DNA from: Terriglobus albidus | Lineage (GTDB): Bacteria > Acidobacteriota > Terriglobia > Terriglobales > Acidobacteriaceae | NCBI RefSeq assembly: GCF_025685425.1 | Contig: NZ_JAGTAS010000058.1 | Span: 310,001-374,000 of the forward strand | DNA: 64,000 bases | Direction of reading: 5' to 3' | In this document: piece after piece, positions 1-64,000 of the stretch | How positions within the stretch are numbered: position 1 is the first letter of the stretch | How the letters are laid out: each line of letters begins with the position of its first letter | Program-made: the position numbers and the translations under genes | Notes under the pieces: generated by a model | Database searches by the model: none | The model's input: the letters and a program-made list of their open reading frames with translations, nothing else | Told to the model about the DNA's origin: nothing

Positions 1-1734
1 GCCGGCTCCAACTACTATGAAGTGCGCGACACCATCATCTGGACCAAAGGCAAACACTCCATTCGTTTCGGCGGCAATATAGCTCTCGACAAAGATATCC
101 AGGAATCGCTCCTGAACAACTATGGAATTTTCAACTTTACCTCAGCGAAGTCACGCAGCTACAACGCGCTCTCTGACTTTCTGTTGGGCCTTCCCAATTC
201 CATGAACCAGGACGCGCCGAGCATTCAACGCATGAATAGCTGGTATGCAGGTCTGTTCGTCATGGACGACTATCGCATTACCTCCAACCTGACCTTCAAT
301 CTCGGTCTGCGCTGGGATGTACAGACACCGCCCGTCGATACCGATAACAAGGTGGAGAACTTCAAGTTCGGTCAACAATCAACCACTATCCCCAGCGCAC
401 CGATTGGATTGCTTGTTCCTGGCGACAAAGGTGTTCCACGCGGCGTCGTTCCTGTCCGCTGGAACCACTTCTCTCCGCGTGTCGGCTTTGCATGGAATGT
501 CTTTGGCAACTCGAAGATTGCAGTTCGAGGCGGCGCCGGCATCTTCTGGGGCAGTATCTCCGGTAATGAATGGGGGGCGGCCGGTCAGCCTTTCTCCTTC
601 CGAGCATCTTTCTCCAATGTAAAGTCGATCTCCGATCCCTATGCCAACGTGGCGGGCGGCTCACCTTTCCCCTACAACTACACGCCCTCCGCTCCTCGCT
701 TTACTGCTCCGTTCTCTGTTCCGGGAACGGATCCGAACTTCGACTGGACATCGACCTATCAAGCGAACCTTACCGTCGAACAGCAGTGGACCTCTACATT
801 CGCAACCTCTGTCGGTTACGTGGGAGCGATGGGACGCCACCTGCCGTACACGACAGATGTGAACTATCCGATGCTGGTAAATGTGGGCACTTCGGCGCCT
901 TCCACCAGCAACGTCGATCAGCGCCGGCCGTACCAGCCGAATCCTCCGCTTTCGACCGGTACCGCAACCAACTACCAGGGCATTCCCATTACCTACCAGG
1001 GAATCAACATCTTCGGCTCCAACCAGACCAGTGCTTATCACGCAATGCAGATCACAGCGAACAAGCGCATGAGTCAGCACTTCACGGTGCGCAGCTTCTA
1101 CGTATGGGCTAAGAACTGGGCTAGCCTTGGTATGCAGAACAGCACAGCCTCCGTGGTCAATCAGACCAAGCTCTGGCTGGAACGTGGCCGCTCCGATAAC
1201 GACTATCGTCACATGTTCACCACCTCGGTCGTGTGGATGCTGGATTATTACAACGGCAATAGCCGCTACATCAAGACAGCAGCGAATGGCTGGCAGGTCT
1301 CTCCGATCGTCCGTTTCCGGAGCGGCGCTCCATTCACCGTCACCAACGGTACCGACACCAACCTCGATGGTGCGAACAATGATCGTCCGAATATCGTCGG
1401 TAACCCATACCTCGATGCTCACCGGTCGCGGAACGACGTTATTAATGCCTGGTTCAATACGGCAGCCTTCGTTGCTCCAACTACACCTACTGAAGGAACA
1501 ACCGGCCGGAACACGCTGGATGGCCCGGGGTCGAAGTCCGTGGACGTCGCGTTCTTCCGGAACTTCGCGCTCTGGGAGAAGACGACGCTGCAGTTCCGTG
1601 GGGAATTCACGAACGTCCTGAACAACGTGAACCTCAGCAACCCAAATGCAACCTTGAACTCCCCCAACTACGGCAAGATCACAGGAGCAAGTTCTATGCG
1701 GCAGACGCAGCTTGGTCTTCGCCTCACGTTCTAA
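1..1734 (+). CDS. Oar-like TonB-dependent receptor, 3' part (5' end outside window)
   Basis: The frame is open from base 1, so the 5' end of the gene lies outside the window; 577 residues are visible. The protein is an outer-membrane beta-barrel receptor that would import or sense ligand using TonB energy. Visible barrel features are the NLGLRWD strand (around residue 106), the SPRVGFAWN strand, repeated aromatic strand ends, the FNVLN-like motif near the C-terminus (FTNVLNNVN) and a terminal Phe (GLRLTF), which is usual for BamA-inserted barrels. The same block order occurs in the two complete Oar-like receptors of this window (minus strand at 23-27 kb and 53-56 kb). A strong terminator follows directly. 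The N-terminal carboxypeptidase-like and plug domains cannot be seen. The ligand is unknown. Confidence 0.9.
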   Translation, partial: AGSNYYEVRDTIIWTKGKHSIRFGGNIALDKDIQESLLNNYGIFNFTSAKSRSYNALSDFLLGLPNSMNQDAPSIQRMNSWYAGLFVMDDYRITSNLTFNLGLRWDVQTPPVDTDNKVENFKFGQQSTTIPSAPIGLLVPGDKGVPRGVVPVRWNHFSPRVGFAWNVFGNSKIAVRGGAGIFWGSISGNEWGAAGQPFSFRASFSNVKSISDPYANVAGGSPFPYNYTPSAPRFTAPFSVPGTDPNFDWTSTYQANLTVEQQWTSTFATSVGYVGAMGRHLPYTTDVNYPMLVNVGTSAPSTSNVDQRRPYQPNPPLSTGTATNYQGIPITYQGINIFGSNQTSAYHAMQITANKRMSQHFTVRSFYVWAKNWASLGMQNSTASVVNQTKLWLERGRSDNDYRHMFTTSVVWMLDYYNGNSRYIKTAANGWQVSPIVRFRSGAPFTVTNGTDTNLDGANNDRPNIVGNPYLDAHRSRNDVINAWFNTAAFVAPTTPTEGTTGRNTLDGPGSKSVDVAFFRNFALWEKTTLQFRGEFTNVLNNVNLSNPNATLNSPNYGKITGASSMRQTQLGLRLTF

Positions 1735-1746
1735 CCAACATCACAC

Positions 1747-1785
1747 CAAAGAAAGAGGCCAGCTCAAAGCTGGCCTCTTTCTTTG
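1747..1785. terminator. Bidirectional intrinsic terminator
   Basis: A perfect 17-bp stem (CAAAGAAAGAGGCCAGC paired with its complement) with a 5-nt loop starts 12 bases after the receptor stop. The A-rich left side and T-rich right side let it work on both strands, which suits the convergent neighbours (receptor on plus, alginate lyase on minus). Confidence 0.9.
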
Positions 1786-1809
1786 ATCTCTCATAAACCA
1801 GAACCATGT

Positions 1810-2865
1810 TCATTGTGGGGGAAGCCCACCGAGGTACATGTAACTGTGATTCGGAGCCGCCGCCAGCAGCTTTGTAACTACAGGATCTGGAAAGCGGCGG
1901 TTATAAGGCTCGGCCCAGCCGATCGCCTCGGCTGTTGGTGGGTCAGGACGCTCTTGCGGAATGCCGGTCTGCTTATCGAAGAATGAGGAGTCGACCAGAC
2001 CTGCTGTCGAGATCGCAACCAACTTCCTGAGGGCCCCGGCGCGCTCCGCATAAAGGTCGACGCCGTTTGGCAATCCCAATTCCGCCAGCATTACGAGTGG
2101 TGATGCAGCATATAGGTGATAGTGGAGTGCACGCTTTCCACGGCGCATCTCTTCTGCGAGCGTTCCATCCGGCCGGATTGCAGCGATACCGGCTTTTGCC
2201 TGCTGCATCGCCCAGTCAAAGTCGTTGGGGTTATTCGCCGCAATCCCAATGGCTGCCAACTCCACCGCCGCCCAGTAGAAGTGGTTCTGGGCTCTGTTGC
2301 CGCCGCTCTCTTTTGCGCGGTCCTCATAGAACTTCTCCGTCTGCGCACCCACCTTCTCCAGCCACGGCAGAATCAATGCGCGTTGTTCTGCAGTCGCTTT
2401 CGCCGGACCATCAATCTTCAGATAGGCAATCGCCTCGGCCCCCACAACCCATCCCTGGACAAAGTAGGCCTGCGAAGATGACATCTTCCCGGTCAGCGCA
2501 CCCTCTTTTGCCTGTACCTCCAGATGCTGCAAAACACACCGCGCAGCCTGTGCGGATCCGGTCTTTCGAAACTCGTCAGCCGCAGTAACCATCAGATCGC
2601 CTTCACGCTTCACCGGCCCGGAAGACTCCGCATACGCCTTCTGTTTCACCGGATCAATGATGGAATGTGTTGGATCGTTGTCTGCGTAGAAGCCATCCGT
2701 GACAAAATCCACGGGCAGATGCGGCGGCCCCGGGCAGGTATACGCCGCACTGGTCTCCTTTACTGGATGCGCATCCCAGGGCGAATGATACGGTGCAGCG
2801 GCAAATGCCGTGCTTTTGATCGAAGTTGCAACAAATAGGGCAAACACATACCGATACATCGTCAT
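1810..2865 (-). CDS. Secreted alginate lyase, PL5 (AlgL-like)
   Basis: A 351-residue protein that would cleave poly-mannuronate by beta-elimination in the periplasm or outside the cell. The N-terminus (YRYVFALFVATSIKSTAFA) is a Sec signal peptide. PL5 signatures run in order: CPGPP around residue 44, the NHFYWAA helix (AlgL has NHSYWAA), FDWAM, RRGKRALHYHLYA carrying the catalytic-site Tyr-His pair, NGVDLYAERAGALRKL, and WAEPYNRRFP near the C-terminus. Length matches the family (about 350-380 residues). The start ATG has GGAG about 11 bases upstream. It stands alone, so export of a self-made alginate is not indicated; a scavenging or detoxifying role is inferred. Confidence 0.87.
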   Translation of the reverse strand: MTMYRYVFALFVATSIKSTAFAAAPYHSPWDAHPVKETSAAYTCPGPPHLPVDFVTDGFYADNDPTHSIIDPVKQKAYAESSGPVKREGDLMVTAADEFRKTGSAQAARCVLQHLEVQAKEGALTGKMSSSQAYFVQGWVVGAEAIAYLKIDGPAKATAEQRALILPWLEKVGAQTEKFYEDRAKESGGNRAQNHFYWAAVELAAIGIAANNPNDFDWAMQQAKAGIAAIRPDGTLAEEMRRGKRALHYHLYAASPLVMLAELGLPNGVDLYAERAGALRKLVAISTAGLVDSSFFDKQTGIPQERPDPPTAEAIGWAEPYNRRFPDPVVTKLLAAAPNHSYMYLGGLPPQ

Positions 2866-3137
2866 TTGAAAGGTAACTCCGGGCTGAATCGTAATGGAAT
2901 GTGAGGCTTCTTCGGCAACGCCGCACGACGTTCAGAGCGCGTGAACACCCGCTCCTTAGAAGCATGCCGATCATAGCACCTGCCCCGATAAAACGTATCG
3001 ATCAAAGAGGGTTGGTATGCCATCAAAGATGGACTCTAAGCAGGCAGACGTTTCTGTCGTGAAGCGGTAAGATTGTCTTCGATTCGTTGCGGGCATCTAA
3101 GATGCCGCGTTCCTGATCGGCTACCGCCCGGGTTTCT

Positions 3138-5018
3138 ATGTCATCCGCCGTGCTGCATGTTCTCTTTGTTGACAATCGGGAGACGGATATCTTACCGATT
3201 CGGCATGTGCTCGAGTCAGCGGGGCTGACGCACACGTATTCCCTCGTATCCACCGGAACAGAACTCAGAGCCGCCCTTACCTCCTCCGACTGGGATCTTG
3301 TCATATGCGGGGACGCTATTCAGGAGCTTCCCGCCCTGGTTTCGCTTCAGATCGTCCGTGAGCTTGCCCCGGCAATCCCCTTCCTCCTTATCTGCGTCTG
3401 CGAAATGACCTGCGATGAACACGCAGACACCCTGGTGAAAGCAGGCGCACAAGACTACCTGCAGAAAGACGATCTTTCCCGCCTGCCCTTCGTTGTACTG
3501 CGCGAATTGCGAACCGCCACAGAGCGACGAACGAAAATGCAGATGGAGTTTGCCTTACGGCGAAGTGAGGAACGCATTCGCCTTGCCGCTGGAGCTGCAA
3601 ATCTCGGCATCTGGTCCTATAACGTTGCCGCGAATGTCATTGATTGGGATGCACAGTGTTACGCCGTTGCCGGCGTCCCTCAGGGCACCATCATCACTCC
3701 GGAGCTTTTTGAATCATTGATCCATTCCGATGACCGCGCCCGGCGGCGCGAGGTCCTGGCTGAGGCAATTCGGAAGGGCTCCGAAGCCAAGATGGAGTAT
3801 CGCCTTGTGCGTCCCGACGGCGGCGTACGTTGGATTCTGAGCCATGGCCGCGTTTATCTTCACCAAGATGGAACCGTCAAAGAGATCTTAGGCGTCGCGT
3901 CCGACATCACTGATCGCAAAGTTGCTGAGCAGGCTCTTCGCGCCAGCGAAGCTCGCTTCCGCAGCCTCAGTGCATCGAGCCCGGTTGGTATCTTTCAGGC
4001 CGATCTGCAGGCGAACGTCTCCTATACCAACCCTCGGCTCCAGGAGATCTGGCACATGAAGGAACCGGAGATCCTTGGGCGAGGCTGGACCGCGCGCATC
4101 CACCCAAACGATCTCTCCCGTCTTGTCGAGGGTTGGTCCGAAGCAAGCAGCCGTGGATCCTCTTTCGAAATCGAATACAGACTGCTGTTGCCCGATGGAG
4201 AAATACGATGGATCTTCGGACGGTCCACAGTCGTCTTCAACGAAGCTGGCCTGCCGATGGGAACGATTGGGACCGTGGATGACATTACAGACCGGCGGCG
4301 AGTGGAAGAGAGCCTGCGGCGAAGCGAAAAGCTCGCCGCCGTCGGCAAATTGGCTTCGATGATCGCTCACGAGATCAACAACCCGCTTGAAGCCGTAACA
4401 AACTTCATCTATCTGGCCGAAACCTCCAGCGAAATTAATCAAGAGACGCAGTCATATCTCAGAGATGCCCAGCACGAACTTCAACGCGTCTCCCAGATTG
4501 CGACACAAACCCTCCAGTTCCATCGCCAGAGCAACCGTCAAACTCTCACCGCGCCGTCACAACTGCTGGAGTCTGCGCTGGCGCTCTTCGCTCGCCGGCT
4601 CAACGAGCAGCAGGTCACGGTAGAACGAGATTTCGCAGACGTACCTGCCATTCTGATTCACGCCTCAGACATACGTCAGGTGCTGGTCAACCTGCTAAGT
4701 AACGCTCTTGATGCTATGGCTGGCGCACCTGGAAAGCTACGGCTGCAGCTGCGCCGTGTCTCTACCTCCGCCGATGGCATAGATCGTGTGCGCATCACTG
4801 TGGCCGACACCGGCTCCGGAATGGAGTCGGCGGTCAAAGCACGTGTCTTTGACGCATTCTTCACCACCAAAGGTGAAAAGGGTTCGGGTCTCGGGCTATG
4901 GGTGAGCGGAGAGATTATCGCCAGGCATGGCGGCAGGATTCAAATCCGCAGCCGTAAAGCCGACTCAGGTGGTGGTACCGTCATCTCGTTCACGCTTCCC
5001 GTGAACAGCTTCGAATAG
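3138..5018 (+). CDS. Hybrid sensor histidine kinase: receiver-like, PAS, PAS, HisKA, HATPase
   Basis: A 626-residue soluble kinase without membrane segments, so it probably senses a cytoplasmic signal or takes input from a partner. Domains are a CheY-like receiver (about 5-125), two PAS_3-type PAS domains (about 138-260 and 265-390, each ending in a DITDR(K/R) motif), HisKA with the phospho-accepting His411 in AHEINNPLEAV, and an HATPase domain with an N box (NLLSNALDAM), DTGSGM and GSGLGLW. In the receiver, the position normally holding the phospho-Asp (sixth in DLVxxD) is Gly58, followed by Asp59, and the acidic pair reads VDN. The domain may therefore be a pseudo-receiver. No response regulator gene is adjacent. 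The TAG stop is the first three bases of a palindromic element. Confidence 0.9.
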   Translation: MSSAVLHVLFVDNRETDILPIRHVLESAGLTHTYSLVSTGTELRAALTSSDWDLVICGDAIQELPALVSLQIVRELAPAIPFLLICVCEMTCDEHADTLVKAGAQDYLQKDDLSRLPFVVLRELRTATERRTKMQMEFALRRSEERIRLAAGAANLGIWSYNVAANVIDWDAQCYAVAGVPQGTIITPELFESLIHSDDRARRREVLAEAIRKGSEAKMEYRLVRPDGGVRWILSHGRVYLHQDGTVKEILGVASDITDRKVAEQALRASEARFRSLSASSPVGIFQADLQANVSYTNPRLQEIWHMKEPEILGRGWTARIHPNDLSRLVEGWSEASSRGSSFEIEYRLLLPDGEIRWIFGRSTVVFNEAGLPMGTIGTVDDITDRRRVEESLRRSEKLAAVGKLASMIAHEINNPLEAVTNFIYLAETSSEINQETQSYLRDAQHELQRVSQIATQTLQFHRQSNRQTLTAPSQLLESALALFARRLNEQQVTVERDFADVPAILIHASDIRQVLVNLLSNALDAMAGAPGKLRLQLRRVSTSADGIDRVRITVADTGSGMESAVKARVFDAFFTTKGEKGSGLGLWVSGEIIARHGGRIQIRSRKADSGGGTVISFTLPVNSFE

Positions 5019-5131
5019 AGCATCTTCTCTGTTGCTGGGTATCGCGGAAGAGGAGTGCAGCGGCGTTTTCATTGCGGAAAACGCCCATAGATGCCGAAGC
5101 CCTACTCTCCACCTACAGGGAAAATGCTCTG
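5016..5131 (-). repeat. 116-bp palindromic element, copy A
   Basis: One of eight related copies in this window. It starts TAGAGCAT and ends with the complement of AGAGCATTTTCCCTGT, with the central hairpin GGCGTTTTC / GAAAACGCC. The left TA is the TA of the kinase stop codon and the right TA is changed to GA. It is reversed relative to the tandem copies at 15.5 kb. The hairpins could also end transcription of the kinase gene. Bases 5132-5310, up to copy B, hold no gene that I can support. Confidence 0.85.
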
Positions 5132-5310
5132 ACCCTCTTCTCATGACCGGTCCCAAATGCTCACGGGCTAAGGCTATCCAGGGAAGCGCCGATAGAAGGA
5201 TCAGAGGGCCCATTCATCGCATACCGAACCAAAACTAAAATCCATCGTCTCAGCGGAGGCTAACTTTTCAGAGAGCCTCTATGATTTCACAAAACTCACA
5301 AATAGATCAT

Positions 5311-5425
5311 TAGAGCATTTTGCCTGTTGCTGGGTATTCCGGAAGGGGCGTGAAGCGGCGTTTTCATGGCGAAACGCCCATAGACGCGGAGGCCCTACTC
5401 TACACCGAGAGGGAAAAATGCTCTA
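5311..5425 (-). repeat. Palindromic element, copy B (115 bp)
   Basis: Both ends read TAGAGCATTTT outward to inward, flanking a degenerate centre (ttttcatggcgaaacgcc) in which the hairpin has lost a base pair. Same orientation as copy A, 180 bp away. It ends 15 bases before the GTG start of the TonB receptor, so it lies in that gene's leader or promoter region. Confidence 0.85.
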
Positions 5426-5440
5426 GCCTGAGGGGGCAAC

Positions 5441-7519
5441 GTGTCGTTCGGGGGAAAGATTTACCAAAAAACATGGTTGAGACGCTCTAGCGCTTCCCGG
5501 AAATCCCCAATAGAGGCAAATCTCTCCCCCGGATTCAGTCATTCCCCACGCCTCGTCCGCTATCTGGCCGCGACGGCGTTTTGGGCAGCGATTGTGCCTC
5601 TTCCGGCACAACAGAGACCGGCAGATATCACGGAGCTCTCTCTTCCCGATCTGTTGAATACGCCAATCTCGACTGCTTCCCGGTTTTCGCAGTCCTCCAT
5701 GGAGGCGCCCGCGTCCGTAACCGTCGTTACCCGCGAACAGATCCAACGGTCTGGATACCGCACACTCGCAGACATTCTTCGAGGAGTGCAGGGGTTCTAC
5801 ATCACCTATGACCGCCAATACAGCTATGTCGGTGTCCGCGGCTTCTCCAACCCCGGAGACTACAACACACGCATTCTGCTGATGGTCGACGGACACCGCC
5901 TGAACGACACGATCTTTGAGCAGGCGATGGTCGGCACCGAATTCACCATCGACGTGGATCTTATAGATCATGTCGAAATCACGCGTGGCCCCGCGTCCTC
6001 TCTCTATGGCACTAACGCTGTCTTTGGGGTAATCAATGTCATTACCCGCAAGGCCCGCGATCTGAATGGGGTTGAAGCTGCTTCGGACGCCGGATCGTTC
6101 AACACATACCGCGGCCGGCTGAGTTACGGCCGCGAGATCGCCGGGATACAAACGCTGCTCTCTGGCACCTTCTATGGGAGCCAGGGGCCTAAGCGACTCT
6201 ACTATCCCGAATATGATGATCCATCCACCAACAACGGCATGGCCAGCCACGCGGATGATGACCAGTTCATCGACCTGCTCGCAACTTTAAGCAGACGAGG
6301 CTTGCGCTTCCAAGCTGCTTATAATGCCCGGGAGAAGGGAGATCCGACCGGAGCCTTTGGCGATGTCTTCAATGATCGTCGCAACCGTGAAGCTGACGCA
6401 CATGGATATCTGGATCTTCGCTACGAACGCTCCATCGGCAATAGTTCTTCGCTGCTTGTCCGCACTTACTTCGATCGTTACATGTACGACGGCAAGTTTG
6501 TGCGGCAGGGGGATAACGGACGCGTTCTCAATAAAGACTTTGGCCGCGGCGAGAGTTTCGGTATGGAACTGCAATCCACCACCCGATTGCGGGACAGATA
6601 TCGTTTCGTCTCAGGTTTTGAATACCGGAATGACTTTCGCCAGGAAGTCACCAACTACGATGTCTCGCCGTTCGCCAGCTACCTGAAGTACGATCATCCC
6701 ACCTTCGTCGCCGCGCCTTATATCGAGAGCGAGATCCCCCTTCGTGGATCCTTCCTGCTCGCTCCGAGCATTCGTGTCGACTACAACCCTCGTGTCGGCT
6801 GGATGACCAGCCCTCGCCTGGCCTTCCGTTTCTCACAAGGAGACCGCGACCACTTTAAGTTGGTCTTTGGACAGTCTTTCCGTTCCCCGAATGCGTATGA
6901 GCTGTACTACTATCCAGCCTATACATCGTCTACTCTGCGGGCGGAACGCAACCTCGCATGGGAAGGCAACTGGGACCGGGAATTCTCGAGGGGCTTTTTT
7001 CTATCCACCGCTCTTTATGCCAATCGGATGCGGAACTTCATCGTAACCAATGAGGCAAGCACGCTTGGATTTGAGAACGAAGGCAAGATGGACACCGCCG
7101 GCCTAGAAACTACTTTTCAGAAAAAATGGCTCAACGGCGCTACAGCCATCCTGGGCTATAGCAATACGTTCCAGCAGCTAGGCGATGATGGAGAGGGAAA
7201 GATCAACTCGCCAAAGCATCTTGGAAAATTGAACGCCAGTATTCCGCTACGAACAAAGAAGGTCTTTGCCACAATCGATGCCCAATATATCGGCAGGCGA
7301 GCTACCCTGGCTCAAAACACGGTCAGCCCCTATACGACCTTGAACTTCACCCTGCTGGGCCGGGACATCTTTGGTCGTCTGGATCTCTCCGCCAGTCTCT
7401 ATAACGCGCTCGACAAGACCTTCTACGATCCCGGAGCAGAACAGCACCGTCAGGATGCACTGCGGCAGGACGGAAGAAGCTTTCGGGTAAAGCTCATCTG
7501 GCACGGTGGTGGGCGGTAA
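5441..7519 (+). CDS. TonB-dependent receptor, colicin I/vitamin B12 receptor type
   Basis: A 692-residue outer-membrane receptor of the short type (no carboxypeptidase-like N-terminus). A TonB-box-like segment (ITELSLPDLLNTPI) is followed by the plug (VTVVTREQIQRSGYRTLADILRGVQGF to residue ~200, with RGP.SSLYGTNAVFGVINVIT) and then a 22-strand-type barrel. The GTG start is chosen because GAGGGGG lies 4 bases upstream; the ORF has a long N-region before the hydrophobic YLAATAFWAAIVPLPAQ, so the true signal peptide may begin later. Its stop overlaps the next start (TAATG). Receptors of this type are often linked to DUF4154/YfiR and GGDEF genes, as here, which suggests a role in signal sensing rather than bulk import. 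The ligand is unknown. Confidence 0.9.
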   Translation: MSFGGKIYQKTWLRRSSASRKSPIEANLSPGFSHSPRLVRYLAATAFWAAIVPLPAQQRPADITELSLPDLLNTPISTASRFSQSSMEAPASVTVVTREQIQRSGYRTLADILRGVQGFYITYDRQYSYVGVRGFSNPGDYNTRILLMVDGHRLNDTIFEQAMVGTEFTIDVDLIDHVEITRGPASSLYGTNAVFGVINVITRKARDLNGVEAASDAGSFNTYRGRLSYGREIAGIQTLLSGTFYGSQGPKRLYYPEYDDPSTNNGMASHADDDQFIDLLATLSRRGLRFQAAYNAREKGDPTGAFGDVFNDRRNREADAHGYLDLRYERSIGNSSSLLVRTYFDRYMYDGKFVRQGDNGRVLNKDFGRGESFGMELQSTTRLRDRYRFVSGFEYRNDFRQEVTNYDVSPFASYLKYDHPTFVAAPYIESEIPLRGSFLLAPSIRVDYNPRVGWMTSPRLAFRFSQGDRDHFKLVFGQSFRSPNAYELYYYPAYTSSTLRAERNLAWEGNWDREFSRGFFLSTALYANRMRNFIVTNEASTLGFENEGKMDTAGLETTFQKKWLNGATAILGYSNTFQQLGDDGEGKINSPKHLGKLNASIPLRTKKVFATIDAQYIGRRATLAQNTVSPYTTLNFTLLGRDIFGRLDLSASLYNALDKTFYDPGAEQHRQDALRQDGRSFRVKLIWHGGGR

Positions 7520-8124
7520 TGTTTCGCTTTGGGCTCCATTTCGATTTGCGACGGCCGCTCGCGGTTTGGCGCGTCTGGCAGCGCATGTCGATTTGGATCG
7601 GCGTCCTGGGATGGCTTTCCCTTACCCCTCTCAGGGCGGTTACCGTCGACGCTCCGGGGTATGACGAATACCAGCTCAAGGCTGCCTTTCTCTTTCACTT
7701 TGCCCAGCTCACCACATGGCCGGCATCCGCCTTCCCTTCCGGCGATGAGTCGTTCGTGATCTGCACGGTAAACGGAGATCCGTTTGACGGCTCCCTGGAA
7801 AAAACGATCGGCTCGAAGAAGGTTCAGGGACACTCCATCAAAGTAGCCCATGTACAGCGAGCGGCCGAGGCTCACAGTTGTCAGATGGTTTTTATTCCAG
7901 CACTGCAGCGCGGAGAGATGAGCGCCATGGTCAACGATCTCGGCAACTTGCCGATTCTTACCGTCGGAGACGACGAATCCTTTACTCAGTACGGGGGCAT
8001 GATCGCCTTCCGGCGAGAAAATGACCGTTTGCGTTTCGACGTCAATCTTGGAGCCATCACAAAATCCAATCTGAATGTCAGTTCGATGTTGCTATCTCTC
8101 GCAAGGGCGGTTTCCACTCGATAG
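7519..8124 (+). CDS. YfiR/DUF4154 family periplasmic protein
   Basis: A 201-residue protein with a hydrophobic N-terminal segment (WIGVLGWLSLTPLRA, about 23-40) that should export it to the periplasm. The mature part has the DUF4154 pattern: YDEYQLKAAFLFHFAQLTTWP, FVICTVNGDPF, VAHV, CQMVFIP, ILTVGDDESFTQYGGMIAFRRENDRLRFDVNL and a C-terminal LSLARAV. In Pseudomonas, YfiR restrains the diguanylate cyclase YfiN across the inner membrane. The next gene is a CHASE8-HAMP-GGDEF protein of YfiN type, so the same inhibitory role is inferred. Its ATG overlaps the receptor stop by one base, so it is translationally coupled. The family's two Cys pairs are reduced here to C at 'FVICTV' and 'HSCQMV'. Confidence 0.85.
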   Translation: MFRFGLHFDLRRPLAVWRVWQRMSIWIGVLGWLSLTPLRAVTVDAPGYDEYQLKAAFLFHFAQLTTWPASAFPSGDESFVICTVNGDPFDGSLEKTIGSKKVQGHSIKVAHVQRAAEAHSCQMVFIPALQRGEMSAMVNDLGNLPILTVGDDESFTQYGGMIAFRRENDRLRFDVNLGAITKSNLNVSSMLLSLARAVSTR

Positions 8125-8164
8125 ATATAGTGCGCGGTGAATAGCTCGGACGGGCTCACAGACG

Positions 8165-10351
8165 ATGAAACTCAAACTCCAAATCCGCGACATCCCTATC
8201 CGGCAGAAGCTGCGGCTGCTCGTGATTGGCTCTACACTGCTCGCGCTGACACTGGCATTGATCGGCTTCTCTGTCTATGAACGGGCACAGTTCCGGGCCA
8301 CAGCCGAAGCGGAACTCAAAACACTTGCAGGCACGGTCGGTTCGAATGCGGCGGCATCGCTTGCGTTCAATGACTCTCATACGGCCGAGCAGATCCTTCA
8401 CGCGCTTGCTCAGGATTCGGACATTAGCGGCGCATATCTCTATGACATCGATGGCGCCCTTTTTGCCCGTTACGATAGGGACATGGAGCACGCCGGACCG
8501 GCACCCATACCTCCACGCAAGGGAGGTGCATCATTCGCCGACGGCCGTCTGCTGTTCGCACGGCCAGTTTATCTGGATGGCGAAAAAACGGGCTCAATTC
8601 TCATTATCTCTACGCTCGATGGATTCCACGTCAAGCTTCGCCGCTATCTCCTCATCGCCTCTCTGGTCCTTATCATTTCCATTTGTATTACCTACCTGAT
8701 CTCCGCATTGCTGGTCTCCGCAATTGGTGAGCCGATTGCACACCTGGCTCGGCTTGTGACTCAGGTCGCCGACAGCAAGGACTACTCTCTGCGCGCCCAG
8801 ACTGGAGGTTCCGACGAAGTTGGAAGCCTGATCCAGTCCTTCAACCAGATGCTAGAGAAGATCGAGGAAAGAGACTTTGCCCTGCACAACGCAAACGGGG
8901 TGCTCGAGAGCAAAGTCCTGGAGCGGACGGCCGCCCTGCAGAAAGAGATCACCGAGCGAAAACAGGCAGAGGCCAAACTGCTTTATGAAGCGCACCATGA
9001 CTCGCTGACGCACGTCGCCAACCGCCGCTACTTTGTCGAGCACCTCTCCAGAACCGTTGCCCCGGAAAACAGGGATGGGGAGACGAAGTTCGCCGTTCTT
9101 TTTATTGATATCGATAGATTCAAGACCATCAATGACACCATCGGGCATATCGCCGCGGACGAACTTATTAAGGAGATTGCAAAGCGACTTCTCTACTGCG
9201 CCGCGCGCCATAGAGCACTCAACGAAGGCACAGCAGCCAGCCTGAACTCAGATGTAGTTGCCAGAATCGGCGGAGATGAATTCGTGATCCTTTTGAATCC
9301 CGTCGACACCATCGCAGACGTCGAACTCCTCGCTGAATCGATTGTTGCTGAACTCTCGCTCCCTGTCTTCATTGGGGATGAAGAAGTCATGGTGACGGCC
9401 AGCATTGGCTCATCCCTCAGCGCAGTCGGCATGGATAACGCCAAGGATGTGCTGACAGATGCCGATACCGCGATGTATGAAGCGAAGCTGGAAGGCCCAG
9501 GAAAACATCGACTCTGCGATCCGGAGCTTCATAACAGAAGTGTCAATCGCCGTAAGTTGGAGAGTGACCTGCGAAGCGCCTTCGAGCGCCAACAGTTCCG
9601 CGTCCATTATCAGCCGATTGTCTCACTCGATACAGAAACCGTGCACGGATTTGAAGCTCTCCTGCGATGGGACCGCCCGGGAATCGGCATCGTCGCTCCA
9701 GGGCACTTTATCTCTGCCGCCGAAGAGATGGGACTGATTATTCCGCTGGGAGCCTGGGTAATGCGCCAGGCCTGCGCACAGATCGAAGAGTGGAACCGAC
9801 GTTTCAATACTCGTTTCAAGGTTTCGGTCAACGTCTCAGCAAAGCAGTTTGCGGACCCGGATCTTTTGAACTCTATTGCCTCCATGCTGGAAGAGACTCG
9901 TCTTGCGCCGGAGTTCATGACTATTGAAATCACGGAAAGCCTCACGATGACCAACGCGGCTCAGGCCGAGATCACCCTCAAAAAGCTGAAGGAGATCGGT
10001 GTCGGGCTTAGCTGCGACGACTTCGGGACAGGCTTTTCCTCGCTAAGCTATCTTCATCACTTTCCGTTGGATACATTGAAGATCGACCGGTCATTCATCT
10101 CGTCAGTGGACTCCCCCCGCAATCCAGAGAGGATCGTTGAGCTGATCATTACTCTTGGTCACCAATTAGGGATGGAGCTGGTCGCAGAAGGGATCGAGAC
10201 CCAGGAACAGGTCGACAAGATACGGTCTCTTGGATGCGAATTTGCACAGGGATATTTCTTCTCTCATCCCCTGGCGCCCGAAGCAATTACAAATTCTCTT
10301 TCCCAGCCAGATTCTGGTACAGAGCTTTCTGCTCTGCTCGCGCTCCAGTAG
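8165..10351 (+). CDS. Membrane c-di-GMP enzyme: CHASE8-HAMP-GGDEF-EAL
   Basis: A 728-residue inner-membrane protein. TM1 is at about 18-38, followed by a periplasmic CHASE8 domain (about 42-150, with GSNAAASLAFND and YDIDGALFARY), TM2 at about 160-185, HAMP (about 185-240), a short coiled linker, GGDEF (about 275-440) and EAL (about 465-710). The cyclase signature RIGGDEF is intact, but no RxxD inhibitory I-site precedes it (the position reads LNSD). The phosphodiesterase signature EALLRW, the EITESL segment, DDFGTGFSS and LKIDRSFI are intact, so both making and breaking c-di-GMP are possible. YfiN normally lacks EAL. With the upstream YfiR-like protein and receptor it forms a plausible outer-membrane-to-c-di-GMP relay. 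Confidence 0.92.
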   Translation: MKLKLQIRDIPIRQKLRLLVIGSTLLALTLALIGFSVYERAQFRATAEAELKTLAGTVGSNAAASLAFNDSHTAEQILHALAQDSDISGAYLYDIDGALFARYDRDMEHAGPAPIPPRKGGASFADGRLLFARPVYLDGEKTGSILIISTLDGFHVKLRRYLLIASLVLIISICITYLISALLVSAIGEPIAHLARLVTQVADSKDYSLRAQTGGSDEVGSLIQSFNQMLEKIEERDFALHNANGVLESKVLERTAALQKEITERKQAEAKLLYEAHHDSLTHVANRRYFVEHLSRTVAPENRDGETKFAVLFIDIDRFKTINDTIGHIAADELIKEIAKRLLYCAARHRALNEGTAASLNSDVVARIGGDEFVILLNPVDTIADVELLAESIVAELSLPVFIGDEEVMVTASIGSSLSAVGMDNAKDVLTDADTAMYEAKLEGPGKHRLCDPELHNRSVNRRKLESDLRSAFERQQFRVHYQPIVSLDTETVHGFEALLRWDRPGIGIVAPGHFISAAEEMGLIIPLGAWVMRQACAQIEEWNRRFNTRFKVSVNVSAKQFADPDLLNSIASMLEETRLAPEFMTIEITESLTMTNAAQAEITLKKLKEIGVGLSCDDFGTGFSSLSYLHHFPLDTLKIDRSFISSVDSPRNPERIVELIITLGHQLGMELVAEGIETQEQVDKIRSLGCEFAQGYFFSHPLAPEAITNSLSQPDSGTELSALLALQ

Positions 10352-10463
10352 AAAATGCCGGGATGCAAAATGTACGGCGGATGAGAAGATTTTCAGAATC
10401 CCGTAAAGAAAGAATCGGACACTGGTGGCGGCAGATGTCAAATTTCTCTTCTGATACGGCACG

Positions 10464-11183
10464 ATGCACACCATAAGCTGGCAGCTCACGCTGCAATTCA
10501 CCTTTCGACTGCTCCTTGCGTTTTTGCTTGGAGCGATTGTTGGACTTGAGCGGCAATGGCGCCACCGAATGGCGGGTACACGCACCAACGCCCTTGTAGC
10601 TGGAGGAGCATCAGCATTCGTCATGTCGGCATTGCTGATCCCCGGAGATCCGTCCGCCGCGGGCCGGATCGCCTCCTATGTCGTGTCCGGCGTAGGTTTC
10701 CTCGGAGCAGGGGTCATCTTTAAAGACGGCGCCAACGTCCGTGGCCTGAATACGGCGGCTACGATCTGGTGTTGCGCGGCCATCGGCGTCCTTTCAGGTT
10801 TCGGCGCCCCGATTCTCGCATTGCTTCTGACGATCACCGTCGTACTCACCAACATCCTGCTTCGGCCGCTCGCCCATCTTTTACATCCAGTCCTGACCTC
10901 CTCCGCATCCACCGAAGCGACCTACGAGATATCCCTCAATTGCCGTCCCCAGGATGAGGCACACCTGCGCGCACTGCTGCTGGGGACCATCGCACAAACC
11001 ACGGCGATTCTGCAGTCATTGCACAGCGAGGACACCGAGCCGGAAACTTCCATGCAGATCAAAGCTGTATTCCTTACAACAGGACGGCATACAGACGTTG
11101 CTGAGGAGATCGTTCGCAGGCTCTCATTTGAGAGCAGCGTCTCCGCCATCAATTGGACACTGCAGACGGCTCATCTGGAATAG
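10464..11183 (+). CDS. MgtC/SapB family membrane protein
   Basis: A 239-residue protein. The N-terminal MgtC domain (about 10-140) has the hallmark LLLAFLLGAIVGLERQWRHRMAGTR, followed by SYVVSGVGFLGAGVIFKDG and GLNTAATIWCCAAIGVL, with four to five membrane helices. The C-terminal part (about 155-235) has the size and pattern of the ACT-like regulatory domain of long MgtC proteins. Family members are linked to growth at low magnesium and to control of membrane ATPases; the role here is not shown. It lies 112 bp behind the GGDEF-EAL gene on the same strand, and no clear Shine-Dalgarno sequence is seen. A terminator follows. Confidence 0.9.
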   Translation: MHTISWQLTLQFTFRLLLAFLLGAIVGLERQWRHRMAGTRTNALVAGGASAFVMSALLIPGDPSAAGRIASYVVSGVGFLGAGVIFKDGANVRGLNTAATIWCCAAIGVLSGFGAPILALLLTITVVLTNILLRPLAHLLHPVLTSSASTEATYEISLNCRPQDEAHLRALLLGTIAQTTAILQSLHSEDTEPETSMQIKAVFLTTGRHTDVAEEIVRRLSFESSVSAINWTLQTAHLE

Positions 11184-11214
11184 ATTCGGATTGGGTTCTT
11201 TGAAAGCATCCGAT

Positions 11215-11244
11215 AAAAAAGGTCCTGCCGCTACCGGCAGGACC
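11215..11244 (-). terminator. Intrinsic terminator between convergent genes
   Basis: Perfect 10-bp GC-rich stem GGTCCTGCCG / CGGCAGGACC with a 4-nt loop, preceded on plus by six A's. Read on the minus strand it is a hairpin followed by TTTTTT, so it ends the beta-helix gene. On plus it has only a weak T tail for the MgtC gene. Confidence 0.88.
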
Positions 11245-11266
11245 TTGTGGCTATCGCATTTACCAG

Positions 11267-14200
11267 TTAGAACTGCGCAATCACCCAGGTTGATGCTCCA
11301 CCGGCGTCAATGCCCCATGCTGTCTGACCGCTTTCAAATCCAGGATTTGACAAGACGTTGGTTCCGCCCGCAACGCCCATGAAGCAATCATCGACGACAA
11401 GCGTGCCGGCTCCCGAATAGGAATTCTTGAGTTGGAACCTCAAGCCTGTGTAGCTTCCCGTGCTGAAGGCCGGGGTTGAGCATTGCGTCCATATGGAAGT
11501 CGCCGTGCACTTTACAGTAGCCAGGTTAGTGGAGTTGTACATCGCATCCAGTTCCACCGAACCCGATCCTTTGATCCACACACTGGCGACATAGGTTTGA
11601 TTGGCCGCCACCGGCATCTGCTGATGCGTAGAGGTCCAGTTAGGGCTGGACGGTAACGTAGCCTGCAGGCACCAGAGTCCGGTTCGGCAATTACCGCTTC
11701 CCGAATAGGCGCCAATGCTGAGAAGTGTCGTAAGCGGATTTTGATAATAATCCACCCCGCCACTATTAGAGACAGCCATGCCTGCTCCCGCTGCTGGAGA
11801 TCCCGGCTGCAAGGCATATCCTGCGGGGCATGGTTGCGGACCGTTTGCCAATGATGCCGTCCAGATGCAGGTGCCGCCATTGCCAGCACTGCTAAGCAAA
11901 GGGTCCCCATACACGGGACTTGATTCGCTGCCGGAAGAGGCCCACGAAGATGCGGTGGTATAGGTTGTTCCATTCCATATCCACTGTGGGTTGTTGGGAG
12001 TGTAGTAGAGATTGTTGCTGAAGGTTAGCCCGCTGATCGAATTCACGTCACGGACAAACTCCACATTATTGGCGGAGTTTGGATTCGCCATATAGCAGAT
12101 GTTGTTCTCGATCATCGACCCCGATGCAAATGTGCCCGAGCCATTCCACATCGCGAGGTAGAAGCACGCACTTGGATCTGTCGAGATAGACGATTGCGCG
12201 ATATTGCTGAGGAAGGTATTGCCGTAGACATAAACCGGATTCGGTGCAGGATTCGGTGTCAGGCCAAAGAGCCCTCCGATCCCCCTCACCAGGTCATCGT
12301 TCTCAGAGATGTTGTAGCGGAATGTGTTTGGTCCCCACGTGGTGCCACTGGGATTGCCGTCATAGCCCAGTATTCCCGCGCCGCCATTGTGATGGGTGTA
12401 GTTGTATTGAACGGTTGAATTGGTTGTGCCCCCATCAAGATCGATGCCGTCCCAATCGCATCCGGTTGTGAATGCAGGCAACGGCTGTACGTTGTAGACC
12501 TCGTTGTACTGGACGAAGATGTTGTTCGCGTTATAGGTCTCAATGCCACTCGTTCCACCGCATGTGGTGACGTTTGCCCCGATGTCATGGATGAGGTTGT
12601 ATTGGATGATTGCACCATTCATGCCATTCGCGTTCAAGCCGGCGTAAGGGGCTGGGCTTCCCAGGTTATAAACGGTGTTGCCCTGCATCAGAACATTCGT
12701 GATATTCCGCCCATATCCCCACCCGGCCACTCCGGCTCCGTCGGTAGAAGTCGGATCGGTTCCGTGGAGCGTATTGTTCAGAATCTGGATGTTGTTGAGA
12801 GGACCATTGTTCCCATTCAGAGCATAGCCAAGGATCCAGATCTCTCCTCCGCTCTGCCCGCCGGTTGTTGCAAATCCCATTACCTCAGAGTTCTTGACAG
12901 TCATTCCCTGGGTTGCCCAACTGACGGAACTGTTTTGCAACAGAATGCCCCAGTTCGTGGTCGCTCCATTCACGACCTCCAAACCGTCCACGGTGAATCC
13001 ATTAATGTTGTCCCCGATGATCGCGGCGGTATTCTTCCCGGAACAACTGGACGAAGACTGAATAGTAGCCACTCCTCCACCATAGGAGGTCACGGTAAAG
13101 GGATTTTGCACCGATGAAGTCGGCACGATGGTTCTGGTGAAGACCAGGCATCCAACGAAGGTCTGGCCTCCCTCGAAGGAAACCGTGCTTCCTTCCGGAT
13201 AGGTAAAGCTATTCACCTTGGCAATCGTCTGCCATGGGGTTGAAGGCGTTGTGCCGTCGTTGCTGTCGTTCCCATTCGGAGAGACATAATACTGCAGTTG
13301 CTGCTGGCTGAAGGTCGCCGCAAATGCCTCGTTCGATGGGCTTGAAGTACCGGCGCCATTCACCGCCTGCACGAGGTAGTAGTAGGTTGTAGCATGCGTC
13401 AGGCCGGTATCTGTATAGGGAGAGCCAGCAATTCCCTGCGCGACGAGATTCGACGGGGACGGAGTAAATCCACTCGTCAGGCTGCGATAGATGTTATAGC
13501 TCCAGGCGTTTGCAGATGGCGACCATGTCAGGCTTACCGTGCTGACGGAGGTCGGAGTCGCAGTCAGGCCCGTTGGTGTTCCAGGAGGTGTCGTGCTTCC
13601 GCCGCCGCTCCCTCCACCTGTACCCGAGTATGCACCAATACTCGGAGGACTGGTCAGCGCGCTTTGATAATAGTCCACGCCTCCATTACCAGTGATAGCA
13701 GCTCCCGCCCCCAATCCTGGAGAACCGGATTGAAGTGCATACGCCGAAGGACACGGCTGCGGCCCATTGCCCAACAGAGGAGACCAACTGCAGGTCCCGC
13801 CGTTACCGCCGTTGCTAAACAGAGGATTACCATACACCGGACTCGTTTCCAGGCCGGTCGCCGACCACGCCGCGATAGTAGTGTAAGACGTACCCCCCCA
13901 ACGCCAGGTGGGGCTTGTTCCCGCGTAATACAGATTGTTCTGCAGCGTCATCCCACTCTGGGCGTAGGGGTTGTAATAAAAGTTCCCACTTCTGCCGTAC
14001 TGATCATGGTTATTCAGGTAGCAGATGTTGTCTGCGATCAACGAGCCGCTCGCCCAGGTTCCACCACCATCTCCAAAGTTGAAACAGGCACTGGAACTCG
14101 TCTTCGTATTCTGTGAGATGTTGCTGAAGAATGTATTGCCATAGATAGAGAGGGCGTTTGCCGGCGGTCCTGGTACGACATCAAAGAGAGCGCCCTGAGC

Positions 14201-15286
14201 CCTAGCCCAGTCGTCGTTCTCCGAGATGTTGTAGCGATAGATATTTGGCCCCCACGTGTATCCGCTTGGTTTGGAGGTATAGGCGAGAAACCCGCTGCCG
14301 GCATTGTGATGCGTGTAGTTGTATTCGACCAGAGAGTTGGTCGTGCCCCCGTCCAGGTCGATCGCGTCCCAATCACACCCTTTGGTAAAGCCTGGCGACG
14401 GCTGAACGTTGTAGACCTCGTTGTAGCGGATCGTGATGTTATTCGAGGTATAGGCTTCAATACCGGAGGTTCCACCGCACGAGGTCACATTCGCGCCGAT
14501 GTCATGCAGAATGTTGTATTGGATCAGGCCGCCGTTCCAGCCATCCGCATCGATCCCCGCCCAGACGGTCGAGGCCGGCATGCCGTTGTTGTAGATCGTG
14601 TTTCCCTGAACCAGAACATTGGTGATGTTCTTTCCGTAGCCCCATCCATTGATGCCACCTCCATCGGCGGAAGTCACCGTGGCGCCATGTAACGAATTGT
14701 TCAGAATCTGGATGTTGTTCAGCGGACCATTGTTGCCGTTCAGAGCATATCCAAGAATCCAGATCTCTCCGCCGTTCGAACTGCCGCTCACCGGCGCAAA
14801 TCCGGTCACCTCGGAGTTTTCAATGACAATCGTCTGGGTCGGTGAATTCGATGTCTGGTTTTCCAGCAGGATTCCATAGATAGTGCTGCTTCCATTCACT
14901 ACCTTTAATCCGTTGAAGTAGAAACCGCTCACGTTATCGATGGTGACGGCAGCTCCCGTCGTTCCGGAGCAGTTGGACTGGATCGTCGCAACGCCCGTTC
15001 CATAGGAGTTCACGGTAAACGGCGTCGAGGCTGACGACGCAGGCACATTCGTCGTATTGAAGACGAGACATCCCGTAAAGGTCTGCCCTCCCTGGAACGA
15101 GACCGTGCTTCCCTGCGGAAAGACAAAGCTGTTGACCTTGCTGATCGACTGCCACGGGGTAGCGGTCGACGTTCCATTGTTGCTGTCACTGCCATTCGGC
15201 GAAACGTAGTACGTTTGCGCTGCCAGAGATGACACAAAAATCATAATCATCGCCGCAAGCCAAAAGACCTGCATGGGCTTTTTCAT
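11267..15286 (-). CDS. Giant secreted protein with duplicated right-handed beta-helix, FN3 and C-terminal jelly-roll-like domain
   Basis: 1339 residues with a Sec signal peptide (FWLAAMIMIFVSSLAAQ). Two copies of the same ~530-residue module, each starting YYVSPNGSDSN(N/D)GT, lie at about 25-555 and 668-1195. Both contain the parallel beta-helix ladder (NNIQILNN, ITNVL.QGNT, IQYN..HDIGANVT, IRYNEVYNVQP, CDWD.IDLDGGTTNS) and a closing segment G.YALQ.GSP..GAG. A fibronectin type III domain (about 570-660) links them. The last ~140 residues (VWIKGSGSVELDAMY, VVDDCFMG, NPGFESGQ) resemble a carbohydrate-binding jelly roll. The DID.D-like acidic residues may be catalytic as in polysaccharide lyases, but no family can be assigned. 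It stands alone. A poly-saccharide-degrading or adhesive role at the cell surface is inferred. Confidence 0.82.
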   Translation of the reverse strand: MKKPMQVFWLAAMIMIFVSSLAAQTYYVSPNGSDSNNGTSTATPWQSISKVNSFVFPQGSTVSFQGGQTFTGCLVFNTTNVPASSASTPFTVNSYGTGVATIQSNCSGTTGAAVTIDNVSGFYFNGLKVVNGSSTIYGILLENQTSNSPTQTIVIENSEVTGFAPVSGSSNGGEIWILGYALNGNNGPLNNIQILNNSLHGATVTSADGGGINGWGYGKNITNVLVQGNTIYNNGMPASTVWAGIDADGWNGGLIQYNILHDIGANVTSCGGTSGIEAYTSNNITIRYNEVYNVQPSPGFTKGCDWDAIDLDGGTTNSLVEYNYTHHNAGSGFLAYTSKPSGYTWGPNIYRYNISENDDWARAQGALFDVVPGPPANALSIYGNTFFSNISQNTKTSSSACFNFGDGGGTWASGSLIADNICYLNNHDQYGRSGNFYYNPYAQSGMTLQNNLYYAGTSPTWRWGGTSYTTIAAWSATGLETSPVYGNPLFSNGGNGGTCSWSPLLGNGPQPCPSAYALQSGSPGLGAGAAITGNGGVDYYQSALTSPPSIGAYSGTGGGSGGGSTTPPGTPTGLTATPTSVSTVSLTWSPSANAWSYNIYRSLTSGFTPSPSNLVAQGIAGSPYTDTGLTHATTYYYLVQAVNGAGTSSPSNEAFAATFSQQQLQYYVSPNGNDSNDGTTPSTPWQTIAKVNSFTYPEGSTVSFEGGQTFVGCLVFTRTIVPTSSVQNPFTVTSYGGGVATIQSSSSCSGKNTAAIIGDNINGFTVDGLEVVNGATTNWGILLQNSSVSWATQGMTVKNSEVMGFATTGGQSGGEIWILGYALNGNNGPLNNIQILNNTLHGTDPTSTDGAGVAGWGYGRNITNVLMQGNTVYNLGSPAPYAGLNANGMNGAIIQYNLIHDIGANVTTCGGTSGIETYNANNIFVQYNEVYNVQPLPAFTTGCDWDGIDLDGGTTNSTVQYNYTHHNGGAGILGYDGNPSGTTWGPNTFRYNISENDDLVRGIGGLFGLTPNPAPNPVYVYGNTFLSNIAQSSISTDPSACFYLAMWNGSGTFASGSMIENNICYMANPNSANNVEFVRDVNSISGLTFSNNLYYTPNNPQWIWNGTTYTTASSWASSGSESSPVYGDPLLSSAGNGGTCIWTASLANGPQPCPAGYALQPGSPAAGAGMAVSNSGGVDYYQNPLTTLLSIGAYSGSGNCRTGLWCLQATLPSSPNWTSTHQQMPVAANQTYVASVWIKGSGSVELDAMYNSTNLATVKCTATSIWTQCSTPAFSTGSYTGLRFQLKNSYSGAGTLVVDDCFMGVAGGTNVLSNPGFESGQTAWGIDAGGASTWVIAQF

Positions 15287-15485
15287 AAGCTCCTCCAGAA
15301 AATAACTTCGATCGTGCTACTGCTGTATCGCGATTGATCCCGGCGCCGTGAAAGCGTGCGGAGGCGCAGGAATCCGCAGACGGAAGATCAGGAGGTGTTT
15401 GGGCGCCCCTTCTATCTTTCCGTAGAGGTGAACTCTGGGATGTATCTGGTTCAAATGAGACAGCGAGGCCTCAGACGTCTGGCGC

Positions 15486-15601
15486 TAGAGCATTTTCCCT
15501 GTAGGTGTCGTCCAGAGCATTCGCATCTATGGGCGTTTTCCGTAATGAAAACGCCGCTGCACTCCTCTTCCGGAAAACCCAGTAACAGGGAAAATGCGAT
15601 A
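15486..15601 (+). repeat. Palindromic element, copy C (tandem with D)
   Basis: Full 116-bp copy in the orientation here called forward: TAGAGCATTTTCCCTGT at the left, the hairpin GGCGTTTTC-CGTAAT-GAAAACGCC in the centre. Its right end should read GCTCTA but is GCGATA. That last TA is also the first TA of copy D. The first ~94 bases are identical to copy D. Confidence 0.9.
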
Positions 15602-15715
15602 GAGCATTTTCCCTGTAGGTGTCGTCCAGAGCATTCGCATCTATGGGCGTTTTCCGTAATGAAAACGCCGCTGCACTCCTCTTCCGGAAAACCCAACAAG
15701 CGGGAAGATGCTCTA
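15600..15715 (+). repeat. Palindromic element, copy D (tandem with C)
   Basis: Second tandem copy, sharing the TA at 15600-15601 with copy C and ending in an intact GCTCTA. It differs from C only in the last ~20 bases (CCCAACAAGCGGGAAGATGCTC). One frame is open through both copies, reading about 38 residues per unit with the sequence HLWAFSVMKTPLHSS in each. The pair lies upstream of the beta-helix gene (15286, minus). Confidence 0.9.
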
Positions 15716-16133
15716 GTGCCGTCCGCAGGCTACGCACATCTTGAGGTTGGAAAGGAAAGAGTATTCGCAGAGCCAGAGGGGCGACGGTACATCTCGAAAG
15801 CTGCTTCATGGGTAGCCTTATCGGAAGTCCAGTTTTTAAACCGGCGGGAGACGAGGCTGAATCTCCTCATTCTCCGCACGGCTGAGAACTATCGTCCCTG
15901 GGGCCTGCCCACGGGAAGTTCCAAGCCGTTACATAACGTAACAGCCAGTATTTCCCCGAAATTCAGTGGATTGTTTCACAAGAGGGCTGGGTTGATGCCT
16001 TTAGACAAACGTTTGTGTATTCGCACGAAAAGGTATCATACCCCTCCCGAAGATCGATAATCACCGCTCCAGGAAAAGCGTTTTACCTCTCTCTTAAGAA
16101 AGCCGTTGGCCTGATCTGACGATTTGGAACGGA
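15716..16133. other. Non-coding stretch with small palindromes
   Basis: No supported gene lies between the tandem elements and the stop of the dehydrogenase gene at 16134. It contains three small inverted repeats: GTTAC-ATAAC-GTAAC at 15928-15942, ACAAACGTTTGT at 16005-16016 and GGTAT-C-ATACC at 16032-16042. These look like regulator sites, but the gene they would control is unclear. The nearest candidate is the minus-strand beta-helix gene, whose start is about 700 bp away. Confidence 0.45.
16005..16016. promoter_or_regulatory. CG-centred palindrome, LacI-type operator candidate
   Basis: ACAAACGTTTGT is a perfect 12-bp palindrome with the central CG typical of LacI-family operators. A related site occurs before the GH51 gene (AAAACGTTTA near 27106). 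No LacI gene is in the window, so the assignment rests on pattern alone. Confidence 0.35.
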
Positions 16134-17012
16134 CTACGCTATACCTTTTCCGCTGCGGAACTGCTCCACGACGGAGGACATATCCTGTTCTCCATAGCCC
16201 AGTTCTTTCGCTCTCTCCAGGAGATCCAGCGCGCTATCGGCCGTACGAAGAGGGATGCCGGCGGCCTGGGCGTCCTTCTGCGCGTATACGATGTCCTTCC
16301 CTAGAAGGCGGAGCAGAAAGTTGACCTGATAGTCCCGTTTCATCATGCGTTGGGACATGGTCTTCAGCAACGGACTTCCGGGAGCGCCCGTACACAGTAC
16401 GTCCAGGGCAAGATCCATATCCAGCCCCGCGCGCTCCATCCATCCAACCGCCTCCGCGAGCGAGGCGAGCTGCGCCGCGCATAGGAAGTTGTTAATCAAC
16501 TTCAGGCGGCTTCCGCTGCCCAAGGGCCCCACATGAACGACCTTCTTTCCCATCGCCTCCAACACCGGCCGAGTTGTCTCAAGCTGAGCCTTCGGCCCAC
16601 CTACGAGGAAGGTGAGCTCCCCTCCGGCCGCCTGCAATCTGCTTCCGGTAACAGGAGCGTCCAACAGGACGCACCCTTTCTCCTGCCCTGCATGACCTAG
16701 CTCCTCCACCCAGTCCGGAGTCACCGTACCGCACTCCACCAGAATGGAGCCGGTGCCGACTGATGCCAGCGCACCCTGGTCACCCATCCAGACCATCCGC
16801 GATGCCTGGTCGTCAGCCAGCATGGAGATCACAATCTCTGCCCCGCGGGCAGCTTCGGCCGGTGAAGCGGCTACAACCGCGCCGGCGTCCCGGAGGGTCG
16901 CGGCTTTTGCAGCTGTACGGTTATAAACCGCCAGTGAGAATTCCGCATGCAACAGGCGCTTCCCCATACCGGCGCCCATCGTCCCCAAACCCAGCAATGC
17001 AATCTTTTTCAT
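16134..17012 (-). CDS. NAD(P)-dependent beta-hydroxyacid dehydrogenase (3-hydroxyisobutyrate dehydrogenase family)
   Basis: A 292-residue cytoplasmic oxidoreductase. The Rossmann start ALLGLGTMGAGM (GxGxMG) at residues 4-15 binds NAD(P); NRT follows at about 33. The substrate loop DAPVTGS (about 118) and the catalytic Lys in GSRLKLINNF (about 170) are the family signature. Typical substrates are 3-hydroxyisobutyrate, tartronate semialdehyde or L-serine-type acids; the exact one is not readable. The start is ATG 17012 with GGGAG about 7 bases upstream; a longer reading to 17108 would only translate a palindromic element. It is the last gene of the minus-strand sugar-acid operon, separated from the gene before it by element copy E. 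Confidence 0.88.
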   Translation of the reverse strand: MKKIALLGLGTMGAGMGKRLLHAEFSLAVYNRTAAKAATLRDAGAVVAASPAEAARGAEIVISMLADDQASRMVWMGDQGALASVGTGSILVECGTVTPDWVEELGHAGQEKGCVLLDAPVTGSRLQAAGGELTFLVGGPKAQLETTRPVLEAMGKKVVHVGPLGSGSRLKLINNFLCAAQLASLAEAVGWMERAGLDMDLALDVLCTGAPGSPLLKTMSQRMMKRDYQVNFLLRLLGKDIVYAQKDAQAAGIPLRTADSALDLLERAKELGYGEQDMSSVVEQFRSGKGIA

Positions 17013-17032
17013 GTCATTCTCCCGGTGTCGGC

Positions 17033-17147
17033 TAGAGCATTTTCCCTGTAGGTGTAGTGTAGGGCTTCCGCATCTATGGGCGTTTCCGCAATGAAAACGC
17101 CGCTGCAAGCCCCGTCCGGGATACCCGGCAACAGGGAAAATCCTCTA
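17033..17147 (+). repeat. Palindromic element, copy E (115 bp)
   Basis: TAGAGCATTTTCCCTGT at the left end and the complement with one change (AAAATCCTCTA) at the right, hairpin GGCGTTTC-CGCAAT-GAAAACGCC in the middle. The right end CTA (17145-17147) is the TAG stop of the GguC-like gene on the minus strand. The element fills almost the whole gap between two genes of one operon. Confidence 0.9.
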
Positions 17148-18152
17148 GGCGAGTGAACGCACGGTAATCAGGCGATCGCGCTGTGGCGGCGCCACCCGCA
17201 GTGGATTCCGCAATGGACGCCCAAACCCCTCAAACGCAACCTGCATCCAGTCGCCGTCTACCAGACTAACGTTGTTGCTGAAGCTGAGTGCGGCGGCGCC
17301 AAGAAAATGCACATGCAGGTCGCCCGGAATACGATGGATCTCAAATTTGAAGTGATGATGTTCCAGATTCTGAAGGCTGTGACACATCGCCTCTTCCCCC
17401 GTGTCAATCGCGGCTGACCAGAGTTCCTTCCCCTCTCTCTCAATCGAAACCCTGCCTGGCACCCGTTTGAAATCGTCGGTTACCACCAACTCCGGCCCCA
17501 GAGCGCATGTCCGCAGCTTCGAGCCGGCAAGGTTCAGGTAGTTCTTCTTCTCAAAAACATGGTCTGAGAATTCATTACCCGCCGTGAATCCAAGGCGTTG
17601 CGGCATGCCCTCATCATCGATGAGGTAGATGCCTGCGACCTCGGCTTCTTCACCACCGTCTTCGCCATAGAACGGCAGCTCGAGCGGCTGAAGATGAGCC
17701 CGCACCAGCGTACCGGTTCCTTTGTAGAACCACTCCGGAGCAATGCCGACCTTTCCCTTTCCGGGATTCCCTTCCTGCAAACCCCACTGAAACATGCGCA
17801 TGCTGTCTGTCATGGCCTCAGCCTGCACCGCATGCATGGCCTGGCGTGAAGCGGCGCTACCCAGGTGCGTGAGACCGGTTCCGGAGACGATGCAGCGCGA
17901 CGGAATGTCCGGTACATCCACCGGCGGCAGCAGACGCCACTCCGACTGACCGCAGTAGATCGGCTCATACCTCAATGTCGCATCCACCTCCAGCGCTTCG
18001 ACATACACCGCAAGCGAACGTCGTGCACGAACACAATCGCGCGCCAGGTCGTACACCGATGAGATATTGCTGAGGCACATCAGGCCGTCGCCGTCGACAC
18101 GAGCGACCCGACGCTGAACTCCGTTTGTGAGCTGTACCAGATGAAGAGCCAT
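17145..18152 (-). CDS. GguC/AraD1-like protein (FAH-related fold)
   Basis: 335 residues, no signal peptide. It resembles the AraD1/GguC family, distant relatives of fumarylacetoacetate hydrolase: CIVSGTGLTHLGSA, the long EWFYKG segment (about 147), AGIYLIDDEG, GNEFSDHVFE (about 192), and LRTCALGPELVV (about 215). FAH-type enzymes act on 2-keto-3-deoxy or 2,4-diketo sugar acids; one ends the non-phosphorylated L-rhamnose pathway. Its place 3 bases after a rhamnonate-dehydratase-like gene makes handling of the resulting 2-keto-3-deoxy acid likely, by inference. The ATG is preceded by GGATA. The TAG stop comes from palindromic element E. Confidence 0.75.
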   Translation of the reverse strand: MALHLVQLTNGVQRRVARVDGDGLMCLSNISSVYDLARDCVRARRSLAVYVEALEVDATLRYEPIYCGQSEWRLLPPVDVPDIPSRCIVSGTGLTHLGSAASRQAMHAVQAEAMTDSMRMFQWGLQEGNPGKGKVGIAPEWFYKGTGTLVRAHLQPLELPFYGEDGGEEAEVAGIYLIDDEGMPQRLGFTAGNEFSDHVFEKKNYLNLAGSKLRTCALGPELVVTDDFKRVPGRVSIEREGKELWSAAIDTGEEAMCHSLQNLEHHHFKFEIHRIPGDLHVHFLGAAALSFSNNVSLVDGDWMQVAFEGFGRPLRNPLRVAPPQRDRLITVRSLA

Positions 18153-18155
18153 CGC

Positions 18156-19328
18156 TTATCCAATCACGTGAAACTGCCGCAGTGAATCTTCGTTGACCGT
18201 AAGACCAAGTCCCGGTTTACTCTCATCCAGATTGATATAGCCATCCGTCGGGACCGGTTCGCCATCGAAGATGTACCAGAACAATTCGTTCCCAACCTCA
18301 ACATCGACCTTGGGGAAGAACTCGGCGATTGGCGAGTTCAGGCTCGCCATTACGACATGATAGTTATGCATCTGCCCTGCATGCGGTACGACCGGAACCT
18401 GGAACGACTCCGCGAGGGCCGAGATCTTCCGTGCCTGGCTGATGCCGCCAACGCGATTCGTATCGAACTGAATATAGTCGAGAGCGTTATTCTCCAGGAG
18501 TTCGCGGAAACCGAAGATGGTGAACTCGTGCTCACCGCCCGCAATCGGAATGCGGCCGTAGCTCTTCAGTTCCTTATATCCGCGGGTGTCATCGGGGATT
18601 ACAGCCTCTTCCAACCAGCGCAGGTGGAATGGCTCCAGCAGCGGCAGCATTCGCTTGGCATAATCCAACGTCCATCCCATATAGGCATCGGCCATAATAT
18701 CGACGCCGTCGCCGACGACCTGTCTCACTGTGCGGACCAGCTCAAGGTTCTTCTGCATGCCCTCAGCACCATCCAGCGGTCCCCAGCCAAAGCGAAGCTT
18801 CATCGCTTTGTAGCCTTCATCCTTATAACGCTGCGCTTCAGCACGCAGTTCAGGAATCGGCATCGCATAAAGGCGGCTGGCATAGACGGGAATCCGGTCT
18901 TTGGTGCGTCCGCCCAGCAGGCGGAAGACCGGTTGCTTTGCGTCTTTGCCCAGAAGGTCCCAGAGCGCGATATCGACCGCCGAGATCGCTGTCAGCGCAA
19001 CACCTTTGCGTCCAAAGGCCAAAGTTCGCCGATACATCTGCTGCCACAGGAACTCGACATCCCAGGGATCAGCTCCGATCAACAGGGGCCTCAGATAGGT
19101 ATCGATCAAAGTTTTGGTCACCAAAGGAGATAGCGCCGCGTTACCAAGCCCAACCAGCCCGTTGTCCGTAAAGATCTCTACCAGCACCCAGCCATGAAAG
19201 GCGAAGTTGCCCATCGATGCCCGCCGAAAGCTGACGAGGTCCATGGGGTTGGTGCAGAAATGCGGGGGCAACGGTACCGTCTCACCTTCCCATTGCACAA
19301 CACGTGTACGGACTTCAGTGATCTTCAT
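18156..19328 (-). CDS. Enolase-superfamily sugar-acid dehydratase, L-rhamnonate dehydratase-like
   Basis: 390 residues. A mandelate racemase-type capping domain (1-125) precedes the TIM barrel with the family residues: KAMKLRFGWGP (Lys at about 173), the metal ligands in IMADAYMGW, LRWLEEA and GGEHE, and the C-terminal catalytic His in PHAGQMHNYH. The last motif and the end GLGLTVNEDSL match rhamnonate/fuconate-type dehydratases, which remove water from an aldonate to give a 2-keto-3-deoxy acid. ATG 19328 is chosen over a longer reading because it overlaps the stop of the transporter gene as ATGA, a usual coupling. The exact aldonate (rhamnonate, fuconate or other) cannot be read from sequence. 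Confidence 0.85.
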   Translation of the reverse strand: MKITEVRTRVVQWEGETVPLPPHFCTNPMDLVSFRRASMGNFAFHGWVLVEIFTDNGLVGLGNAALSPLVTKTLIDTYLRPLLIGADPWDVEFLWQQMYRRTLAFGRKGVALTAISAVDIALWDLLGKDAKQPVFRLLGGRTKDRIPVYASRLYAMPIPELRAEAQRYKDEGYKAMKLRFGWGPLDGAEGMQKNLELVRTVRQVVGDGVDIMADAYMGWTLDYAKRMLPLLEPFHLRWLEEAVIPDDTRGYKELKSYGRIPIAGGEHEFTIFGFRELLENNALDYIQFDTNRVGGISQARKISALAESFQVPVVPHAGQMHNYHVVMASLNSPIAEFFPKVDVEVGNELFWYIFDGEPVPTDGYINLDESKPGLGLTVNEDSLRQFHVIG

Positions 19329-20608
19329 GCGAGGCTCTCTATCTCCCGGATGTCTTTTGAACGAAGTGGTTGAATTCTGCCTCCCAGCCATGCCAGAGCC
19401 AGGAAGCCGATAATGTGGAAGGTACCAACAAGAAAAAACAATGCGGTATAGCTAAAGCCGTGTTGCAGCATACGGCCGGCAATCATGCCGAAGATCGCTC
19501 CGCCCATCGATCCACCGAAGCCGACCAGTCCGGAGACAGTTCCGACCGCCGAAAGCGGAAACACATCCGCGGGGATGGTCATGATCAATCCGGACCATGA
19601 TTGCTGTGAGAAGAAGGCGAGGCTGAAAAGAAAGATCGCTGCGCTTACCGGAACAAAGGGCACCAGCATCACCACAGGCATTGTCGCCGCATTGATCCCA
19701 AGCACCAGCTTGCGTGAGAAATTAAGCGACCGCCCGCGCTGTAATAACCGAGCGGAGAAATAGCCGCCCAGGAAACTACCCACCCCTGACGCAGCATAGG
19801 GAATCCACGCGTAATAGCTGACGTGCTTCACATCGAAACCACGGGCGTCATAGAGATACTTCGGCAGCCAGAAGAGCAGGAAGAACCATGCCGAATCACT
19901 CATGAACTTGGCGAAGACCAGCATCTGGACGCTGCGCACCCCTACAATCTCACGCAGTGACAACTTCTCCGCCAGCAGACGTGCATCCTGCGTACTCATG
20001 GTCAGGGTTGCAGGATTATTGCGGTAACTCAGCGCCCACCAGAGTGTCCACGCGAGGCCGATTGCCCCGGCAACAAAGAAGACAGAACGCCACCCGGTAT
20101 TGAGGATGAGAGCTCCAATCAATGGGGGCGCAAGGACAGATCCAAATGCGGTGCCGGCGTTGATCAGTCCCATCGCGGTCGAACGCTGCTCTCGCGGCAT
20201 CCACTCCGCAACCACGCGGGTCGCAGCCGGAAACGCTCCCCCCTCGCCCATACCCAGCAGGAACCGCATGCCCAGTAACCAGGTGAAGTTCCGCGCGAAT
20301 CCATGAAGCGCACACGCCAATGACCACCACAGCATAATCAGCAGGAACCCACGCCTCGTGCCGATGCGATCCAGAAGCCGGCCGCCGGCGACGTACATCG
20401 CCGCATACGCCAGTAGAAACGCCGTCTGCAAATACGAGAACTGCTGCTCGGAGATCGGGATCGTCCGCTGGATCGCGGCGATCGCCACCGAAATCGTCTG
20501 CCGGTCGAAGTAGCTGATGGCGATGGCCGCCGTCACGAGTACGACGTAGTACCAGCGCGTCTCCAGCAGACGGTTGCGCTCACCTCGCATGGTCGTGGCC
20601 ATCGTCAT
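19325..20608 (-). CDS. MFS transporter, anion:cation symporter (ACS) family
   Basis: 427 residues with about 12 membrane helices. The start of helix 1 (VTAAIAISYFDRQTISVA) and loop 2-3 (GGRLLDRIGTRRGF) are typical of ACS-family hexuronate, glucarate and galactonate symporters, as is GMRFLLGMGEGGAFPAATRVVAEWMP. Neighbours are GH39 upstream (12-base gap) and the sugar-acid dehydratase downstream (ATGA overlap). Uptake of a sugar acid or small glycoside that feeds the dehydratase is inferred. Confidence 0.9.
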   Translation of the reverse strand: MTMATTMRGERNRLLETRWYYVVLVTAAIAISYFDRQTISVAIAAIQRTIPISEQQFSYLQTAFLLAYAAMYVAGGRLLDRIGTRRGFLLIMLWWSLACALHGFARNFTWLLGMRFLLGMGEGGAFPAATRVVAEWMPREQRSTAMGLINAGTAFGSVLAPPLIGALILNTGWRSVFFVAGAIGLAWTLWWALSYRNNPATLTMSTQDARLLAEKLSLREIVGVRSVQMLVFAKFMSDSAWFFLLFWLPKYLYDARGFDVKHVSYYAWIPYAASGVGSFLGGYFSARLLQRGRSLNFSRKLVLGINAATMPVVMLVPFVPVSAAIFLFSLAFFSQQSWSGLIMTIPADVFPLSAVGTVSGLVGFGGSMGGAIFGMIAGRMLQHGFSYTALFFLVGTFHIIGFLALAWLGGRIQPLRSKDIREIESLA

Positions 20609-20620
20609 CGCCCTTTGCTG

Positions 20621-22339
20621 TTACCAAGTCACCTGCAGCAGCGAGATGGACTCACGCGGCATCTCTGTGCTGATCTTGATCTGCCCATCCACCACATCCA
20701 TCCAAACTGGGGAGTCGAGAAGCTGCAGGCCCGCTTTATCCACCAGCTCGGCATACTGCTCCGAGGTCGGGTGCTGCGGCGATCCCATCGCCTTCCACAC
20801 AGTGTATGCATTACTGTGATTGGCATCGATGCGGAAGTGTTTGACCAACACGCGCTTCGCTGTCACCGGAAGCCCCTTGACCGAAACGCTGGTCGGCGCC
20901 GCGGCAGCCGGCTCGTCAGCATCATGATAGTTCCACAGCAGCACATCCGCACGACGTGTTCCTGTGGTTGCCATTGCATCGACATCAGCAGCTTCACGCA
21001 CGCCATTCGCTACCAGGCTCTCCAGAGGAACCTTGCCGTCGCTCGATGTCGCCACCCGTGTGGGTCCCATCAAGGCAAGCATGCGGAAAAGATTGAGAAC
21101 GGGCTTGTTCACTCCATTCGAGGAGAGCGAACGGAAGCCTTCAAAGTACTCGCGGCCTTCAAACTCAAACGACCAGCTCAGCATCGAGATCAGGTTGACC
21201 TTGTGCTTGTCCTGCAACTCGAAGAGCGCCTTATACGCTGCCGCTGTATACGCGGGATAGAGCGTTCCGTTGCGATAGTTGTTCGCCGGGTTAACCTTAC
21301 TGGAGCACGCCGCGCATCCCTCCGGATCCGCCTCACTCAGAATGATTGGCAGGTTCTTGAATTTGGCGAACGAAGCAATGGTCGCAAATCCGCGGTCGGC
21401 GTCCTTCAGCTCCCGATCGATCCCCATCTGTACGTGCCCGTTGGTAATGGTGGGCTGCCCCTTTACGTGAAAGGAGATGAAGTCCAAAGGAACTACGCTA
21501 CCGGTTGCTGCACTCTTGCCCGTGTTCACATGCTCGAGGAAGTTCTGCAGAAACCGCTGCGCTTTATCGGAACGCGGACTGGTCGTCGCTGGCCCACCGA
21601 CCCGGGCGCCGGGCAAAGCCGCACGAAGACCCGCAACCGCATAGTCATAGAGCTTCCAGTAATCCTCAGGAGTGGCGTGCCAATAGTCGATATCGGGCTC
21701 GTTCCATACTTCGAAGTACCACTGCAGGACAGTCTCGCGGCCGTAGCGTTCGACCAGATGTGCGGTCAGCACACGCACGAGCTCGCCCCACTTCTTGTAG
21801 TCCTTCGGTGGATTGTTGGATGCTCCGGAGATGGCGCTCTTCGGATAGTGGACCTGGTATTCTTTCCGGTCCGGAAGCGGCGCCGCCAGATCCTTCGGCA
21901 TAAAGCCGAGTTCTACCATCGGCCGCACACCAGCCGCCTTGTACTCGTCGAAGATGCCGTCGATGATCTTGAAGTCATAGATGGGCTTGCCATTGGCGTC
22001 TTCACTGTAGATGTTGGTCGAGCTCCACTTCAGCTCCGGCACTCCATTTCCGGAGGTCAGTAGATGATGCGCGCGGATGTAGACCGGCACTGGGCTAAGG
22101 TCCCGGAGTTCCCGCAATAATTTCTTTCCATCGCGCATGGTCGTGTAGTTGCCCTCGTCATAACCAAACCAGCTGTAGATTGGCTTATTGGGCGCAACCG
22201 GTCTGGACAGATCCACAGAAATGGCAACCGGCTTTTCACTCGATGCCGGTAACGGCGCAGGAACTGTGCCCTGAGCACTCACAACACCGGCAGACACCGC
22301 CAATACAAAAGCCACCTGGCTGAGCTTGATGAGCTGCAT
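20621..22339 (-). CDS. Secreted GH39 glycoside hydrolase (beta-xylosidase type)
   Basis: 572 residues with a Sec signal peptide (LIKLSQVAFVLAVSAGVVSAQ). GH39 is a retaining clan GH-A family. The acid/base Glu214 lies in EVWNEPDIDYW and the probable nucleophile Glu336 in IILSEADPEG. Known GH39 enzymes remove xylose, arabinose or iduronic acid; specificity here is open. ATG 22339 has AAGGGG 7 bases upstream; the frame extends upstream without a start context. It opens a five-gene operon (GH39, MFS, dehydratase, GguC-like, dehydrogenase). The promoter carries a GGTASTACC operator shared with the receptor at 23.4-26.7 kb and is divergent from a GntR gene. Confidence 0.88.
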   Translation of the reverse strand: MQLIKLSQVAFVLAVSAGVVSAQGTVPAPLPASSEKPVAISVDLSRPVAPNKPIYSWFGYDEGNYTTMRDGKKLLRELRDLSPVPVYIRAHHLLTSGNGVPELKWSSTNIYSEDANGKPIYDFKIIDGIFDEYKAAGVRPMVELGFMPKDLAAPLPDRKEYQVHYPKSAISGASNNPPKDYKKWGELVRVLTAHLVERYGRETVLQWYFEVWNEPDIDYWHATPEDYWKLYDYAVAGLRAALPGARVGGPATTSPRSDKAQRFLQNFLEHVNTGKSAATGSVVPLDFISFHVKGQPTITNGHVQMGIDRELKDADRGFATIASFAKFKNLPIILSEADPEGCAACSSKVNPANNYRNGTLYPAYTAAAYKALFELQDKHKVNLISMLSWSFEFEGREYFEGFRSLSSNGVNKPVLNLFRMLALMGPTRVATSSDGKVPLESLVANGVREAADVDAMATTGTRRADVLLWNYHDADEPAAAAPTSVSVKGLPVTAKRVLVKHFRIDANHSNAYTVWKAMGSPQHPTSEQYAELVDKAGLQLLDSPVWMDVVDGQIKISTEMPRESISLLQVTW

Positions 22340-22351
22340 TACATCCCCTTT

Positions 22352-22404
22352 ATGCGAGGTACTTGAATGCGCCAAAGGTAGTACCATTACAAAACCACTG
22401 TCAA
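22352..22404 (-). promoter_or_regulatory. GH39 operon promoter with GntR-type operator
   Basis: On the minus strand TTGACA (22404-22399) is followed after exactly 13 bases by the near-palindrome GGTACTACC (22385-22377), placed where the -10 region should be. Downstream, GTACCTCGCAT (22362-22352) lies in the leader. The same three parts, with the same 13-base spacing, occur upstream of the Oar-like receptor gene (26723 start). The divergent FadR-type regulator is the likely binder; GGTnnnACC cores are usual for that family. Confidence 0.6.
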
Positions 22405-22429
22405 GCTCTTTCGCCCTCTTCGCAGAAGA

Positions 22430-23293
22430 ATGCTTGCTGCGCTGGAATTCTTCGTGCACCATTACGTCATGCGTGGACGCGGTAAAACGAGATTGTCTCT
22501 GGCGGCGCCCGGAGGCAAAGACAAAGGAGATGTCACTCATCTTCTGATCCTTCGTTTTCAGCAAATGCTGAGCGATGGATTGCTCTCCCCTGGATCGAAG
22601 CTACCTTCGGAACGTGAGCTTGCGCAGCACTTCGGTGTTGCCCGGTCGTCTCTTCGGCAGGCGCTGAAGGTCCTGGAGATCATGGGCGTCATTCAGCAGA
22701 AAGTGGGCGACGGCAGCTACCTGAATCCCGACGCTTCTTCCGTATTGGCCGTACCGATGGAATTCCTTTTCCTGCTTGACGACATCTCCTGGCAAGAGCT
22801 GATGGAGATGCGGCTAATCATGGAGCCGGCGTTGGCCGCACGTGCCGCCGAGCATGCCAACTCGGCCGATATCGCGCTTCTCAAGCAATCTCTCGATGAC
22901 TTCGAAAACAGCAAAGGCGACCACTTTCAAATGGTCGCTTCCGATCTCCTGTTTCATCGAGCCATCTTCATTGCGTCGGGCAATCGCCTGAGCGAGCGTC
23001 TGTTTCACCTCATCCATCGGGCCATGCTCAATGTCATGCTGGTGACATCACAGCTTGTTGAACTGGAACACACCCTCGCATTTCACAAGCCGATCTTCAA
23101 CGCGATTAAGCAGCGGGATGCGGAGCTGGCGCGGAAGCTGATGACGGACCACCTGAACGATGCCAACGATCTCTTGCTCAGGGGCCGGCAGCGCGAGTCG
23201 GAACGCGTTCTCCAGGAGCATCTGCGCACGAAGCGCAGTGCGGAAAAGCCCGCCAAAACCGCTGCAGCTCGCCGCCTGAAGGCCTCGACCTGA
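22430..23293 (+). CDS. FadR/GntR-family transcriptional regulator
   Basis: 287 residues. A winged helix-turn-helix (about 40-105: LSPGSKLPSERELAQHFGVARSSLRQALKVLEIMGVI, wing with GDGSYL) is followed by an all-helical FCD ligand-binding domain (about 118-250). The FCD metal-binding pattern is suggested by ELMEMRLIMEPALAARAAEH, FHRAIFIASGN and H237-like residues in AFHKPIFNAI and MTDHL. FadR-type proteins usually sense sugar acids or other small carboxylates and repress divergent catabolic operons. Its partner here is the GH39 sugar-acid operon, and probably the Oar-like receptor downstream. ATG 22430 has no strong ribosome site; ATG 22469 is an alternative start. A terminator follows. Confidence 0.88.
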   Translation: MLAALEFFVHHYVMRGRGKTRLSLAAPGGKDKGDVTHLLILRFQQMLSDGLLSPGSKLPSERELAQHFGVARSSLRQALKVLEIMGVIQQKVGDGSYLNPDASSVLAVPMEFLFLLDDISWQELMEMRLIMEPALAARAAEHANSADIALLKQSLDDFENSKGDHFQMVASDLLFHRAIFIASGNRLSERLFHLIHRAMLNVMLVTSQLVELEHTLAFHKPIFNAIKQRDAELARKLMTDHLNDANDLLLRGRQRESERVLQEHLRTKRSAEKPAKTAAARRLKAST

Positions 23294-23311
23294 CGCAGGC
23301 GATGTCTTACG

Positions 23312-23350
23312 CAAAAGGCCGCCCGCGTCTATATCGCGAGCGGCCTTTTG
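23312..23350. terminator. Bidirectional intrinsic terminator
   Basis: CAAAAGGCCGC pairs with GCGGCCTTTTG around an inner CGCG/CGCG stem, giving a long hairpin with A-rich and T-rich sides between the convergent GntR and receptor genes. Confidence 0.88.
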
Positions 23351-23351
23351 G

Positions 23352-26300
23352 TTAGAACCGATACTTCAAGGCAAGCTGGATGCTGCGTGGATTCACCGAA
23401 GTAGCGCTAACCTGCCCTCCGGCTGTCGCATCGATCGTAGCATTGGGAGCCGCGAAGCTGGTTGTGTTCGACACGTTGAAGAATTCCGCACGGAACGACA
23501 GAATGCTCTCTCCTGGAAGGGAGAAGTTCTTGAAGATCGATGCGTCATACTGTCGGAACAAGTCACTGCGTTGCGTATTGGCTCTCACATTGCCATAGGT
23601 TCCTGTTGGAGCGACCACGTAGCGCGAGGTATCGAACCACTTTGTCAACGACTTCTTGAAGCTCGGCGAACCTCCCGCAGGATTCAGATTCGGTCTCTGG
23701 CTGCCAACACCGGTCTTTGCCACGTCGCCTGAGACGACCGGTGTAAATGGCGTTCCACTGCGCAGGATTACGATTCCCTGCACCTGCCATCCTCCGATGA
23801 AAGAATCGACAAACCCATTGGCATTACTCAGCATCTTTCTCCCACGCCCAAAGGGGAGCTCATACTGCCCGCTCATGGCCAGGTTATGAGGCACGTCATA
23901 AGCAGCGAGCGCATACTCGTACGCGGAGTTCCCGCCGAGCGCGGAAGCCTGGTTGTACTGCAATGTCTTCGAATAGGTATAAGCGCCAAGGAGGCTAAAG
24001 CCGCCATGGAAGCGGTGCTCGTACTTGGTCTGCAGTGAGTCATAGTGATTGGTGACATCCTGCGTGTTGTAGGTGATATTCCCCCATGGCTGATACGGCC
24101 GGCGCGACTGCACCGAGCTTGTGCCAGTGGTTGGAGGGGGAACGTTGATATCGTTCGTCCCATTCAGATGGACGCCGCGATTGCCCACATAACCGATCTC
24201 CAGAACATCGTGGTTTGAAAACTGCCGCTGAATGTTGAGGCTGTAATGGATGTTTGTCCCCATGTTCAGATGGAGGCGGGTTGGCGACAGCGTGGGATTC
24301 GCCGTCGTCGAACCAAGCTTCGAACCCTGGTAGTAGTCGGCAAGCGTTTTTACAGTTGGCCCGGAGAATTGCGTCTGAGCCACCGTCTCCGACAAGCGGA
24401 AAGGCAACGTGTTCAGGTTCACCCGGCCGCTGGTTCCCTCCGGCTCGTAGAACATTCCGAATCCCGCACGAATCACGGTCTTGTTGTCCAGGGAATAGGC
24501 TAGGCCGATTCTTGGGCCAAATTGGGTTTTGTCAGTGTAGGTAGCGTTCCTCGGAAGCCTGGCTTGTGCGGTGGTTTGAATGAACTGACCGAAGAATTGA
24601 TAGGCCGTAGGAGCCGCAGGCTGCGCCGTCAGATCCGGTACCGTGCCGTCACCAGAGACGATGATCGGCTTCGACTGAGATGGATCGAAGGTTCCGACCT
24701 GGCCTTTGTAACCATCCAGCCAGGGAGTGTACTCATAACGCAAGCCAAGATTCAACGTCAGTTTTCCCAGGCGTATGTCATCCTGCACATAGAACTGCTT
24801 CGACCAAACCTGTCCTCCGAAGTTGACCGCAGGAAAGGCCCGGCTTCCCGTATTCGGCAGGCCCAGCAAAAAGTCGGCATAGGCGTCGCCACTGGCGCTC
24901 CCACTGAAACCGAAGGAGCCGGCATAGGTCTGGCTGTCATAGCCCAGCCACTGATAGTAGCGAACCAGCGTGCCCATCTTGATGGACTGCTTCCCTTTCA
25001 GGATGGTGAAGTTATCGCTGATCTCCCATGCCTTGCGGTCCTGCGACTTCGGGCGCTGGTCAAAGGTCGATCCCTGAATCGGAGAGTATCCGCTGAAGCT
25101 ATAGTCGGGAAACGAGCTCTTCCCATCCCTCAGCGTCTCACTCAAACCGGCAATGCCAAACTTTGCATTGAAATCCGGGCCTTGCAGAAACGCCTGCAGC
25201 CGCACATGACTGGGAAGGAAGTGCGAGCGAATCTCGTTCACCATGGTCGACCCGATATTCGTGATCAGCCCCGCCGCAATGTCCTGTCCGATCGAGGTGA
25301 GATTGGCGGTTCCCAGCGCCGGCGCATTGTTCGGATCGACCTCGTGGTTGGTCACATACACCCACCGGGCGAAGAGTCGGTTCCTGGCCGTCAGCTGATG
25401 ATCAAGCCGAACGATGTACTGATCGAAGTCGATTGCCTGCGAGGGTACAGCGGCGAAGGTTCCCGAAGAGGTGTTCTGACGCGGGATGTACTGCTGAATG
25501 GCCAGGGCCTGCGAGGAAATACGATTCGTGGGAATCGTATTGTTCGTAAACGCCACTCCGGTCTGCGGATCCCGAATTGTCTTTGTACCGAAATTCCCAG
25601 AGCGCTGCGCATCCGAAGGAACAATCATATTGACCACCAGACCATTACGCAGGCGCTGCCCTTCATAGTTGACGAAAAAGAAAGTGCGATCCCTGCCACT
25701 GTAAAACTTCGGGATGAAGAGCGGTCCACCAAGCGAGGCTCCAAATTGATTGCGCTTCAGGATTGCCCGGGTAGGAGAAAAGTAGTTGCGGGCATCGAGC
25801 TTCTCATTTCGCAGGAACTCAAATAGTCCACCGTGAAAACGATTGGTGCCGGACTTGACCGTAGCGTTGAAGAACGCGCCGCCACGGTTATATTCAGCGG
25901 AGTACGGGCTCTGCTGTACCGAAAACTCCTGCAGCGCATCGATGGAGGTCTGAATGAAGGTTCCGCCCTGGTGCTGCTCGCTCACATCGTTGCCATCCAG
26001 CAGAAATGAGGTGGCACTACCGCGGATTCCGCTGATTACGTTTCCATTCACAACCTCCGGACGGATCGCGAGCGAATTTCCGGTGGGCGGCAGCAAAGCT
26101 GCTCCCGGGGTTAGGGATGCCAGGCGATAGAATCCTCGTCCATTGATGGGAAGCTCCGTCAATTGCTTATTGGTGATCACCTGTCCGACGGTTGCGCTGT
26201 CGGTGCTCAGCAGCGGAGCCGTTGTGCTCACCTCAATCGTCTCGCTGGTCGAGCCGACCTTCAGGCTGAAGTCCTGGCGGACAATCTGCGCGACCTGCAC

Positions 26301-26723
26301 CTCGATCCGCTGGGTTACAGCGCCTTCAAAACCTTGTGCAGCGACTTTTACCGTGTAGTTTCCCGCCACAACCGACGTAATCACATAGTCGCCGTTCTCG
26401 TCGGTCTTCGCTGTCTGTGTGATGTTGGTGTCAAGATTTGTGGCGCTGATAGAAGCACCCGTTACAGCACTTCCCTGCGGATCGACTACGTGACCAACGA
26501 AGCGTCCCTGGTCTACCTGCCCCAGTGCGGACACGACCATGAAGAGAGACATAAATGCGGCGCTTCCTAGAGCCTTTTTCCTGATGCTGGGCATGCCGGC
26601 AGAGGAGTGCAGCGGCGTTTTCATTGCGGAAAACGCCCATAGATAGGAAATCCCTACTCTACACCTACAGGAAAAACACTCTAGCGACCTGGCAATTTTC
26701 GCGAGCAGCATATCTCGAACCAT
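23352..26723 (-). CDS. Oar-like TonB-dependent receptor with element inserted in its signal peptide
   Basis: 1123 residues. After the signal region comes a carboxypeptidase-regulatory-like Ig domain (GRFVGHVVDPQGSAVTGASISATNLDTN... about 71-160), a plug (ITNKQLTELPINGRGFYRLASLTPGA, LLDGNDVSEQ) and a large barrel ending LALKYRF. ATG 26723 is chosen for its strong GGGGGGAAG site. A 116-bp palindromic element sits in frame within the signal-peptide coding part: without it, the start would read MVRDMLLAKIARS-LGSAAFMSLFMVVSALGQ, a normal signal peptide. With it, either a ~69-residue leader is made or translation starts inside the element at ATG 26594, giving MPSIRKKALGSAAFMSL. Promoter motifs match the GH39 operon, so co-regulated uptake of the same substrate is likely. 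Confidence 0.9.
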   Translation of the reverse strand: MVRDMLLAKIARSLECFSCRCRVGISYLWAFSAMKTPLHSSAGMPSIRKKALGSAAFMSLFMVVSALGQVDQGRFVGHVVDPQGSAVTGASISATNLDTNITQTAKTDENGDYVITSVVAGNYTVKVAAQGFEGAVTQRIEVQVAQIVRQDFSLKVGSTSETIEVSTTAPLLSTDSATVGQVITNKQLTELPINGRGFYRLASLTPGAALLPPTGNSLAIRPEVVNGNVISGIRGSATSFLLDGNDVSEQHQGGTFIQTSIDALQEFSVQQSPYSAEYNRGGAFFNATVKSGTNRFHGGLFEFLRNEKLDARNYFSPTRAILKRNQFGASLGGPLFIPKFYSGRDRTFFFVNYEGQRLRNGLVVNMIVPSDAQRSGNFGTKTIRDPQTGVAFTNNTIPTNRISSQALAIQQYIPRQNTSSGTFAAVPSQAIDFDQYIVRLDHQLTARNRLFARWVYVTNHEVDPNNAPALGTANLTSIGQDIAAGLITNIGSTMVNEIRSHFLPSHVRLQAFLQGPDFNAKFGIAGLSETLRDGKSSFPDYSFSGYSPIQGSTFDQRPKSQDRKAWEISDNFTILKGKQSIKMGTLVRYYQWLGYDSQTYAGSFGFSGSASGDAYADFLLGLPNTGSRAFPAVNFGGQVWSKQFYVQDDIRLGKLTLNLGLRYEYTPWLDGYKGQVGTFDPSQSKPIIVSGDGTVPDLTAQPAAPTAYQFFGQFIQTTAQARLPRNATYTDKTQFGPRIGLAYSLDNKTVIRAGFGMFYEPEGTSGRVNLNTLPFRLSETVAQTQFSGPTVKTLADYYQGSKLGSTTANPTLSPTRLHLNMGTNIHYSLNIQRQFSNHDVLEIGYVGNRGVHLNGTNDINVPPPTTGTSSVQSRRPYQPWGNITYNTQDVTNHYDSLQTKYEHRFHGGFSLLGAYTYSKTLQYNQASALGGNSAYEYALAAYDVPHNLAMSGQYELPFGRGRKMLSNANGFVDSFIGGWQVQGIVILRSGTPFTPVVSGDVAKTGVGSQRPNLNPAGGSPSFKKSLTKWFDTSRYVVAPTGTYGNVRANTQRSDLFRQYDASIFKNFSLPGESILSFRAEFFNVSNTTSFAAPNATIDATAGGQVSATSVNPRSIQLALKYRF
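26568..26683 (-). repeat. Palindromic element, copy F, inside a coding region
   Basis: 116 bp with decayed terminal repeats (TAGAGTGTTTTTCCTGT on the minus strand; AAAGGCTCTA at the other end) and an intact central hairpin. In the gene's direction it is in the forward orientation and adds 114 net bases (38 codons) without a stop. Removing it with one TA restores the codons TCG-CTA-GGA. A change from ATACCC, the usual sequence, to ATGCCC creates a possible start codon within it. Confidence 0.9.
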
Positions 26724-26737
26724 CACTTCCCCCCTGA

Positions 26738-26815
26738 ATGCGAGGTACAGGCTTTCAAATCCGCCTCTCCTCAAAATCGGGTCAAAAGGTACTACCTTTA
26801 AGAAAAACGTGTCAA
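26738..26815 (-). promoter_or_regulatory. Receptor promoter with the same operator as the GH39 operon
   Basis: Minus-strand TTGACA (26815-26810), 13 bases, then GGTAGTACC (26796-26788), then GTACCTCGCAT (26748-26738) ending 15 bases before the ATG. Both the 9-bp near-palindrome and the 11-base leader motif are shared with the GH39 promoter at 22352-22404. Confidence 0.6.
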
Positions 26816-27065
26816 CGGAAGTTTTCAAAGGTCCGCGTCTCCAAGGTGAAGTTGAGAGTCTGAATGCCGGGTTCCAGTGGCTTTCCTGTTACCACGGCTC
26901 GCAAAAATAAAAGAATTTCAGGGGCCTTACCGCCATCTTCCAGCCGTTTGGGATGGATTGCCTGACATCCCTTTCCGGATGGGCTCACCCGTGCAATCTC
27001 GCCGATCTCTTTTTGATTGGTAGGCCCATTCGCCATGGCCGCAATCGTCAGGAGCAAGGGATTGC
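26816..27065. other. Intergenic stretch without a recognised gene
   Basis: This 250-bp part of the divergent gap between the receptor and GH51 genes has an open minus-strand frame of 104 codons (26812-27126) that I cannot match to a family. It lacks a ribosome site and runs over the receptor's -35 element. I regard it as probably non-coding, perhaps with decayed coding sequence. Confidence 0.35.
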
Positions 27066-27116
27066 TTGACAACACCTGGGGCGGATCGTATCGTCGTCTT
27101 TCTAGAAAACGTTTAC
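27066..27116 (+). promoter_or_regulatory. GH51 promoter with LacI-type operator candidate
   Basis: TTGACA at 27066-27071, 17 bases, then TATCGT at 27089-27094. Just downstream, GAAAACGTTTAC (27105-27116) is a CG-centred near-palindrome of the kind LacI-family repressors bind, well placed to block the promoter. Confidence 0.5.
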
Positions 27117-27150
27117 CCAGATCCACGATCCAAATCTAACGGGAGACCGC

Positions 27151-29049
27151 ATGAACACCCTCGCCAGGACAGTTCTCACGCCGCTCATCGCCTCCGTGTT
27201 TCTAAGTTTCGGTTCCAGCCAGATATCCGCACAGAGCGCAACCCTTAAGGTTGAAACCGACGCAGCCCTCTCCCCCGTCAGCCCCACCCTCTATGGCCTG
27301 ATGACAGAGGAGATCAACTACTCCTACGACGGAGGTCTCTATGCGGAGCTAATCCGTAACCGCACCTTCCAGCACCGGGGCAAAAGCTTTGCCTCCTGGC
27401 TGCCTGCCTCTCGCGGCAATGGTGAGGTTGAGATCGACGCCGGATCGGACGGCCCCAGCTCAGCGCTTAGCTCAAGCATGAAACTGACCATCAAGGTCCA
27501 CGGCGCCGGCGACGAAGCAGGAATGGCCAATACTGGTTTCTGGGGAATGGGAGCCAAACCATCCACGACCTACACCGGCAGCCTTTATGCAAAGGCCGAC
27601 TCGCCTATGAAGGCGCATCTCCTCCTGATCGCTGATCAGACGGGAGAAGCTGTCGCGGAGACAACAGCCGACCTGAGTGGCGGCACATGGAAGCAATACG
27701 AGTTCAAGATGAGCTCAAAGGCTGGAATCCCTGCTTCCGCACAGCATCACCTCGAAGTCCTCTTTGATCAACCAGGCACCGTCTCATTGCAACTGGTCTC
27801 CGTCATGGGCCCGACGTATCACAACCGCGCCAACGGAAACCGTCCTGACCTGATGGAGCTTATGGCGGCTATGAAGCCCAATTTCCTGCGTCTTCCTGGC
27901 GGAAACTACCTTGAAGGCGACACCATCAAAGAGCGCTTCAACTGGAAGGAGACCATCGGTCCTCTCGTCGATCGTCCCACACACCGGAGCCCGTGGAACT
28001 ACACCTCTTCCGATGGCCTGGGCCTGCTGGAGTTCCTGGAATGGTGTGAAGACCTGAAGATCGAGCCTGTACTGGCGGTCTACGCCGGCTACTCCCTCAA
28101 AGGAGAACATGTCACCGGCAAGGATCTGGAGCCGTTCATCCAGGATGCTCTCGACGAGATTGAGTACGTGACCGGCGACACCAGCACAAAGTGGGGCGGG
28201 ATCCGGGCCAAGAACGGCCATCCTGCTCCCTTCCCGCTGCACTACATCGAGATTGGCAATGAAGATTACTTCGATAAGTCCGGTTCTTATGATGAACGCT
28301 TCCAGGCATTCGCGAAGGCGATCCGTGCCAAATACCCGCAATACAAACTGATCTCAACCGCGCCCAACACCAAGGGAGATCCTGATGTGCAGGACGACCA
28401 CTACTATAGGAATCCGGAGGAGATGTTCGCCCTCGTCCACAAATACGACGACGCAGACCGCAAGGGGCCGAAGATCTTTGTGGGAGAGTGGGCGACGCGC
28501 ACCGGATCACCGACACCCGACTTTGGAGCCGCGCTCGGCGACGCCGCCTTCATGACCGGCATGGAACGCAATAGCGATCTCATCGTGATGGCCGCATATG
28601 CCCCGCTGATGGTGAACGTCAATCCGGGTGGAATGCAATGGTCATCCGATCTGATTGGCTATGATGCACTACGTTCCTACGGATCGCCTTCGTACTATAC
28701 CCAGGTGCTCTTCGCGAACCATCTGGGTGATCACACGGTGAAGACTACGGCAAGCGGGGAGAATCCACGTTTTTTCTGGTCGGCAACTGTTTCCACGGCG
28801 GAAAAGGTGCTTCACCTCAAACTGGTCAATGGATCGAGCTCTGCTCAAGCGCTGACGCTCGAGATTCCAAATGCAGCGTCAGGAAATGCTACGGTTTATA
28901 CCCTGCACGGAGCCAGTCGCTGGATCACAAACACCATCGAACACCCCGACGTCATCAAGCCGGTAAAGTCGAATGCAACCTGGAAGCCACAACTCTCTCA
29001 TAACGTGCCTGCAAATACGATTGAGGTCATTGATATTCCGCTGAAATAA
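27151..29049 (+). CDS. Secreted alpha-L-arabinofuranosidase, GH51
   Basis: 632 residues with a Sec signal (LTPLIASVFLSFGSSQISAQ). An N-terminal carbohydrate-binding-like region (about 95-215: TGSLYAKAD, WKQYEFKM) precedes the catalytic TIM barrel with PNFLRLPGGNYLEG, acid/base Glu371 in EIGNEDYF and nucleophile Glu446 in FVGEWAT. The C-terminal beta domain (Alpha-L-AF_C) closes with PANTIEVIDIPLK. GH51 releases terminal arabinofuranose from arabinan, arabinoxylan or RG-I side chains. GGGAG lies 7 bases before the ATG. The layout with the extra N-terminal module is that of the larger bacterial GH51 proteins. Single gene with its own promoter and terminator. Confidence 0.93.
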   Translation: MNTLARTVLTPLIASVFLSFGSSQISAQSATLKVETDAALSPVSPTLYGLMTEEINYSYDGGLYAELIRNRTFQHRGKSFASWLPASRGNGEVEIDAGSDGPSSALSSSMKLTIKVHGAGDEAGMANTGFWGMGAKPSTTYTGSLYAKADSPMKAHLLLIADQTGEAVAETTADLSGGTWKQYEFKMSSKAGIPASAQHHLEVLFDQPGTVSLQLVSVMGPTYHNRANGNRPDLMELMAAMKPNFLRLPGGNYLEGDTIKERFNWKETIGPLVDRPTHRSPWNYTSSDGLGLLEFLEWCEDLKIEPVLAVYAGYSLKGEHVTGKDLEPFIQDALDEIEYVTGDTSTKWGGIRAKNGHPAPFPLHYIEIGNEDYFDKSGSYDERFQAFAKAIRAKYPQYKLISTAPNTKGDPDVQDDHYYRNPEEMFALVHKYDDADRKGPKIFVGEWATRTGSPTPDFGAALGDAAFMTGMERNSDLIVMAAYAPLMVNVNPGGMQWSSDLIGYDALRSYGSPSYYTQVLFANHLGDHTVKTTASGENPRFFWSATVSTAEKVLHLKLVNGSSSAQALTLEIPNAASGNATVYTLHGASRWITNTIEHPDVIKPVKSNATWKPQLSHNVPANTIEVIDIPLK

Positions 29050-29110
29050 CTCCCAGGGCTCTCGCCCTCATTTACAAGGACGTCGACTGGGATCATATAC
29101 TCGCAACAAA

Positions 29111-29142
29111 AAAGCGCCGGCCCATTGCGGGGCCGGCGCTTT
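29111..29142. terminator. Bidirectional intrinsic terminator
   Basis: Perfect 13-bp stem AAAGCGCCGGCCC with a 6-nt loop, six A's on the left and T's on the right, between convergent GH51 and the IPT/TIG lipoprotein. Confidence 0.9.
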
Positions 29143-29157
29143 GGTTTGCCTGCTGGT

Positions 29158-32100
29158 TTAGTTGATCGTGATCGTAAGAGTTCCTGAAGCCGTCGCTCCC
29201 GGATTGGTTGCCACCACGGAGGCACTTCCGGTCGTGGTCAAATCAGAGGCCGGAATGGCGACGGTCACATGGGTTGAATCCACAATGGTGGTAGTCCGGT
29301 AGCTTCCGTTCCACGTCACCGCGACACCCGGCAGGAAGTTACTTCCTGTGAGTGTCAACAACGTGTTGCCGGTTCCATGAGTGATGGTTGACAACGAAGA
29401 TGAAGTGAGTGTCGCGGATGTATTTGTGCCCAGGAGTTGTGGCACAACGAATGGTCCACGAAGCAGATAGAGATGGCCGGTTGAGGTTACTAGAGCCAGA
29501 CCATCCTGCCCCCAGCGGACGACATCCTGAATGTTAAAGCTCGTTGTTCCTTCAATCGTCGGGATGTTCAACGAGATCGCACCGGTTCTCAGATAGGTGC
29601 CTGTATCGTAAGAGACGATTCCATCCGTATTTCCATACGATTGGTTGGACGTATTCCCTGCGAAAAATATCGTGCGCAGAGAGGTGTCCGGCTCCATGGC
29701 CGTAGGGTTCGCACTATACGAGCTAGGCATCGTGAAAGCTCCGGTCTGAGTAACAGCACCGCCGGACGAAAACGTTGCCACTCCACCGTTGTACGAGTAT
29801 CCCTTATTGCCTGCAAGCTTGAAACAACCGAAGCGGCTGAGCGCTGAGGCCGTACCTGAAGTGGATGTCAGACCATTGCTGTCTATTCCAAAGTAGGTGA
29901 CGGACGAGTTGTAATCCAGACTGGCGAACAAGGATGCCGAGTCAAGATAGCGCAGACACGTCGCATTGTAGTAATAGCTCGAGTAGTTCGTACGACGGGT
30001 GAGTGTATTCGAAACGGTTGAATAGTCGTAAATTCCCAACACGTATGGATAGTAGTTGGACATGGATAGAGCGACGGTGTTTTCACTTCCCGGAGATACA
30101 GCAATCTCCTGCGGAACCGCACCGCAATAGGTGCAGGTTGTGCTGCCAGGAATGGAGAGAGTGGTCACTGCCCCCGTAGCCATGTTGTAACGATCAATGG
30201 TCTGGTTCGAGTTGTTTCCGAGATACAGTGTCTGACCGCTGTTGCTCAGAGCAAGCTTATTAGGCACAACGCTGAGAGCGACAGGGGTTCCGAAGGTCGC
30301 CGTCTCCGGAGTGAGTGCAACCAGCGAACTGCCGGCAATCGTCGAGGATCCAGTCGAAACGCTGGTCATCAGCTTGCGGCTATAAGGGTCGTACACAACA
30401 TGGTTCACACCGAGCGAGAGCGCGGTGTAGATGGTAAGCGGAACAGCATTTGAAACACCACCTCCAGGAGCCGGTGTCGAAACAGTAATTACCGACCATC
30501 CCATGCTTGTCAGGAGAGATGCGGGCACCATTGCTGAGAGTTGAGTGGAGCTCGTGAAGGTAGTGTTGAGAGCCGTTGCTCCCAACATGACCACAGAGTT
30601 CGCATTGAAGTTCAGACCGGTAATCGTAATTGCTGTATCACTGCTTCCACTCTTAATGGCATTCGGGGAAACAGAGGTCAGCGCCGGCGCAAGATAGTAA
30701 TCAGCCCCGGTGACATTCAATGACGCGTTGGCAGAATCATTTGTGCTGGTGTTGTCGGTGGTAGAACTGCTGACGAATGCCGAGAGAGTCGCCGTGCCGG
30801 CGGTCGTCTGTAACACCGTGACGGTTACTGTCACGCTGGCCCCGCTTGCAATAGAACCGAGGCTGCAGCCCCCGGTGGAAGCAGCGCAGCTTCCACTCGA
30901 TGATGTCGCGTTCTGCAGCTTGCCCGTGGAAGGAATCTGTAAAGCAAGTGCGACGTCAGTTGCGGTCTGAGGACCACTATTCGTGACAGTCACGGTATAG
31001 GTAGAGTTCGCCCCGGTCGTGGTATCGCCGGAGGCAGATACGGCGACAGAAAGATCGGCTACCTCGGAGGAGATATCCTGCACATTATTCGACCGGAGCG
31101 AGAAGATACCGCCGGTCGTATGGAATGCGAGGCCATTTCTTCCCCAACGGACCAATTTGTGCGGAGACAGGTAGATCGATGATCCGGACGAATTAGTGAT
31201 GTAGGACGGAACAGAGATCGGAATCACCGCACCGGTCGCCGTCGAGTCTGCCGGATTGAAGACCTGGATCTGGTTGTAGCTGGAGCAGCAGTATCCGCTG
31301 GAAGAGTCCAGGATGAAGACCTTATTCAGAGTTGTATCCAGGAAGGTTGGCCCCTGAGCTACTGTTGTACCCGAAACGTACATCGAAGATAGCGTTGTTC
31401 CCGCCTCTGCATCGTAGACCTTTCCGAAGTTGCCATAGAGCTTTCCACTGGAAAGCTGCATGTCATCCAGCGAACTGCTCGCTATCTGAATATTCGAATT
31501 GGTATTGCTTGCCTTCGCCGTGATACCGGAAGAGCTATAGGTATATGTGTACAACCCAGACCCGCCCACATAGATCTCATTGCGGCTTGAATCAACCTGC
31601 AACGCATATTGCGAGTAATAGGAATTCGTGCCGAGCGCTCCACGCAACACTCCCGCATCATAGATCGCGAGCTGTGAGGAGTAGTAGCTACCCTGCAGCA
31701 GGATCACGGAATCCGTTTGACCGGGCATGGGGATCATGCTCATCACCGTGCCGGCATTGCTTGATGACCCGGAAATATTCAGAGCAAACTGTAATCCGGC
31801 TTGCTTTGTTGTCAGATCTACTTTTCGGACGCCGAAAGAACCGTCCAATCCGACCCAGAGATATTTGCCGTCCGCCGTAACAGCCATCTTATTAGGCTCG
31901 TTGCCGACGAAGATAGGTGCACCAAGAGCGCCTGTTGCAGGATCCATGGACACTACAGAATTCCCATAGGGAGCTCCTACACCGGAGGGAATTGATAGAT
32001 AGAGAAGCCCGTCCACCGGGTTATAAACCATGCTATTGCTGACGATCGGAACATACGTTGTATAGCCCAGTGCGGCAGATGTGCCGCCACCGGGCGCCGG

Positions 32101-34392
32101 CGTGGTCACAGTAAAGCGGCCAATCCCTGGGAACTGCAGACGGGCGGCCGGCACAGTAACCGTCAGAGAGGTAGAGCTCACGTAACTCGTTGTCAGGGGG
32201 TACCCATTGAACGATGCCACTGTGGCCGCGGTGAAGCCCGTTCCATAAAGGGTCAAACTCGTGTCCTTAGCCACTGGTCCTGCTGTTGCGGAAAGACTCG
32301 TGAGCGTCGGCACCGGGGGATCGGTAATACTAAACGTCACTGCGTTCGATGTTGGGTTCGAAGCAGTAGGGCAATACGCCGTGATGCTCACGTTCCCCTT
32401 GGTGGCAAGATTCGACGCTGAGATTGAGGAGTACAGAGAATACCCGTAGGTATATGGATAACTGCCGCTGGGATTGTATATCTGACCGTAGGTGTAGCCC
32501 GTCGGTATCGAAACCCCATTCCATTGCAGGGTGCACGACGATACAAATCCCGCCGACAAGTATGCATACAACTGCACTGACGAAGATCCGACAATCGCGC
32601 TTGAAGGAGAGATCGAGCTGATAACCGGAGACACCGTCGGCGTAACGACGGAAAGCCGTGCTGTATCGGAAATGCTGCTGTTCGGAGCGGGATTAACCGC
32701 GGTGATGTTAAGCGTGCCTGTCGTCGTAACGTCAGCCGGTAGAAGGATGAAGCTCACCTGTGATGCGCTGAAATAGGTGGTTGCCCTGGGTGAGCCATTC
32801 ACCTGAATTGTCGTGCCGGGCTGGAAGTTTGCGCCGCCAACCGTGATCGTCGTGTTCGTCGTCCGACCGGCCGGAACCGAAGATGGCGATACTGTAATAG
32901 CACCCAGCGTTGGATTGTTTATGGCAATGGAGGCCGCGCTCGATGTTCCCCCTCCCGGGGCCGGAGTCACCACTGTGATGGAAAGACTGCCGGAGGTCGC
33001 TTGATCGGCAGCAGTAAGGGTTGTAAGCAACTGAGTCGAGGACACATAAGTCGTTGGACGCGCATTTCCGTTCACCTGCACGACCGAGCTCGAAACGAAA
33101 TTGGCTCCTGTGACAGTAACCTGCGTTTGGGTGGCCGTCCCGGTAGCAATGGTGCTTGGAGAAACCGTCAGAGCACCCGGCACAGGGTTGTTGATCGCGA
33201 AGCTCGCGACCGCACTGTTGCCACCTCCTGGAGAAGGTGTCTTCGCAACAATGGATAGACTTCCGGCCGTCGCCAAATCGGCGGCGGTAAGGGAGACAAT
33301 CGCTTGCGACGAGCTGATGTAGGTCGTCGCGCGTGGCGTGTCGTTTACATAAATCACGGTCGAAGGAACAAAATTACTACCGGCCACACTCACCTGCGAT
33401 GCGCCCGATCCACTTAAACCGGAAGACGGTGTCAACGTGATCGCTCCCGGAGCAGGATTGTTCACAGCAAAGGCTGAGGTGGATGAGATACCACCGCCGG
33501 GGGCAGCATTGATCGCGGCGATCGCCAACGTTCCAGAACTCGCCAGATCTGCCGCGCTAAGCACTACCTTCATGCTCGTGTTGTTGACAAATGTTGAAGG
33601 CCGCGCAGCGCCGTTCACCAGCAGATTGGTACCTGCGACGAAGCCTGATCCCGTAATCGTCACCGTGGTTGCCGCGGATCCGGCACTTCCGGTGTTTGGA
33701 GAAACAGAGGTAATCGTGGGCGCCGGGTTGTTCACCGAAAACGCAATCGTACCTGACGCGCCTCCACCGGGTTGGGGATTAACCACGTTCAGCAGTAATG
33801 GAGTAGCATTTGCAAAATCGTTCGCCGTAAGGTTCGCGGTCAATTGCGTCGCACTGACGTAAGTCGTAGTACGAGGACTTCCGTTCACCGACAGTGCAAC
33901 TCCTGAAACAAAATTGGTTCCGGAAACAGTAACATCCGTGGCGGCTGAACCGACCAGAATATTGCCCGGAGACAATGTCGTAACCGTGGGAACTGGATTG
34001 CTAACCTGGACATTATTGGAAGTGTCCGCTGCAATAACCTTCGCTCCGTCCTTCAGCGACAGATTCAGAATCGCACCCGTTGCAAGCTGGGCGGTAGATA
34101 TCGTCGCACGCAACTCGGTGCTGCTGATATAGCTCGTCGTCTCAGTCACGCCATTGAGAACGATCTGGGTGCTTGCTGTAAACCCAGTGCCCGTCACCGT
34201 CAAGGTAACCGTCGTCGAACCAGCCGGGATGTCTTTGGGCGCGACGGATGTAATGCTCATCGCAGTAGACTGCGATGAACCCGTATTCGAATTGGAAGCG
34301 GGGTTCGCTGAACAGCCGGTCAGGACTGACAGGGACGAGACAGACAAAAACAGGCAGAAGAAGCTCAGAAGCCGGGCCAACAAGTTTTTCAT
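29158..34392 (-). CDS. Giant IPT/TIG-repeat surface lipoprotein with two beta-propellers
   Basis: 1744 residues. The N-terminus ends in the lipobox SVLTGC, so Cys27 should be lipidated and the protein anchored in a membrane. About seven to eight tandem IPT/TIG Ig-like repeats follow (residues ~45-720; each has a VTG.NF/GSGF turn, a VNG.(P/A)R.TTYVS strand and a PAPGG(G)-S loop). Next come a YVTN-type propeller (~770-1130: VYNPVDGLLYLSIPSG, DGKYLWVGLDG), a DUF11 domain (~1150-1240: YTVTVTNSGPQTATDV), a TIG repeat, a second propeller (~1345-1630) and a last TIG repeat. The order suggests duplication of a TIG-propeller unit. No catalytic motif is seen; an adhesive or structural role is inferred. 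Ser, Thr and Gly are strongly enriched. Confidence 0.85.
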   Translation of the reverse strand: MKNLLARLLSFFCLFLSVSSLSVLTGCSANPASNSNTGSSQSTAMSITSVAPKDIPAGSTTVTLTVTGTGFTASTQIVLNGVTETTSYISSTELRATISTAQLATGAILNLSLKDGAKVIAADTSNNVQVSNPVPTVTTLSPGNILVGSAATDVTVSGTNFVSGVALSVNGSPRTTTYVSATQLTANLTANDFANATPLLLNVVNPQPGGGASGTIAFSVNNPAPTITSVSPNTGSAGSAATTVTITGSGFVAGTNLLVNGAARPSTFVNNTSMKVVLSAADLASSGTLAIAAINAAPGGGISSTSAFAVNNPAPGAITLTPSSGLSGSGASQVSVAGSNFVPSTVIYVNDTPRATTYISSSQAIVSLTAADLATAGSLSIVAKTPSPGGGNSAVASFAINNPVPGALTVSPSTIATGTATQTQVTVTGANFVSSSVVQVNGNARPTTYVSSTQLLTTLTAADQATSGSLSITVVTPAPGGGTSSAASIAINNPTLGAITVSPSSVPAGRTTNTTITVGGANFQPGTTIQVNGSPRATTYFSASQVSFILLPADVTTTGTLNITAVNPAPNSSISDTARLSVVTPTVSPVISSISPSSAIVGSSSVQLYAYLSAGFVSSCTLQWNGVSIPTGYTYGQIYNPSGSYPYTYGYSLYSSISASNLATKGNVSITAYCPTASNPTSNAVTFSITDPPVPTLTSLSATAGPVAKDTSLTLYGTGFTAATVASFNGYPLTTSYVSSTSLTVTVPAARLQFPGIGRFTVTTPAPGGGTSAALGYTTYVPIVSNSMVYNPVDGLLYLSIPSGVGAPYGNSVVSMDPATGALGAPIFVGNEPNKMAVTADGKYLWVGLDGSFGVRKVDLTTKQAGLQFALNISGSSSNAGTVMSMIPMPGQTDSVILLQGSYYSSQLAIYDAGVLRGALGTNSYYSQYALQVDSSRNEIYVGGSGLYTYTYSSSGITAKASNTNSNIQIASSSLDDMQLSSGKLYGNFGKVYDAEAGTTLSSMYVSGTTVAQGPTFLDTTLNKVFILDSSSGYCCSSYNQIQVFNPADSTATGAVIPISVPSYITNSSGSSIYLSPHKLVRWGRNGLAFHTTGGIFSLRSNNVQDISSEVADLSVAVSASGDTTTGANSTYTVTVTNSGPQTATDVALALQIPSTGKLQNATSSSGSCAASTGGCSLGSIASGASVTVTVTVLQTTAGTATLSAFVSSSTTDNTSTNDSANASLNVTGADYYLAPALTSVSPNAIKSGSSDTAITITGLNFNANSVVMLGATALNTTFTSSTQLSAMVPASLLTSMGWSVITVSTPAPGGGVSNAVPLTIYTALSLGVNHVVYDPYSRKLMTSVSTGSSTIAGSSLVALTPETATFGTPVALSVVPNKLALSNSGQTLYLGNNSNQTIDRYNMATGAVTTLSIPGSTTCTYCGAVPQEIAVSPGSENTVALSMSNYYPYVLGIYDYSTVSNTLTRRTNYSSYYYNATCLRYLDSASLFASLDYNSSVTYFGIDSNGLTSTSGTASALSRFGCFKLAGNKGYSYNGGVATFSSGGAVTQTGAFTMPSSYSANPTAMEPDTSLRTIFFAGNTSNQSYGNTDGIVSYDTGTYLRTGAISLNIPTIEGTTSFNIQDVVRWGQDGLALVTSTGHLYLLRGPFVVPQLLGTNTSATLTSSSLSTITHGTGNTLLTLTGSNFLPGVAVTWNGSYRTTTIVDSTHVTVAIPASDLTTTGSASVVATNPGATASGTLTITIN

Positions 34393-34533
34393 GAGAGTCG
34401 CTAGGGTACCCTATCGGTCGTCACCAATCAATAAAAACTTGCTGCCCCCTCCTCGTTTCTAACTTCTTCTCGTAAATGAAACATAGTATTCACATCTATG
34501 CCCTATTGCCTATCTGAACCGGAGCGGTTGTGC

Positions 34534-34647
34534 TAGAACATTTTCCCTGTAGGTGTGGAGTCGGGCTTCCGCATCTCTGGGGGTTTTCCGCAATGAACGC
34601 CGCTGCACTCTCTTTCCGGGCTACCCAGCAACAGGGAAAATCCTCTA
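34534..34647 (+). repeat. Palindromic element, copy G (114 bp)
   Basis: Starts TAGAACATTTTCCCTGT and ends AACAGGGAAAATCCTCTA. The centre has lost bases (GGTTTTCCGCAATGAACGCC), breaking the hairpin. It lies between the start of the lipoprotein gene and the stop of GH29, 28 bases from the latter. The rest of the 34393-34675 gap shows nothing else. Confidence 0.88.
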
Positions 34648-34675
34648 GTCTCTTACTTCATCGCATGGCCGTCTC

Positions 34676-36607
34676 TTACTGCACCGGCCTCAACTCCAGC
34701 TCAAAAAGATGCACGGCTTCCGTCGAGCCCTCCATGGTTATGGTGATATCCCGCAGCGTCCCCGATGGAATTTCAAATGTTCCAGCACTCGCAGTCTTGA
34801 TCTGTTTTGGATTCGCTGTCGCTTCAATCGGAACGGTCAGGACATGGTCGCCCATCTTCACCACGAACTTTCCTCCGGTAGGATTGGAACCTTTTGGAGT
34901 CGAGTACTTCACCTCAACCTCGTATCGCCGCGGCTTGTCCGAACGGACGTTCCAGGAGAGAGAGTTCCCCGCCTTCTCCAGCCCATCCACGTAATACTGC
35001 GCGGTCTTACCGTCCCCATAGACGAAGCCAGTTCCGTGAGAAGCGGCATCGAAGCCAAGAAGCCGGTTCGGACCTGACGTCGCCTGCAGTAGCCGGCCCA
35101 TCTGCCCGCGAACAGGACCGTCGGTTTTCAGCACGATCACGGTATCAACCGAGTCCGGAGCTGTTGCCGGAACATGCACCAACAGGTCATTTCCTTCCGC
35201 GGCGGTCTTCAAGGGATGCTTTGCGGTATCGCTCAACAGATAAGCCTGCGTCACTTTGCTGGTAAGTCCCCCAACCAGGAGCTTTCCGTCTGACGGCCAG
35301 TTCATGACATGCAGGTACAAAGTGTTCCCTTTGACGGTGGAATCACCCCAAGCCTGGCGGTCCAGAGGAGTTCTCTCCGTGCCATGAATGCTTTCTCCAT
35401 TCACCGCCATCCACTTTCCAATGCCTGCCAGAATCTCTGCATCCGGCGGATCGATGGTTCCGTCTCCCTTGGGTCCGATGTTCAACAAAATATTGCCTCC
35501 CTTTGCGGAGGTCTTTGCCAGCAACTGGATGAAGTACGGCACCGGCTTATGCACTGGATCGAGCTTGTCATAGCCATACGACTCGTTGGTGGTGGGGATC
35601 GCCTCCCAATCCCCCGGAGTCGGCCGCAGTTCCTCGGGACGATCGGCCGTGTCCAGGTAGTCGCCGAGATTCACTCCTTTTGTCCGTGCTGCGCGGCCAT
35701 TGATCACCACATTGGGATCAGCTCCCCGAACCGCCTTCACGATCCTTGCCTGCTCATAGAAAGGCAGCTTACTGGGAGTATCGAACCAGAGAATGTCCGG
35801 GTGATATCTGGCGATGAGCTCCTTCAGTTGAGGAATCGCTTTTCCATCGATGTACTTATCGACTTTGGCCACCAGCTCCGGATGCGCGTTGTACCAGTTG
35901 ATTCCACCAAAGAGAGCCTTGTCGCCGGCGGGATTGGTATAGTCCCAGTCGTTTCCAGGAGCATTGGGATCTTCCCAATCGAAGGCGTGCGAGTAATAGA
36001 AGCCGACATGCAGTCCCTCTGCCCGAGCCGCATTCACAAGCTCTTTCAGGGGATCGCGCTGGAAGTGCGCGACATCGCGAATGTTGTACTTATTCACCTC
36101 CGAAGGCCAGATCGCGAATCCATCGTGATGCTTCGACGTGATAATGACATATCGCATGCCGGCGGCCTTCATCTGCCGCACCCACGATTTTGCATCGTAC
36201 GCATCCGGATGGAATTTCGCCGCGACCTCATTCTTGTAGGTCTCCACCGGAATGCGGTTCACCCGCATGATGTGCTCGGCATATCCCGGGTTCGGACGGT
36301 CCTTCCACTCTCCGCCAAGAACGGAGTAGGCGCCCCAGTGCACAAAACAGCCAAACCGCGCCTCCCTCCACCATTCCAGCCTCTGATCCCGTGTCTTCAG
36401 CGAGGCTGCATACCAGCCTGAAGTCGCGTCTTTGACGGCGGCAGCATCCTTGGGAGCCGCATCGCCGACCTTCATCGGTTCATTTCCTGAATCCAGTTGC
36501 CGCTGCGCTTCATCCGGCGTCATATGCTGCCCGTACCCCACAGCATGCAGCGCCAGAACCATGGCGGACGAACAGCAGACAGACCGAATGAAACCTCTCA
36601 CAGCCAT
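34676..36607 (-). CDS. Secreted alpha-L-fucosidase, GH29
   Basis: 643 residues with a Sec signal (RGFIRSVCCSSAMVLALHAVGYGQ). The GH29 barrel (about 80-410) shows WWREARFGCFVHWG, YVIITSKHHDGFAIW (active-site His pair), GFYYSHAFDWEDP and nucleophile Asp276 in ILWFDTPSK. The C-terminal part (~430-643) has a beta domain and an extra jelly-roll-like module (VDGLEKAGNSLSWNV...EVKYSTPKG). GH29 removes alpha-1,2/3/4-linked fucose by retention. ATG 36607 has GAGGT close by; ATG 36631 with GGGAG 10 bases upstream is an alternative. It is divergent from the next, GH29-like gene. Confidence 0.93.
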   Translation of the reverse strand: MAVRGFIRSVCCSSAMVLALHAVGYGQHMTPDEAQRQLDSGNEPMKVGDAAPKDAAAVKDATSGWYAASLKTRDQRLEWWREARFGCFVHWGAYSVLGGEWKDRPNPGYAEHIMRVNRIPVETYKNEVAAKFHPDAYDAKSWVRQMKAAGMRYVIITSKHHDGFAIWPSEVNKYNIRDVAHFQRDPLKELVNAARAEGLHVGFYYSHAFDWEDPNAPGNDWDYTNPAGDKALFGGINWYNAHPELVAKVDKYIDGKAIPQLKELIARYHPDILWFDTPSKLPFYEQARIVKAVRGADPNVVINGRAARTKGVNLGDYLDTADRPEELRPTPGDWEAIPTTNESYGYDKLDPVHKPVPYFIQLLAKTSAKGGNILLNIGPKGDGTIDPPDAEILAGIGKWMAVNGESIHGTERTPLDRQAWGDSTVKGNTLYLHVMNWPSDGKLLVGGLTSKVTQAYLLSDTAKHPLKTAAEGNDLLVHVPATAPDSVDTVIVLKTDGPVRGQMGRLLQATSGPNRLLGFDAASHGTGFVYGDGKTAQYYVDGLEKAGNSLSWNVRSDKPRRYEVEVKYSTPKGSNPTGGKFVVKMGDHVLTVPIEATANPKQIKTASAGTFEIPSGTLRDITITMEGSTEAVHLFELELRPVQ

Positions 36608-36793
36608 TGCACCTCGAACGCTGAACATCATGCGCACACACAACTCCCTTACTCTTCTGAGCGCACACAGCCTATCATGGGTGAATTTCACTTGTGAAAT
36701 ATATTTTTTACTGAAGGATTGACGGGCAATCTGTATGGGGTCCATATTGGGTCAGTTCTCCGGCATTACGTATGACGTTCGTAAAGGAGCACC

Positions 36794-37879
36794 ATGGATC
36801 TCACACGCCGCACCACTCCGTCACGTCGCAGCTTCCTCGCAGGCAGCGCTGCCGCTCTCGTTGCAGGATCTCTCCCGCTCCAGGCATTGCAACCGGCACA
36901 GAACCCGGCATCCGCCAAGGAAAGCAGTCCATCTACGGGCCGAGCCGCATGGATGCAGGACCAGCGTTACCGCTGGGGAGTGATGACACACTATCTCTCA
37001 GACTGGAAAGCTCGCGATCACAAGCTCGACATGACTATCGAGCTCTGGAACAAGCTGGTGAATGGGTTCGATGTGGAGGCTATGGCGAAACGCCTCCATT
37101 CCGTGGGGGCCGGCTATTACCAGATCAGCATTGGCCAGAACTCCGGTTACTATCTCTCTCCGAATGCGGTGTACGACAGGATTGTCGGCAACAATCTCAG
37201 CAAATGCTCGCATCGTGACCTGGTAGGCGATCTTTACGAGCCGCTCAGGCGGCACGATATCAGATTGATGGTCTACCTTCCGTCCGGCGCGCCGGCGCAG
37301 GACAAAGCTGCTGTCGCTGCCCTGGAGTGGTCCAACGGACCGCATGCGAACAAGAACTTCCAACGAAAGTGGCAGCAGATTATTGAGGAGTGGTCTCGCC
37401 GCTGGGAGCAGAAAGTTGCCGGCTGGTGGTTCGATGGTTGCTATTTTCCGAATACGATGTACCGCACCGCAGAGGCGCCCAACTTCGCCAGCTTCGCAGC
37501 AGCCGCCCGGGCGGGAAATGCTGCTTCCTGCATTGCGTTCAATCCGGGTGTGCTCTATCGCTTCCTTTCAATAACTCCCGAAGAGGACTTCACCGCGGGT
37601 GAGATCGACAAACCGGAACTTGTCGCCATCCGCCGAGCCGAAAAGGGGGAGGTTGATGGAAGCCAGCTCCACATGCTCAGCTTCCTTGGAGAGAAGTGGG
37701 GTTCCGGAGCACCGCGCTTCAGTTCCGAACAGATCGTGACCTACACAGGAAATATTCTGGGCGTCGGTGGCGCCGTTACGTGGGATGTTCCGGTAGAGCT
37801 TGATGGGACAATTCGTGACGTCTTTCTCGATCAACTAGCTGCAGTCAACAAGGCATTCCCAAGAGAAGCAAAGGCATAA
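36794..37879 (+). CDS. Tat-exported GH29-like protein
   Basis: 361 residues. A twin-arginine signal (SRRSFLAGSAAALVAGS, about 10-26) should export it folded. The rest resembles a short alpha-L-fucosidase-like TIM barrel: YRWGVMTHYLSDW, AKRLHSVGAGYYQISIGQNSGYYLS, RLMVYLPSG, and WWFDGCYFPN, where the Asp is at the place of the GH29 nucleophile. GH29 hallmark HHDGF is missing, so it may be inactive or act on another sugar. It is divergent from the GH29 gene (186-bp gap), which supports a common substrate. AGGAG lies 7 bases before the ATG. The following 37880-38068 gap holds no gene. Confidence 0.7.
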   Translation: MDLTRRTTPSRRSFLAGSAAALVAGSLPLQALQPAQNPASAKESSPSTGRAAWMQDQRYRWGVMTHYLSDWKARDHKLDMTIELWNKLVNGFDVEAMAKRLHSVGAGYYQISIGQNSGYYLSPNAVYDRIVGNNLSKCSHRDLVGDLYEPLRRHDIRLMVYLPSGAPAQDKAAVAALEWSNGPHANKNFQRKWQQIIEEWSRRWEQKVAGWWFDGCYFPNTMYRTAEAPNFASFAAAARAGNAASCIAFNPGVLYRFLSITPEEDFTAGEIDKPELVAIRRAEKGEVDGSQLHMLSFLGEKWGSGAPRFSSEQIVTYTGNILGVGGAVTWDVPVELDGTIRDVFLDQLAAVNKAFPREAKA

Positions 37880-38068
37880 TCCATGCTCCTGGATCAGCGA
37901 GAGTAATTCCCTGCCGTTGAGCGATAATGGCTGACGTATTCGATTCCAGGATGGGAACTGCGCAAGCTTAAGCCGCCCTTCCCTGCCATTGCAAGGCCGG
38001 TTCAGACAGCACCATCGTGCCAGTTTGGCCGTTGCCCTGAATAGATCCTCTAGGCCTTTGCAGGCGTG

Positions 38069-38884
38069 TCAGCTCGCGTCACCACGGCGATACTCTCCCG
38101 GGGCGCATCCCATAATTCTTCGGAAGACGCGGTGGAACTGGGGATAACTACCGAACCCGGCTTCCAGGGCGGCATCGAGCATCGTCTGCCGTTGCCCGTT
38201 GCCGTAGATATCCAGGAAACGATCAATCCGCTGACGGTTGCGGAAGTCCACCATCGCAAAGCCGGTCTGTTGCTTAAACAGGCGGCTCAACCGTGCAGCC
38301 GACAGTCCCGATCGCCGCGCCAGTTCGTCGAGGTTTAATGTATTGTCCTCGTCGCGCAGCAGGCGGGCAGCCCGCTCCACAGCGGGATGGACATCGCGTA
38401 CCGGAACCGTGCCCGCCCGCTCAAAACACTGCCAGGCATACAGCAGCAGGTAGCTGAGACCTGCATTCAGAAATCCAGGCTGCTTCGCTCCCGCCAGAAG
38501 ATCGGCACAATGTGCCTCCATGCGCGACAATTCCTGCGATGTCAGGCGGCGGCAACACTCGCCTTCGCGGGAGAGTTTCAGTAGCGGGGTACTGAACTCG
38601 TCGATGGCAAAGCGTTTGACGGCACGGCGCTTGAAGACCGCGATCCACATCTCAAAATCTGCCGACTCTTCAAAGAGCACATGCTCCTGCGCGGGGAACA
38701 GCCAGATCAGATCGCCGCTGCGAATTTGGTATTTCCGGCTTCCCAGAAGATAACTGCCCGTTCCGCGGGTGACGATGTTCAGTTCCAGCTCGGCATGGTG
38801 GTGGCGCCGGTTGGTCCAGCCCAGGTTGTGGTACAGCCAGACGTTTCCATCGAATTCCGGACGAATTTGCAGGCGCTCGCGCAT
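38069..38884 (-). CDS. AraC-family transcriptional regulator
   Basis: 271 residues. The N-terminal cupin-like sensing domain (about 10-140: HHHAELELNIVTRGTGSYLLG, GDLIWLFPAQEHVLFEES) should bind a sugar or other small ligand. The C-terminal double helix-turn-helix (about 170-268) has LNLDELARRSGLSAARLSRLFKQQTG and the family end motif GFGSYPQFHRVFRRIMGCAPGEYR. ATG 38884 is preferred over a TTG reading 33 bases upstream. It is divergent from the PhyH gene with an 83-bp gap, so it probably activates the PhyH/GPH/GH31 genes. Confidence 0.9.
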   Translation of the reverse strand: MRERLQIRPEFDGNVWLYHNLGWTNRRHHHAELELNIVTRGTGSYLLGSRKYQIRSGDLIWLFPAQEHVLFEESADFEMWIAVFKRRAVKRFAIDEFSTPLLKLSREGECCRRLTSQELSRMEAHCADLLAGAKQPGFLNAGLSYLLLYAWQCFERAGTVPVRDVHPAVERAARLLRDEDNTLNLDELARRSGLSAARLSRLFKQQTGFAMVDFRNRQRIDRFLDIYGNGQRQTMLDAALEAGFGSYPQFHRVFRRIMGCAPGEYRRGDAS

Positions 38885-38945
38885 AACGGTGCTCGCTACG
38901 ACAAAATACGATAACAACTAATTTCAAAAATGAGAAGCCAAAGGT

Positions 38946-38964
38946 AATCTCTACTACGTAGATT
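38946..38964. promoter_or_regulatory. Inverted repeat at the PhyH start, possible operator
   Basis: AATCT and AGATT flank 9 bases that include CTACGTAG. The site touches the PhyH start codon region, where no Shine-Dalgarno sequence is seen. It lies in the AraC/PhyH divergent gap. This is pattern evidence only. Confidence 0.3.
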
Positions 38965-38967
38965 GCA

Positions 38968-39798
38968 ATGCGTATGGCGATCATTACGGAACAACAACGC
39001 GAACTGTACCGCACAGAAGGCTACATGATCCTGCCGGGCGTCATTCCTCCGGAGATGCTGAGCATGTTGCGTGAGGAGTGCTCTTACTACCTCGGCTATT
39101 ACGATTCCATGATGGACGCCAAAGGCGTTCAAACGGAAAACATCAGCCACCGTGGCAAGAGATACTTCATCAATAACCGCTACCGTCTCAGCTCCCGGCT
39201 GTGGCGCTTCGTCTTCAGCGATCTTATGGCCCAGGTGGCTGCGGCGACAGTCGGCCCTGACGCTTATCTCTTCCATGAACAATGGGTAGTCAAAGGCGCC
39301 GAACAGGGTATGAAGTTCGCCTGGCACCAGGACTCCGGCTACGTGAAGTGGTACAACCCAACCACCCAGCACAAGCCTTACGTGACCTGCTGGTGCACGC
39401 TGGATGACGTCAGCGAAGAAAACGGCACCGTTTATCTGCTGCCCCATTCGCGGGGCGGAACCCAGAACAGCATCATCGACCACACCAAAGAAGATGGCAC
39501 CAACGACCTGATCGGCTATACAGGCAATGATCCCGGCGATGCGGTCATCGTCCCTGCCGGAAGCATCGTCGCCTTTGACAGCTATGTCTTTCATCGCAGC
39601 GGGCCGAACAAGACGAACAATATGCGGCGTATTTATCTTCCCCAGTACAGCGCGACGCCGATTAATCGTCCGGACGGCAAGCCCTGGGCCATGGCCACTC
39701 CATTTCTGAAGGATGGCAAGAATATCTACAATCACGCTGACGATACTGCAGAACAATACGGCCCCTTCCCCGAACCATCGAAGGAAAAGGTCGCCTGA
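38968..39798 (+). CDS. Phytanoyl-CoA dioxygenase (PhyH) family Fe(II)/2-oxoglutarate oxygenase
   Basis: 276 residues, soluble. The double-stranded beta-helix core shows the iron ligands His120 and Asp122 in WHQDSGY and the distal His209 in FHRSGPN, with the 2-oxoglutarate-binding Arg in NNMRRIY shortly after. N-terminal helix YRTEGYMILPGVIPPEML is typical of PhyH proteins. Family members hydroxylate varied small molecules; in carbohydrate loci their substrate is generally unknown. It is divergent from the AraC gene and followed by a terminator before the transporter, so it may be only partly co-transcribed with it. Confidence 0.88.
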   Translation: MRMAIITEQQRELYRTEGYMILPGVIPPEMLSMLREECSYYLGYYDSMMDAKGVQTENISHRGKRYFINNRYRLSSRLWRFVFSDLMAQVAAATVGPDAYLFHEQWVVKGAEQGMKFAWHQDSGYVKWYNPTTQHKPYVTCWCTLDDVSEENGTVYLLPHSRGGTQNSIIDHTKEDGTNDLIGYTGNDPGDAVIVPAGSIVAFDSYVFHRSGPNKTNNMRRIYLPQYSATPINRPDGKPWAMATPFLKDGKNIYNHADDTAEQYGPFPEPSKEKVA

Positions 39799-39810
39799 TC
39801 CTTGGATGAC

Positions 39811-39840
39811 AGGCCGCTGGCGAATTGCCGTCAGCGGCCT
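39811..39840 (+). terminator. Intrinsic terminator or attenuator after PhyH
   Basis: AGGCCGCTG pairs with CAGCGGCCT across a 12-nt loop, followed by TTTA. It lies between the PhyH and GPH transporter genes on the same strand and may only partly stop transcription. Confidence 0.7.
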
Positions 39841-39878
39841 TTATGCTTTGTAGCCGTTCGAAGAAAAGGGAGAAGGGT

Positions 39879-41228
39879 GTGCTGAAGACACGTCTAAGTT
39901 ATGCTGCCAGCGAAGTCGCGGGCCAGCTCATCTTTTGCGTCGTCTCGTTTTACCTGCTGAAGTTCTATACCGATGTCTATGGCATCTCCGCGGCTGCCGC
40001 GGGAACCATTCTGCTGGCGACCCGCTGCCTGGATGCGGTGGACGCTCCGCTTTGGGGCATTCTCTTCGACCGCATCCATAGCCGGCTTGGAAAGAGCCGC
40101 CCATGGTTCCTCTGGCTGTGCAGTCCGTTCGCCATCTTCGGCGTGCTTACCTTCCTCACACCGCATCTCAGCGGCACGGCAAAGGTTCTCTATGCCGGTG
40201 TTACCTATGCCATCTGCAGCATCCTTTACACAGGCATTAATACGCCCGTCACATCCATTCTCTGCGGACTCACTTCAGACTCCCGCGAACGCGTCACGCT
40301 TACGACCTTCCGTATGTTCGGGTCAAAGCTCGCCGTCCTGTTCGTCAATCTGACTGTCCTGCGCCTGGTGGATCGCGTTGGAGGCGGCAATGACCGTAAG
40401 GGATTTTTGATCGTTATGTCGCTTTACGCCGTCGGCTCCGTACTGCTTTATCTGACTGCATTTCGGAATCTGCGGGAGGCAGTCGTGGAAGAGCACAAGA
40501 AGATCGCCCTGCGCGAGAGCCTGCGCGCGATCCGCGGCAACCATCCCTGGCTGATCACCTTCGCAAGTGGTCTCTTCTTCTGGATCGCCTTCATCGCCCG
40601 CATCTCGGCGGCACCCTACTTCTTTGAATACACGCTGCATCGCCGCGATCTCATCTCCGTTGCCAACAGCCTGGACTTCGTCTCTCTGGGAACGGTCTTC
40701 CTGCTTCCCTGGCTCTGCCGCAAAACATCGAAACGCAATTTATGGACTGCCGGCCTGTTGGGCTGTGTCGCTGGGCAGCTTTTGCTTGCAGCCGGAGCAC
40801 GCCTATATTCCGTGCCACTCATATTGACCGGCTGGGGACTCGGCTTTTTTGCCAGCGGCGCGGCCATGGCGATACCCTTCACGATTCTGTCTGACAGCGT
40901 TGACTACGGCGAATGGAAGTGCGGCATCCGGGCAACCGGCTTTCTTACTGCCATCGGCTTCTCCTTCTGTTTGAAAGCCGGCAGCGGTCTCGGCGGTGCA
41001 ATTCCCGCCTGGATTCTGGACCGTTATCACTACATCCCACACGTCCAACAGACGGCACAGTCGCTGCATGGCATCAACCTGAGTTTTATATGGCTGCCGG
41101 CGGTGGCCTACGCTATGGCAACCATTCCAGTCCTCTTCTACCAGCGGTATGAGCGGCTGGAACCGCAGATCCGCAAAGACCTTGAGTTGCGCCGCGCCGC
41201 GGCCGTAGCCATGAGTGCGGGTATCTGA
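39879..41228 (+). CDS. GPH-family sugar:cation symporter
   Basis: 449 residues with about 12 membrane helices. The pattern ATRCLDAVDAPLWGILFDRIHSRLGKSRPW (loop 2-3) and NTPVTSILCGLTSDSRERVTLTTFRMFGS is that of glycoside-pentoside-hexuronide symporters (MelB/XylP type). The GTG at 39879 has AAGGGAGAAGG just upstream; the longer TTG reading would start within the terminator hairpin. Its stop overlaps the GH31 start (TGATG). XylP-like members carry isoprimeverose; with the cytoplasmic GH31 next door, import of an alpha-xyloside is the best guess. Confidence 0.88.
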   Translation: MLKTRLSYAASEVAGQLIFCVVSFYLLKFYTDVYGISAAAAGTILLATRCLDAVDAPLWGILFDRIHSRLGKSRPWFLWLCSPFAIFGVLTFLTPHLSGTAKVLYAGVTYAICSILYTGINTPVTSILCGLTSDSRERVTLTTFRMFGSKLAVLFVNLTVLRLVDRVGGGNDRKGFLIVMSLYAVGSVLLYLTAFRNLREAVVEEHKKIALRESLRAIRGNHPWLITFASGLFFWIAFIARISAAPYFFEYTLHRRDLISVANSLDFVSLGTVFLLPWLCRKTSKRNLWTAGLLGCVAGQLLLAAGARLYSVPLILTGWGLGFFASGAAMAIPFTILSDSVDYGEWKCGIRATGFLTAIGFSFCLKAGSGLGGAIPAWILDRYHYIPHVQQTAQSLHGINLSFIWLPAVAYAMATIPVLFYQRYERLEPQIRKDLELRRAAAVAMSAGI

Positions 41229-43696
41229 TGTTCCAGCTTGAACAACGTCGCGGCGATGCTATCTTCGTCTCGGGAGCTCGTCGCCTTCGACTGAGCTTCC
41301 CCACTGAAGCCACTGTCCGCGTCACGTACACGGAAGACAGCGCCTTTGCCGAGCGCAATTCTGCCATCGTCATAGTCCGTGAACACGTATCTTTTAGCGT
41401 TGAGGAGGAGCAGGATCTTTATCGCCTCTCAACAAACGCGATCGAAGTTTCTGTTTCGAAAGCGAGCGGAGCTCTAACCGTAAAGGATTCTCAGGGCAAA
41501 GTTCTTCTCCAGGAACCCGACCGAGGGGGCAAGTGGCTGACGCGAAAGAAGGTCTATCGCAATCTCTTCTCCACAACACAGGCCATCACCACAGGGCAAA
41601 GTATCGATGGCGCACGTGCAGCCGCGGAATCTTTTGAGACCGTCTTCGATCGCGAGGCCTTCGAGGCCAAGCTGGAGTTCATCTTTGCCGAAGATGAAGC
41701 TCTTTACGGACTGGGATCACACGAGGAGGGATACGGCAACCTTCGTGGCCGTTCCCGCGAGTTGTATCAGCAGAATATGAAGGCGGTCGTGCCTGTACTG
41801 ATCTCATCGCGGGGATACGGAGTCCTGCTTGATTGCGAATCGCTGATGACCTTCCACGATGACGCCCTGGGCTCCTACTGGTGGGCCGATACCGTCGCCG
41901 AGCTGGACTACTACATCTTTTGCGGAAGCACGCTGGAAGCGCTTTACGGACAGTACTACGACCTTACCGGCAAGCCGGCGATGCTGCCGAAGTGGGCTTT
42001 GGGATACGTGCAGTCCAAGGAACGCTACGTCAATGCCGAGGAGCTCCTCGCTGTCGCCAACGAATACCGCAGACGCGAGATTCCTCTCGACTGCATTGTG
42101 CTGGACTGGAAGAGCTGGCCCAACGGCTCCGGCTGGGGACAGAAGAGCTTTGATCTAGCCCGTTTCCCTGATCCGTCCGCCATGACTCGGTCGCTGCACA
42201 ACATAGACGTACACCTGATGGTATCCATCTGGCCCATCATGGCCGGCGGATGTGAGAACCAAGTCGAGCTGCAGCAGAAACAACAGATGCTCGGTAATCA
42301 GTCGACCTATAACGCCTTCGATGACACGGCACGAGCCACTTACTGGCAGCAAGCGAAACGCGGGCTCTTCGATCATGGCGTCGACGCATGGTGGTGCGAC
42401 TGTACGGAACCCTTCGAAGCAGACTGGGCCGGCGCCGTAAAACCCGAACCGCATACCCGGCTGCGTATCAATACCGATGCTGCGAAGAGATACATCGACG
42501 AAGCCCGCATCAATAGTTTTTCTCTCCTGCATTCGCAAGGCATCTACGATGGCCAGCGCAGTGCCACGGAAGATCGCCGCGTACTGAACCTCACGCGGTC
42601 GTCCTATGCCGGCCAGCATCGCTACGGCACAATTACCTGGAACGGCGATATATGCGGGACCTGGGAGACGCTACGGCGCTGCATCCCTGAAGGCGTGAAC
42701 TTCTGCGCCACCGGCGAGCCCTTCTGGACGACCGATGCCGGAGGCTTCTTCGTCGCCAATGATCCTGCGCTCTGGTTCTGGAGCGGTGACTACAACGATG
42801 GCTGCCGTGGACTCACTCCCATGGACGCTCTGCAGCCAGATGCTGCTGACAGCGGCTGCCGCGATAAGGCATTCTGGGAGCTCTACGTTCGCTGGATGCA
42901 GTACGCCTGCTTCCTTCCGATGATGCGATCTCACGGTACAGACGCCGCCCGCGAGATCTGGCGATTCGGTGAACCCGGCGAGCCGTTCTATGATGCACTG
43001 GCTGCGATCATCCGGCTGCGCTCCCGTCTTGTGCCCCATCTCTATTCGCTGATGGCTGCCGTCTGCCGCACCGGAGCTCCCATGCTTCGCCCCTTGGCAC
43101 TGGAGTTTCCCGATGATCCCGTTGCAAGGCAGATGGACGACACTTTTCTTTTAGGCGATTCCCTCCTCATCGCTCCGGTAGTCGAGCCAATGTATTACGG
43201 CCGGTCATCGCAGCAGCTTGAAGGACGCCGGCATACCCGCAGAGTCTATCTACCGGCATCATCTGACTGGTTCGACTTCTGGACAGGCATACCTCACGCG
43301 GGAGGGATGTGGGTCAATGCCGATGCGCCACTTCAGACCATCCCGGTCTTTGTCCGTTCCGGCTCCATCCTGGTGCTGGGACCAGTGCGCCAGTTCGTTG
43401 GACAGTTCCCAGAGGCGCCATACACCGTACACGTTTATCCCGGTGCAAATGGAACCTTCACGCACTATGAAGATGCCGGCGATGGCTACGCCTATGAGCG
43501 GGGCGACTATACCCTTACCCACTTTCGCTGGGATGATTCACAACAACAGTTGACCGTTTTGCCCCGCGAGGGCAGCTTCCCCACGATGACCGCATCCCGC
43601 GAGCTGACGATTCAAATCTACGCCGATGCAGGAGTGAAAACAGAAACAGTGCGCTATGACGGCGCAGAGGTTCAGATACGATGCACAGAACAATAA
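41228..43696 (+). CDS. Cytoplasmic GH31 alpha-glycosidase, alpha-xylosidase-like
   Basis: 822 residues, no signal peptide. The N-terminal beta-sandwich (about 1-210, YGLGSHEEGYGNLR) is followed by the catalytic barrel with WALGYVQSKERY, nucleophile Asp391 in AWWCDCTEPF and acid/base Asp474 in WNGDICGTW, then C-terminal beta domains (LPASSDWFDFWTG, GSILVLGP). The family covers alpha-glucosidases, alpha-xylosidases and others; the LDWKSW and WWCDCTEP context fits alpha-xylosidases better. It is coupled to the GPH symporter by a one-base overlap, so it should hydrolyse the imported oligosaccharide inside the cell, for example isoprimeverose from xyloglucan. The last 16 bases overlap the next gene. 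Confidence 0.9.
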   Translation: MFQLEQRRGDAIFVSGARRLRLSFPTEATVRVTYTEDSAFAERNSAIVIVREHVSFSVEEEQDLYRLSTNAIEVSVSKASGALTVKDSQGKVLLQEPDRGGKWLTRKKVYRNLFSTTQAITTGQSIDGARAAAESFETVFDREAFEAKLEFIFAEDEALYGLGSHEEGYGNLRGRSRELYQQNMKAVVPVLISSRGYGVLLDCESLMTFHDDALGSYWWADTVAELDYYIFCGSTLEALYGQYYDLTGKPAMLPKWALGYVQSKERYVNAEELLAVANEYRRREIPLDCIVLDWKSWPNGSGWGQKSFDLARFPDPSAMTRSLHNIDVHLMVSIWPIMAGGCENQVELQQKQQMLGNQSTYNAFDDTARATYWQQAKRGLFDHGVDAWWCDCTEPFEADWAGAVKPEPHTRLRINTDAAKRYIDEARINSFSLLHSQGIYDGQRSATEDRRVLNLTRSSYAGQHRYGTITWNGDICGTWETLRRCIPEGVNFCATGEPFWTTDAGGFFVANDPALWFWSGDYNDGCRGLTPMDALQPDAADSGCRDKAFWELYVRWMQYACFLPMMRSHGTDAAREIWRFGEPGEPFYDALAAIIRLRSRLVPHLYSLMAAVCRTGAPMLRPLALEFPDDPVARQMDDTFLLGDSLLIAPVVEPMYYGRSSQQLEGRRHTRRVYLPASSDWFDFWTGIPHAGGMWVNADAPLQTIPVFVRSGSILVLGPVRQFVGQFPEAPYTVHVYPGANGTFTHYEDAGDGYAYERGDYTLTHFRWDDSQQQLTVLPREGSFPTMTASRELTIQIYADAGVKTETVRYDGAEVQIRCTEQ

Positions 43697-45735
43697 CCGC
43701 TATCACCTTGTTGCTGACCGCGGCCTCCCCCCGGGTCCTGGCTCAGAAGCTCGCCCCCGATGCCGTCATTCTCTCCATTGCTCCGAACGGCAACGATAGC
43801 AACGACGGCTCGGCCGGCAAGCCGCTGCGTACCTTCGAACGAGCACAGGCAGCCGTGCGAGAGATCAACCGGCAACATGATGTCGTCGTGGAACTAGGCG
43901 ACGGGATGTATCGCATCGCCCATCCACTTCTTTTCAATGCCGCGGACGGCGGACAGAACGGCCATCAGGTGGTATGGCGTGCAGCGAAGGATGCAAAGCC
44001 CGTAATCTCCGGCGGTATGGCCGTCACCGGATGGAAGGTCTTCGACCGCGCCAAAAATATCTGGGTTGCTGACGTGCCCACAGGAACTGACAGTAGCGAT
44101 CTCTGGGTAGACGGTCATCTTGCGCCGCGCGCACGCGTAGAGCTTCCAAGAACCGACGTCACCTTTACGCGCGAGGGCCTGACACTCCACGACGCCAAGT
44201 ACAACTATCTGGCCACGCTTCCGGACCCATCCCGCATTCTCGTCAGTGGAACCGGCTTCTTCACTGAGCGTTTCTCTCCGGTCGCACGCATCGACGGCAT
44301 GAAGATAGTGATGCAGCAGCCCGCGTGGGACAACAATCTCTGGGGATACGACAGTCTTGCCTTCCCCTACCATCCGGAGCTCGCGCATCTCTATCTCAGC
44401 AATGCACTGGCCTTCCTCTCTGAGCCTGGCCAGTGGTACATCGATCCACGCCAGGGCAAGCTGTATCTCAAACCGTCAGCCGGCGTCGATCTCGCCAGGG
44501 CCGATGTTGAGCTTCCGCGGCTCACCGTACTGCTCTCGATCAGCGGCAGCTATGACACACCCGCCAGGAATCTGAGCTTCCGCGGCATTCGTTTCTCGCA
44601 CACAACCTGGATGGGCCCATCTTCTTCCGAGGGCTATGCCAGCCAGCAGAGCGGTTCTTACCTGACGGGCCGCGCCATCGCCTATCCTGCCGATCCGCTA
44701 AGTACCTGCAAGTTCGGCTGCCCCGAGTTTGAAAGCGTACGCAACGAATGGCAGCAGATGCCGGCAAGCGTCCAGGTCTCCGCGGCAGAACGCATCACCT
44801 TCGAAGGCAATGTCTTCGCGCATCTCGGTCAATATGCCCTTGGCATCGGCAATGATGCCGACGCCATGCTGAGCGGCATTGGCCTCGGAACCGGCGATAT
44901 CACGGTGACGGCGAATATCTTCACCGATCTTGGCGGAGGCGCCATTCTTGCCGGTGGCGTTCATCGTGACGCCCACCATCCTCCGCGCCCGGAAATGGTG
45001 AACCGCCAGCTCATCATCCGCAACAACCGCATCCGCCTGGTCAGCAAGACCTTCCGCGACAATAGCGCGATCCTCAGCACCTACATCACGCAGGCCATCA
45101 TTCTGCACAACGATATCTCCGAGGTGCCGTACGACGCCATTGATATCGGCTATGGCTGGGGGATGCACGATGCCGGCGGCAATCCCAACTACCGCGTGCG
45201 GATGCATGGCTATGACTGGAAGGCCAATCTTGTCTACGCCACGCCAACCACGCATCGTGACACCGTCGTCGCCAGCAACCGCATCCACGGAGCCAAGCGT
45301 TTCTTCCACGACGGGGGAGCCATCTATAACCTCTCCGCCAGCCCGGGAACGCTGATCACCGAGAACTACATCTTCGACAACAGTAAGATGATCGGCCTCT
45401 ATCTCGATGAGGGCTCACGCTACATCACGGTCCGCCGGAACGTCGTACAGGATCCCGACAGCGAGTGGCTGAACATCAATACCGTCCGTGCCGCCTACCC
45501 GCTTCGCATCTCACCCGACAACACTGCTGACTCGAACTGGCACGACGGCACCAAGATCGGCGGCATGTGGACCAACTATCAGAACGACCTGATCCTCAAC
45601 GATCATCTGGTCAGCAACGGCCAGTGGCCCGAAGAGGCGCAAGAGGTCATGAAGAGCGCCGGCATCGAGCCTGAAGCTGGTCCGGTTGCCTATGATGATG
45701 CGCAACCCGGAGCCGGCGAACCTGCCAAACCATAG
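43681..45735 (+). CDS. Secreted right-handed beta-helix protein, putative glycosidase
   Basis: 684 residues with a Sec signal (TITAITLLLTAASPRVLAQ). The mature protein starts with the PNGNDSNDGSAGKPLRTFERAQAAVREI motif common to many beta-helix GHs, then a beta-sandwich insert (about 95-250) and the helix proper (~300-620: FEGNVFAHLGQYALGIG, NRQLIIRNNRIR, LITENYIFDNSKMIGLYLDEGSRYITVRRNVV). GH120 and GH141 share this plan, but I cannot choose between them. The ATG lies 16 bases inside the GH31 gene, so the two are coupled. A role in attacking xylose- or fucose-bearing side chains outside the cell is inferred from context. Confidence 0.82.
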   Translation: MHRTITAITLLLTAASPRVLAQKLAPDAVILSIAPNGNDSNDGSAGKPLRTFERAQAAVREINRQHDVVVELGDGMYRIAHPLLFNAADGGQNGHQVVWRAAKDAKPVISGGMAVTGWKVFDRAKNIWVADVPTGTDSSDLWVDGHLAPRARVELPRTDVTFTREGLTLHDAKYNYLATLPDPSRILVSGTGFFTERFSPVARIDGMKIVMQQPAWDNNLWGYDSLAFPYHPELAHLYLSNALAFLSEPGQWYIDPRQGKLYLKPSAGVDLARADVELPRLTVLLSISGSYDTPARNLSFRGIRFSHTTWMGPSSSEGYASQQSGSYLTGRAIAYPADPLSTCKFGCPEFESVRNEWQQMPASVQVSAAERITFEGNVFAHLGQYALGIGNDADAMLSGIGLGTGDITVTANIFTDLGGGAILAGGVHRDAHHPPRPEMVNRQLIIRNNRIRLVSKTFRDNSAILSTYITQAIILHNDISEVPYDAIDIGYGWGMHDAGGNPNYRVRMHGYDWKANLVYATPTTHRDTVVASNRIHGAKRFFHDGGAIYNLSASPGTLITENYIFDNSKMIGLYLDEGSRYITVRRNVVQDPDSEWLNINTVRAAYPLRISPDNTADSNWHDGTKIGGMWTNYQNDLILNDHLVSNGQWPEEAQEVMKSAGIEPEAGPVAYDDAQPGAGEPAKP

Positions 45736-45782
45736 TCCGCTATACGGAACCATGCACCCCGGATTGCACATCGCCGGCCGTT

Positions 45783-45898
45783 TAGAGCATCTTCCCTGTT
45801 GCTGGGTATTCCGGAAGGGCCGTGCAGCGACGTTTTCATTGCGGAAAACGCCCATAGATGCGGAAACCCCACTCGATAACTACAGGGCGAATGCTCTA
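45783..45898 (-). repeat. Palindromic element, copy H (116 bp)
   Basis: Left end TAGAGCATCTTCCCTGT, right end AGGGCGAATGCTCTA, hairpin GTTTTCATTGCGGAAAAC in the centre. The right CTA (45896-45898) is the TAG stop of the minus-strand TIM-barrel gene. On the other side it lies 47 bases after the beta-helix gene, so it separates convergent genes. Confidence 0.9.
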
Positions 45899-46657
45899 CT
45901 TCGTGGATTTCGCCGCCTCGGCAAAGCACTGCTGAGCGATGGTACGCAGCAGCAGCGATTGCTGCCAACGATCGCTTTCTTCCTTCCCCTGGAAGGTACG
46001 CGCGTAGTAGATGTCGGGCGCGAGCAGCTCCGGGGTGAAGGTGAAGAACTCCTGCTTTACAGTCTCCGCTTTCAGATAGCGGGTGAAGACGTGCGTCCAC
46101 AGCGTCTTGAAATGGTCGATGTACGGATGCTCCGCCGAATCTCCCGAGCCGAGATCAACCTGAATCGAGCCGGGGTTGCCAATCCGTCCATGCATGAACC
46201 GCACGCACTCCAGCATCGGCTTGATGAACTCGAACTTCGTCTCGAAACCTCCGTAGACCATCTCCTGGCCCGTATACCAGTGCGAGAAGTCGCCGTTGAA
46301 CTCCAGCGCCGGAAAGCGACGGTGAAAGCCCACGGCGCGCCACATGTCCTGGAAAAGCGTCGCGCGATGCGTCTCCACATACATTGGAACCGAGTGTTTC
46401 GCCGAGGCGTTCAGTACGGCCTCAATCAATCGCACTGCATTATCGTCATCTTCCAGGCCCCACCCCACGTGGAGTGTCAGGCACTCCAGCCCCATCAGGT
46501 GAGCCTCTTGCGCAACACGGACAGCGTCCTCGGGCACGTTCACCCGCGCCGCGGCACAGACTCCCAGCCCCTGCTTCAGAGCTTCTTCCAGCTCTTGCGG
46601 TTTCGGCGAGATATGAAACTGTACGCCGTCATAACCGGCCTCGCGGATCGCCGCCAT
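45896..46657 (-). CDS. Sugar phosphate isomerase/epimerase-like TIM barrel protein
   Basis: 253 residues from the first ATG, no signal peptide. It resembles AP endonuclease family 2 (xylose isomerase-like) barrels: REAGYDGVQFH, MGLECLTLHVGWGLED, VPMYVETHRATLFQD (metal-ligand Glu), FPALEFNGDFSHW (ligand Asp and His), and IDHFKTLW. The ATG cuts off the first strand: the frame continues upstream as LALVGLGPFPGGS, which looks like strand 1. No ATG, GTG or TTG is found there; an ATT at 46738-46736 has GAGGTG 5 bases upstream and could be the start. Substrate unknown. It is divergent from GH28 and its stop is supplied by element H. Confidence 0.75.
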   Translation of the reverse strand: MAAIREAGYDGVQFHISPKPQELEEALKQGLGVCAAARVNVPEDAVRVAQEAHLMGLECLTLHVGWGLEDDDNAVRLIEAVLNASAKHSVPMYVETHRATLFQDMWRAVGFHRRFPALEFNGDFSHWYTGQEMVYGGFETKFEFIKPMLECVRFMHGRIGNPGSIQVDLGSGDSAEHPYIDHFKTLWTHVFTRYLKAETVKQEFFTFTPELLAPDIYYARTFQGKEESDRWQQSLLLRTIAQQCFAEAAKSTK

Positions 46658-46901
46658 CGAGCCGCCCGGAAAAGGCCCAAGACCGACGAGAGCCAGAGTA
46701 TTGAAGTAGCAACGAAGAGTACGTTTTTCAGAACGAATGACAGCACCTCAAGCCAGATAAGGTCAGGACACGAACACGCGCGTGCAACTTTCGCGTGAAA
46801 CTCCTTATACTTGTTTTCCCGCAACTTTGTCTGAAAACAGGTTTTTGAATATGAAAATCACACTTTACCCTGAACTTCCCGATTTCAACTCCAGGAAAAT
46901 C

Positions 46902-48149
46902 GTGTCGATGATATTTCAATCAGTTGCGGCGGCAGCTCTGCTTTACTCGGCGACAGCCTTTGCTTCTACAACCTGCGATGCTCGCCAGATGGGCGCCAAA
47001 GCGGATGGCGTGACTAAAGATACCGCCGCAATCCAGAAAGCGATCGACGCCTGCGCCTCCCAAGGTGGAGGAACTGTCGTCCTGCAGGGAGGCACCTTCC
47101 TCTCAGGCCCGCTCGATCTGAAGAGCCACGTGGCCCTCTCTGTCGCGAAAGACACCATGCTCAAGGCCAGCGAGGAGATCGATGATTTCCCCGTCCGTGA
47201 GGACGCCAAATGGCGCCGCATGGCGCTGATTCATGCCGATCACGCGGAAGATATTGCAATCACCGGCGAAGGCACCATCGATGGCAGCGGACAGGGCTGG
47301 TGGACCCGCCATCTGAATCGTCCCAAGGCATCGCCCGAGCCACCGCGGCCGATGATTGTCGATATCACCCGATCCAAAAAGATCCGCATCGAGGGAGTCA
47401 CGGTCCAGAACTCGCCGATGTACAACATCCTGACCAATCTCTGCGACGGACTCACGGTGCGGAATGTGCGCATCCTGAATCCCGGCCGCAAGGCGCCGAA
47501 TACTGATGGTATCGATCCGCTCTCGACCTCGCACGTCCTGATAGAGCACGCCTACATCGACACCGGCGATGACAACGTAGCCATCAAGAGCGGATTGGTT
47601 GATCGCGGAGAACCTATCGTCCCCAGCCGTGACATCACCATTCGGGACTGCGAGTTTGTCCATGGACACGGCCTCTCCATCGGCAGCGAGCTGGCCGGCG
47701 GTGTACAGCATGTCCGGGTCGAGCGCGTCGGCTTCAAGAGCTCGGATCAAGGCATCCGCATTAAAAGCGCCCGCGGACGCGGAAACGATATCGGCGACTT
47801 CCACTATAAGGACATCACCATGGAAGACGTCCGCACCGCGATTCAGATCACGGGCTATTACACCGGTTACAAAGCCGACGATCCAGGTGAGCCTGTCGCA
47901 GAGCACACTCCCCGCTTCCATGACATTTACCTCGAAAACGTAACCGCGAAGAACTCGCAGACAGCCGTGCAGATCCAGGGGCTCCCCGAGGCTCCAATCC
48001 AGAACCTGCAGCTCAAGAACGTTCACCTGCAGGCGAAAAAGGCAGGTGTCGCCCAGTTCGCAAGGGGGAAGGCCGAAGGGTTCACCGTCCAGGCTGAAGA
48101 CAAGGTAGTTCGCGGCAAAGGGCTCGCTGTGGAAGGGTGGACAGAATAA
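46902..48149 (+). CDS. Secreted polygalacturonase-type GH28
   Basis: 415 residues with a Sec signal (MIFQSVAAAALLYSATAFAS). All GH28 motifs are present in order: NTDG with Asp202, GDDN with Asp223/Asp224, HGHGLSIGSE with His256 and RIK at 286-288. The family hydrolyses galacturonan or rhamnogalacturonan backbones, and some members are exo-acting on sugar acids. GTG 46902 is preferred because AGGA lies 5 bases upstream; ATG 46908 is the alternative, and the ATG at 46851 would add a non-typical leader. The gene is followed after 2 bases by the GH30-like gene, so the two form an operon. Confidence 0.93.
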   Translation: MSMIFQSVAAAALLYSATAFASTTCDARQMGAKADGVTKDTAAIQKAIDACASQGGGTVVLQGGTFLSGPLDLKSHVALSVAKDTMLKASEEIDDFPVREDAKWRRMALIHADHAEDIAITGEGTIDGSGQGWWTRHLNRPKASPEPPRPMIVDITRSKKIRIEGVTVQNSPMYNILTNLCDGLTVRNVRILNPGRKAPNTDGIDPLSTSHVLIEHAYIDTGDDNVAIKSGLVDRGEPIVPSRDITIRDCEFVHGHGLSIGSELAGGVQHVRVERVGFKSSDQGIRIKSARGRGNDIGDFHYKDITMEDVRTAIQITGYYTGYKADDPGEPVAEHTPRFHDIYLENVTAKNSQTAVQIQGLPEAPIQNLQLKNVHLQAKKAGVAQFARGKAEGFTVQAEDKVVRGKGLAVEGWTE

Positions 48150-48151
48150 CC

Positions 48152-50068
48152 ATGAAACACAGATGGCATCCATGGCCTACTGCCGCTGTTGTTGCAATGG
48201 TCACCGTTCCAATAACGGCCCAGCAGCCGTTGCAACTTCCCGATACCGCTGCTCCCGCGATAACGCAGGCAGCAGACCGTTTCGAGTTTGCCGCTGACGG
48301 CCCTGCCGGGCCTGGATGGACACGTCCCAACGAACCCGCCCGGAAGTACTTCCATGAGATGCTGCCGGCGCTCTTCAGCCGCACCATCGCAATTGAAGGT
48401 GATCTCCCGCCGACGGCTACACTGCGCTGGATCTTCACCGGCCCCCACGCCGGCCTGACAGTCGAGCTCAGCGAAGGGAACGTCAAGCTTTCAGAGCGTT
48501 GGTACGACAGCACGCAGTTACTGGGAGAGAAAGGCACTCTCATACGGCAGGAAAAGGCCTTTACCGGACACCCTCGCACTCTTAAGGTTGTCGCCGATTC
48601 GCATCTCTCCGTACATGTTCTGCTCAACGGGCAAGATCTTTTGCAGGCCCCAATGTACTTCGATGTACAACGGCATCAGATGATGCTGGTCGCTCCGCGC
48701 ACGCAACACCTCGTCGTCCGCGGGGCTTTGCTCGCATCGGAGATCAAAACTGCAGCGCTGCAGATCGATCGGGACAGCAAACAGCAAACCATGCTCGGCT
48801 TCGGCGGCAGCCCCGGAATTCCGGCCTATGCGGAGCTGAGCGAACGCGGTAAGGCCGAGTACTGGCACCTTATCCACAAATACAATCTGCTGCTCCACCG
48901 GGAATATCCGATGGGCACGGAGCTCAAGCAGGACCTCAGCAACTTCGACGATCTCTCATCCGCTACACCGCACTATTACGGCGACAACTTTCCTAACGGA
49001 GAAGTCAGCAACTTCGAGTACTCGCGTCGCATGCTTGCGCTTGGCGGCCACGTCATTTACGAGATGTGGGCTCTGCCAAAATGGGCAGAGAAGCCCTACG
49101 ACGGCCCAGTCAAGATCATCGACGCCTGGAAGAAGCCCGTTACGAAGCAGGCTGACGTGGAACAGTATGTCCGCATCGTTGTGGCGTATTGCCGCATGGC
49201 TACTAAAAAGTCCGGCAAGCCGCCAATGATCGTCGGCATTCAGAACGAGGTCGAACAGATTCCCTCGGTCTATGCCGAGATGACAAAGAGCCTGCGCCGT
49301 GAACTGGATAAAGCTGGTTTCAAAGACGTGAAGATCCACATGGCCGATGCTCCCTATCTATGGATGGGCGTCGGCCGGGTGAACGATCTGAAACAGGACA
49401 CTGAAGCCTGGCAGGATACGGACTATGTCGCTAGCCACGTCTATGACTGGCAAAAGTATGCCGCTGGTCCTGACCGCTACGATCAGCAGCTACAGGCGAT
49501 GCGCGCTGCGATGGGCGACAAACCCTACCTGGCCACCGAAATCTGCCTGAACGACGGCAAGCTGCAGGAGCCCAGCTATCGCGTCGCCTTCCAGGTGGGA
49601 CAGCTCTACCACAAGCACCTGACCGAGCTGAATGCTATTGCCCTGATGTACTGCTGGACGATTCTCGATGTCGAACAGCCCAACTTCGGTGCCTCCCGCT
49701 CTCTACTGATTCCCGACAAAACACACGGCAATATCCCGGTTACCTCCAGCTTCGAGCTCCGGGTTCTCGGCGCCTATAGCCGCCATATTCAAGAGGGAAT
49801 GTGGCGTGTCAACGCCACGGCTCCCGGCAACCCGGATCTTCTGGTCTCAGCATTTGCGGGAGACACCGGCAAAAAGACGATCGTCCTCTTGAACCGTAGC
49901 ACCGACACCACTCGCGTCGAGATTCCCTGGAACACATCCTGGCGCCAGGTGGAGCACGTTACCCAGTACGAAGAGAACGAGGTAGCTGCAGCAAAGCCTG
50001 GCTTGCGTGATGTCGTTGTCCAACCTGGAGAGATCTTGATCGTCTCGACGCTGGAGGGAGGCAACTGA
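48152..50068 (+). CDS. Secreted clan GH-A glycoside hydrolase, GH30-like
   Basis: 638 residues with a signal peptide (WPTAAVVAMVTVPITAQQ). Residues ~30-210 form a beta-rich N-terminal domain. The barrel begins QQTMLGFGGSPGIPAYAEL and has acid/base Glu366 in GIQNEVEQ and nucleophile Glu463 in LATEICLN, the paired Glu layout of clan GH-A. The C-terminal strands (VSAFAGDTGKKTIVLLNRS, PGEILIVST) match the beta-sandwich of GH30. The exact family is not certain; GH30 and GH39 are near relatives. It lies between GH28 and GH95, suggesting a part in pectin side-chain removal. Its stop overlaps the next start (TGATG). Confidence 0.8.
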   Translation: MKHRWHPWPTAAVVAMVTVPITAQQPLQLPDTAAPAITQAADRFEFAADGPAGPGWTRPNEPARKYFHEMLPALFSRTIAIEGDLPPTATLRWIFTGPHAGLTVELSEGNVKLSERWYDSTQLLGEKGTLIRQEKAFTGHPRTLKVVADSHLSVHVLLNGQDLLQAPMYFDVQRHQMMLVAPRTQHLVVRGALLASEIKTAALQIDRDSKQQTMLGFGGSPGIPAYAELSERGKAEYWHLIHKYNLLLHREYPMGTELKQDLSNFDDLSSATPHYYGDNFPNGEVSNFEYSRRMLALGGHVIYEMWALPKWAEKPYDGPVKIIDAWKKPVTKQADVEQYVRIVVAYCRMATKKSGKPPMIVGIQNEVEQIPSVYAEMTKSLRRELDKAGFKDVKIHMADAPYLWMGVGRVNDLKQDTEAWQDTDYVASHVYDWQKYAAGPDRYDQQLQAMRAAMGDKPYLATEICLNDGKLQEPSYRVAFQVGQLYHKHLTELNAIALMYCWTILDVEQPNFGASRSLLIPDKTHGNIPVTSSFELRVLGAYSRHIQEGMWRVNATAPGNPDLLVSAFAGDTGKKTIVLLNRSTDTTRVEIPWNTSWRQVEHVTQYEENEVAAAKPGLRDVVVQPGEILIVSTLEGGN

Positions 50069-50364
50069 TGCTACGCCGTCGCGATCTGCTGATCAGCCTG
50101 GGAGCGACTGCACTCCATCCGGGCTCTGGTCACAAAGTAATATCCCGGAAGCCTCAATCTCTGTGGACTGGAAGACCGGAAGACATGAAATCCCGTCCGA
50201 GATCAGTGCTCTCAGCTACGAGTCGGCGCTGGACCCATGGCACGCTGCGGGCTAGCCCCGAATTCGAAAGCGAACAAGGAATCACATTGCAACCCTTGCA
50301 CATCAGTAAAACCTCTATCCTCGATCTGCCTGCGCATGGCGCAGGCGTCGTGTGGAAACAATAA
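50068..50364 (+). pseudogene. Remnant of a Tat-exported protein, internal part deleted
   Basis: A 98-codon frame. It starts with a twin-arginine N-region (MLRRRDLLISLGATAL) coupled to the preceding stop, but the hydrophobic stretch breaks off after residue ~18. The middle (Ser/Arg/Thr-rich) matches nothing, and the end (SILDLPAHGAGVVWKQ) looks like the closing beta strand of a glycosidase. The simplest reading is a larger gene that lost its central part by deletion and frameshift. A short functional peptide cannot be excluded. AGGAG lies behind it, for the GH95 gene. Confidence 0.5.
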
Positions 50365-50376
50365 GGAGATATATAG

Positions 50377-52809
50377 ATGCATCTCTCACGCCGCGGCTTT
50401 CTGCGCGACTCCGTCCTGGCCGGCATCGCCGTCACATCCAGACGAGGCAGCGCCATCACTACCTCCCAGGAGAAGCCTCGCTATGGCCTCTGGTTCAATC
50501 ATCCTGCCCGGGAGTGGCGCGATGCCTTCCCTGTGGGCAATGGCCGTCTCGGCGCCATGGTTTTCGGCGAGCCCGTCCATGAGCGTATTCAGCTCAACGA
50601 AGAGACGATCTGGGTGGGCGAGAAGCGCGACCGCAATAATCCGAATGCAGCCGAAGGCGTTCGCCGTGTCCGCGAGCTGCTCTTCGCCGGCAACGTGAAA
50701 GAAGCGGAAGCACTTGCGATGAAGGATGTCATCGCCGTTCCCACGCGCATGCCCTACTATCAGACGCTGGGCGATCTGCATCTGCACTTCGATGGCATTA
50801 CAGATATCTCGCAGTACCGCCATCAGCTCGACCTCGACTCCGCCATCGTGACAACGAGATTTGTCAGTAATGGAGTCACGTTTGTCCGTGAGGTCTTCTC
50901 GTCTGCTCCGGACCAGGTCATCATTGTTCACCTCACCGCCAGCGTTCCCGGCAAGCTCTCCTTCACGGCGGCGCTGGACCGCCCAGCGAATGCGACCACC
51001 CAGGTCGTGGGCAGCAAGCGGCTGGTCATGACCGGTCAAGCGCTGCCGGTGAAGCCAACGACCGACCCGGCAACCCAGGAACGTCAAGTAGGTGTCCGCT
51101 TCCGCTCCGAAATGGTGGCCCTGAATCGTGGGGGCCGTATCTCCGCGGCAGACAATACGCTCAAGATCGAAGGAGCAACCGAAGTTACGCTGCTTCTGTG
51201 CGCCGCAACCGAGATCAGGACGCAGGATATGGAAGGGGCCTGCCGCCGCTATCTCACCGTAGCCTCGGCACCGTTCGCCGAGATCAGGCGCAGGCACATC
51301 GCTGACTATCGCCAATTCTTCCGCCGCACCGACCTTACGTTGCTGAACACACCCGATCCCAATGCAGGCGTACCAACCGACGAACGCCTGAAGCGAATGA
51401 AAGAGGGCGAGGATGATGTCCACCTGCTGCCTACCTTCTTCCAGTTCGGACGCTATCTTCTCATCAGCAGCAGTCGTCCAGGCACGATGGCAGCAAATCT
51501 ACAGGGCATCTGGAACGATGCACTTGATCCACCGTGGGGCTCGAAGTTCACTATCAATATCAACACTCAGATGAACTACTGGATCGCCGAAGTCACCGGT
51601 CTCGGCGATCTGCACTTCCCGATGTTCGATTTGCTGGACGCAGCGCACGCTGCCGGAGCTGCCACCGCGAAGAAGTACTACAACGCCCGTGGCTTCTGCA
51701 TCCACCACAACACCGACCTTTGGGGAGACGCTGTGCCCATCGATGGCCTCGGTGGAGGCTTCTGGCCGTTGGGTGGCGCATGGCTCACCACTCATCTTTG
51801 GGAGCACTGGCTGCACTCCGGCGATCGGACCTTCCTCGAGCAGCGCGCCTATCCCCGATTGAAAGAGACAGCCGAGTTTCTGCTTGGCTATCTGCAAACG
51901 GATAAGGACGGCCATCTCGTCGGTGGCCCCTCCTGCTCTCCGGAGAACGGCTATATCCTTCCCGGCACCACGAAAACCAAAGCCAACCTTTGCATGGGAC
52001 CGACCATGGACCAGGCAATCGCCCGCGGCCTGTTTCGCCAGTTTGTCGCGGCAAGCCGTGAGCTCAATCTCGATGCAGATCTTCGTGCCGAGGTGGAAGC
52101 CGCGGAAAAGAAGCTGCTGCCTTACAAGATTGGTAAACACGGACAGCTTCAGGAATGGGCCGAGGACTATGACGAGTTCGAGCCCGGGCATCGTCATATC
52201 TCGCATCTATGGGGCTTCCATCCCGATGACCAGATCACACTCCGTCAGACTCCAGACCTCGCGGCCGCGGTCCGGGTCTCTCTGCAGCGCCGTCTCGACG
52301 CGGGCAGCGGCAGCACCGGCTGGAGCCGCTCCTGGATCATCAACCAGTGTGCCCGTCTGGAAGACGGCAACCTGGCCTATGACAACATCAAGTGGTTCTT
52401 CCGCCAGAGCGTTCGTCCGAATATGTTTGACGTCTGCGGACTGAAGGACAATTCTCCGTACCAGATCGACGGCAACTTCGGTATGCCGGCAGGTATGGCA
52501 GAGATGTTGCTGCAGAGCCATGAAGGCGTCGTGCGCCTGCTGCCCGCTCTTCCTTCTGTATGGCAGGACGGCAGCTTTCAGGGCCTCCGTGCCCGTGGAG
52601 GCTTCACCGTCAATCTCACCTGGAAGTCAGGTAAGCCATTCTCGGCAGTCGTTCTGGCATCGCGTCCTGGAAAGCTTCGTCTGGCTGTGCCCCATGGCTC
52701 ACGCGTGGAGAGCGTTCAGTTACGCGGCAAGTCCGCCGGTAAAACCGAAGGAGAAGAGTACATCATCGAAGCGGAGGCCGGTGCGCGTTATTCCATCCGT
52801 TTTGCATAA
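50377..52809 (+). CDS. Tat-exported GH95 alpha-L-fucosidase/alpha-L-galactosidase
   Basis: 810 residues. The twin-arginine signal SRRGFLRDSVLAGIAV is at 4-19. GH95 shows an N-terminal beta domain (WFNHPAREWRDAFPVGNGRLGAMVFG, QLNEETIWVG) and an (alpha/alpha)6 barrel with NLQGIWND, NININTQMNYW (Asn394 and Asn396, matching the water-activating pair in AfcA) and Glu593 in QLQEWAEDYD as likely acid, followed by HRHISHLWG. The C-terminal strands end RYSIRFA. The family removes alpha-1,2-linked fucose or L-galactose, as in xyloglucan and RG-I side chains, with inversion. AAGGAGATATA lies before the ATG. Confidence 0.93.
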   Translation: MHLSRRGFLRDSVLAGIAVTSRRGSAITTSQEKPRYGLWFNHPAREWRDAFPVGNGRLGAMVFGEPVHERIQLNEETIWVGEKRDRNNPNAAEGVRRVRELLFAGNVKEAEALAMKDVIAVPTRMPYYQTLGDLHLHFDGITDISQYRHQLDLDSAIVTTRFVSNGVTFVREVFSSAPDQVIIVHLTASVPGKLSFTAALDRPANATTQVVGSKRLVMTGQALPVKPTTDPATQERQVGVRFRSEMVALNRGGRISAADNTLKIEGATEVTLLLCAATEIRTQDMEGACRRYLTVASAPFAEIRRRHIADYRQFFRRTDLTLLNTPDPNAGVPTDERLKRMKEGEDDVHLLPTFFQFGRYLLISSSRPGTMAANLQGIWNDALDPPWGSKFTININTQMNYWIAEVTGLGDLHFPMFDLLDAAHAAGAATAKKYYNARGFCIHHNTDLWGDAVPIDGLGGGFWPLGGAWLTTHLWEHWLHSGDRTFLEQRAYPRLKETAEFLLGYLQTDKDGHLVGGPSCSPENGYILPGTTKTKANLCMGPTMDQAIARGLFRQFVAASRELNLDADLRAEVEAAEKKLLPYKIGKHGQLQEWAEDYDEFEPGHRHISHLWGFHPDDQITLRQTPDLAAAVRVSLQRRLDAGSGSTGWSRSWIINQCARLEDGNLAYDNIKWFFRQSVRPNMFDVCGLKDNSPYQIDGNFGMPAGMAEMLLQSHEGVVRLLPALPSVWQDGSFQGLRARGGFTVNLTWKSGKPFSAVVLASRPGKLRLAVPHGSRVESVQLRGKSAGKTEGEEYIIEAEAGARYSIRFA

Positions 52810-52831
52810 ATGACTCTGGATACCAAAAAGG

Positions 52832-52860
52832 GAACGGGGTGCGCGATGCGCACCCCGTTC
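52832..52860. terminator. Bidirectional intrinsic terminator
   Basis: Perfect 13-bp stem GAACGGGGTGCGC with a GAT loop, flanked by AAAAAG on the left and TCCTTTGTT on the right, between convergent GH95 and the receptor gene. Confidence 0.9.
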
Positions 52861-52878
52861 TCCTTTGTTCTAGGGAGG

Positions 52879-55800
52879 TTAGAAATTCAGCCGCAGAGCC
52901 TGCTGCAGCACGCGCGGCGGAGTTGATGTTGACGTAATGAGACCGAAGCTGGTGCTGGTGGGCGAAACATTCGGTGCTCCGAAGTTGGTGTGGTTCAGGA
53001 CGTTGTATGCCTCAAACCGGTACTGCATGTGAATGCGTTCCTTGAAGACATTGAAGTCTTTCAATACAGAGACGTCCAGGTTGTTCGTTCCGTCCTGCCG
53101 TCCGTAGAAGAGCGGGAAGGTACGGTAGTTATATGTCGTGCTGGGCTGGGAGTTCGCATCCCGATTGAACTTCGTGGTGTCGAATACACCCTCAACGCGG
53201 CGTGCGTTGAACGTCAACGACTTGTCAAACGATGTTCCATTGGCAAAGAGCGGCGGGTTATTCCACTGAATAGATCCACCCGATAGATGCTGGAAGATTG
53301 TATTCATCGTCCAACCGCCAATCAGAGCATCGACGACATACGGCGTATTGGCGGCAAATTGCCGTCCACGACCGAATGGCAGGCGGTAGACTCCGGTAAT
53401 TGAGAGATGGTGCGGAAAATCAGAAGAATTACCTTGATAAGACAATGGGCCACCGGCGTTGAGTTGCTGCGATAGCAGATTCTTCGAATACGTATAGTTG
53501 ACATTCAAAGTCAACCCATCGGAGACGCGCTTCTGCAGACGTGCCATCAGAGCGTTATAGTTCGAGCTTGAGTCGGGCGCCAACTGTTGCGTTACGCCAC
53601 TCTGGGCAGTGCCATTACCGAACTGAGGATAGGCCTGTAGCAACACATATTTCGGAACAGTGGTTGCCGTCGCCAGCGTTCCGGTCATACCGGGCGCACC
53701 CTTGAAAGGATTGGAGACGGCCGCGCTAAGGTTATTCTGTACCGCGGCATCGCGCGCCGGCGAACGGCTAAGGTACGGCAACAGGGGCACACAGCTCAAG
53801 CAATTGCTATACGAGAGATGGACCTGATGATTGCCTAAATACCCAACCTGGAACATCGTGTTCTTGGTCACCTGGAATTGCAGGTCGAGATACCACCGTT
53901 CGGAATACGGTATTTTTACCGCACGCGGACGGGTAGTAATTGGCTGGCCGAGATAGGTATTCACCCCTAGCGCATTTCCTGTGGGCTGCAGAATCGGATT
54001 CGCTGCTGGAAATGGATTCGAGAGCGAAGCAGCCGGCGTGAAGTTGCTGTTGAGCGAAGCCACCAGAGATGTATTCGAGATATACCCGTAGCTCTGCGGC
54101 GTGTAGTAGTCGTTATACGGATTGACGAAGATACCGAAACCAGTGCGGATTACCATCCGGTCGTTGAAGATCGGCGGATTGAAGGCAAGGCCCACACGCG
54201 GCGTGATGTACATCGGCGCCGTGGCATATTCATGGCGGCGGGCATCGGATGCAAAGACCAGACCGCCTTTAGCATTGAAGTTCGCCGCCGGAAGCTCCGG
54301 AATCGGCGATGCAGCATACTTTGTCGCGGCTGCGCTCGCCGCAGAATTCACGGCATTCGGATCAAAATAAGAGACAGCACGGTTATGGCTCTCGTTGATC
54401 GAGGTCTCACTCTCCAGGCGAATACCAAGATTCAGCGTCAGCCGCCGCGTTAGCTTCCAGTCATCCTGGACGAAACCGGCAAAGTAGTGATTGTTGAAAG
54501 TCAGGTAGGGACTGATGGTATAGGCGCCGTTCGACGGAACCCCCAGCAGAAAAGAGGCCATCGAGCCGCCAAAGACCGGCCCGGCGAGCGCCGTACCCGC
54601 TTTGGTGAAGGTGCTATCGAAACCGAAGTTTCCGGTGAAGTAGTTGCTGCTTCCGGGAGCCGTCGGGGTTGCATAGTTGCGGTTCTGGCGAAGGTCCGGA
54701 CCAATCTTCAACGTGTGGCGGCCATGCACCCATGTGACCGCGGTGAAGAATTGGATGGTGTCGAAAGCCGTCCGGCTGGGCGACGCCGCACTCAGAGTGG
54801 TATAGGCTGTGCCGGATTCACTGAAACTAATGCGAGGCAGCGCGGCGCCCGCACTGGACGATGAATCCAGATAGCTCGGGAAACCGTAACTGCTTGGTTG
54901 GACACCGCCGCTGGCAATTGCCGAGTTCTTATAGGAACGGGTCAGGCTGATTCGGGAATCCATGACCACCGATGAGCTGAAAGTATGGACGAAGTCGACC
55001 AAACCGCCCTGATAGACCGTATAACTCTTCGAACCAGTGGCAATATTGCCAAAGTAATTGTTCTGGATCGGCTGATACTCGCTGCGATGCACATCGACAA
55101 ACAGCTTATTGTTGGCATCGATGCTCCAATCGAAGCGACCGGAGTTCGAGTTGTAGTTATTGATCGTGTTGTTGCTGGAATAAAAGTTGTTCTGCCCATC
55201 CGCCGTACCGGTCACGTTCGGTTGCGGGTAAAGCGAAAGATATTTCAGCGCGATCTGACTCAGGCGCGATGCCGGGATGATGTTATTAGTGAAGGGCGTG
55301 CGCAGAGCCTGACCGGGGCAGTTCGGGTCGGCCGTGCCACTAGCCGGGTCAAAGATCTGATAGCTGTTGTATGTGGCCGTATAACCTGTGCAGCGAGCAG
55401 CAGACTTGTTGGCCCCCAGGCCCAGCAGCGCGGAAAAATCGCCATTGCGCTCCGCTGCCGTAGGAACAGTCGTCAACACTGGGCTGGGCTGCGATCCCTT
55501 AAATCCTTCATAGGCATACAGGAAGAAGAGCTTGTCCTTACCATTTACCACGTGAGGAATCCAGATCGGACCTGCGATGTGGCCACCGTACTGATTTTGG
55601 CGATAGGCCTGCTGCTTGGTCGTTCCCGCGAACCAGCGATTCGGTGCATTGATCGCAGAGAACTGATTGAACTCAGAAAGAGAGCCGTGGAACTGATTCG
55701 TTCCTGACTTGGTCACAAGATTGACCGTTCCGCCCGACGTATCGCCGGTAGACGCATCAGCATTGAAGATATCTACCTTCACCTCTTGCACCGAGTCCTG

Positions 55801-56442
55801 CAGCGGGCTGAAACCGGGCAGGCGTGAGGAATCCTGCATGTTGGGCACGCCGTTCAACAGATACTCGTTCGATTGCGAATTGCCGCCGCCAAGCGAAAAG
55901 TCGGAAGCGGCGGAGTTATCGAAGGGCCGAGCCTGCACGACGGAGTTCTTCTGCTTGACCACGACACCGTACATCGTCTTGGCCAGCGCCAGAGGGGAAC
56001 GGCCGTTGTCGGGAAGGTTCTCGATCTCCTGAGCCGACAATGTCTGCCCGGCCGAAGCCGTCTCCGTCTGGATCAGTGGGACATCGGTGGTTACCCGGAC
56101 CTCCTCGGTCGTGGCGCCTACCTGCATGGTAACGTCTTCACCAACCTTCGATCCGGACTCAAGCGTCAGGTTCTCATGTACGTAGCGTTGAAAACCATTC
56201 GCGGTAACGGTCACACGGTACTTGCCCGGAGCCAGGAACGGTACGGTGTACTCACCCGCGCCATTGCTCGTAGTCATCGAATTGACGCCCGTCTCCATGT
56301 TGGTGACAAGCACGGAGGCATGAGGAATGGTCGCGCCCGTTGGATCTGCGACTCGCCCCGTCAGAGTTGCGCGAAACTCCTGGGCTGATATGACAGAGGC
56401 ACTGGCGAGAAGAAGCAAAAGCAAAGCGGCAAAGCGTTTCAT
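52879..56442 (-). CDS. Oar-like TonB-dependent receptor
   Basis: 1187 residues with a Sec signal (MKRFAALLLLLLASASVISAQ). A carboxypeptidase-regulatory-like Ig domain (EFRATLTGRVADPTGATIPHASVLVTNMETG, about 22-110) is followed by a plug (LSAQEIENLPDNGRSPLALAKTMYGVV, YLLNGVPNMQDS, SGTNQFHGSL) and a large barrel ending LQQALRLNF. ATG 56442 has AGGAG 7 bases upstream; the longer reading to 56478 is less likely. It is divergent from the DUF5060-type enzyme across a 333-bp gap that holds an inverted repeat. Uptake of fragments made by the neighbouring GHs is inferred; no SusD partner exists. Confidence 0.93.
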   Translation of the reverse strand: MKRFAALLLLLLASASVISAQEFRATLTGRVADPTGATIPHASVLVTNMETGVNSMTTSNGAGEYTVPFLAPGKYRVTVTANGFQRYVHENLTLESGSKVGEDVTMQVGATTEEVRVTTDVPLIQTETASAGQTLSAQEIENLPDNGRSPLALAKTMYGVVVKQKNSVVQARPFDNSAASDFSLGGGNSQSNEYLLNGVPNMQDSSRLPGFSPLQDSVQEVKVDIFNADASTGDTSGGTVNLVTKSGTNQFHGSLSEFNQFSAINAPNRWFAGTTKQQAYRQNQYGGHIAGPIWIPHVVNGKDKLFFLYAYEGFKGSQPSPVLTTVPTAAERNGDFSALLGLGANKSAARCTGYTATYNSYQIFDPASGTADPNCPGQALRTPFTNNIIPASRLSQIALKYLSLYPQPNVTGTADGQNNFYSSNNTINNYNSNSGRFDWSIDANNKLFVDVHRSEYQPIQNNYFGNIATGSKSYTVYQGGLVDFVHTFSSSVVMDSRISLTRSYKNSAIASGGVQPSSYGFPSYLDSSSSAGAALPRISFSESGTAYTTLSAASPSRTAFDTIQFFTAVTWVHGRHTLKIGPDLRQNRNYATPTAPGSSNYFTGNFGFDSTFTKAGTALAGPVFGGSMASFLLGVPSNGAYTISPYLTFNNHYFAGFVQDDWKLTRRLTLNLGIRLESETSINESHNRAVSYFDPNAVNSAASAAATKYAASPIPELPAANFNAKGGLVFASDARRHEYATAPMYITPRVGLAFNPPIFNDRMVIRTGFGIFVNPYNDYYTPQSYGYISNTSLVASLNSNFTPAASLSNPFPAANPILQPTGNALGVNTYLGQPITTRPRAVKIPYSERWYLDLQFQVTKNTMFQVGYLGNHQVHLSYSNCLSCVPLLPYLSRSPARDAAVQNNLSAAVSNPFKGAPGMTGTLATATTVPKYVLLQAYPQFGNGTAQSGVTQQLAPDSSSNYNALMARLQKRVSDGLTLNVNYTYSKNLLSQQLNAGGPLSYQGNSSDFPHHLSITGVYRLPFGRGRQFAANTPYVVDALIGGWTMNTIFQHLSGGSIQWNNPPLFANGTSFDKSLTFNARRVEGVFDTTKFNRDANSQPSTTYNYRTFPLFYGRQDGTNNLDVSVLKDFNVFKERIHMQYRFEAYNVLNHTNFGAPNVSPTSTSFGLITSTSTPPRVLQQALRLNF

Positions 56443-56582
56443 AGACGTGCTCCTGATTGAAAACCAGATTTCATTCATGAATCCGGAACGGCTGCCACAC
56501 TAGCGAGGTGAAGAAAGAATTGTCAATAAAGAATGAGAGGAAACATAGCGATTTTCTGCAGCTTTCCCTTGAAATTCTCGTA

Positions 56583-56606
56583 TTTTGTCAGAATGTACCG
56601 ACAAAA
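56583..56606. promoter_or_regulatory. Inverted repeat TTTTGTC-N10-GACAAAA, operator candidate
   Basis: Two 7-bp arms separated by 10 bases lie in the middle of the divergent gap (56443-56775) between the receptor and the DUF5060 enzyme. The centre-to-centre distance of 17 bases suits a dimeric regulator. No regulator gene is adjacent. The rest of the gap shows nothing else clear. Confidence 0.4.
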
Positions 56607-56775
56607 AATGCAATGCACATCGACCCCTCGACATTGCATACTTGGGTGGCATAAACGACAGCACCTTCCCTTCTCGGCGGATACCTCCACGCAGGATTCG
56701 GTTGGTGCTTTCTGTAACAACGAACGATTCGCGATCAGTGATCGATGCGTTCGCTAAGTGGAGACACGCATAACC

Positions 56776-58428
56776 ATGAACCGCCGCGAGATGATGAAGC
56801 TGGGGGCTGGAGCCTTCGCAACAACTCTTCCACTGGCCGCGCATGCAGAACATTCATTCCGCAATGCGGCATCGGGTAGCGATGCCACCGCAGAACAAGG
56901 CGGGGCAGAGACTATCGAACAGTGGGGAATCTTTGAGGTCGCTCTCAGTGGTCCCACCGAAGGGAACCCATTCCTTGATGTCTCCCTGTCGGCGGAGTTC
57001 CGCCATCAGCATCGCGCCGTCAATGTCACCGGTTTCTACGACGGCAACGAAACCTACCGCATCCGCTTCATGCCGGATGCCACCGGCGACTGGAGCTACA
57101 CCACCACATCCTCAGCCGGTGCACTGCATGGCAAGTCAGGCAGCTTTCGCTGCACCTCTGCCTCGGCGGGGAACCACGGGCCAGTCCACGTCGCTCACCA
57201 GTTCCATTTCCAGTATGCGGACGGCACACCGTACTTTCCCTTTGGCACCACCACCTACTCATATCTATTCATGAGCGAACCCTACGATACGCAGACAATT
57301 GCCGCGCTGAAGGACTCTCCCTTCAACAAGGTGCGCGTCTGCATTCTGCCAAAGGGACAAGGAAAACGCGGCATGCCGGAGTTTCCGTTCGAGCACGCTG
57401 AGGGTTCCAGCAGTGCTCATCACGAAGATCTGAAAGATAACACTCCCTCAAATGCAATCTTCGACTGCGATCGCATCAACCCACGCTACTTCCAATTGAT
57501 CGAGCGCCGCCTTTTGGAACTCCAGAAGGCCGGTATTGAGGCTGACCTGATCCTCTTTCATCCGTATGACTCCTGGGGCTTCAAATCGATGACTCCGGAG
57601 CAGGATGACCGCTATCTTCGCTACGCGATTGCTCGCTTTGCCGGGTATCGGAATGTCTGGTGGGCGATTGCAAACGAATATGACCTGGTAAAGACCAAGA
57701 GCCTGGCCGATTGGGATCGTTTCTTCCGCATCACGGTCGCGAGCGATCCCTATAGCCATCTCCGTTCCATCCATCACAGCAAAATCATCTACGACCATTC
57801 CAAACCGTGGTGCACGCACGCGAGCCTGCAGGAATATGACTTTCAGAAGTCAGCCGAGCGCCGCGCCGCCTGGAATAAGCCCATCATCTATGACGAGATC
57901 CAATACGAGGGCAACATCGCCCGCCGCTGGGGCAATCTCTCTGCGGAAGAGATGACGCGGCGCTTCTGGCTCGCCACAGTTCACGGTGTCTATGCCTCCC
58001 ACGGAGAGACCTACAAGACACCGCCGGGCGAGCCCGTCTGGAGCGACGGCGGAAAACTGCGCGGTGCCAGCCCACTGCGGATCGCCTTTTTGCGCACGCT
58101 GCTGGAACGAACGACGCAAACCGGCGTCAACGAGTTCGAAGATGCCTATTACCCGTCAGCTGGCAAAGAGAAAGAGCTCTATCTCTACTACTTCGACTTC
58201 CACTGCGTCGGCGAATACGACTTTCCTCTTCCCGCGGGTGTACGCTTCAAAGCCACACTCATCGATCCCTGGAATATGACGGAGCGCGAGCTTCCCGGCG
58301 TGTTTACCGGAAGGTCCACTGGCAGCAGGTTCATCGACGAAAACGCCGCCGATCAGATTCAGGGTGGCGCCAACCACATCGAGCTTACGGGCAAGCCCTA
58401 CATGGCTGTGCTCTTCCAGAAAGTTTAG
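56776..58428 (+). CDS. Secreted clan GH-A-like enzyme with DUF5060 and DUF5605-type domains
   Basis: 550 residues. A twin-arginine-like start (NRREMMKLGAGAFATTLPLAAHA) directs export. Residues ~45-130 match the DUF5060 Ig-like domain (EQWGIFEVALSGPTEGNPF, YRIRFMPDATGDWSYTT). A TIM barrel of the DUF4038/GH140 type follows (FPFGTTTYSYLFMSEP, SPFNKVRVCILPKG, ADLILFHPYDSWG) with candidate acid Glu in IANEYD and candidate nucleophile Glu in IIYDEIQYEG. The C-terminal beta part resembles DUF5605. GH140 includes an apiosidase for RG-II. The substrate here is not known. GGAGA lies before ATG 56776; it is followed 9 bases later by the next gene. Confidence 0.82.
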   Translation: MNRREMMKLGAGAFATTLPLAAHAEHSFRNAASGSDATAEQGGAETIEQWGIFEVALSGPTEGNPFLDVSLSAEFRHQHRAVNVTGFYDGNETYRIRFMPDATGDWSYTTTSSAGALHGKSGSFRCTSASAGNHGPVHVAHQFHFQYADGTPYFPFGTTTYSYLFMSEPYDTQTIAALKDSPFNKVRVCILPKGQGKRGMPEFPFEHAEGSSSAHHEDLKDNTPSNAIFDCDRINPRYFQLIERRLLELQKAGIEADLILFHPYDSWGFKSMTPEQDDRYLRYAIARFAGYRNVWWAIANEYDLVKTKSLADWDRFFRITVASDPYSHLRSIHHSKIIYDHSKPWCTHASLQEYDFQKSAERRAAWNKPIIYDEIQYEGNIARRWGNLSAEEMTRRFWLATVHGVYASHGETYKTPPGEPVWSDGGKLRGASPLRIAFLRTLLERTTQTGVNEFEDAYYPSAGKEKELYLYYFDFHCVGEYDFPLPAGVRFKATLIDPWNMTERELPGVFTGRSTGSRFIDENAADQIQGGANHIELTGKPYMAVLFQKV

Positions 58429-58437
58429 GAGTATGAC

Positions 58438-61110
58438 ATGCATCTGTTGACACAGGCCCGCGTTCGCATCCGGTCCATTGTGCTTTTCTCCGTCGTCTTT
58501 GCCGCACCCGCCATCGTGATGGCAGCTCCTGTAAAGGTCGTCGTCCCGGAACATGCAACGCCCCGTGAACGCTTTGGCGCCGACCGCCTGCAAGCGGCCC
58601 TTACCGCGAACCATATTGAGGGTGGTGAAGAGATCATACTCGGTCTGCGTTCCCTTCCCGCAGTCGAAAAATACAAGCAACTGCCGCAGCTATGGCCTGG
58701 TGCCACCGAAGCCTTCGTCATCAAGCGCATCGGTAACCAGATCATTGTCGCCGGCAGCGATGCCTCCGGTGTTCTTTACGGAGCGCTGGAACTGGCCGGC
58801 CGTATCAACCAGGCACATGCTCTTCCGAAAGAGATCGAGTTCATCGATCATCCAGCGCTGAAGCTGCGCGGAACCTGCATCGGAATGCAGAAGCCTGAGA
58901 TCACCTACGAAGACGCACAATACGATTACCCCTACACGCCCAAAGACTTTCCCTTCTTCTATGACAAGGCGGAATGGACCCGCTACCTGGATATGATGGT
59001 TCGCCAGCGGTCGAACACGCTCTATCTCTGGAATGGTCATCCGTTCACTTCGCTGCTGAAACTGCCGAAGTACCCAGAAGCCCAGGAGCTGAGCGACGCA
59101 CAATTGAACCAGAACATCGAGATGATGCGCTGGATCACCGCAGAGGCGGACAAGCGCGGTATCTGGCTGCTGCAGGGCTTTTATAACCTTCATCTCTCCC
59201 ATACATACGCCCGCGCTCACCATCTGCCTTATCACCTGGTGAACCCGACGCCGGAGTCCATCGAGTACACCCGCTACGTCATCTCCGAGTTCATCCGCAA
59301 CTATCCGAACGTCGGCCTCATGATGACTCTCGGCGAGGCTCTCTCTCCACATAAAGGTGTTGAGCTCATGACCCAGGCCATCATCCCCGGCGTGAAAGAC
59401 GGCATGAAAGCGCTTGGCACCACAGTGGAGCCGCCGATCGTGCTTCGAGATCATGCCACCGATATCGAAGATGTCCTGAAGGCAAGTAAGCCTCTCTACG
59501 GCAATATCGACACACTCTCGAAGTGGAATGGCGAGTCCCTCACCTGGACGAACGATCGCGGCAAAGTGCTTGACCGCTTCAAGCTGCTGGTGGAGAACAG
59601 CAACGTCGCCGTCTCCAACGTTCACCTGCTCTCGAACCTCGAGCCCTTCCGCTGGGGAGATCCTGACTTCGTTCGTGAGACCCTGTTGAACTATCAGCGC
59701 ATCGGCATCGGAGGCGTACACCTCTACCCGCTGCGTTACTGGGACTGGCCCAACGCCGCCGACAAGACCGAGCCCCTGCTCTATCAGCCGGAGCGGGACT
59801 GGATCTGGTTTGAAGCCTGGGCTCGCTACGCCTGGAACCCTAATCGTGATCCACAAAAAGAGCGCACGTATTGGGTTCAGGAGTTCGCTCAGCGATTCGG
59901 TACTCCACAGGCCGGAGAAAAACTGCTGGATGCCTACACGCTCGCTGGTCCGGCACAACCACGCCTGCTGCCGCGCATCGGTATCACCGAAGGCAATCGT
60001 CAGGCGTTTGCTCTCGGTATGACAATGCCGGAGCTGATCGATGCCAAACGCTTTGGCCCCGCTGAGACGCTCTGGACTGCCAATGCTCCAGCCGGCGAGC
60101 GCCTGTACGACTACGTAGACCATGAGTTCCATCATCAGCCACACCAGGGAGAAACACCGATTGGCGTAGCCGATACCGTCACCAAGGGCGCAGAGCAGGC
60201 GTACGAAGCCGCTAAAGCAGCGGCGCCATATGTCACGAAGAATAAGGACGAGTACGATCGTATCGCCAGCGACATGCAGTGCATCTGGCTTCTGATGCAG
60301 TTCTATCAGGCAAAGACCCACGCTGCCGCCGAAGTCATGTTGTTTGGGTATGACAAAGACCAGCAACATCTTCAGAGGGCCGATTCCCTGCTGGCTTCAT
60401 CGGTCGAGTTCTTCCGCCAACTAACGGACATCACCGACAAGACCTATCGCAATGCAGCCGGTATGCAGACCTCGCAGCGGCAGATCCCTGTACGCGGCGG
60501 TCCGAAGACCAATCACTGGCGCGACATCCTCCCCATCTATGAAAGGGAGTTGGCCACGTTCCGTTCACGCTTGAAAAGCATGAATGATCCCGCCGCTCTG
60601 GCAGAGGCGCAGAAGCCGGTTGAGAGACTTCCTCAGGTCGTTTTCCAGCTTGAGCCTGGCTCCGGCGAAGCATTCACCGTCAAAGCAGGCGAACCGATCT
60701 TTCCCGATGGACCACAGCAGATTGCATCGGTAGCCGGTGAACTGGACGGTATGCGCGGCATCCGCGTCAGCAGCAAGAGCAACGCCCCCATCCGCTTCTC
60801 TCTCGACAAACCTGCGCAGGTTCTGGTCGGCTTCGTCCGCAAGGGAGTCAACAAAGCAGGCCCACAGAATGCCGATGCCGAGAACTGGAATATCGCCCTG
60901 ACCAACGCGGTTGCGTTGAAGGGAGCACCGGCTCTCACCGTATGGGCCGCACCACTCTCCGCCGGACGGAATGAGCTCGACCTTGGCCGTGGAAGCTACG
61001 TGATTCTTGGCTTCATCCCACAGGAGACAAAGGTCAAAGCTCGCATCAACTTCTCTACTGCTTCCGTTGATGGAGAGCCACCAAATCTTGACTGGATGTT
61101 CGAGGACTAA
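58438..61110 (+). CDS. Large secreted putative glycoside hydrolase with GH20/GH67-type N-terminal domain
   Basis: 890 residues with a Sec signal (IRSIVLFSVVFAAPAIVMA). Residues ~33-135 have the small alpha/beta domain found before GH20, GH67 and GH84 barrels (RFGADRLQAALTANH, GSDASGVLYGALELA), followed by a barrel beginning DHPALKLRGTCIG. Candidate acidic residues are in MMTLGEAL and LWNGHPF. A helical segment (~560-720) and a C-terminal beta domain follow. It lacks the FINDE motif of GH115 and the clear GH67 signature, so the family is open; an alpha-glucuronidase or hexosaminidase-like activity is possible. AGGAG lies before the ATG. Operon with the DUF5060-type gene. Confidence 0.72.
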   Translation: MHLLTQARVRIRSIVLFSVVFAAPAIVMAAPVKVVVPEHATPRERFGADRLQAALTANHIEGGEEIILGLRSLPAVEKYKQLPQLWPGATEAFVIKRIGNQIIVAGSDASGVLYGALELAGRINQAHALPKEIEFIDHPALKLRGTCIGMQKPEITYEDAQYDYPYTPKDFPFFYDKAEWTRYLDMMVRQRSNTLYLWNGHPFTSLLKLPKYPEAQELSDAQLNQNIEMMRWITAEADKRGIWLLQGFYNLHLSHTYARAHHLPYHLVNPTPESIEYTRYVISEFIRNYPNVGLMMTLGEALSPHKGVELMTQAIIPGVKDGMKALGTTVEPPIVLRDHATDIEDVLKASKPLYGNIDTLSKWNGESLTWTNDRGKVLDRFKLLVENSNVAVSNVHLLSNLEPFRWGDPDFVRETLLNYQRIGIGGVHLYPLRYWDWPNAADKTEPLLYQPERDWIWFEAWARYAWNPNRDPQKERTYWVQEFAQRFGTPQAGEKLLDAYTLAGPAQPRLLPRIGITEGNRQAFALGMTMPELIDAKRFGPAETLWTANAPAGERLYDYVDHEFHHQPHQGETPIGVADTVTKGAEQAYEAAKAAAPYVTKNKDEYDRIASDMQCIWLLMQFYQAKTHAAAEVMLFGYDKDQQHLQRADSLLASSVEFFRQLTDITDKTYRNAAGMQTSQRQIPVRGGPKTNHWRDILPIYERELATFRSRLKSMNDPAALAEAQKPVERLPQVVFQLEPGSGEAFTVKAGEPIFPDGPQQIASVAGELDGMRGIRVSSKSNAPIRFSLDKPAQVLVGFVRKGVNKAGPQNADAENWNIALTNAVALKGAPALTVWAAPLSAGRNELDLGRGSYVILGFIPQETKVKARINFSTASVDGEPPNLDWMFED

Positions 61111-61132
61111 GACAGATAGCCCTCACTGGTGC

Positions 61133-61176
61133 CCCAGGTCCCTCGGGGACCTGGGTGTTCGCGCTACGCGCGAACC
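61133..61176. terminator. Double hairpin between convergent genes
   Basis: A perfect 10-bp stem CCCAGGTCCC with a TCG loop (61133-61155) is followed by a GTTCGCG/CGCGAAC hairpin. There is no T run, so it may work as a weak or factor-assisted terminator. Confidence 0.65.
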
Positions 61177-61189
61177 GTCTTATCGTTTG

Positions 61190-62125
61190 TTATTTCGAAG
61201 CCGTTTTTGATGAATCGTGTCGCTGTTCCAATTGAGATGCCACGGCATCGCTGATCTTCAAAAAACTCCCATGCTTACATCCACGCGGCAGATCAATCTT
61301 GTCGGTCGCATCGCTCCAATGCACCCAGTCCGTCGTCTCTACCGCCTTGAACCTTGCCGGCGGACGATAGTAGTCGTAAAAGACCACATATCGATCTCCA
61401 ATCTGCAAGGCTGACGGTCCCTCACTCCATGTCGGTGTAATCGGTCCGGAGATATTACTCCATGGCCCTTGTACACTGGGCCCACTCGCAACACGAATCT
61501 GATAACGCAGCGGGTCCTGGTTCTGGTCCTTGAAGACCAGGTACCACGGAGCCAGATCCTTCCGCGACGTGTTGTGAAAGATCGTCTGGTCGATGGTGAC
61601 GTATCCAGGGTCGAACCATACCGATGCCTTGGTAAAGCTCCTAAAGTCCGCTGTCATCGACGACCAAATGTGGTGATTGTTCGGCTCGCCTTTCATTGCG
61701 GAAGACCACAGAACAAGCCATTTCCCGGCCCTCGTGTCCCAATAGATCTCCGGAGCCCAGGTGTTATTGGTCTGAGGGAAATCAGCCATGATCGGAATCT
61801 CCCGCATTCCAGTCCAGTGTTGCAGGTCGTCAGACTCGGCATAACCGATCGACTTGCCTCGCCAATCCCACGTCCATACCAATCGATACTTCCCGTCCGG
61901 CCCTTGCGTCAGATAAGGATCGCGGATCTTCTGTCCTGCCGGTGGAAGAAGCCATGGCGTCCCATCATTGAGCGGAGCATAGTGATAGCCATCATGCGAC
62001 AGGGCAAAGTAAATTCCGGTGTCACCGGGCTCTTTGAAATAAGCAAACAGATAGCTCTCTCCCCGTGTGGCGGCGGTCGTCAATCCCAGCAATATCGAAG
62101 CAGCAATGATTCCTCGTTTCATCAT
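61190..62125 (-). CDS. Secreted GH43-like arabinofuranosidase/xylosidase
   Basis: 311 residues with a Sec signal (GIIAASILLGLTTAATRG). The five-bladed propeller triad is visible: base Asp69 in KIRDPYL, pKa-modulating Asp179 in VTIDQTIF and acid Glu235 in WSEGPSAL. WAPEIYWD also fits the family's second motif. GH43 inverts and acts mostly on arabinan, arabinoxylan or arabinogalactan. The short length means only the propeller is present, with no C-terminal sandwich. Its ATG overlaps the stop of the preceding gene as ATGA, so the two are coupled. Confidence 0.85.
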   Translation of the reverse strand: MMKRGIIAASILLGLTTAATRGESYLFAYFKEPGDTGIYFALSHDGYHYAPLNDGTPWLLPPAGQKIRDPYLTQGPDGKYRLVWTWDWRGKSIGYAESDDLQHWTGMREIPIMADFPQTNNTWAPEIYWDTRAGKWLVLWSSAMKGEPNNHHIWSSMTADFRSFTKASVWFDPGYVTIDQTIFHNTSRKDLAPWYLVFKDQNQDPLRYQIRVASGPSVQGPWSNISGPITPTWSEGPSALQIGDRYVVFYDYYRPPARFKAVETTDWVHWSDATDKIDLPRGCKHGSFLKISDAVASQLEQRHDSSKTASK

Positions 62126-63714
62126 CTCTTCGCTCCCGGGAGCTGCACTGTCAGCGGGCCAAGTTCCTCACGATGCGCTGCGATCTTCCCATCGATCCAG
62201 ACCTGGAAGCCGTGTCCTTTGTGGTAATGGGCCCCCGTGCGGTCATAGACCAAAGTCAACTGATGCCCGTGATAAGGCAACCCGTCCAGGGCAAAGTATT
62301 GCCATGTCCCCTCAGGCAGCAACGGCTTGATATGCAAGGTATCTCCTGATTCCGGACGGATGCCTAACAGGCCCGTGATCAGGGGATCGGCAAAACCGGA
62401 ATGGTTATAGTAATTGCCTCGCCCAACTTGTTTGTTCTTCTCCACCAACATACGGCGCGCAATCCAGTCATCAGCATCCGCGTCACGATCCTCGTCAATC
62501 CATGGAATCGACTGACCACCGGGCAATGTGAGGTGTTGCGCCAGCACATAACGGGCAAACAACTTATAGTATTCCCTGTTGCTGATGGCCGACGTTCCTC
62601 GTGTCTCCAACAGCTCCGACAACGCTGTCAGTGTCTGGGTTGTCGCAAAGGGCCACATCGGGCCATTCCAGGTGCACTGGTCGCTGCTGGCAAAACGAAA
62701 CCGCGGACTCCGCTTTTCTGCAGTCGTTGGCCCATACTTTCCTTCAAAACCTTGCGCGTCAAATAATTGATTCCAGGCAATGTCCTGGTCAGGCGTAGCG
62801 ATGCCATACGTCCATGGGATGTAGCCGATCTGCTCCCGCACGCCTGAAAACTGCATCTGCGTTCCTGGATCGACAAACTTCTTCTGTTTGCGGATGCCAG
62901 AATCAGCGGCCGGCGAAAGCACCTCATAAAACTGATCTTTCGTATTCCAAAGCCTCTCATGTATCAGGTTCCGCAGGAGATCTGCTTTACGAATGAACTT
63001 CGTGCGCAGATCGGCATCGTCGGTAAGCGCGGCGATCGCCCTCGCGTCCGCCACCATATAGCTGTTCAAGGTCGGACGATATCCATCACCGGAGATCGAT
63101 TTCTCCATCGCATCCCGGGTGTCGATCGACCAGTACAAGCCATTGCTGTCTCGCTGCGTTGCATCCCAATGCTCCGCATATTGCATGAGCGCAGGTAAAT
63201 TTTCCCGCACAAGATCGCGGACCCCTGTTGCCAGCGTTACCTGATAGAGGGCATCGGCCAACGGCACGGAATACTTCCACGGATCGGCCTCCGGCTTCAA
63301 CCAATAGCGTGCATAATCCGCAGCGATCTGGGAGGTGTGCAGCCATCGTGCCTCACGCAAATGAAACGGTGTCGCGTCCGGCAGAACACCATACGCTCCA
63401 TCCGGGCTCTCCGGCTTCGGCAGCCACTCGGTGATCAGGTAGCCATACTTCTCGCTGCGCACCACGTGTTTCTGGAATGCATACCAGCGGAAATAGTAAA
63501 GCTCATTGAAGTCCTTATCGGAAGACTCGAACAGCGGAATATTGGCCGCCATCCAGTGATACGAATCGCTTCCCTGTTTTCCCGTAACCAGCTTCTCCTG
63601 CTGGCGAAACTCGTCAACGTAATGACGAAAACTCTCGGGCCGCAGAACGACCTGCCCATACAGGCTGGAAGCCGCGAATAGAACGCTGCAGACGATGGCG
63701 TGAATGCACTTCAT
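62122..63714 (-). CDS. Secreted MGH1-like (GH63-type) (alpha/alpha)6 glycoside hydrolase
   Basis: 530 residues with a Sec signal (CIHAIVCSVLFAASSLYGQ). The (alpha/alpha)6 barrel has FRWYAFQKHVV, EWLPKPESPDGAYGVLPDA, SLSGDGYRPTLNSYMVADA-like spacing (actual SGDGYRPTLNSYM), TWNGPMWPFAT and YYNHSGFADPLI, which match the mannosylglycerate hydrolase MGH1-like domain of GH63 and unclassified relatives. The C-terminal beta strands end LTVQLPGA. Many such proteins occur in pectin and rhamnose loci, but the substrate is not shown. ATG 63714 is chosen over a GTG four codons upstream; neither has a good ribosome site. Confidence 0.78.
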   Translation of the reverse strand: MKCIHAIVCSVLFAASSLYGQVVLRPESFRHYVDEFRQQEKLVTGKQGSDSYHWMAANIPLFESSDKDFNELYYFRWYAFQKHVVRSEKYGYLITEWLPKPESPDGAYGVLPDATPFHLREARWLHTSQIAADYARYWLKPEADPWKYSVPLADALYQVTLATGVRDLVRENLPALMQYAEHWDATQRDSNGLYWSIDTRDAMEKSISGDGYRPTLNSYMVADARAIAALTDDADLRTKFIRKADLLRNLIHERLWNTKDQFYEVLSPAADSGIRKQKKFVDPGTQMQFSGVREQIGYIPWTYGIATPDQDIAWNQLFDAQGFEGKYGPTTAEKRSPRFRFASSDQCTWNGPMWPFATTQTLTALSELLETRGTSAISNREYYKLFARYVLAQHLTLPGGQSIPWIDEDRDADADDWIARRMLVEKNKQVGRGNYYNHSGFADPLITGLLGIRPESGDTLHIKPLLPEGTWQYFALDGLPYHGHQLTLVYDRTGAHYHKGHGFQVWIDGKIAAHREELGPLTVQLPGAKR

Positions 63715-63762
63715 ACAGGTAGTCACGACAATAGGGCTGCAGGGTGACGGTTCGCAATTACG

Positions 63763-64000
63763 TCAGCGCACCTGCACCATAATCTTCTTCATCGCAGCAG
63801 GATTCGCCGCCCAGCGGGCAATATAGTCAGAAGCCTCATCCATTCCCACAACCGCACTGATCGCTTTCTCCACGGGAAAGCGCTTGGCCTCAAGCATCGC
63901 AATGACCTCGCGAAAATCGCCGGCCAGGGCATTCCGCGAGCCCATGATGTTGAGCTCCTTCTGCACAAAGAGCTTCGTCTCATAGGAGACCGGCTGCTTA
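63763..64000 (-). CDS. Zinc-type alcohol dehydrogenase (MDR family), C-terminal end
   Basis: Only the last ~79 residues lie in the window; the frame runs off its right edge. SYETKLFVQKELNIMGSRNALAGDFREVIAMLEA and DEASDYIARWAANP are the end of a medium-chain zinc dehydrogenase (sorbitol/threonine dehydrogenase-like), in which ELNIMGSRNA is the conserved strand after the cofactor domain. Such enzymes often oxidise a sugar, sugar alcohol or sugar acid, fitting the locus. It lies 48 bases upstream of the MGH1-like gene and is probably in the same operon. Confidence 0.88.
   Translation of the reverse strand, partial: KQPVSYETKLFVQKELNIMGSRNALAGDFREVIAMLEAKRFPVEKAISAVVGMDEASDYIARWAANPAAMKKIMVQVR

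Follow-up and report, generated by a model that had tools for sequence, protein, structure and literature searches.

The window, a stretch of 64,000 nucleotides from the soil acidobacterium Terriglobus albidus, carries on its minus strand the gene of a TonB-dependent/Oar-like receptor with OMP_b-brl_4 and CarboxypepD_reg domains. Its open reading frame spans positions 23352-26828, and the gene as read from the native start through an inserted palindromic element at its 5' end occupies 23352..26723. The native ATG (26721..26723) is preceded by the Shine-Dalgarno-like sequence GGGGGGAAG (26726..26734), and both are also present in three orthologues without the element. The element itself (26568..26683, on the minus strand like all features described here) consists of 114 bp and a duplicated TA target (TA at 26682-26683 and 26568-26569), the span from TA to TA amounting to 116 nt, i.e., 114 plus one TA. 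Its terminal inverted repeats, TAGAGTGTTTTTCCTG on the left (element positions 1-16; 26668..26683) and CAGGAAAAAGGCTCTA on the right (element positions 101-116; 26568..26583), make up a terminal helix of 16 pairs, and the central hairpin GGCGTTTTC-CGCAAT-GAAAACGCC (element positions 47-70; 26614..26637) contains a helix of nine pairs. Two further ATG codons, neither of them with a Shine-Dalgarno sequence, lie inside the element: one in the central hairpin (26622..26624), which also belongs to the family consensus, and a rare one (26592..26594) present in 2 of 150 copies. Shortly upstream of the hydrophobic core of the signal peptide, close to where the insert ends, Arg-Lys-Lys is encoded (AGG AAA AAG; 26574..26582) where the consensus has Arg-Glu-Asn. 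Elsewhere in the window, stretches of 300 and 214 nt at 12265-12863 and 14182-14786 are repeated about 1.9 kb apart with 73-74% identity and probably represent a duplicated gene.

The original prediction had placed a TA-flanked palindromic element in frame within the signal peptide of this receptor and had expected its removal to restore TCG-CTA-GGA. The coordinates and the anatomy hold, and the alignment with element-free orthologous receptors that it had called for reveals exactly this empty site, GCCAGGTCG-CTA-GGAAG, in the congeners G002, G015, and G012 (95-96% amino acid identity), all of which lack the 114 bases. Without them, the signal peptide reads MVRDMLLAKIARS-L-GSAAFMSLFMVVSALGQ. 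As judged from these alignments, the insertion in the window is real, precise, and in frame. That the receptor gene is decaying, with the insert as a harmless scar, is hardly credible, since nothing beyond the insert itself speaks for decay, and 1123 codons are open from the native start, with nearly full-length matches to both Pfam domains. The mature part differs from that of G002 with a pS of 0.46 and a pN of 0.02 (pN/pS about 0.05), a pattern by which it is considered to be under strong purifying selection.

A family of TA-flanked palindromic elements

At least 249 left ends with up to two mismatches occur in the 6.1-Mb T. albidus genome, as compared with none for a reversed control pattern, which argues against a chance origin of the family. 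A covariance model yielded at least 150 matches each in this genome and in G002, G015, and G012; among the rest of the 19 genomes of the genus, two gave three matches and one match, respectively, and 13 gave none. Matches were also obtained in 13 of 299 genomes drawn from the class, 12 of these 13 belonging to the same taxonomic family. The 116-nt consensus starts with TAGAGC and ends with GCTCTA. A length of 116 nt including both TAs is found in 94 of 150 copies of the T. albidus genome, TA at both ends in 84 of 150, and in comparisons with empty sites of other species the flanks are exactly 2 nt apart in 22 of 28 cases. The family thus consists of short elements that have terminal inverted repeats but no transposase gene, duplicates its target site, occurs in high copy number, and is mobile, as is evident from filled versus empty sites among congeners. 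The terminal inverted repeats, the TA duplication at empty sites, and the copy number identify it as a TA-targeted element of the MITE type. Arrays of two to four copies are present at 17 of 184 sampled sites of the T. albidus genome, and two copies lie head to tail at 15486-15715 in the window.

A partner transposase with matching ends was not found in the genome, which was searched with PF13358 only. This search returned one full-domain match of the IS630 type (L237), which has no element end within six mismatches, and one partial match at a contig end (L238), which has one end at five mismatches. Element ends paired at a distance of 400-3500 bp were seen for 30 of 150 unpaired left ends in the sampled sequence and were taken for neighbouring copies, not each of which was checked. 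At positions 1400-2500 of L237, an insertion sequence of the IS630 type with ends near TTGATTCCTGC apparently splits another gene.

Both helices show compensatory changes among 23 chosen copies from two genera: 7 of the 16 terminal pairs and 4 of the 9 central pairs are changed on both sides (11 of 25 together), with 95.9% of the cells paired in the terminal helix and 96.5% in the two helices combined. None of 500 shuffled controls was as high on four of five measures of covariation, and 38 of 500 were on the fifth. The palindrome itself therefore appears to be maintained, as would be expected if the element acted as RNA, for example as a hairpin in the 5' coding region which tunes translation or mRNA stability, the open frame being a mere condition of tolerance. 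This explanation is considered quite improbable, because covariation is expected of any palindromic mobile element, 114 of 130 element sites lie outside genes according to a home-made gene caller, and the pN/pS values of in-frame inserts, which in two of three frames are lower than those of other shared copies (see below), point to constraint at the protein level. An RNA role is nevertheless compatible with the reading preferred here, that of an element translated as part of the signal peptide. Genes called around the sites end at a median distance of 17.5 nt (98 cases) and start at a median distance of 61 nt (125 cases), and no RNA family of Rfam matched at its gathering score in the 64 kb window.

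With respect to coding, three of the six reading frames are usually free of stops: of 150 copies, 120 are open in r2, 112 in r1, and 110 in f2, which is the frame of the window insert, as opposed to only 5 to 19 for the other three. In-frame entry is therefore easy, as the net length of 114 bp also corresponds to 38 codons. The original prediction had pointed to 38 extra codons read without a stop; this is correct but ordinary in the frame concerned, which is open in 110 of the 150 best-scoring copies, and as a property of the family it cannot be regarded as an adaptation of the window copy. The r1 frame begins with Arg-Ala-Phe-Ser-Leu-Leu-Leu-Gly, and the f2 frame ends with Met-Lys-Thr...Arg-Glu/Lys-Asn-Ala-Leu. 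Related elements from another genus (G322; L403-L427) share similar ends and compensatory stem changes and occur as 114-115-nt forms with net lengths of 112-113 bp. Among 30 examined copies, 5 measure 116 nt, 18 measure 115 nt, and 7 measure 114 nt, so that most of them would shift the frame. No in-frame N-terminal insertion was seen among 30 of the 33 matches listed for this genome, one of the 33 being the other strand of a copy, with a coding model that had been trained on the T. albidus genome.

In-frame insertions in predicted signal peptides

A survey of 350 sampled sites in four species, of which 48 are common to more than one species and hence not independent, yielded 15 genes with a verified in-frame insertion, which in 11 of them lies in the n-region of the signal peptide. 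The sample comprises 184 sites in the T. albidus genome (213 of 215 copies found, with two at edges dropped) and 166 in relatives, 69 of them in G002 and 97 in two MAGs, which seem to be the same as G012 and G015, given identical residues at the L149 insert. The signal peptides are predicted throughout, on the basis of visual inspection and a crude hydropathy rule. By a crude count, n-regions make up 830 of 164543 codons in 450 called genes, 104 of which are signal-peptide-like. At ten of the 11 signal-peptide loci at least one orthologue lacks the element, and at the eleventh the relatives carry a fragment of it.

In addition to the window receptor, whose site is empty in three relatives, the n-region insertions affect a second receptor of the same kind (L165, empty in two), a SAM-hydroxide adenosyltransferase (L086, empty in two), a TPR protein (L153, empty in three), and an exported protein (V327, filled in G002 and empty in three). 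Several are shared between species: a GH127 enzyme with a Tat signal (L156) is filled in T. albidus and G015 and empty in G002, a receptor-like protein (T319) is filled in G002 and G015 and empty in T. albidus, and one lipoprotein (S166) is filled in G012 and G015 and empty in G002. Another lipoprotein (P315) is filled in G002 and G012 and carries a fragment in G015 and T. albidus. At two loci, a GH43-like protein (L149, below the Pfam cut-off) and an Amidase_3 protein (L007), the element is in frame in all four species and absent only from the outgroup G017, where the amidase shows the empty site ATGCCCTGGACTAAAACC. The remaining four insertions lie just behind a signal peptide (B200), at the N-terminus of a membrane transporter (E319), in a MacB-like periplasmic domain (L151), and in the middle of a protein without a Pfam match (L152). 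The names are based on Pfam for L165, L086, L156, L149 (below cut-off), L153, L007, and L151 and on our own reading for T319, S166, P315, V327, B200, and E319; the signal-peptide assignments are likewise our reading, except for L156, which matches the Pfam TAT_signal family. At L007 (1490-1501) the element landed in a stop codon, turning the TAA of the upstream gene (in the joined reading) into TAG, so that both the stop of the upstream gene and the frame of the next one are kept; similar cases occur elsewhere.

The candidates were picked by eye and then compared with orthologues, and this hand selection may favour signal peptides. From 29 rows in two candidate listings, 14 were not counted (L273, L063, L270, L073, L260, L069, L070, and a minus-frame row of L007 in the first; L340, L311, L318, L207, and two rows of L216 in the second). 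Twelve of these were set aside by eye without orthologue comparison, mostly because the start seemed to lie downstream of the element; for the other two, no orthologue (L063) or no alignment of the upstream region (L270) was obtained. The rows L193 and L217 belong to orthologues of L149, L203 and L315 represent one locus, and L007, L151, and L152 entered the count from outside the two listings. The home-made gene caller missed the window site, and some insertions in the middle of genes may have escaped detection; a wider screen of 51 rows gave no further same-frame open case, L151 also falling below its threshold. At L260 (1501-1616), a copy with divergent ends adjoins the C-terminal portion of a receptor-like ORF that lacks an in-frame coding signal upstream, possibly a disrupted gene.

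Possible coding constraint and trimming, and the likely translation start

None of 11 cross-species comparisons of shared in-frame inserts shifts the frame (three each for L149 and L007, one each for L156, T319, S166, P315, and B200), as compared with 25 of 39 other shared copies differing by a non-multiple of three (Fisher p 2.4e-4), where the lengths behind the latter rest on partly extrapolated element ends and pairs within one locus are not independent, as also applies to the pN/pS values. With a stricter length measure, 10 of 24 other shared copies are shifted and 15 are unmeasurable, versus 0 of 1 with 3 unmeasurable for the in-frame loci. The amidase insert has gained 6 nt in G015 and lost 3 nt in G012 with its frame intact, and two of four in-frame pairs contain gaps of non-triplet length whose net difference is still a multiple of three. 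The pN/pS of the inserts is 0.35 against 0.73 in other shared copies for frame r1 (Fisher p 0.03) and 0.52 against 0.97 for frame f2 (Fisher p 0.10, not significant); for frame r2, a single comparison gave 1.10 against a control of 1.06, without visible constraint. Taken together, the comparisons constitute moderate evidence that shared inserts are under weak coding constraint; the non-triplet gaps, control ratios ranging from 0.67 to 1.06 over the six frames, and the dependence between pairs of one locus speak against it.

The lipoprotein P315 suggests a further step. A full element follows ATG CGC AT in G002 and G012, and only one element end, fused to the rest of the gene, is left in G015 (ATGCGCAT-TAGAGCATTTTCCCTGTTGCTGG-CTCTGACC) and in T. 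albidus (ATGCGCAT-TCGAGCATTTTCCCTGTTGCTGGGTGTTCC...). The fusion point in G015 is CTGTTGCTGG, a sequence shared by element and gene, and the element accounts for about half of the residues preceding the cysteine in the two peptides that result, MRIRAFSLLLALTAGLSGC and MRIRAFSLLLGVPLTVGLSGC. These fragments are read as deletions after insertion, and with two species showing two different end points they would represent an end state of trimming. For S166 in T. albidus, a smaller remnant of the element is possible.

The window copy itself is found in one species only. It deviates from the consensus at 13 positions without acquiring a stop, its divergence of 11.2% exceeds the median of 6.9% (index 141 of 150 copies sorted by divergence), and 10 of its 38 residues are unlike the consensus translation, the last ones reading MPSIRKKAL instead of IPSNRENAL. 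Occurrence in one species and this number of altered residues give no sign of constraint on this copy. A special coding optimisation of it was also considered and rejected, given these 10 altered residues and the presence of Arg-Lys-Lys in another copy (L012). For the family, the original suggestion of a possible use of the element as coding sequence is supported by frame retention, lower pN/pS in two of three frames, and the signal-peptide fragment; it extends to the window copy only by analogy.

The exchange of ATACCC for ATGCCC noted in the original prediction is real and rare, G occurring there in 2 of 150 copies, and a product started at 26594 would have a textbook signal peptide of 25 residues, MPSIRKKALGSAAFMSLFMVVSALG, with Arg-Lys-Lys in place of Arg-Glu-Asn. 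The start may thus have moved into the element, to 26594 (or 26624), leaving the native start and the upstream part as a dead leader; the native n-region indeed shows three nonsynonymous differences from each of the three orthologues and none among these, as if constraint were relaxed. We regard this as unlikely, and the proposed adoption of the new ATG found no support in the comparison of start sites. The calculated anti-Shine-Dalgarno duplex amounts to -10.2 kcal/mol at the native start and -4.8 at a second native ATG (26711), against -2.5 at 26624 and -1.7 at 26594, and sister inserts without Met in the translated element (L007, L156, S166) keep their frame; that of L007 has no in-frame ATG inside, but a TTG. 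Moreover, Glu-to-Lys is common in the family (20 of 150 copies), and the Arg-Lys-Lys form recurs in L012. From these features, 26723 appears to be the likeliest start of the receptor. Four signal-peptide loci whose frame ends with RENAL beside the hydrophobic core (the window receptor, L149, L153, and L086) carry Glu-to-Lys, as does one of the two species at T319, against family values of 20/150 and 26/150, which is suggestive. Because of the three nonsynonymous differences in the native n-region, the Arg-Lys-Lys of the element may have taken over the function of the n-region, although very few sites bear on this.

We therefore favour as probable that a MITE in the receptor signal peptide is translated through from the retained native start, the n-region being a tolerated landing site. 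A non-autonomous, TA-targeted palindromic element has entered a CTA codon at its TA, where the n-region borders on the hydrophobic core. The receptor stayed in frame, because a net gain of 114 bp adds 38 whole codons and the reading frame concerned normally has no stops. Ribosomes would most likely still start at the ATG at 26723 with its Shine-Dalgarno sequence and read through the element. The signal peptide of the resulting precursor would be about 68 residues long, and signal peptidase should remove it as a whole, so that the mature receptor would be unchanged. Selection would clear most insertions in genes and spare those in n-regions, which may be why the same family is found in frame at ten other verified signal-peptide loci; perhaps export signals tolerate the element because they are cut off. 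As the comparisons between species suggest, some inserts would then be kept under weak coding constraint, and fragments could become part of a working signal peptide. More tentatively, n-regions may represent a systematic safe harbour for a mobile palindrome of coding length, and the element a portable signal-peptide part which replaces part of the native targeting sequence after insertion and trimming, a possibility we regard as rather less likely than not.

Implications and relation to known elements

Orthologues with and without the insert show where a mobile element of coding length enters genes harmlessly, in many cases a segment of the protein that is later discarded. The contribution of palindromic elements to proteins becomes testable, because a fresh insert, an insert shared between species, and a trimmed fragment all exist in living relatives. 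In practical terms, gene callers may misplace the starts of element-bearing genes, and unusually long n-regions can stem from transposons.

The likeness to Rickettsia palindromic elements (RPE) drawn in the original prediction is supported as an analogy. As described in the relevant parts of the sources, RPE are short palindromic repeats that occupy both intergenic positions and in-frame positions within protein genes (PMC10969869, PMC2229807), as is the case here, with in-frame insertions that keep the gene open at 15 verified loci. RPE are reported there from unrelated metabolic genes, whereas 11 of the 15 verified in-frame copies described here lie in signal-peptide n-regions. TA ends characterize the present family; among RPE, the first published one has none, but at least one other does, according to the passage concerned (PMC2229807). 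The likeness to RPE is one of description. The RUP element of pneumococcus, presented in the same passage as an IS630-type MITE of 107 bp (PMC2229807), shares the short length, the terminal inverted repeats, and the TA target with the present element; RUP has IS630-Spn1 with similar ends, whereas the one full-domain transposase of the IS630 type detected here shows no end match within six mismatches. REP sequences are outlined in the pertinent section as palindromes of 20-40 bp with a GTAG or CGTC tag (PMC3733652), and an identity with them was rejected, as the 116-nt consensus begins with TAGAGC and ends with GCTCTA.

In-frame fusions of MITEs with genes, or overlaps with them, are described in the relevant sections on the Coxiella QMITE, where the copies overlap 3' ends or lie in the middle of ORFs for hypothetical proteins (PMC5896051), a text in which the term signal peptide is absent. 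Among the open-licence PMC texts listed for Acidobacteria with MITE or palindromic elements, or for such elements with signal peptides, none beyond two Delihas papers was recognised as bearing on signal peptides. A close parallel is the Yersinia RU-2 repeat, a MITE-type sequence with an open frame which, in the sections concerned, lies within the predicted signal sequences of YPO1552 and also YPO2495 (Delihas 2007, PMC2759123); RU-1f likewise forms part of a predicted signal sequence in YE2643 (PMC2759123). These enterobacterial cases, as presented there, concern putative proteins compared with those of other genera with unrelated signal sequences (PMC2759123), unlike the 11 loci described here, which involve conserved genes in four species with element-free orthologues, frame retention, and a trimmed fragment. 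As far as these source passages go, in-frame MITE fusions as such are already known from RPE, RU, and QMITE, including predicted signal peptides of Yersinia, whereas the recurrence, the element-free orthologues, the retention of the frame, and the trimmed fragment are new.
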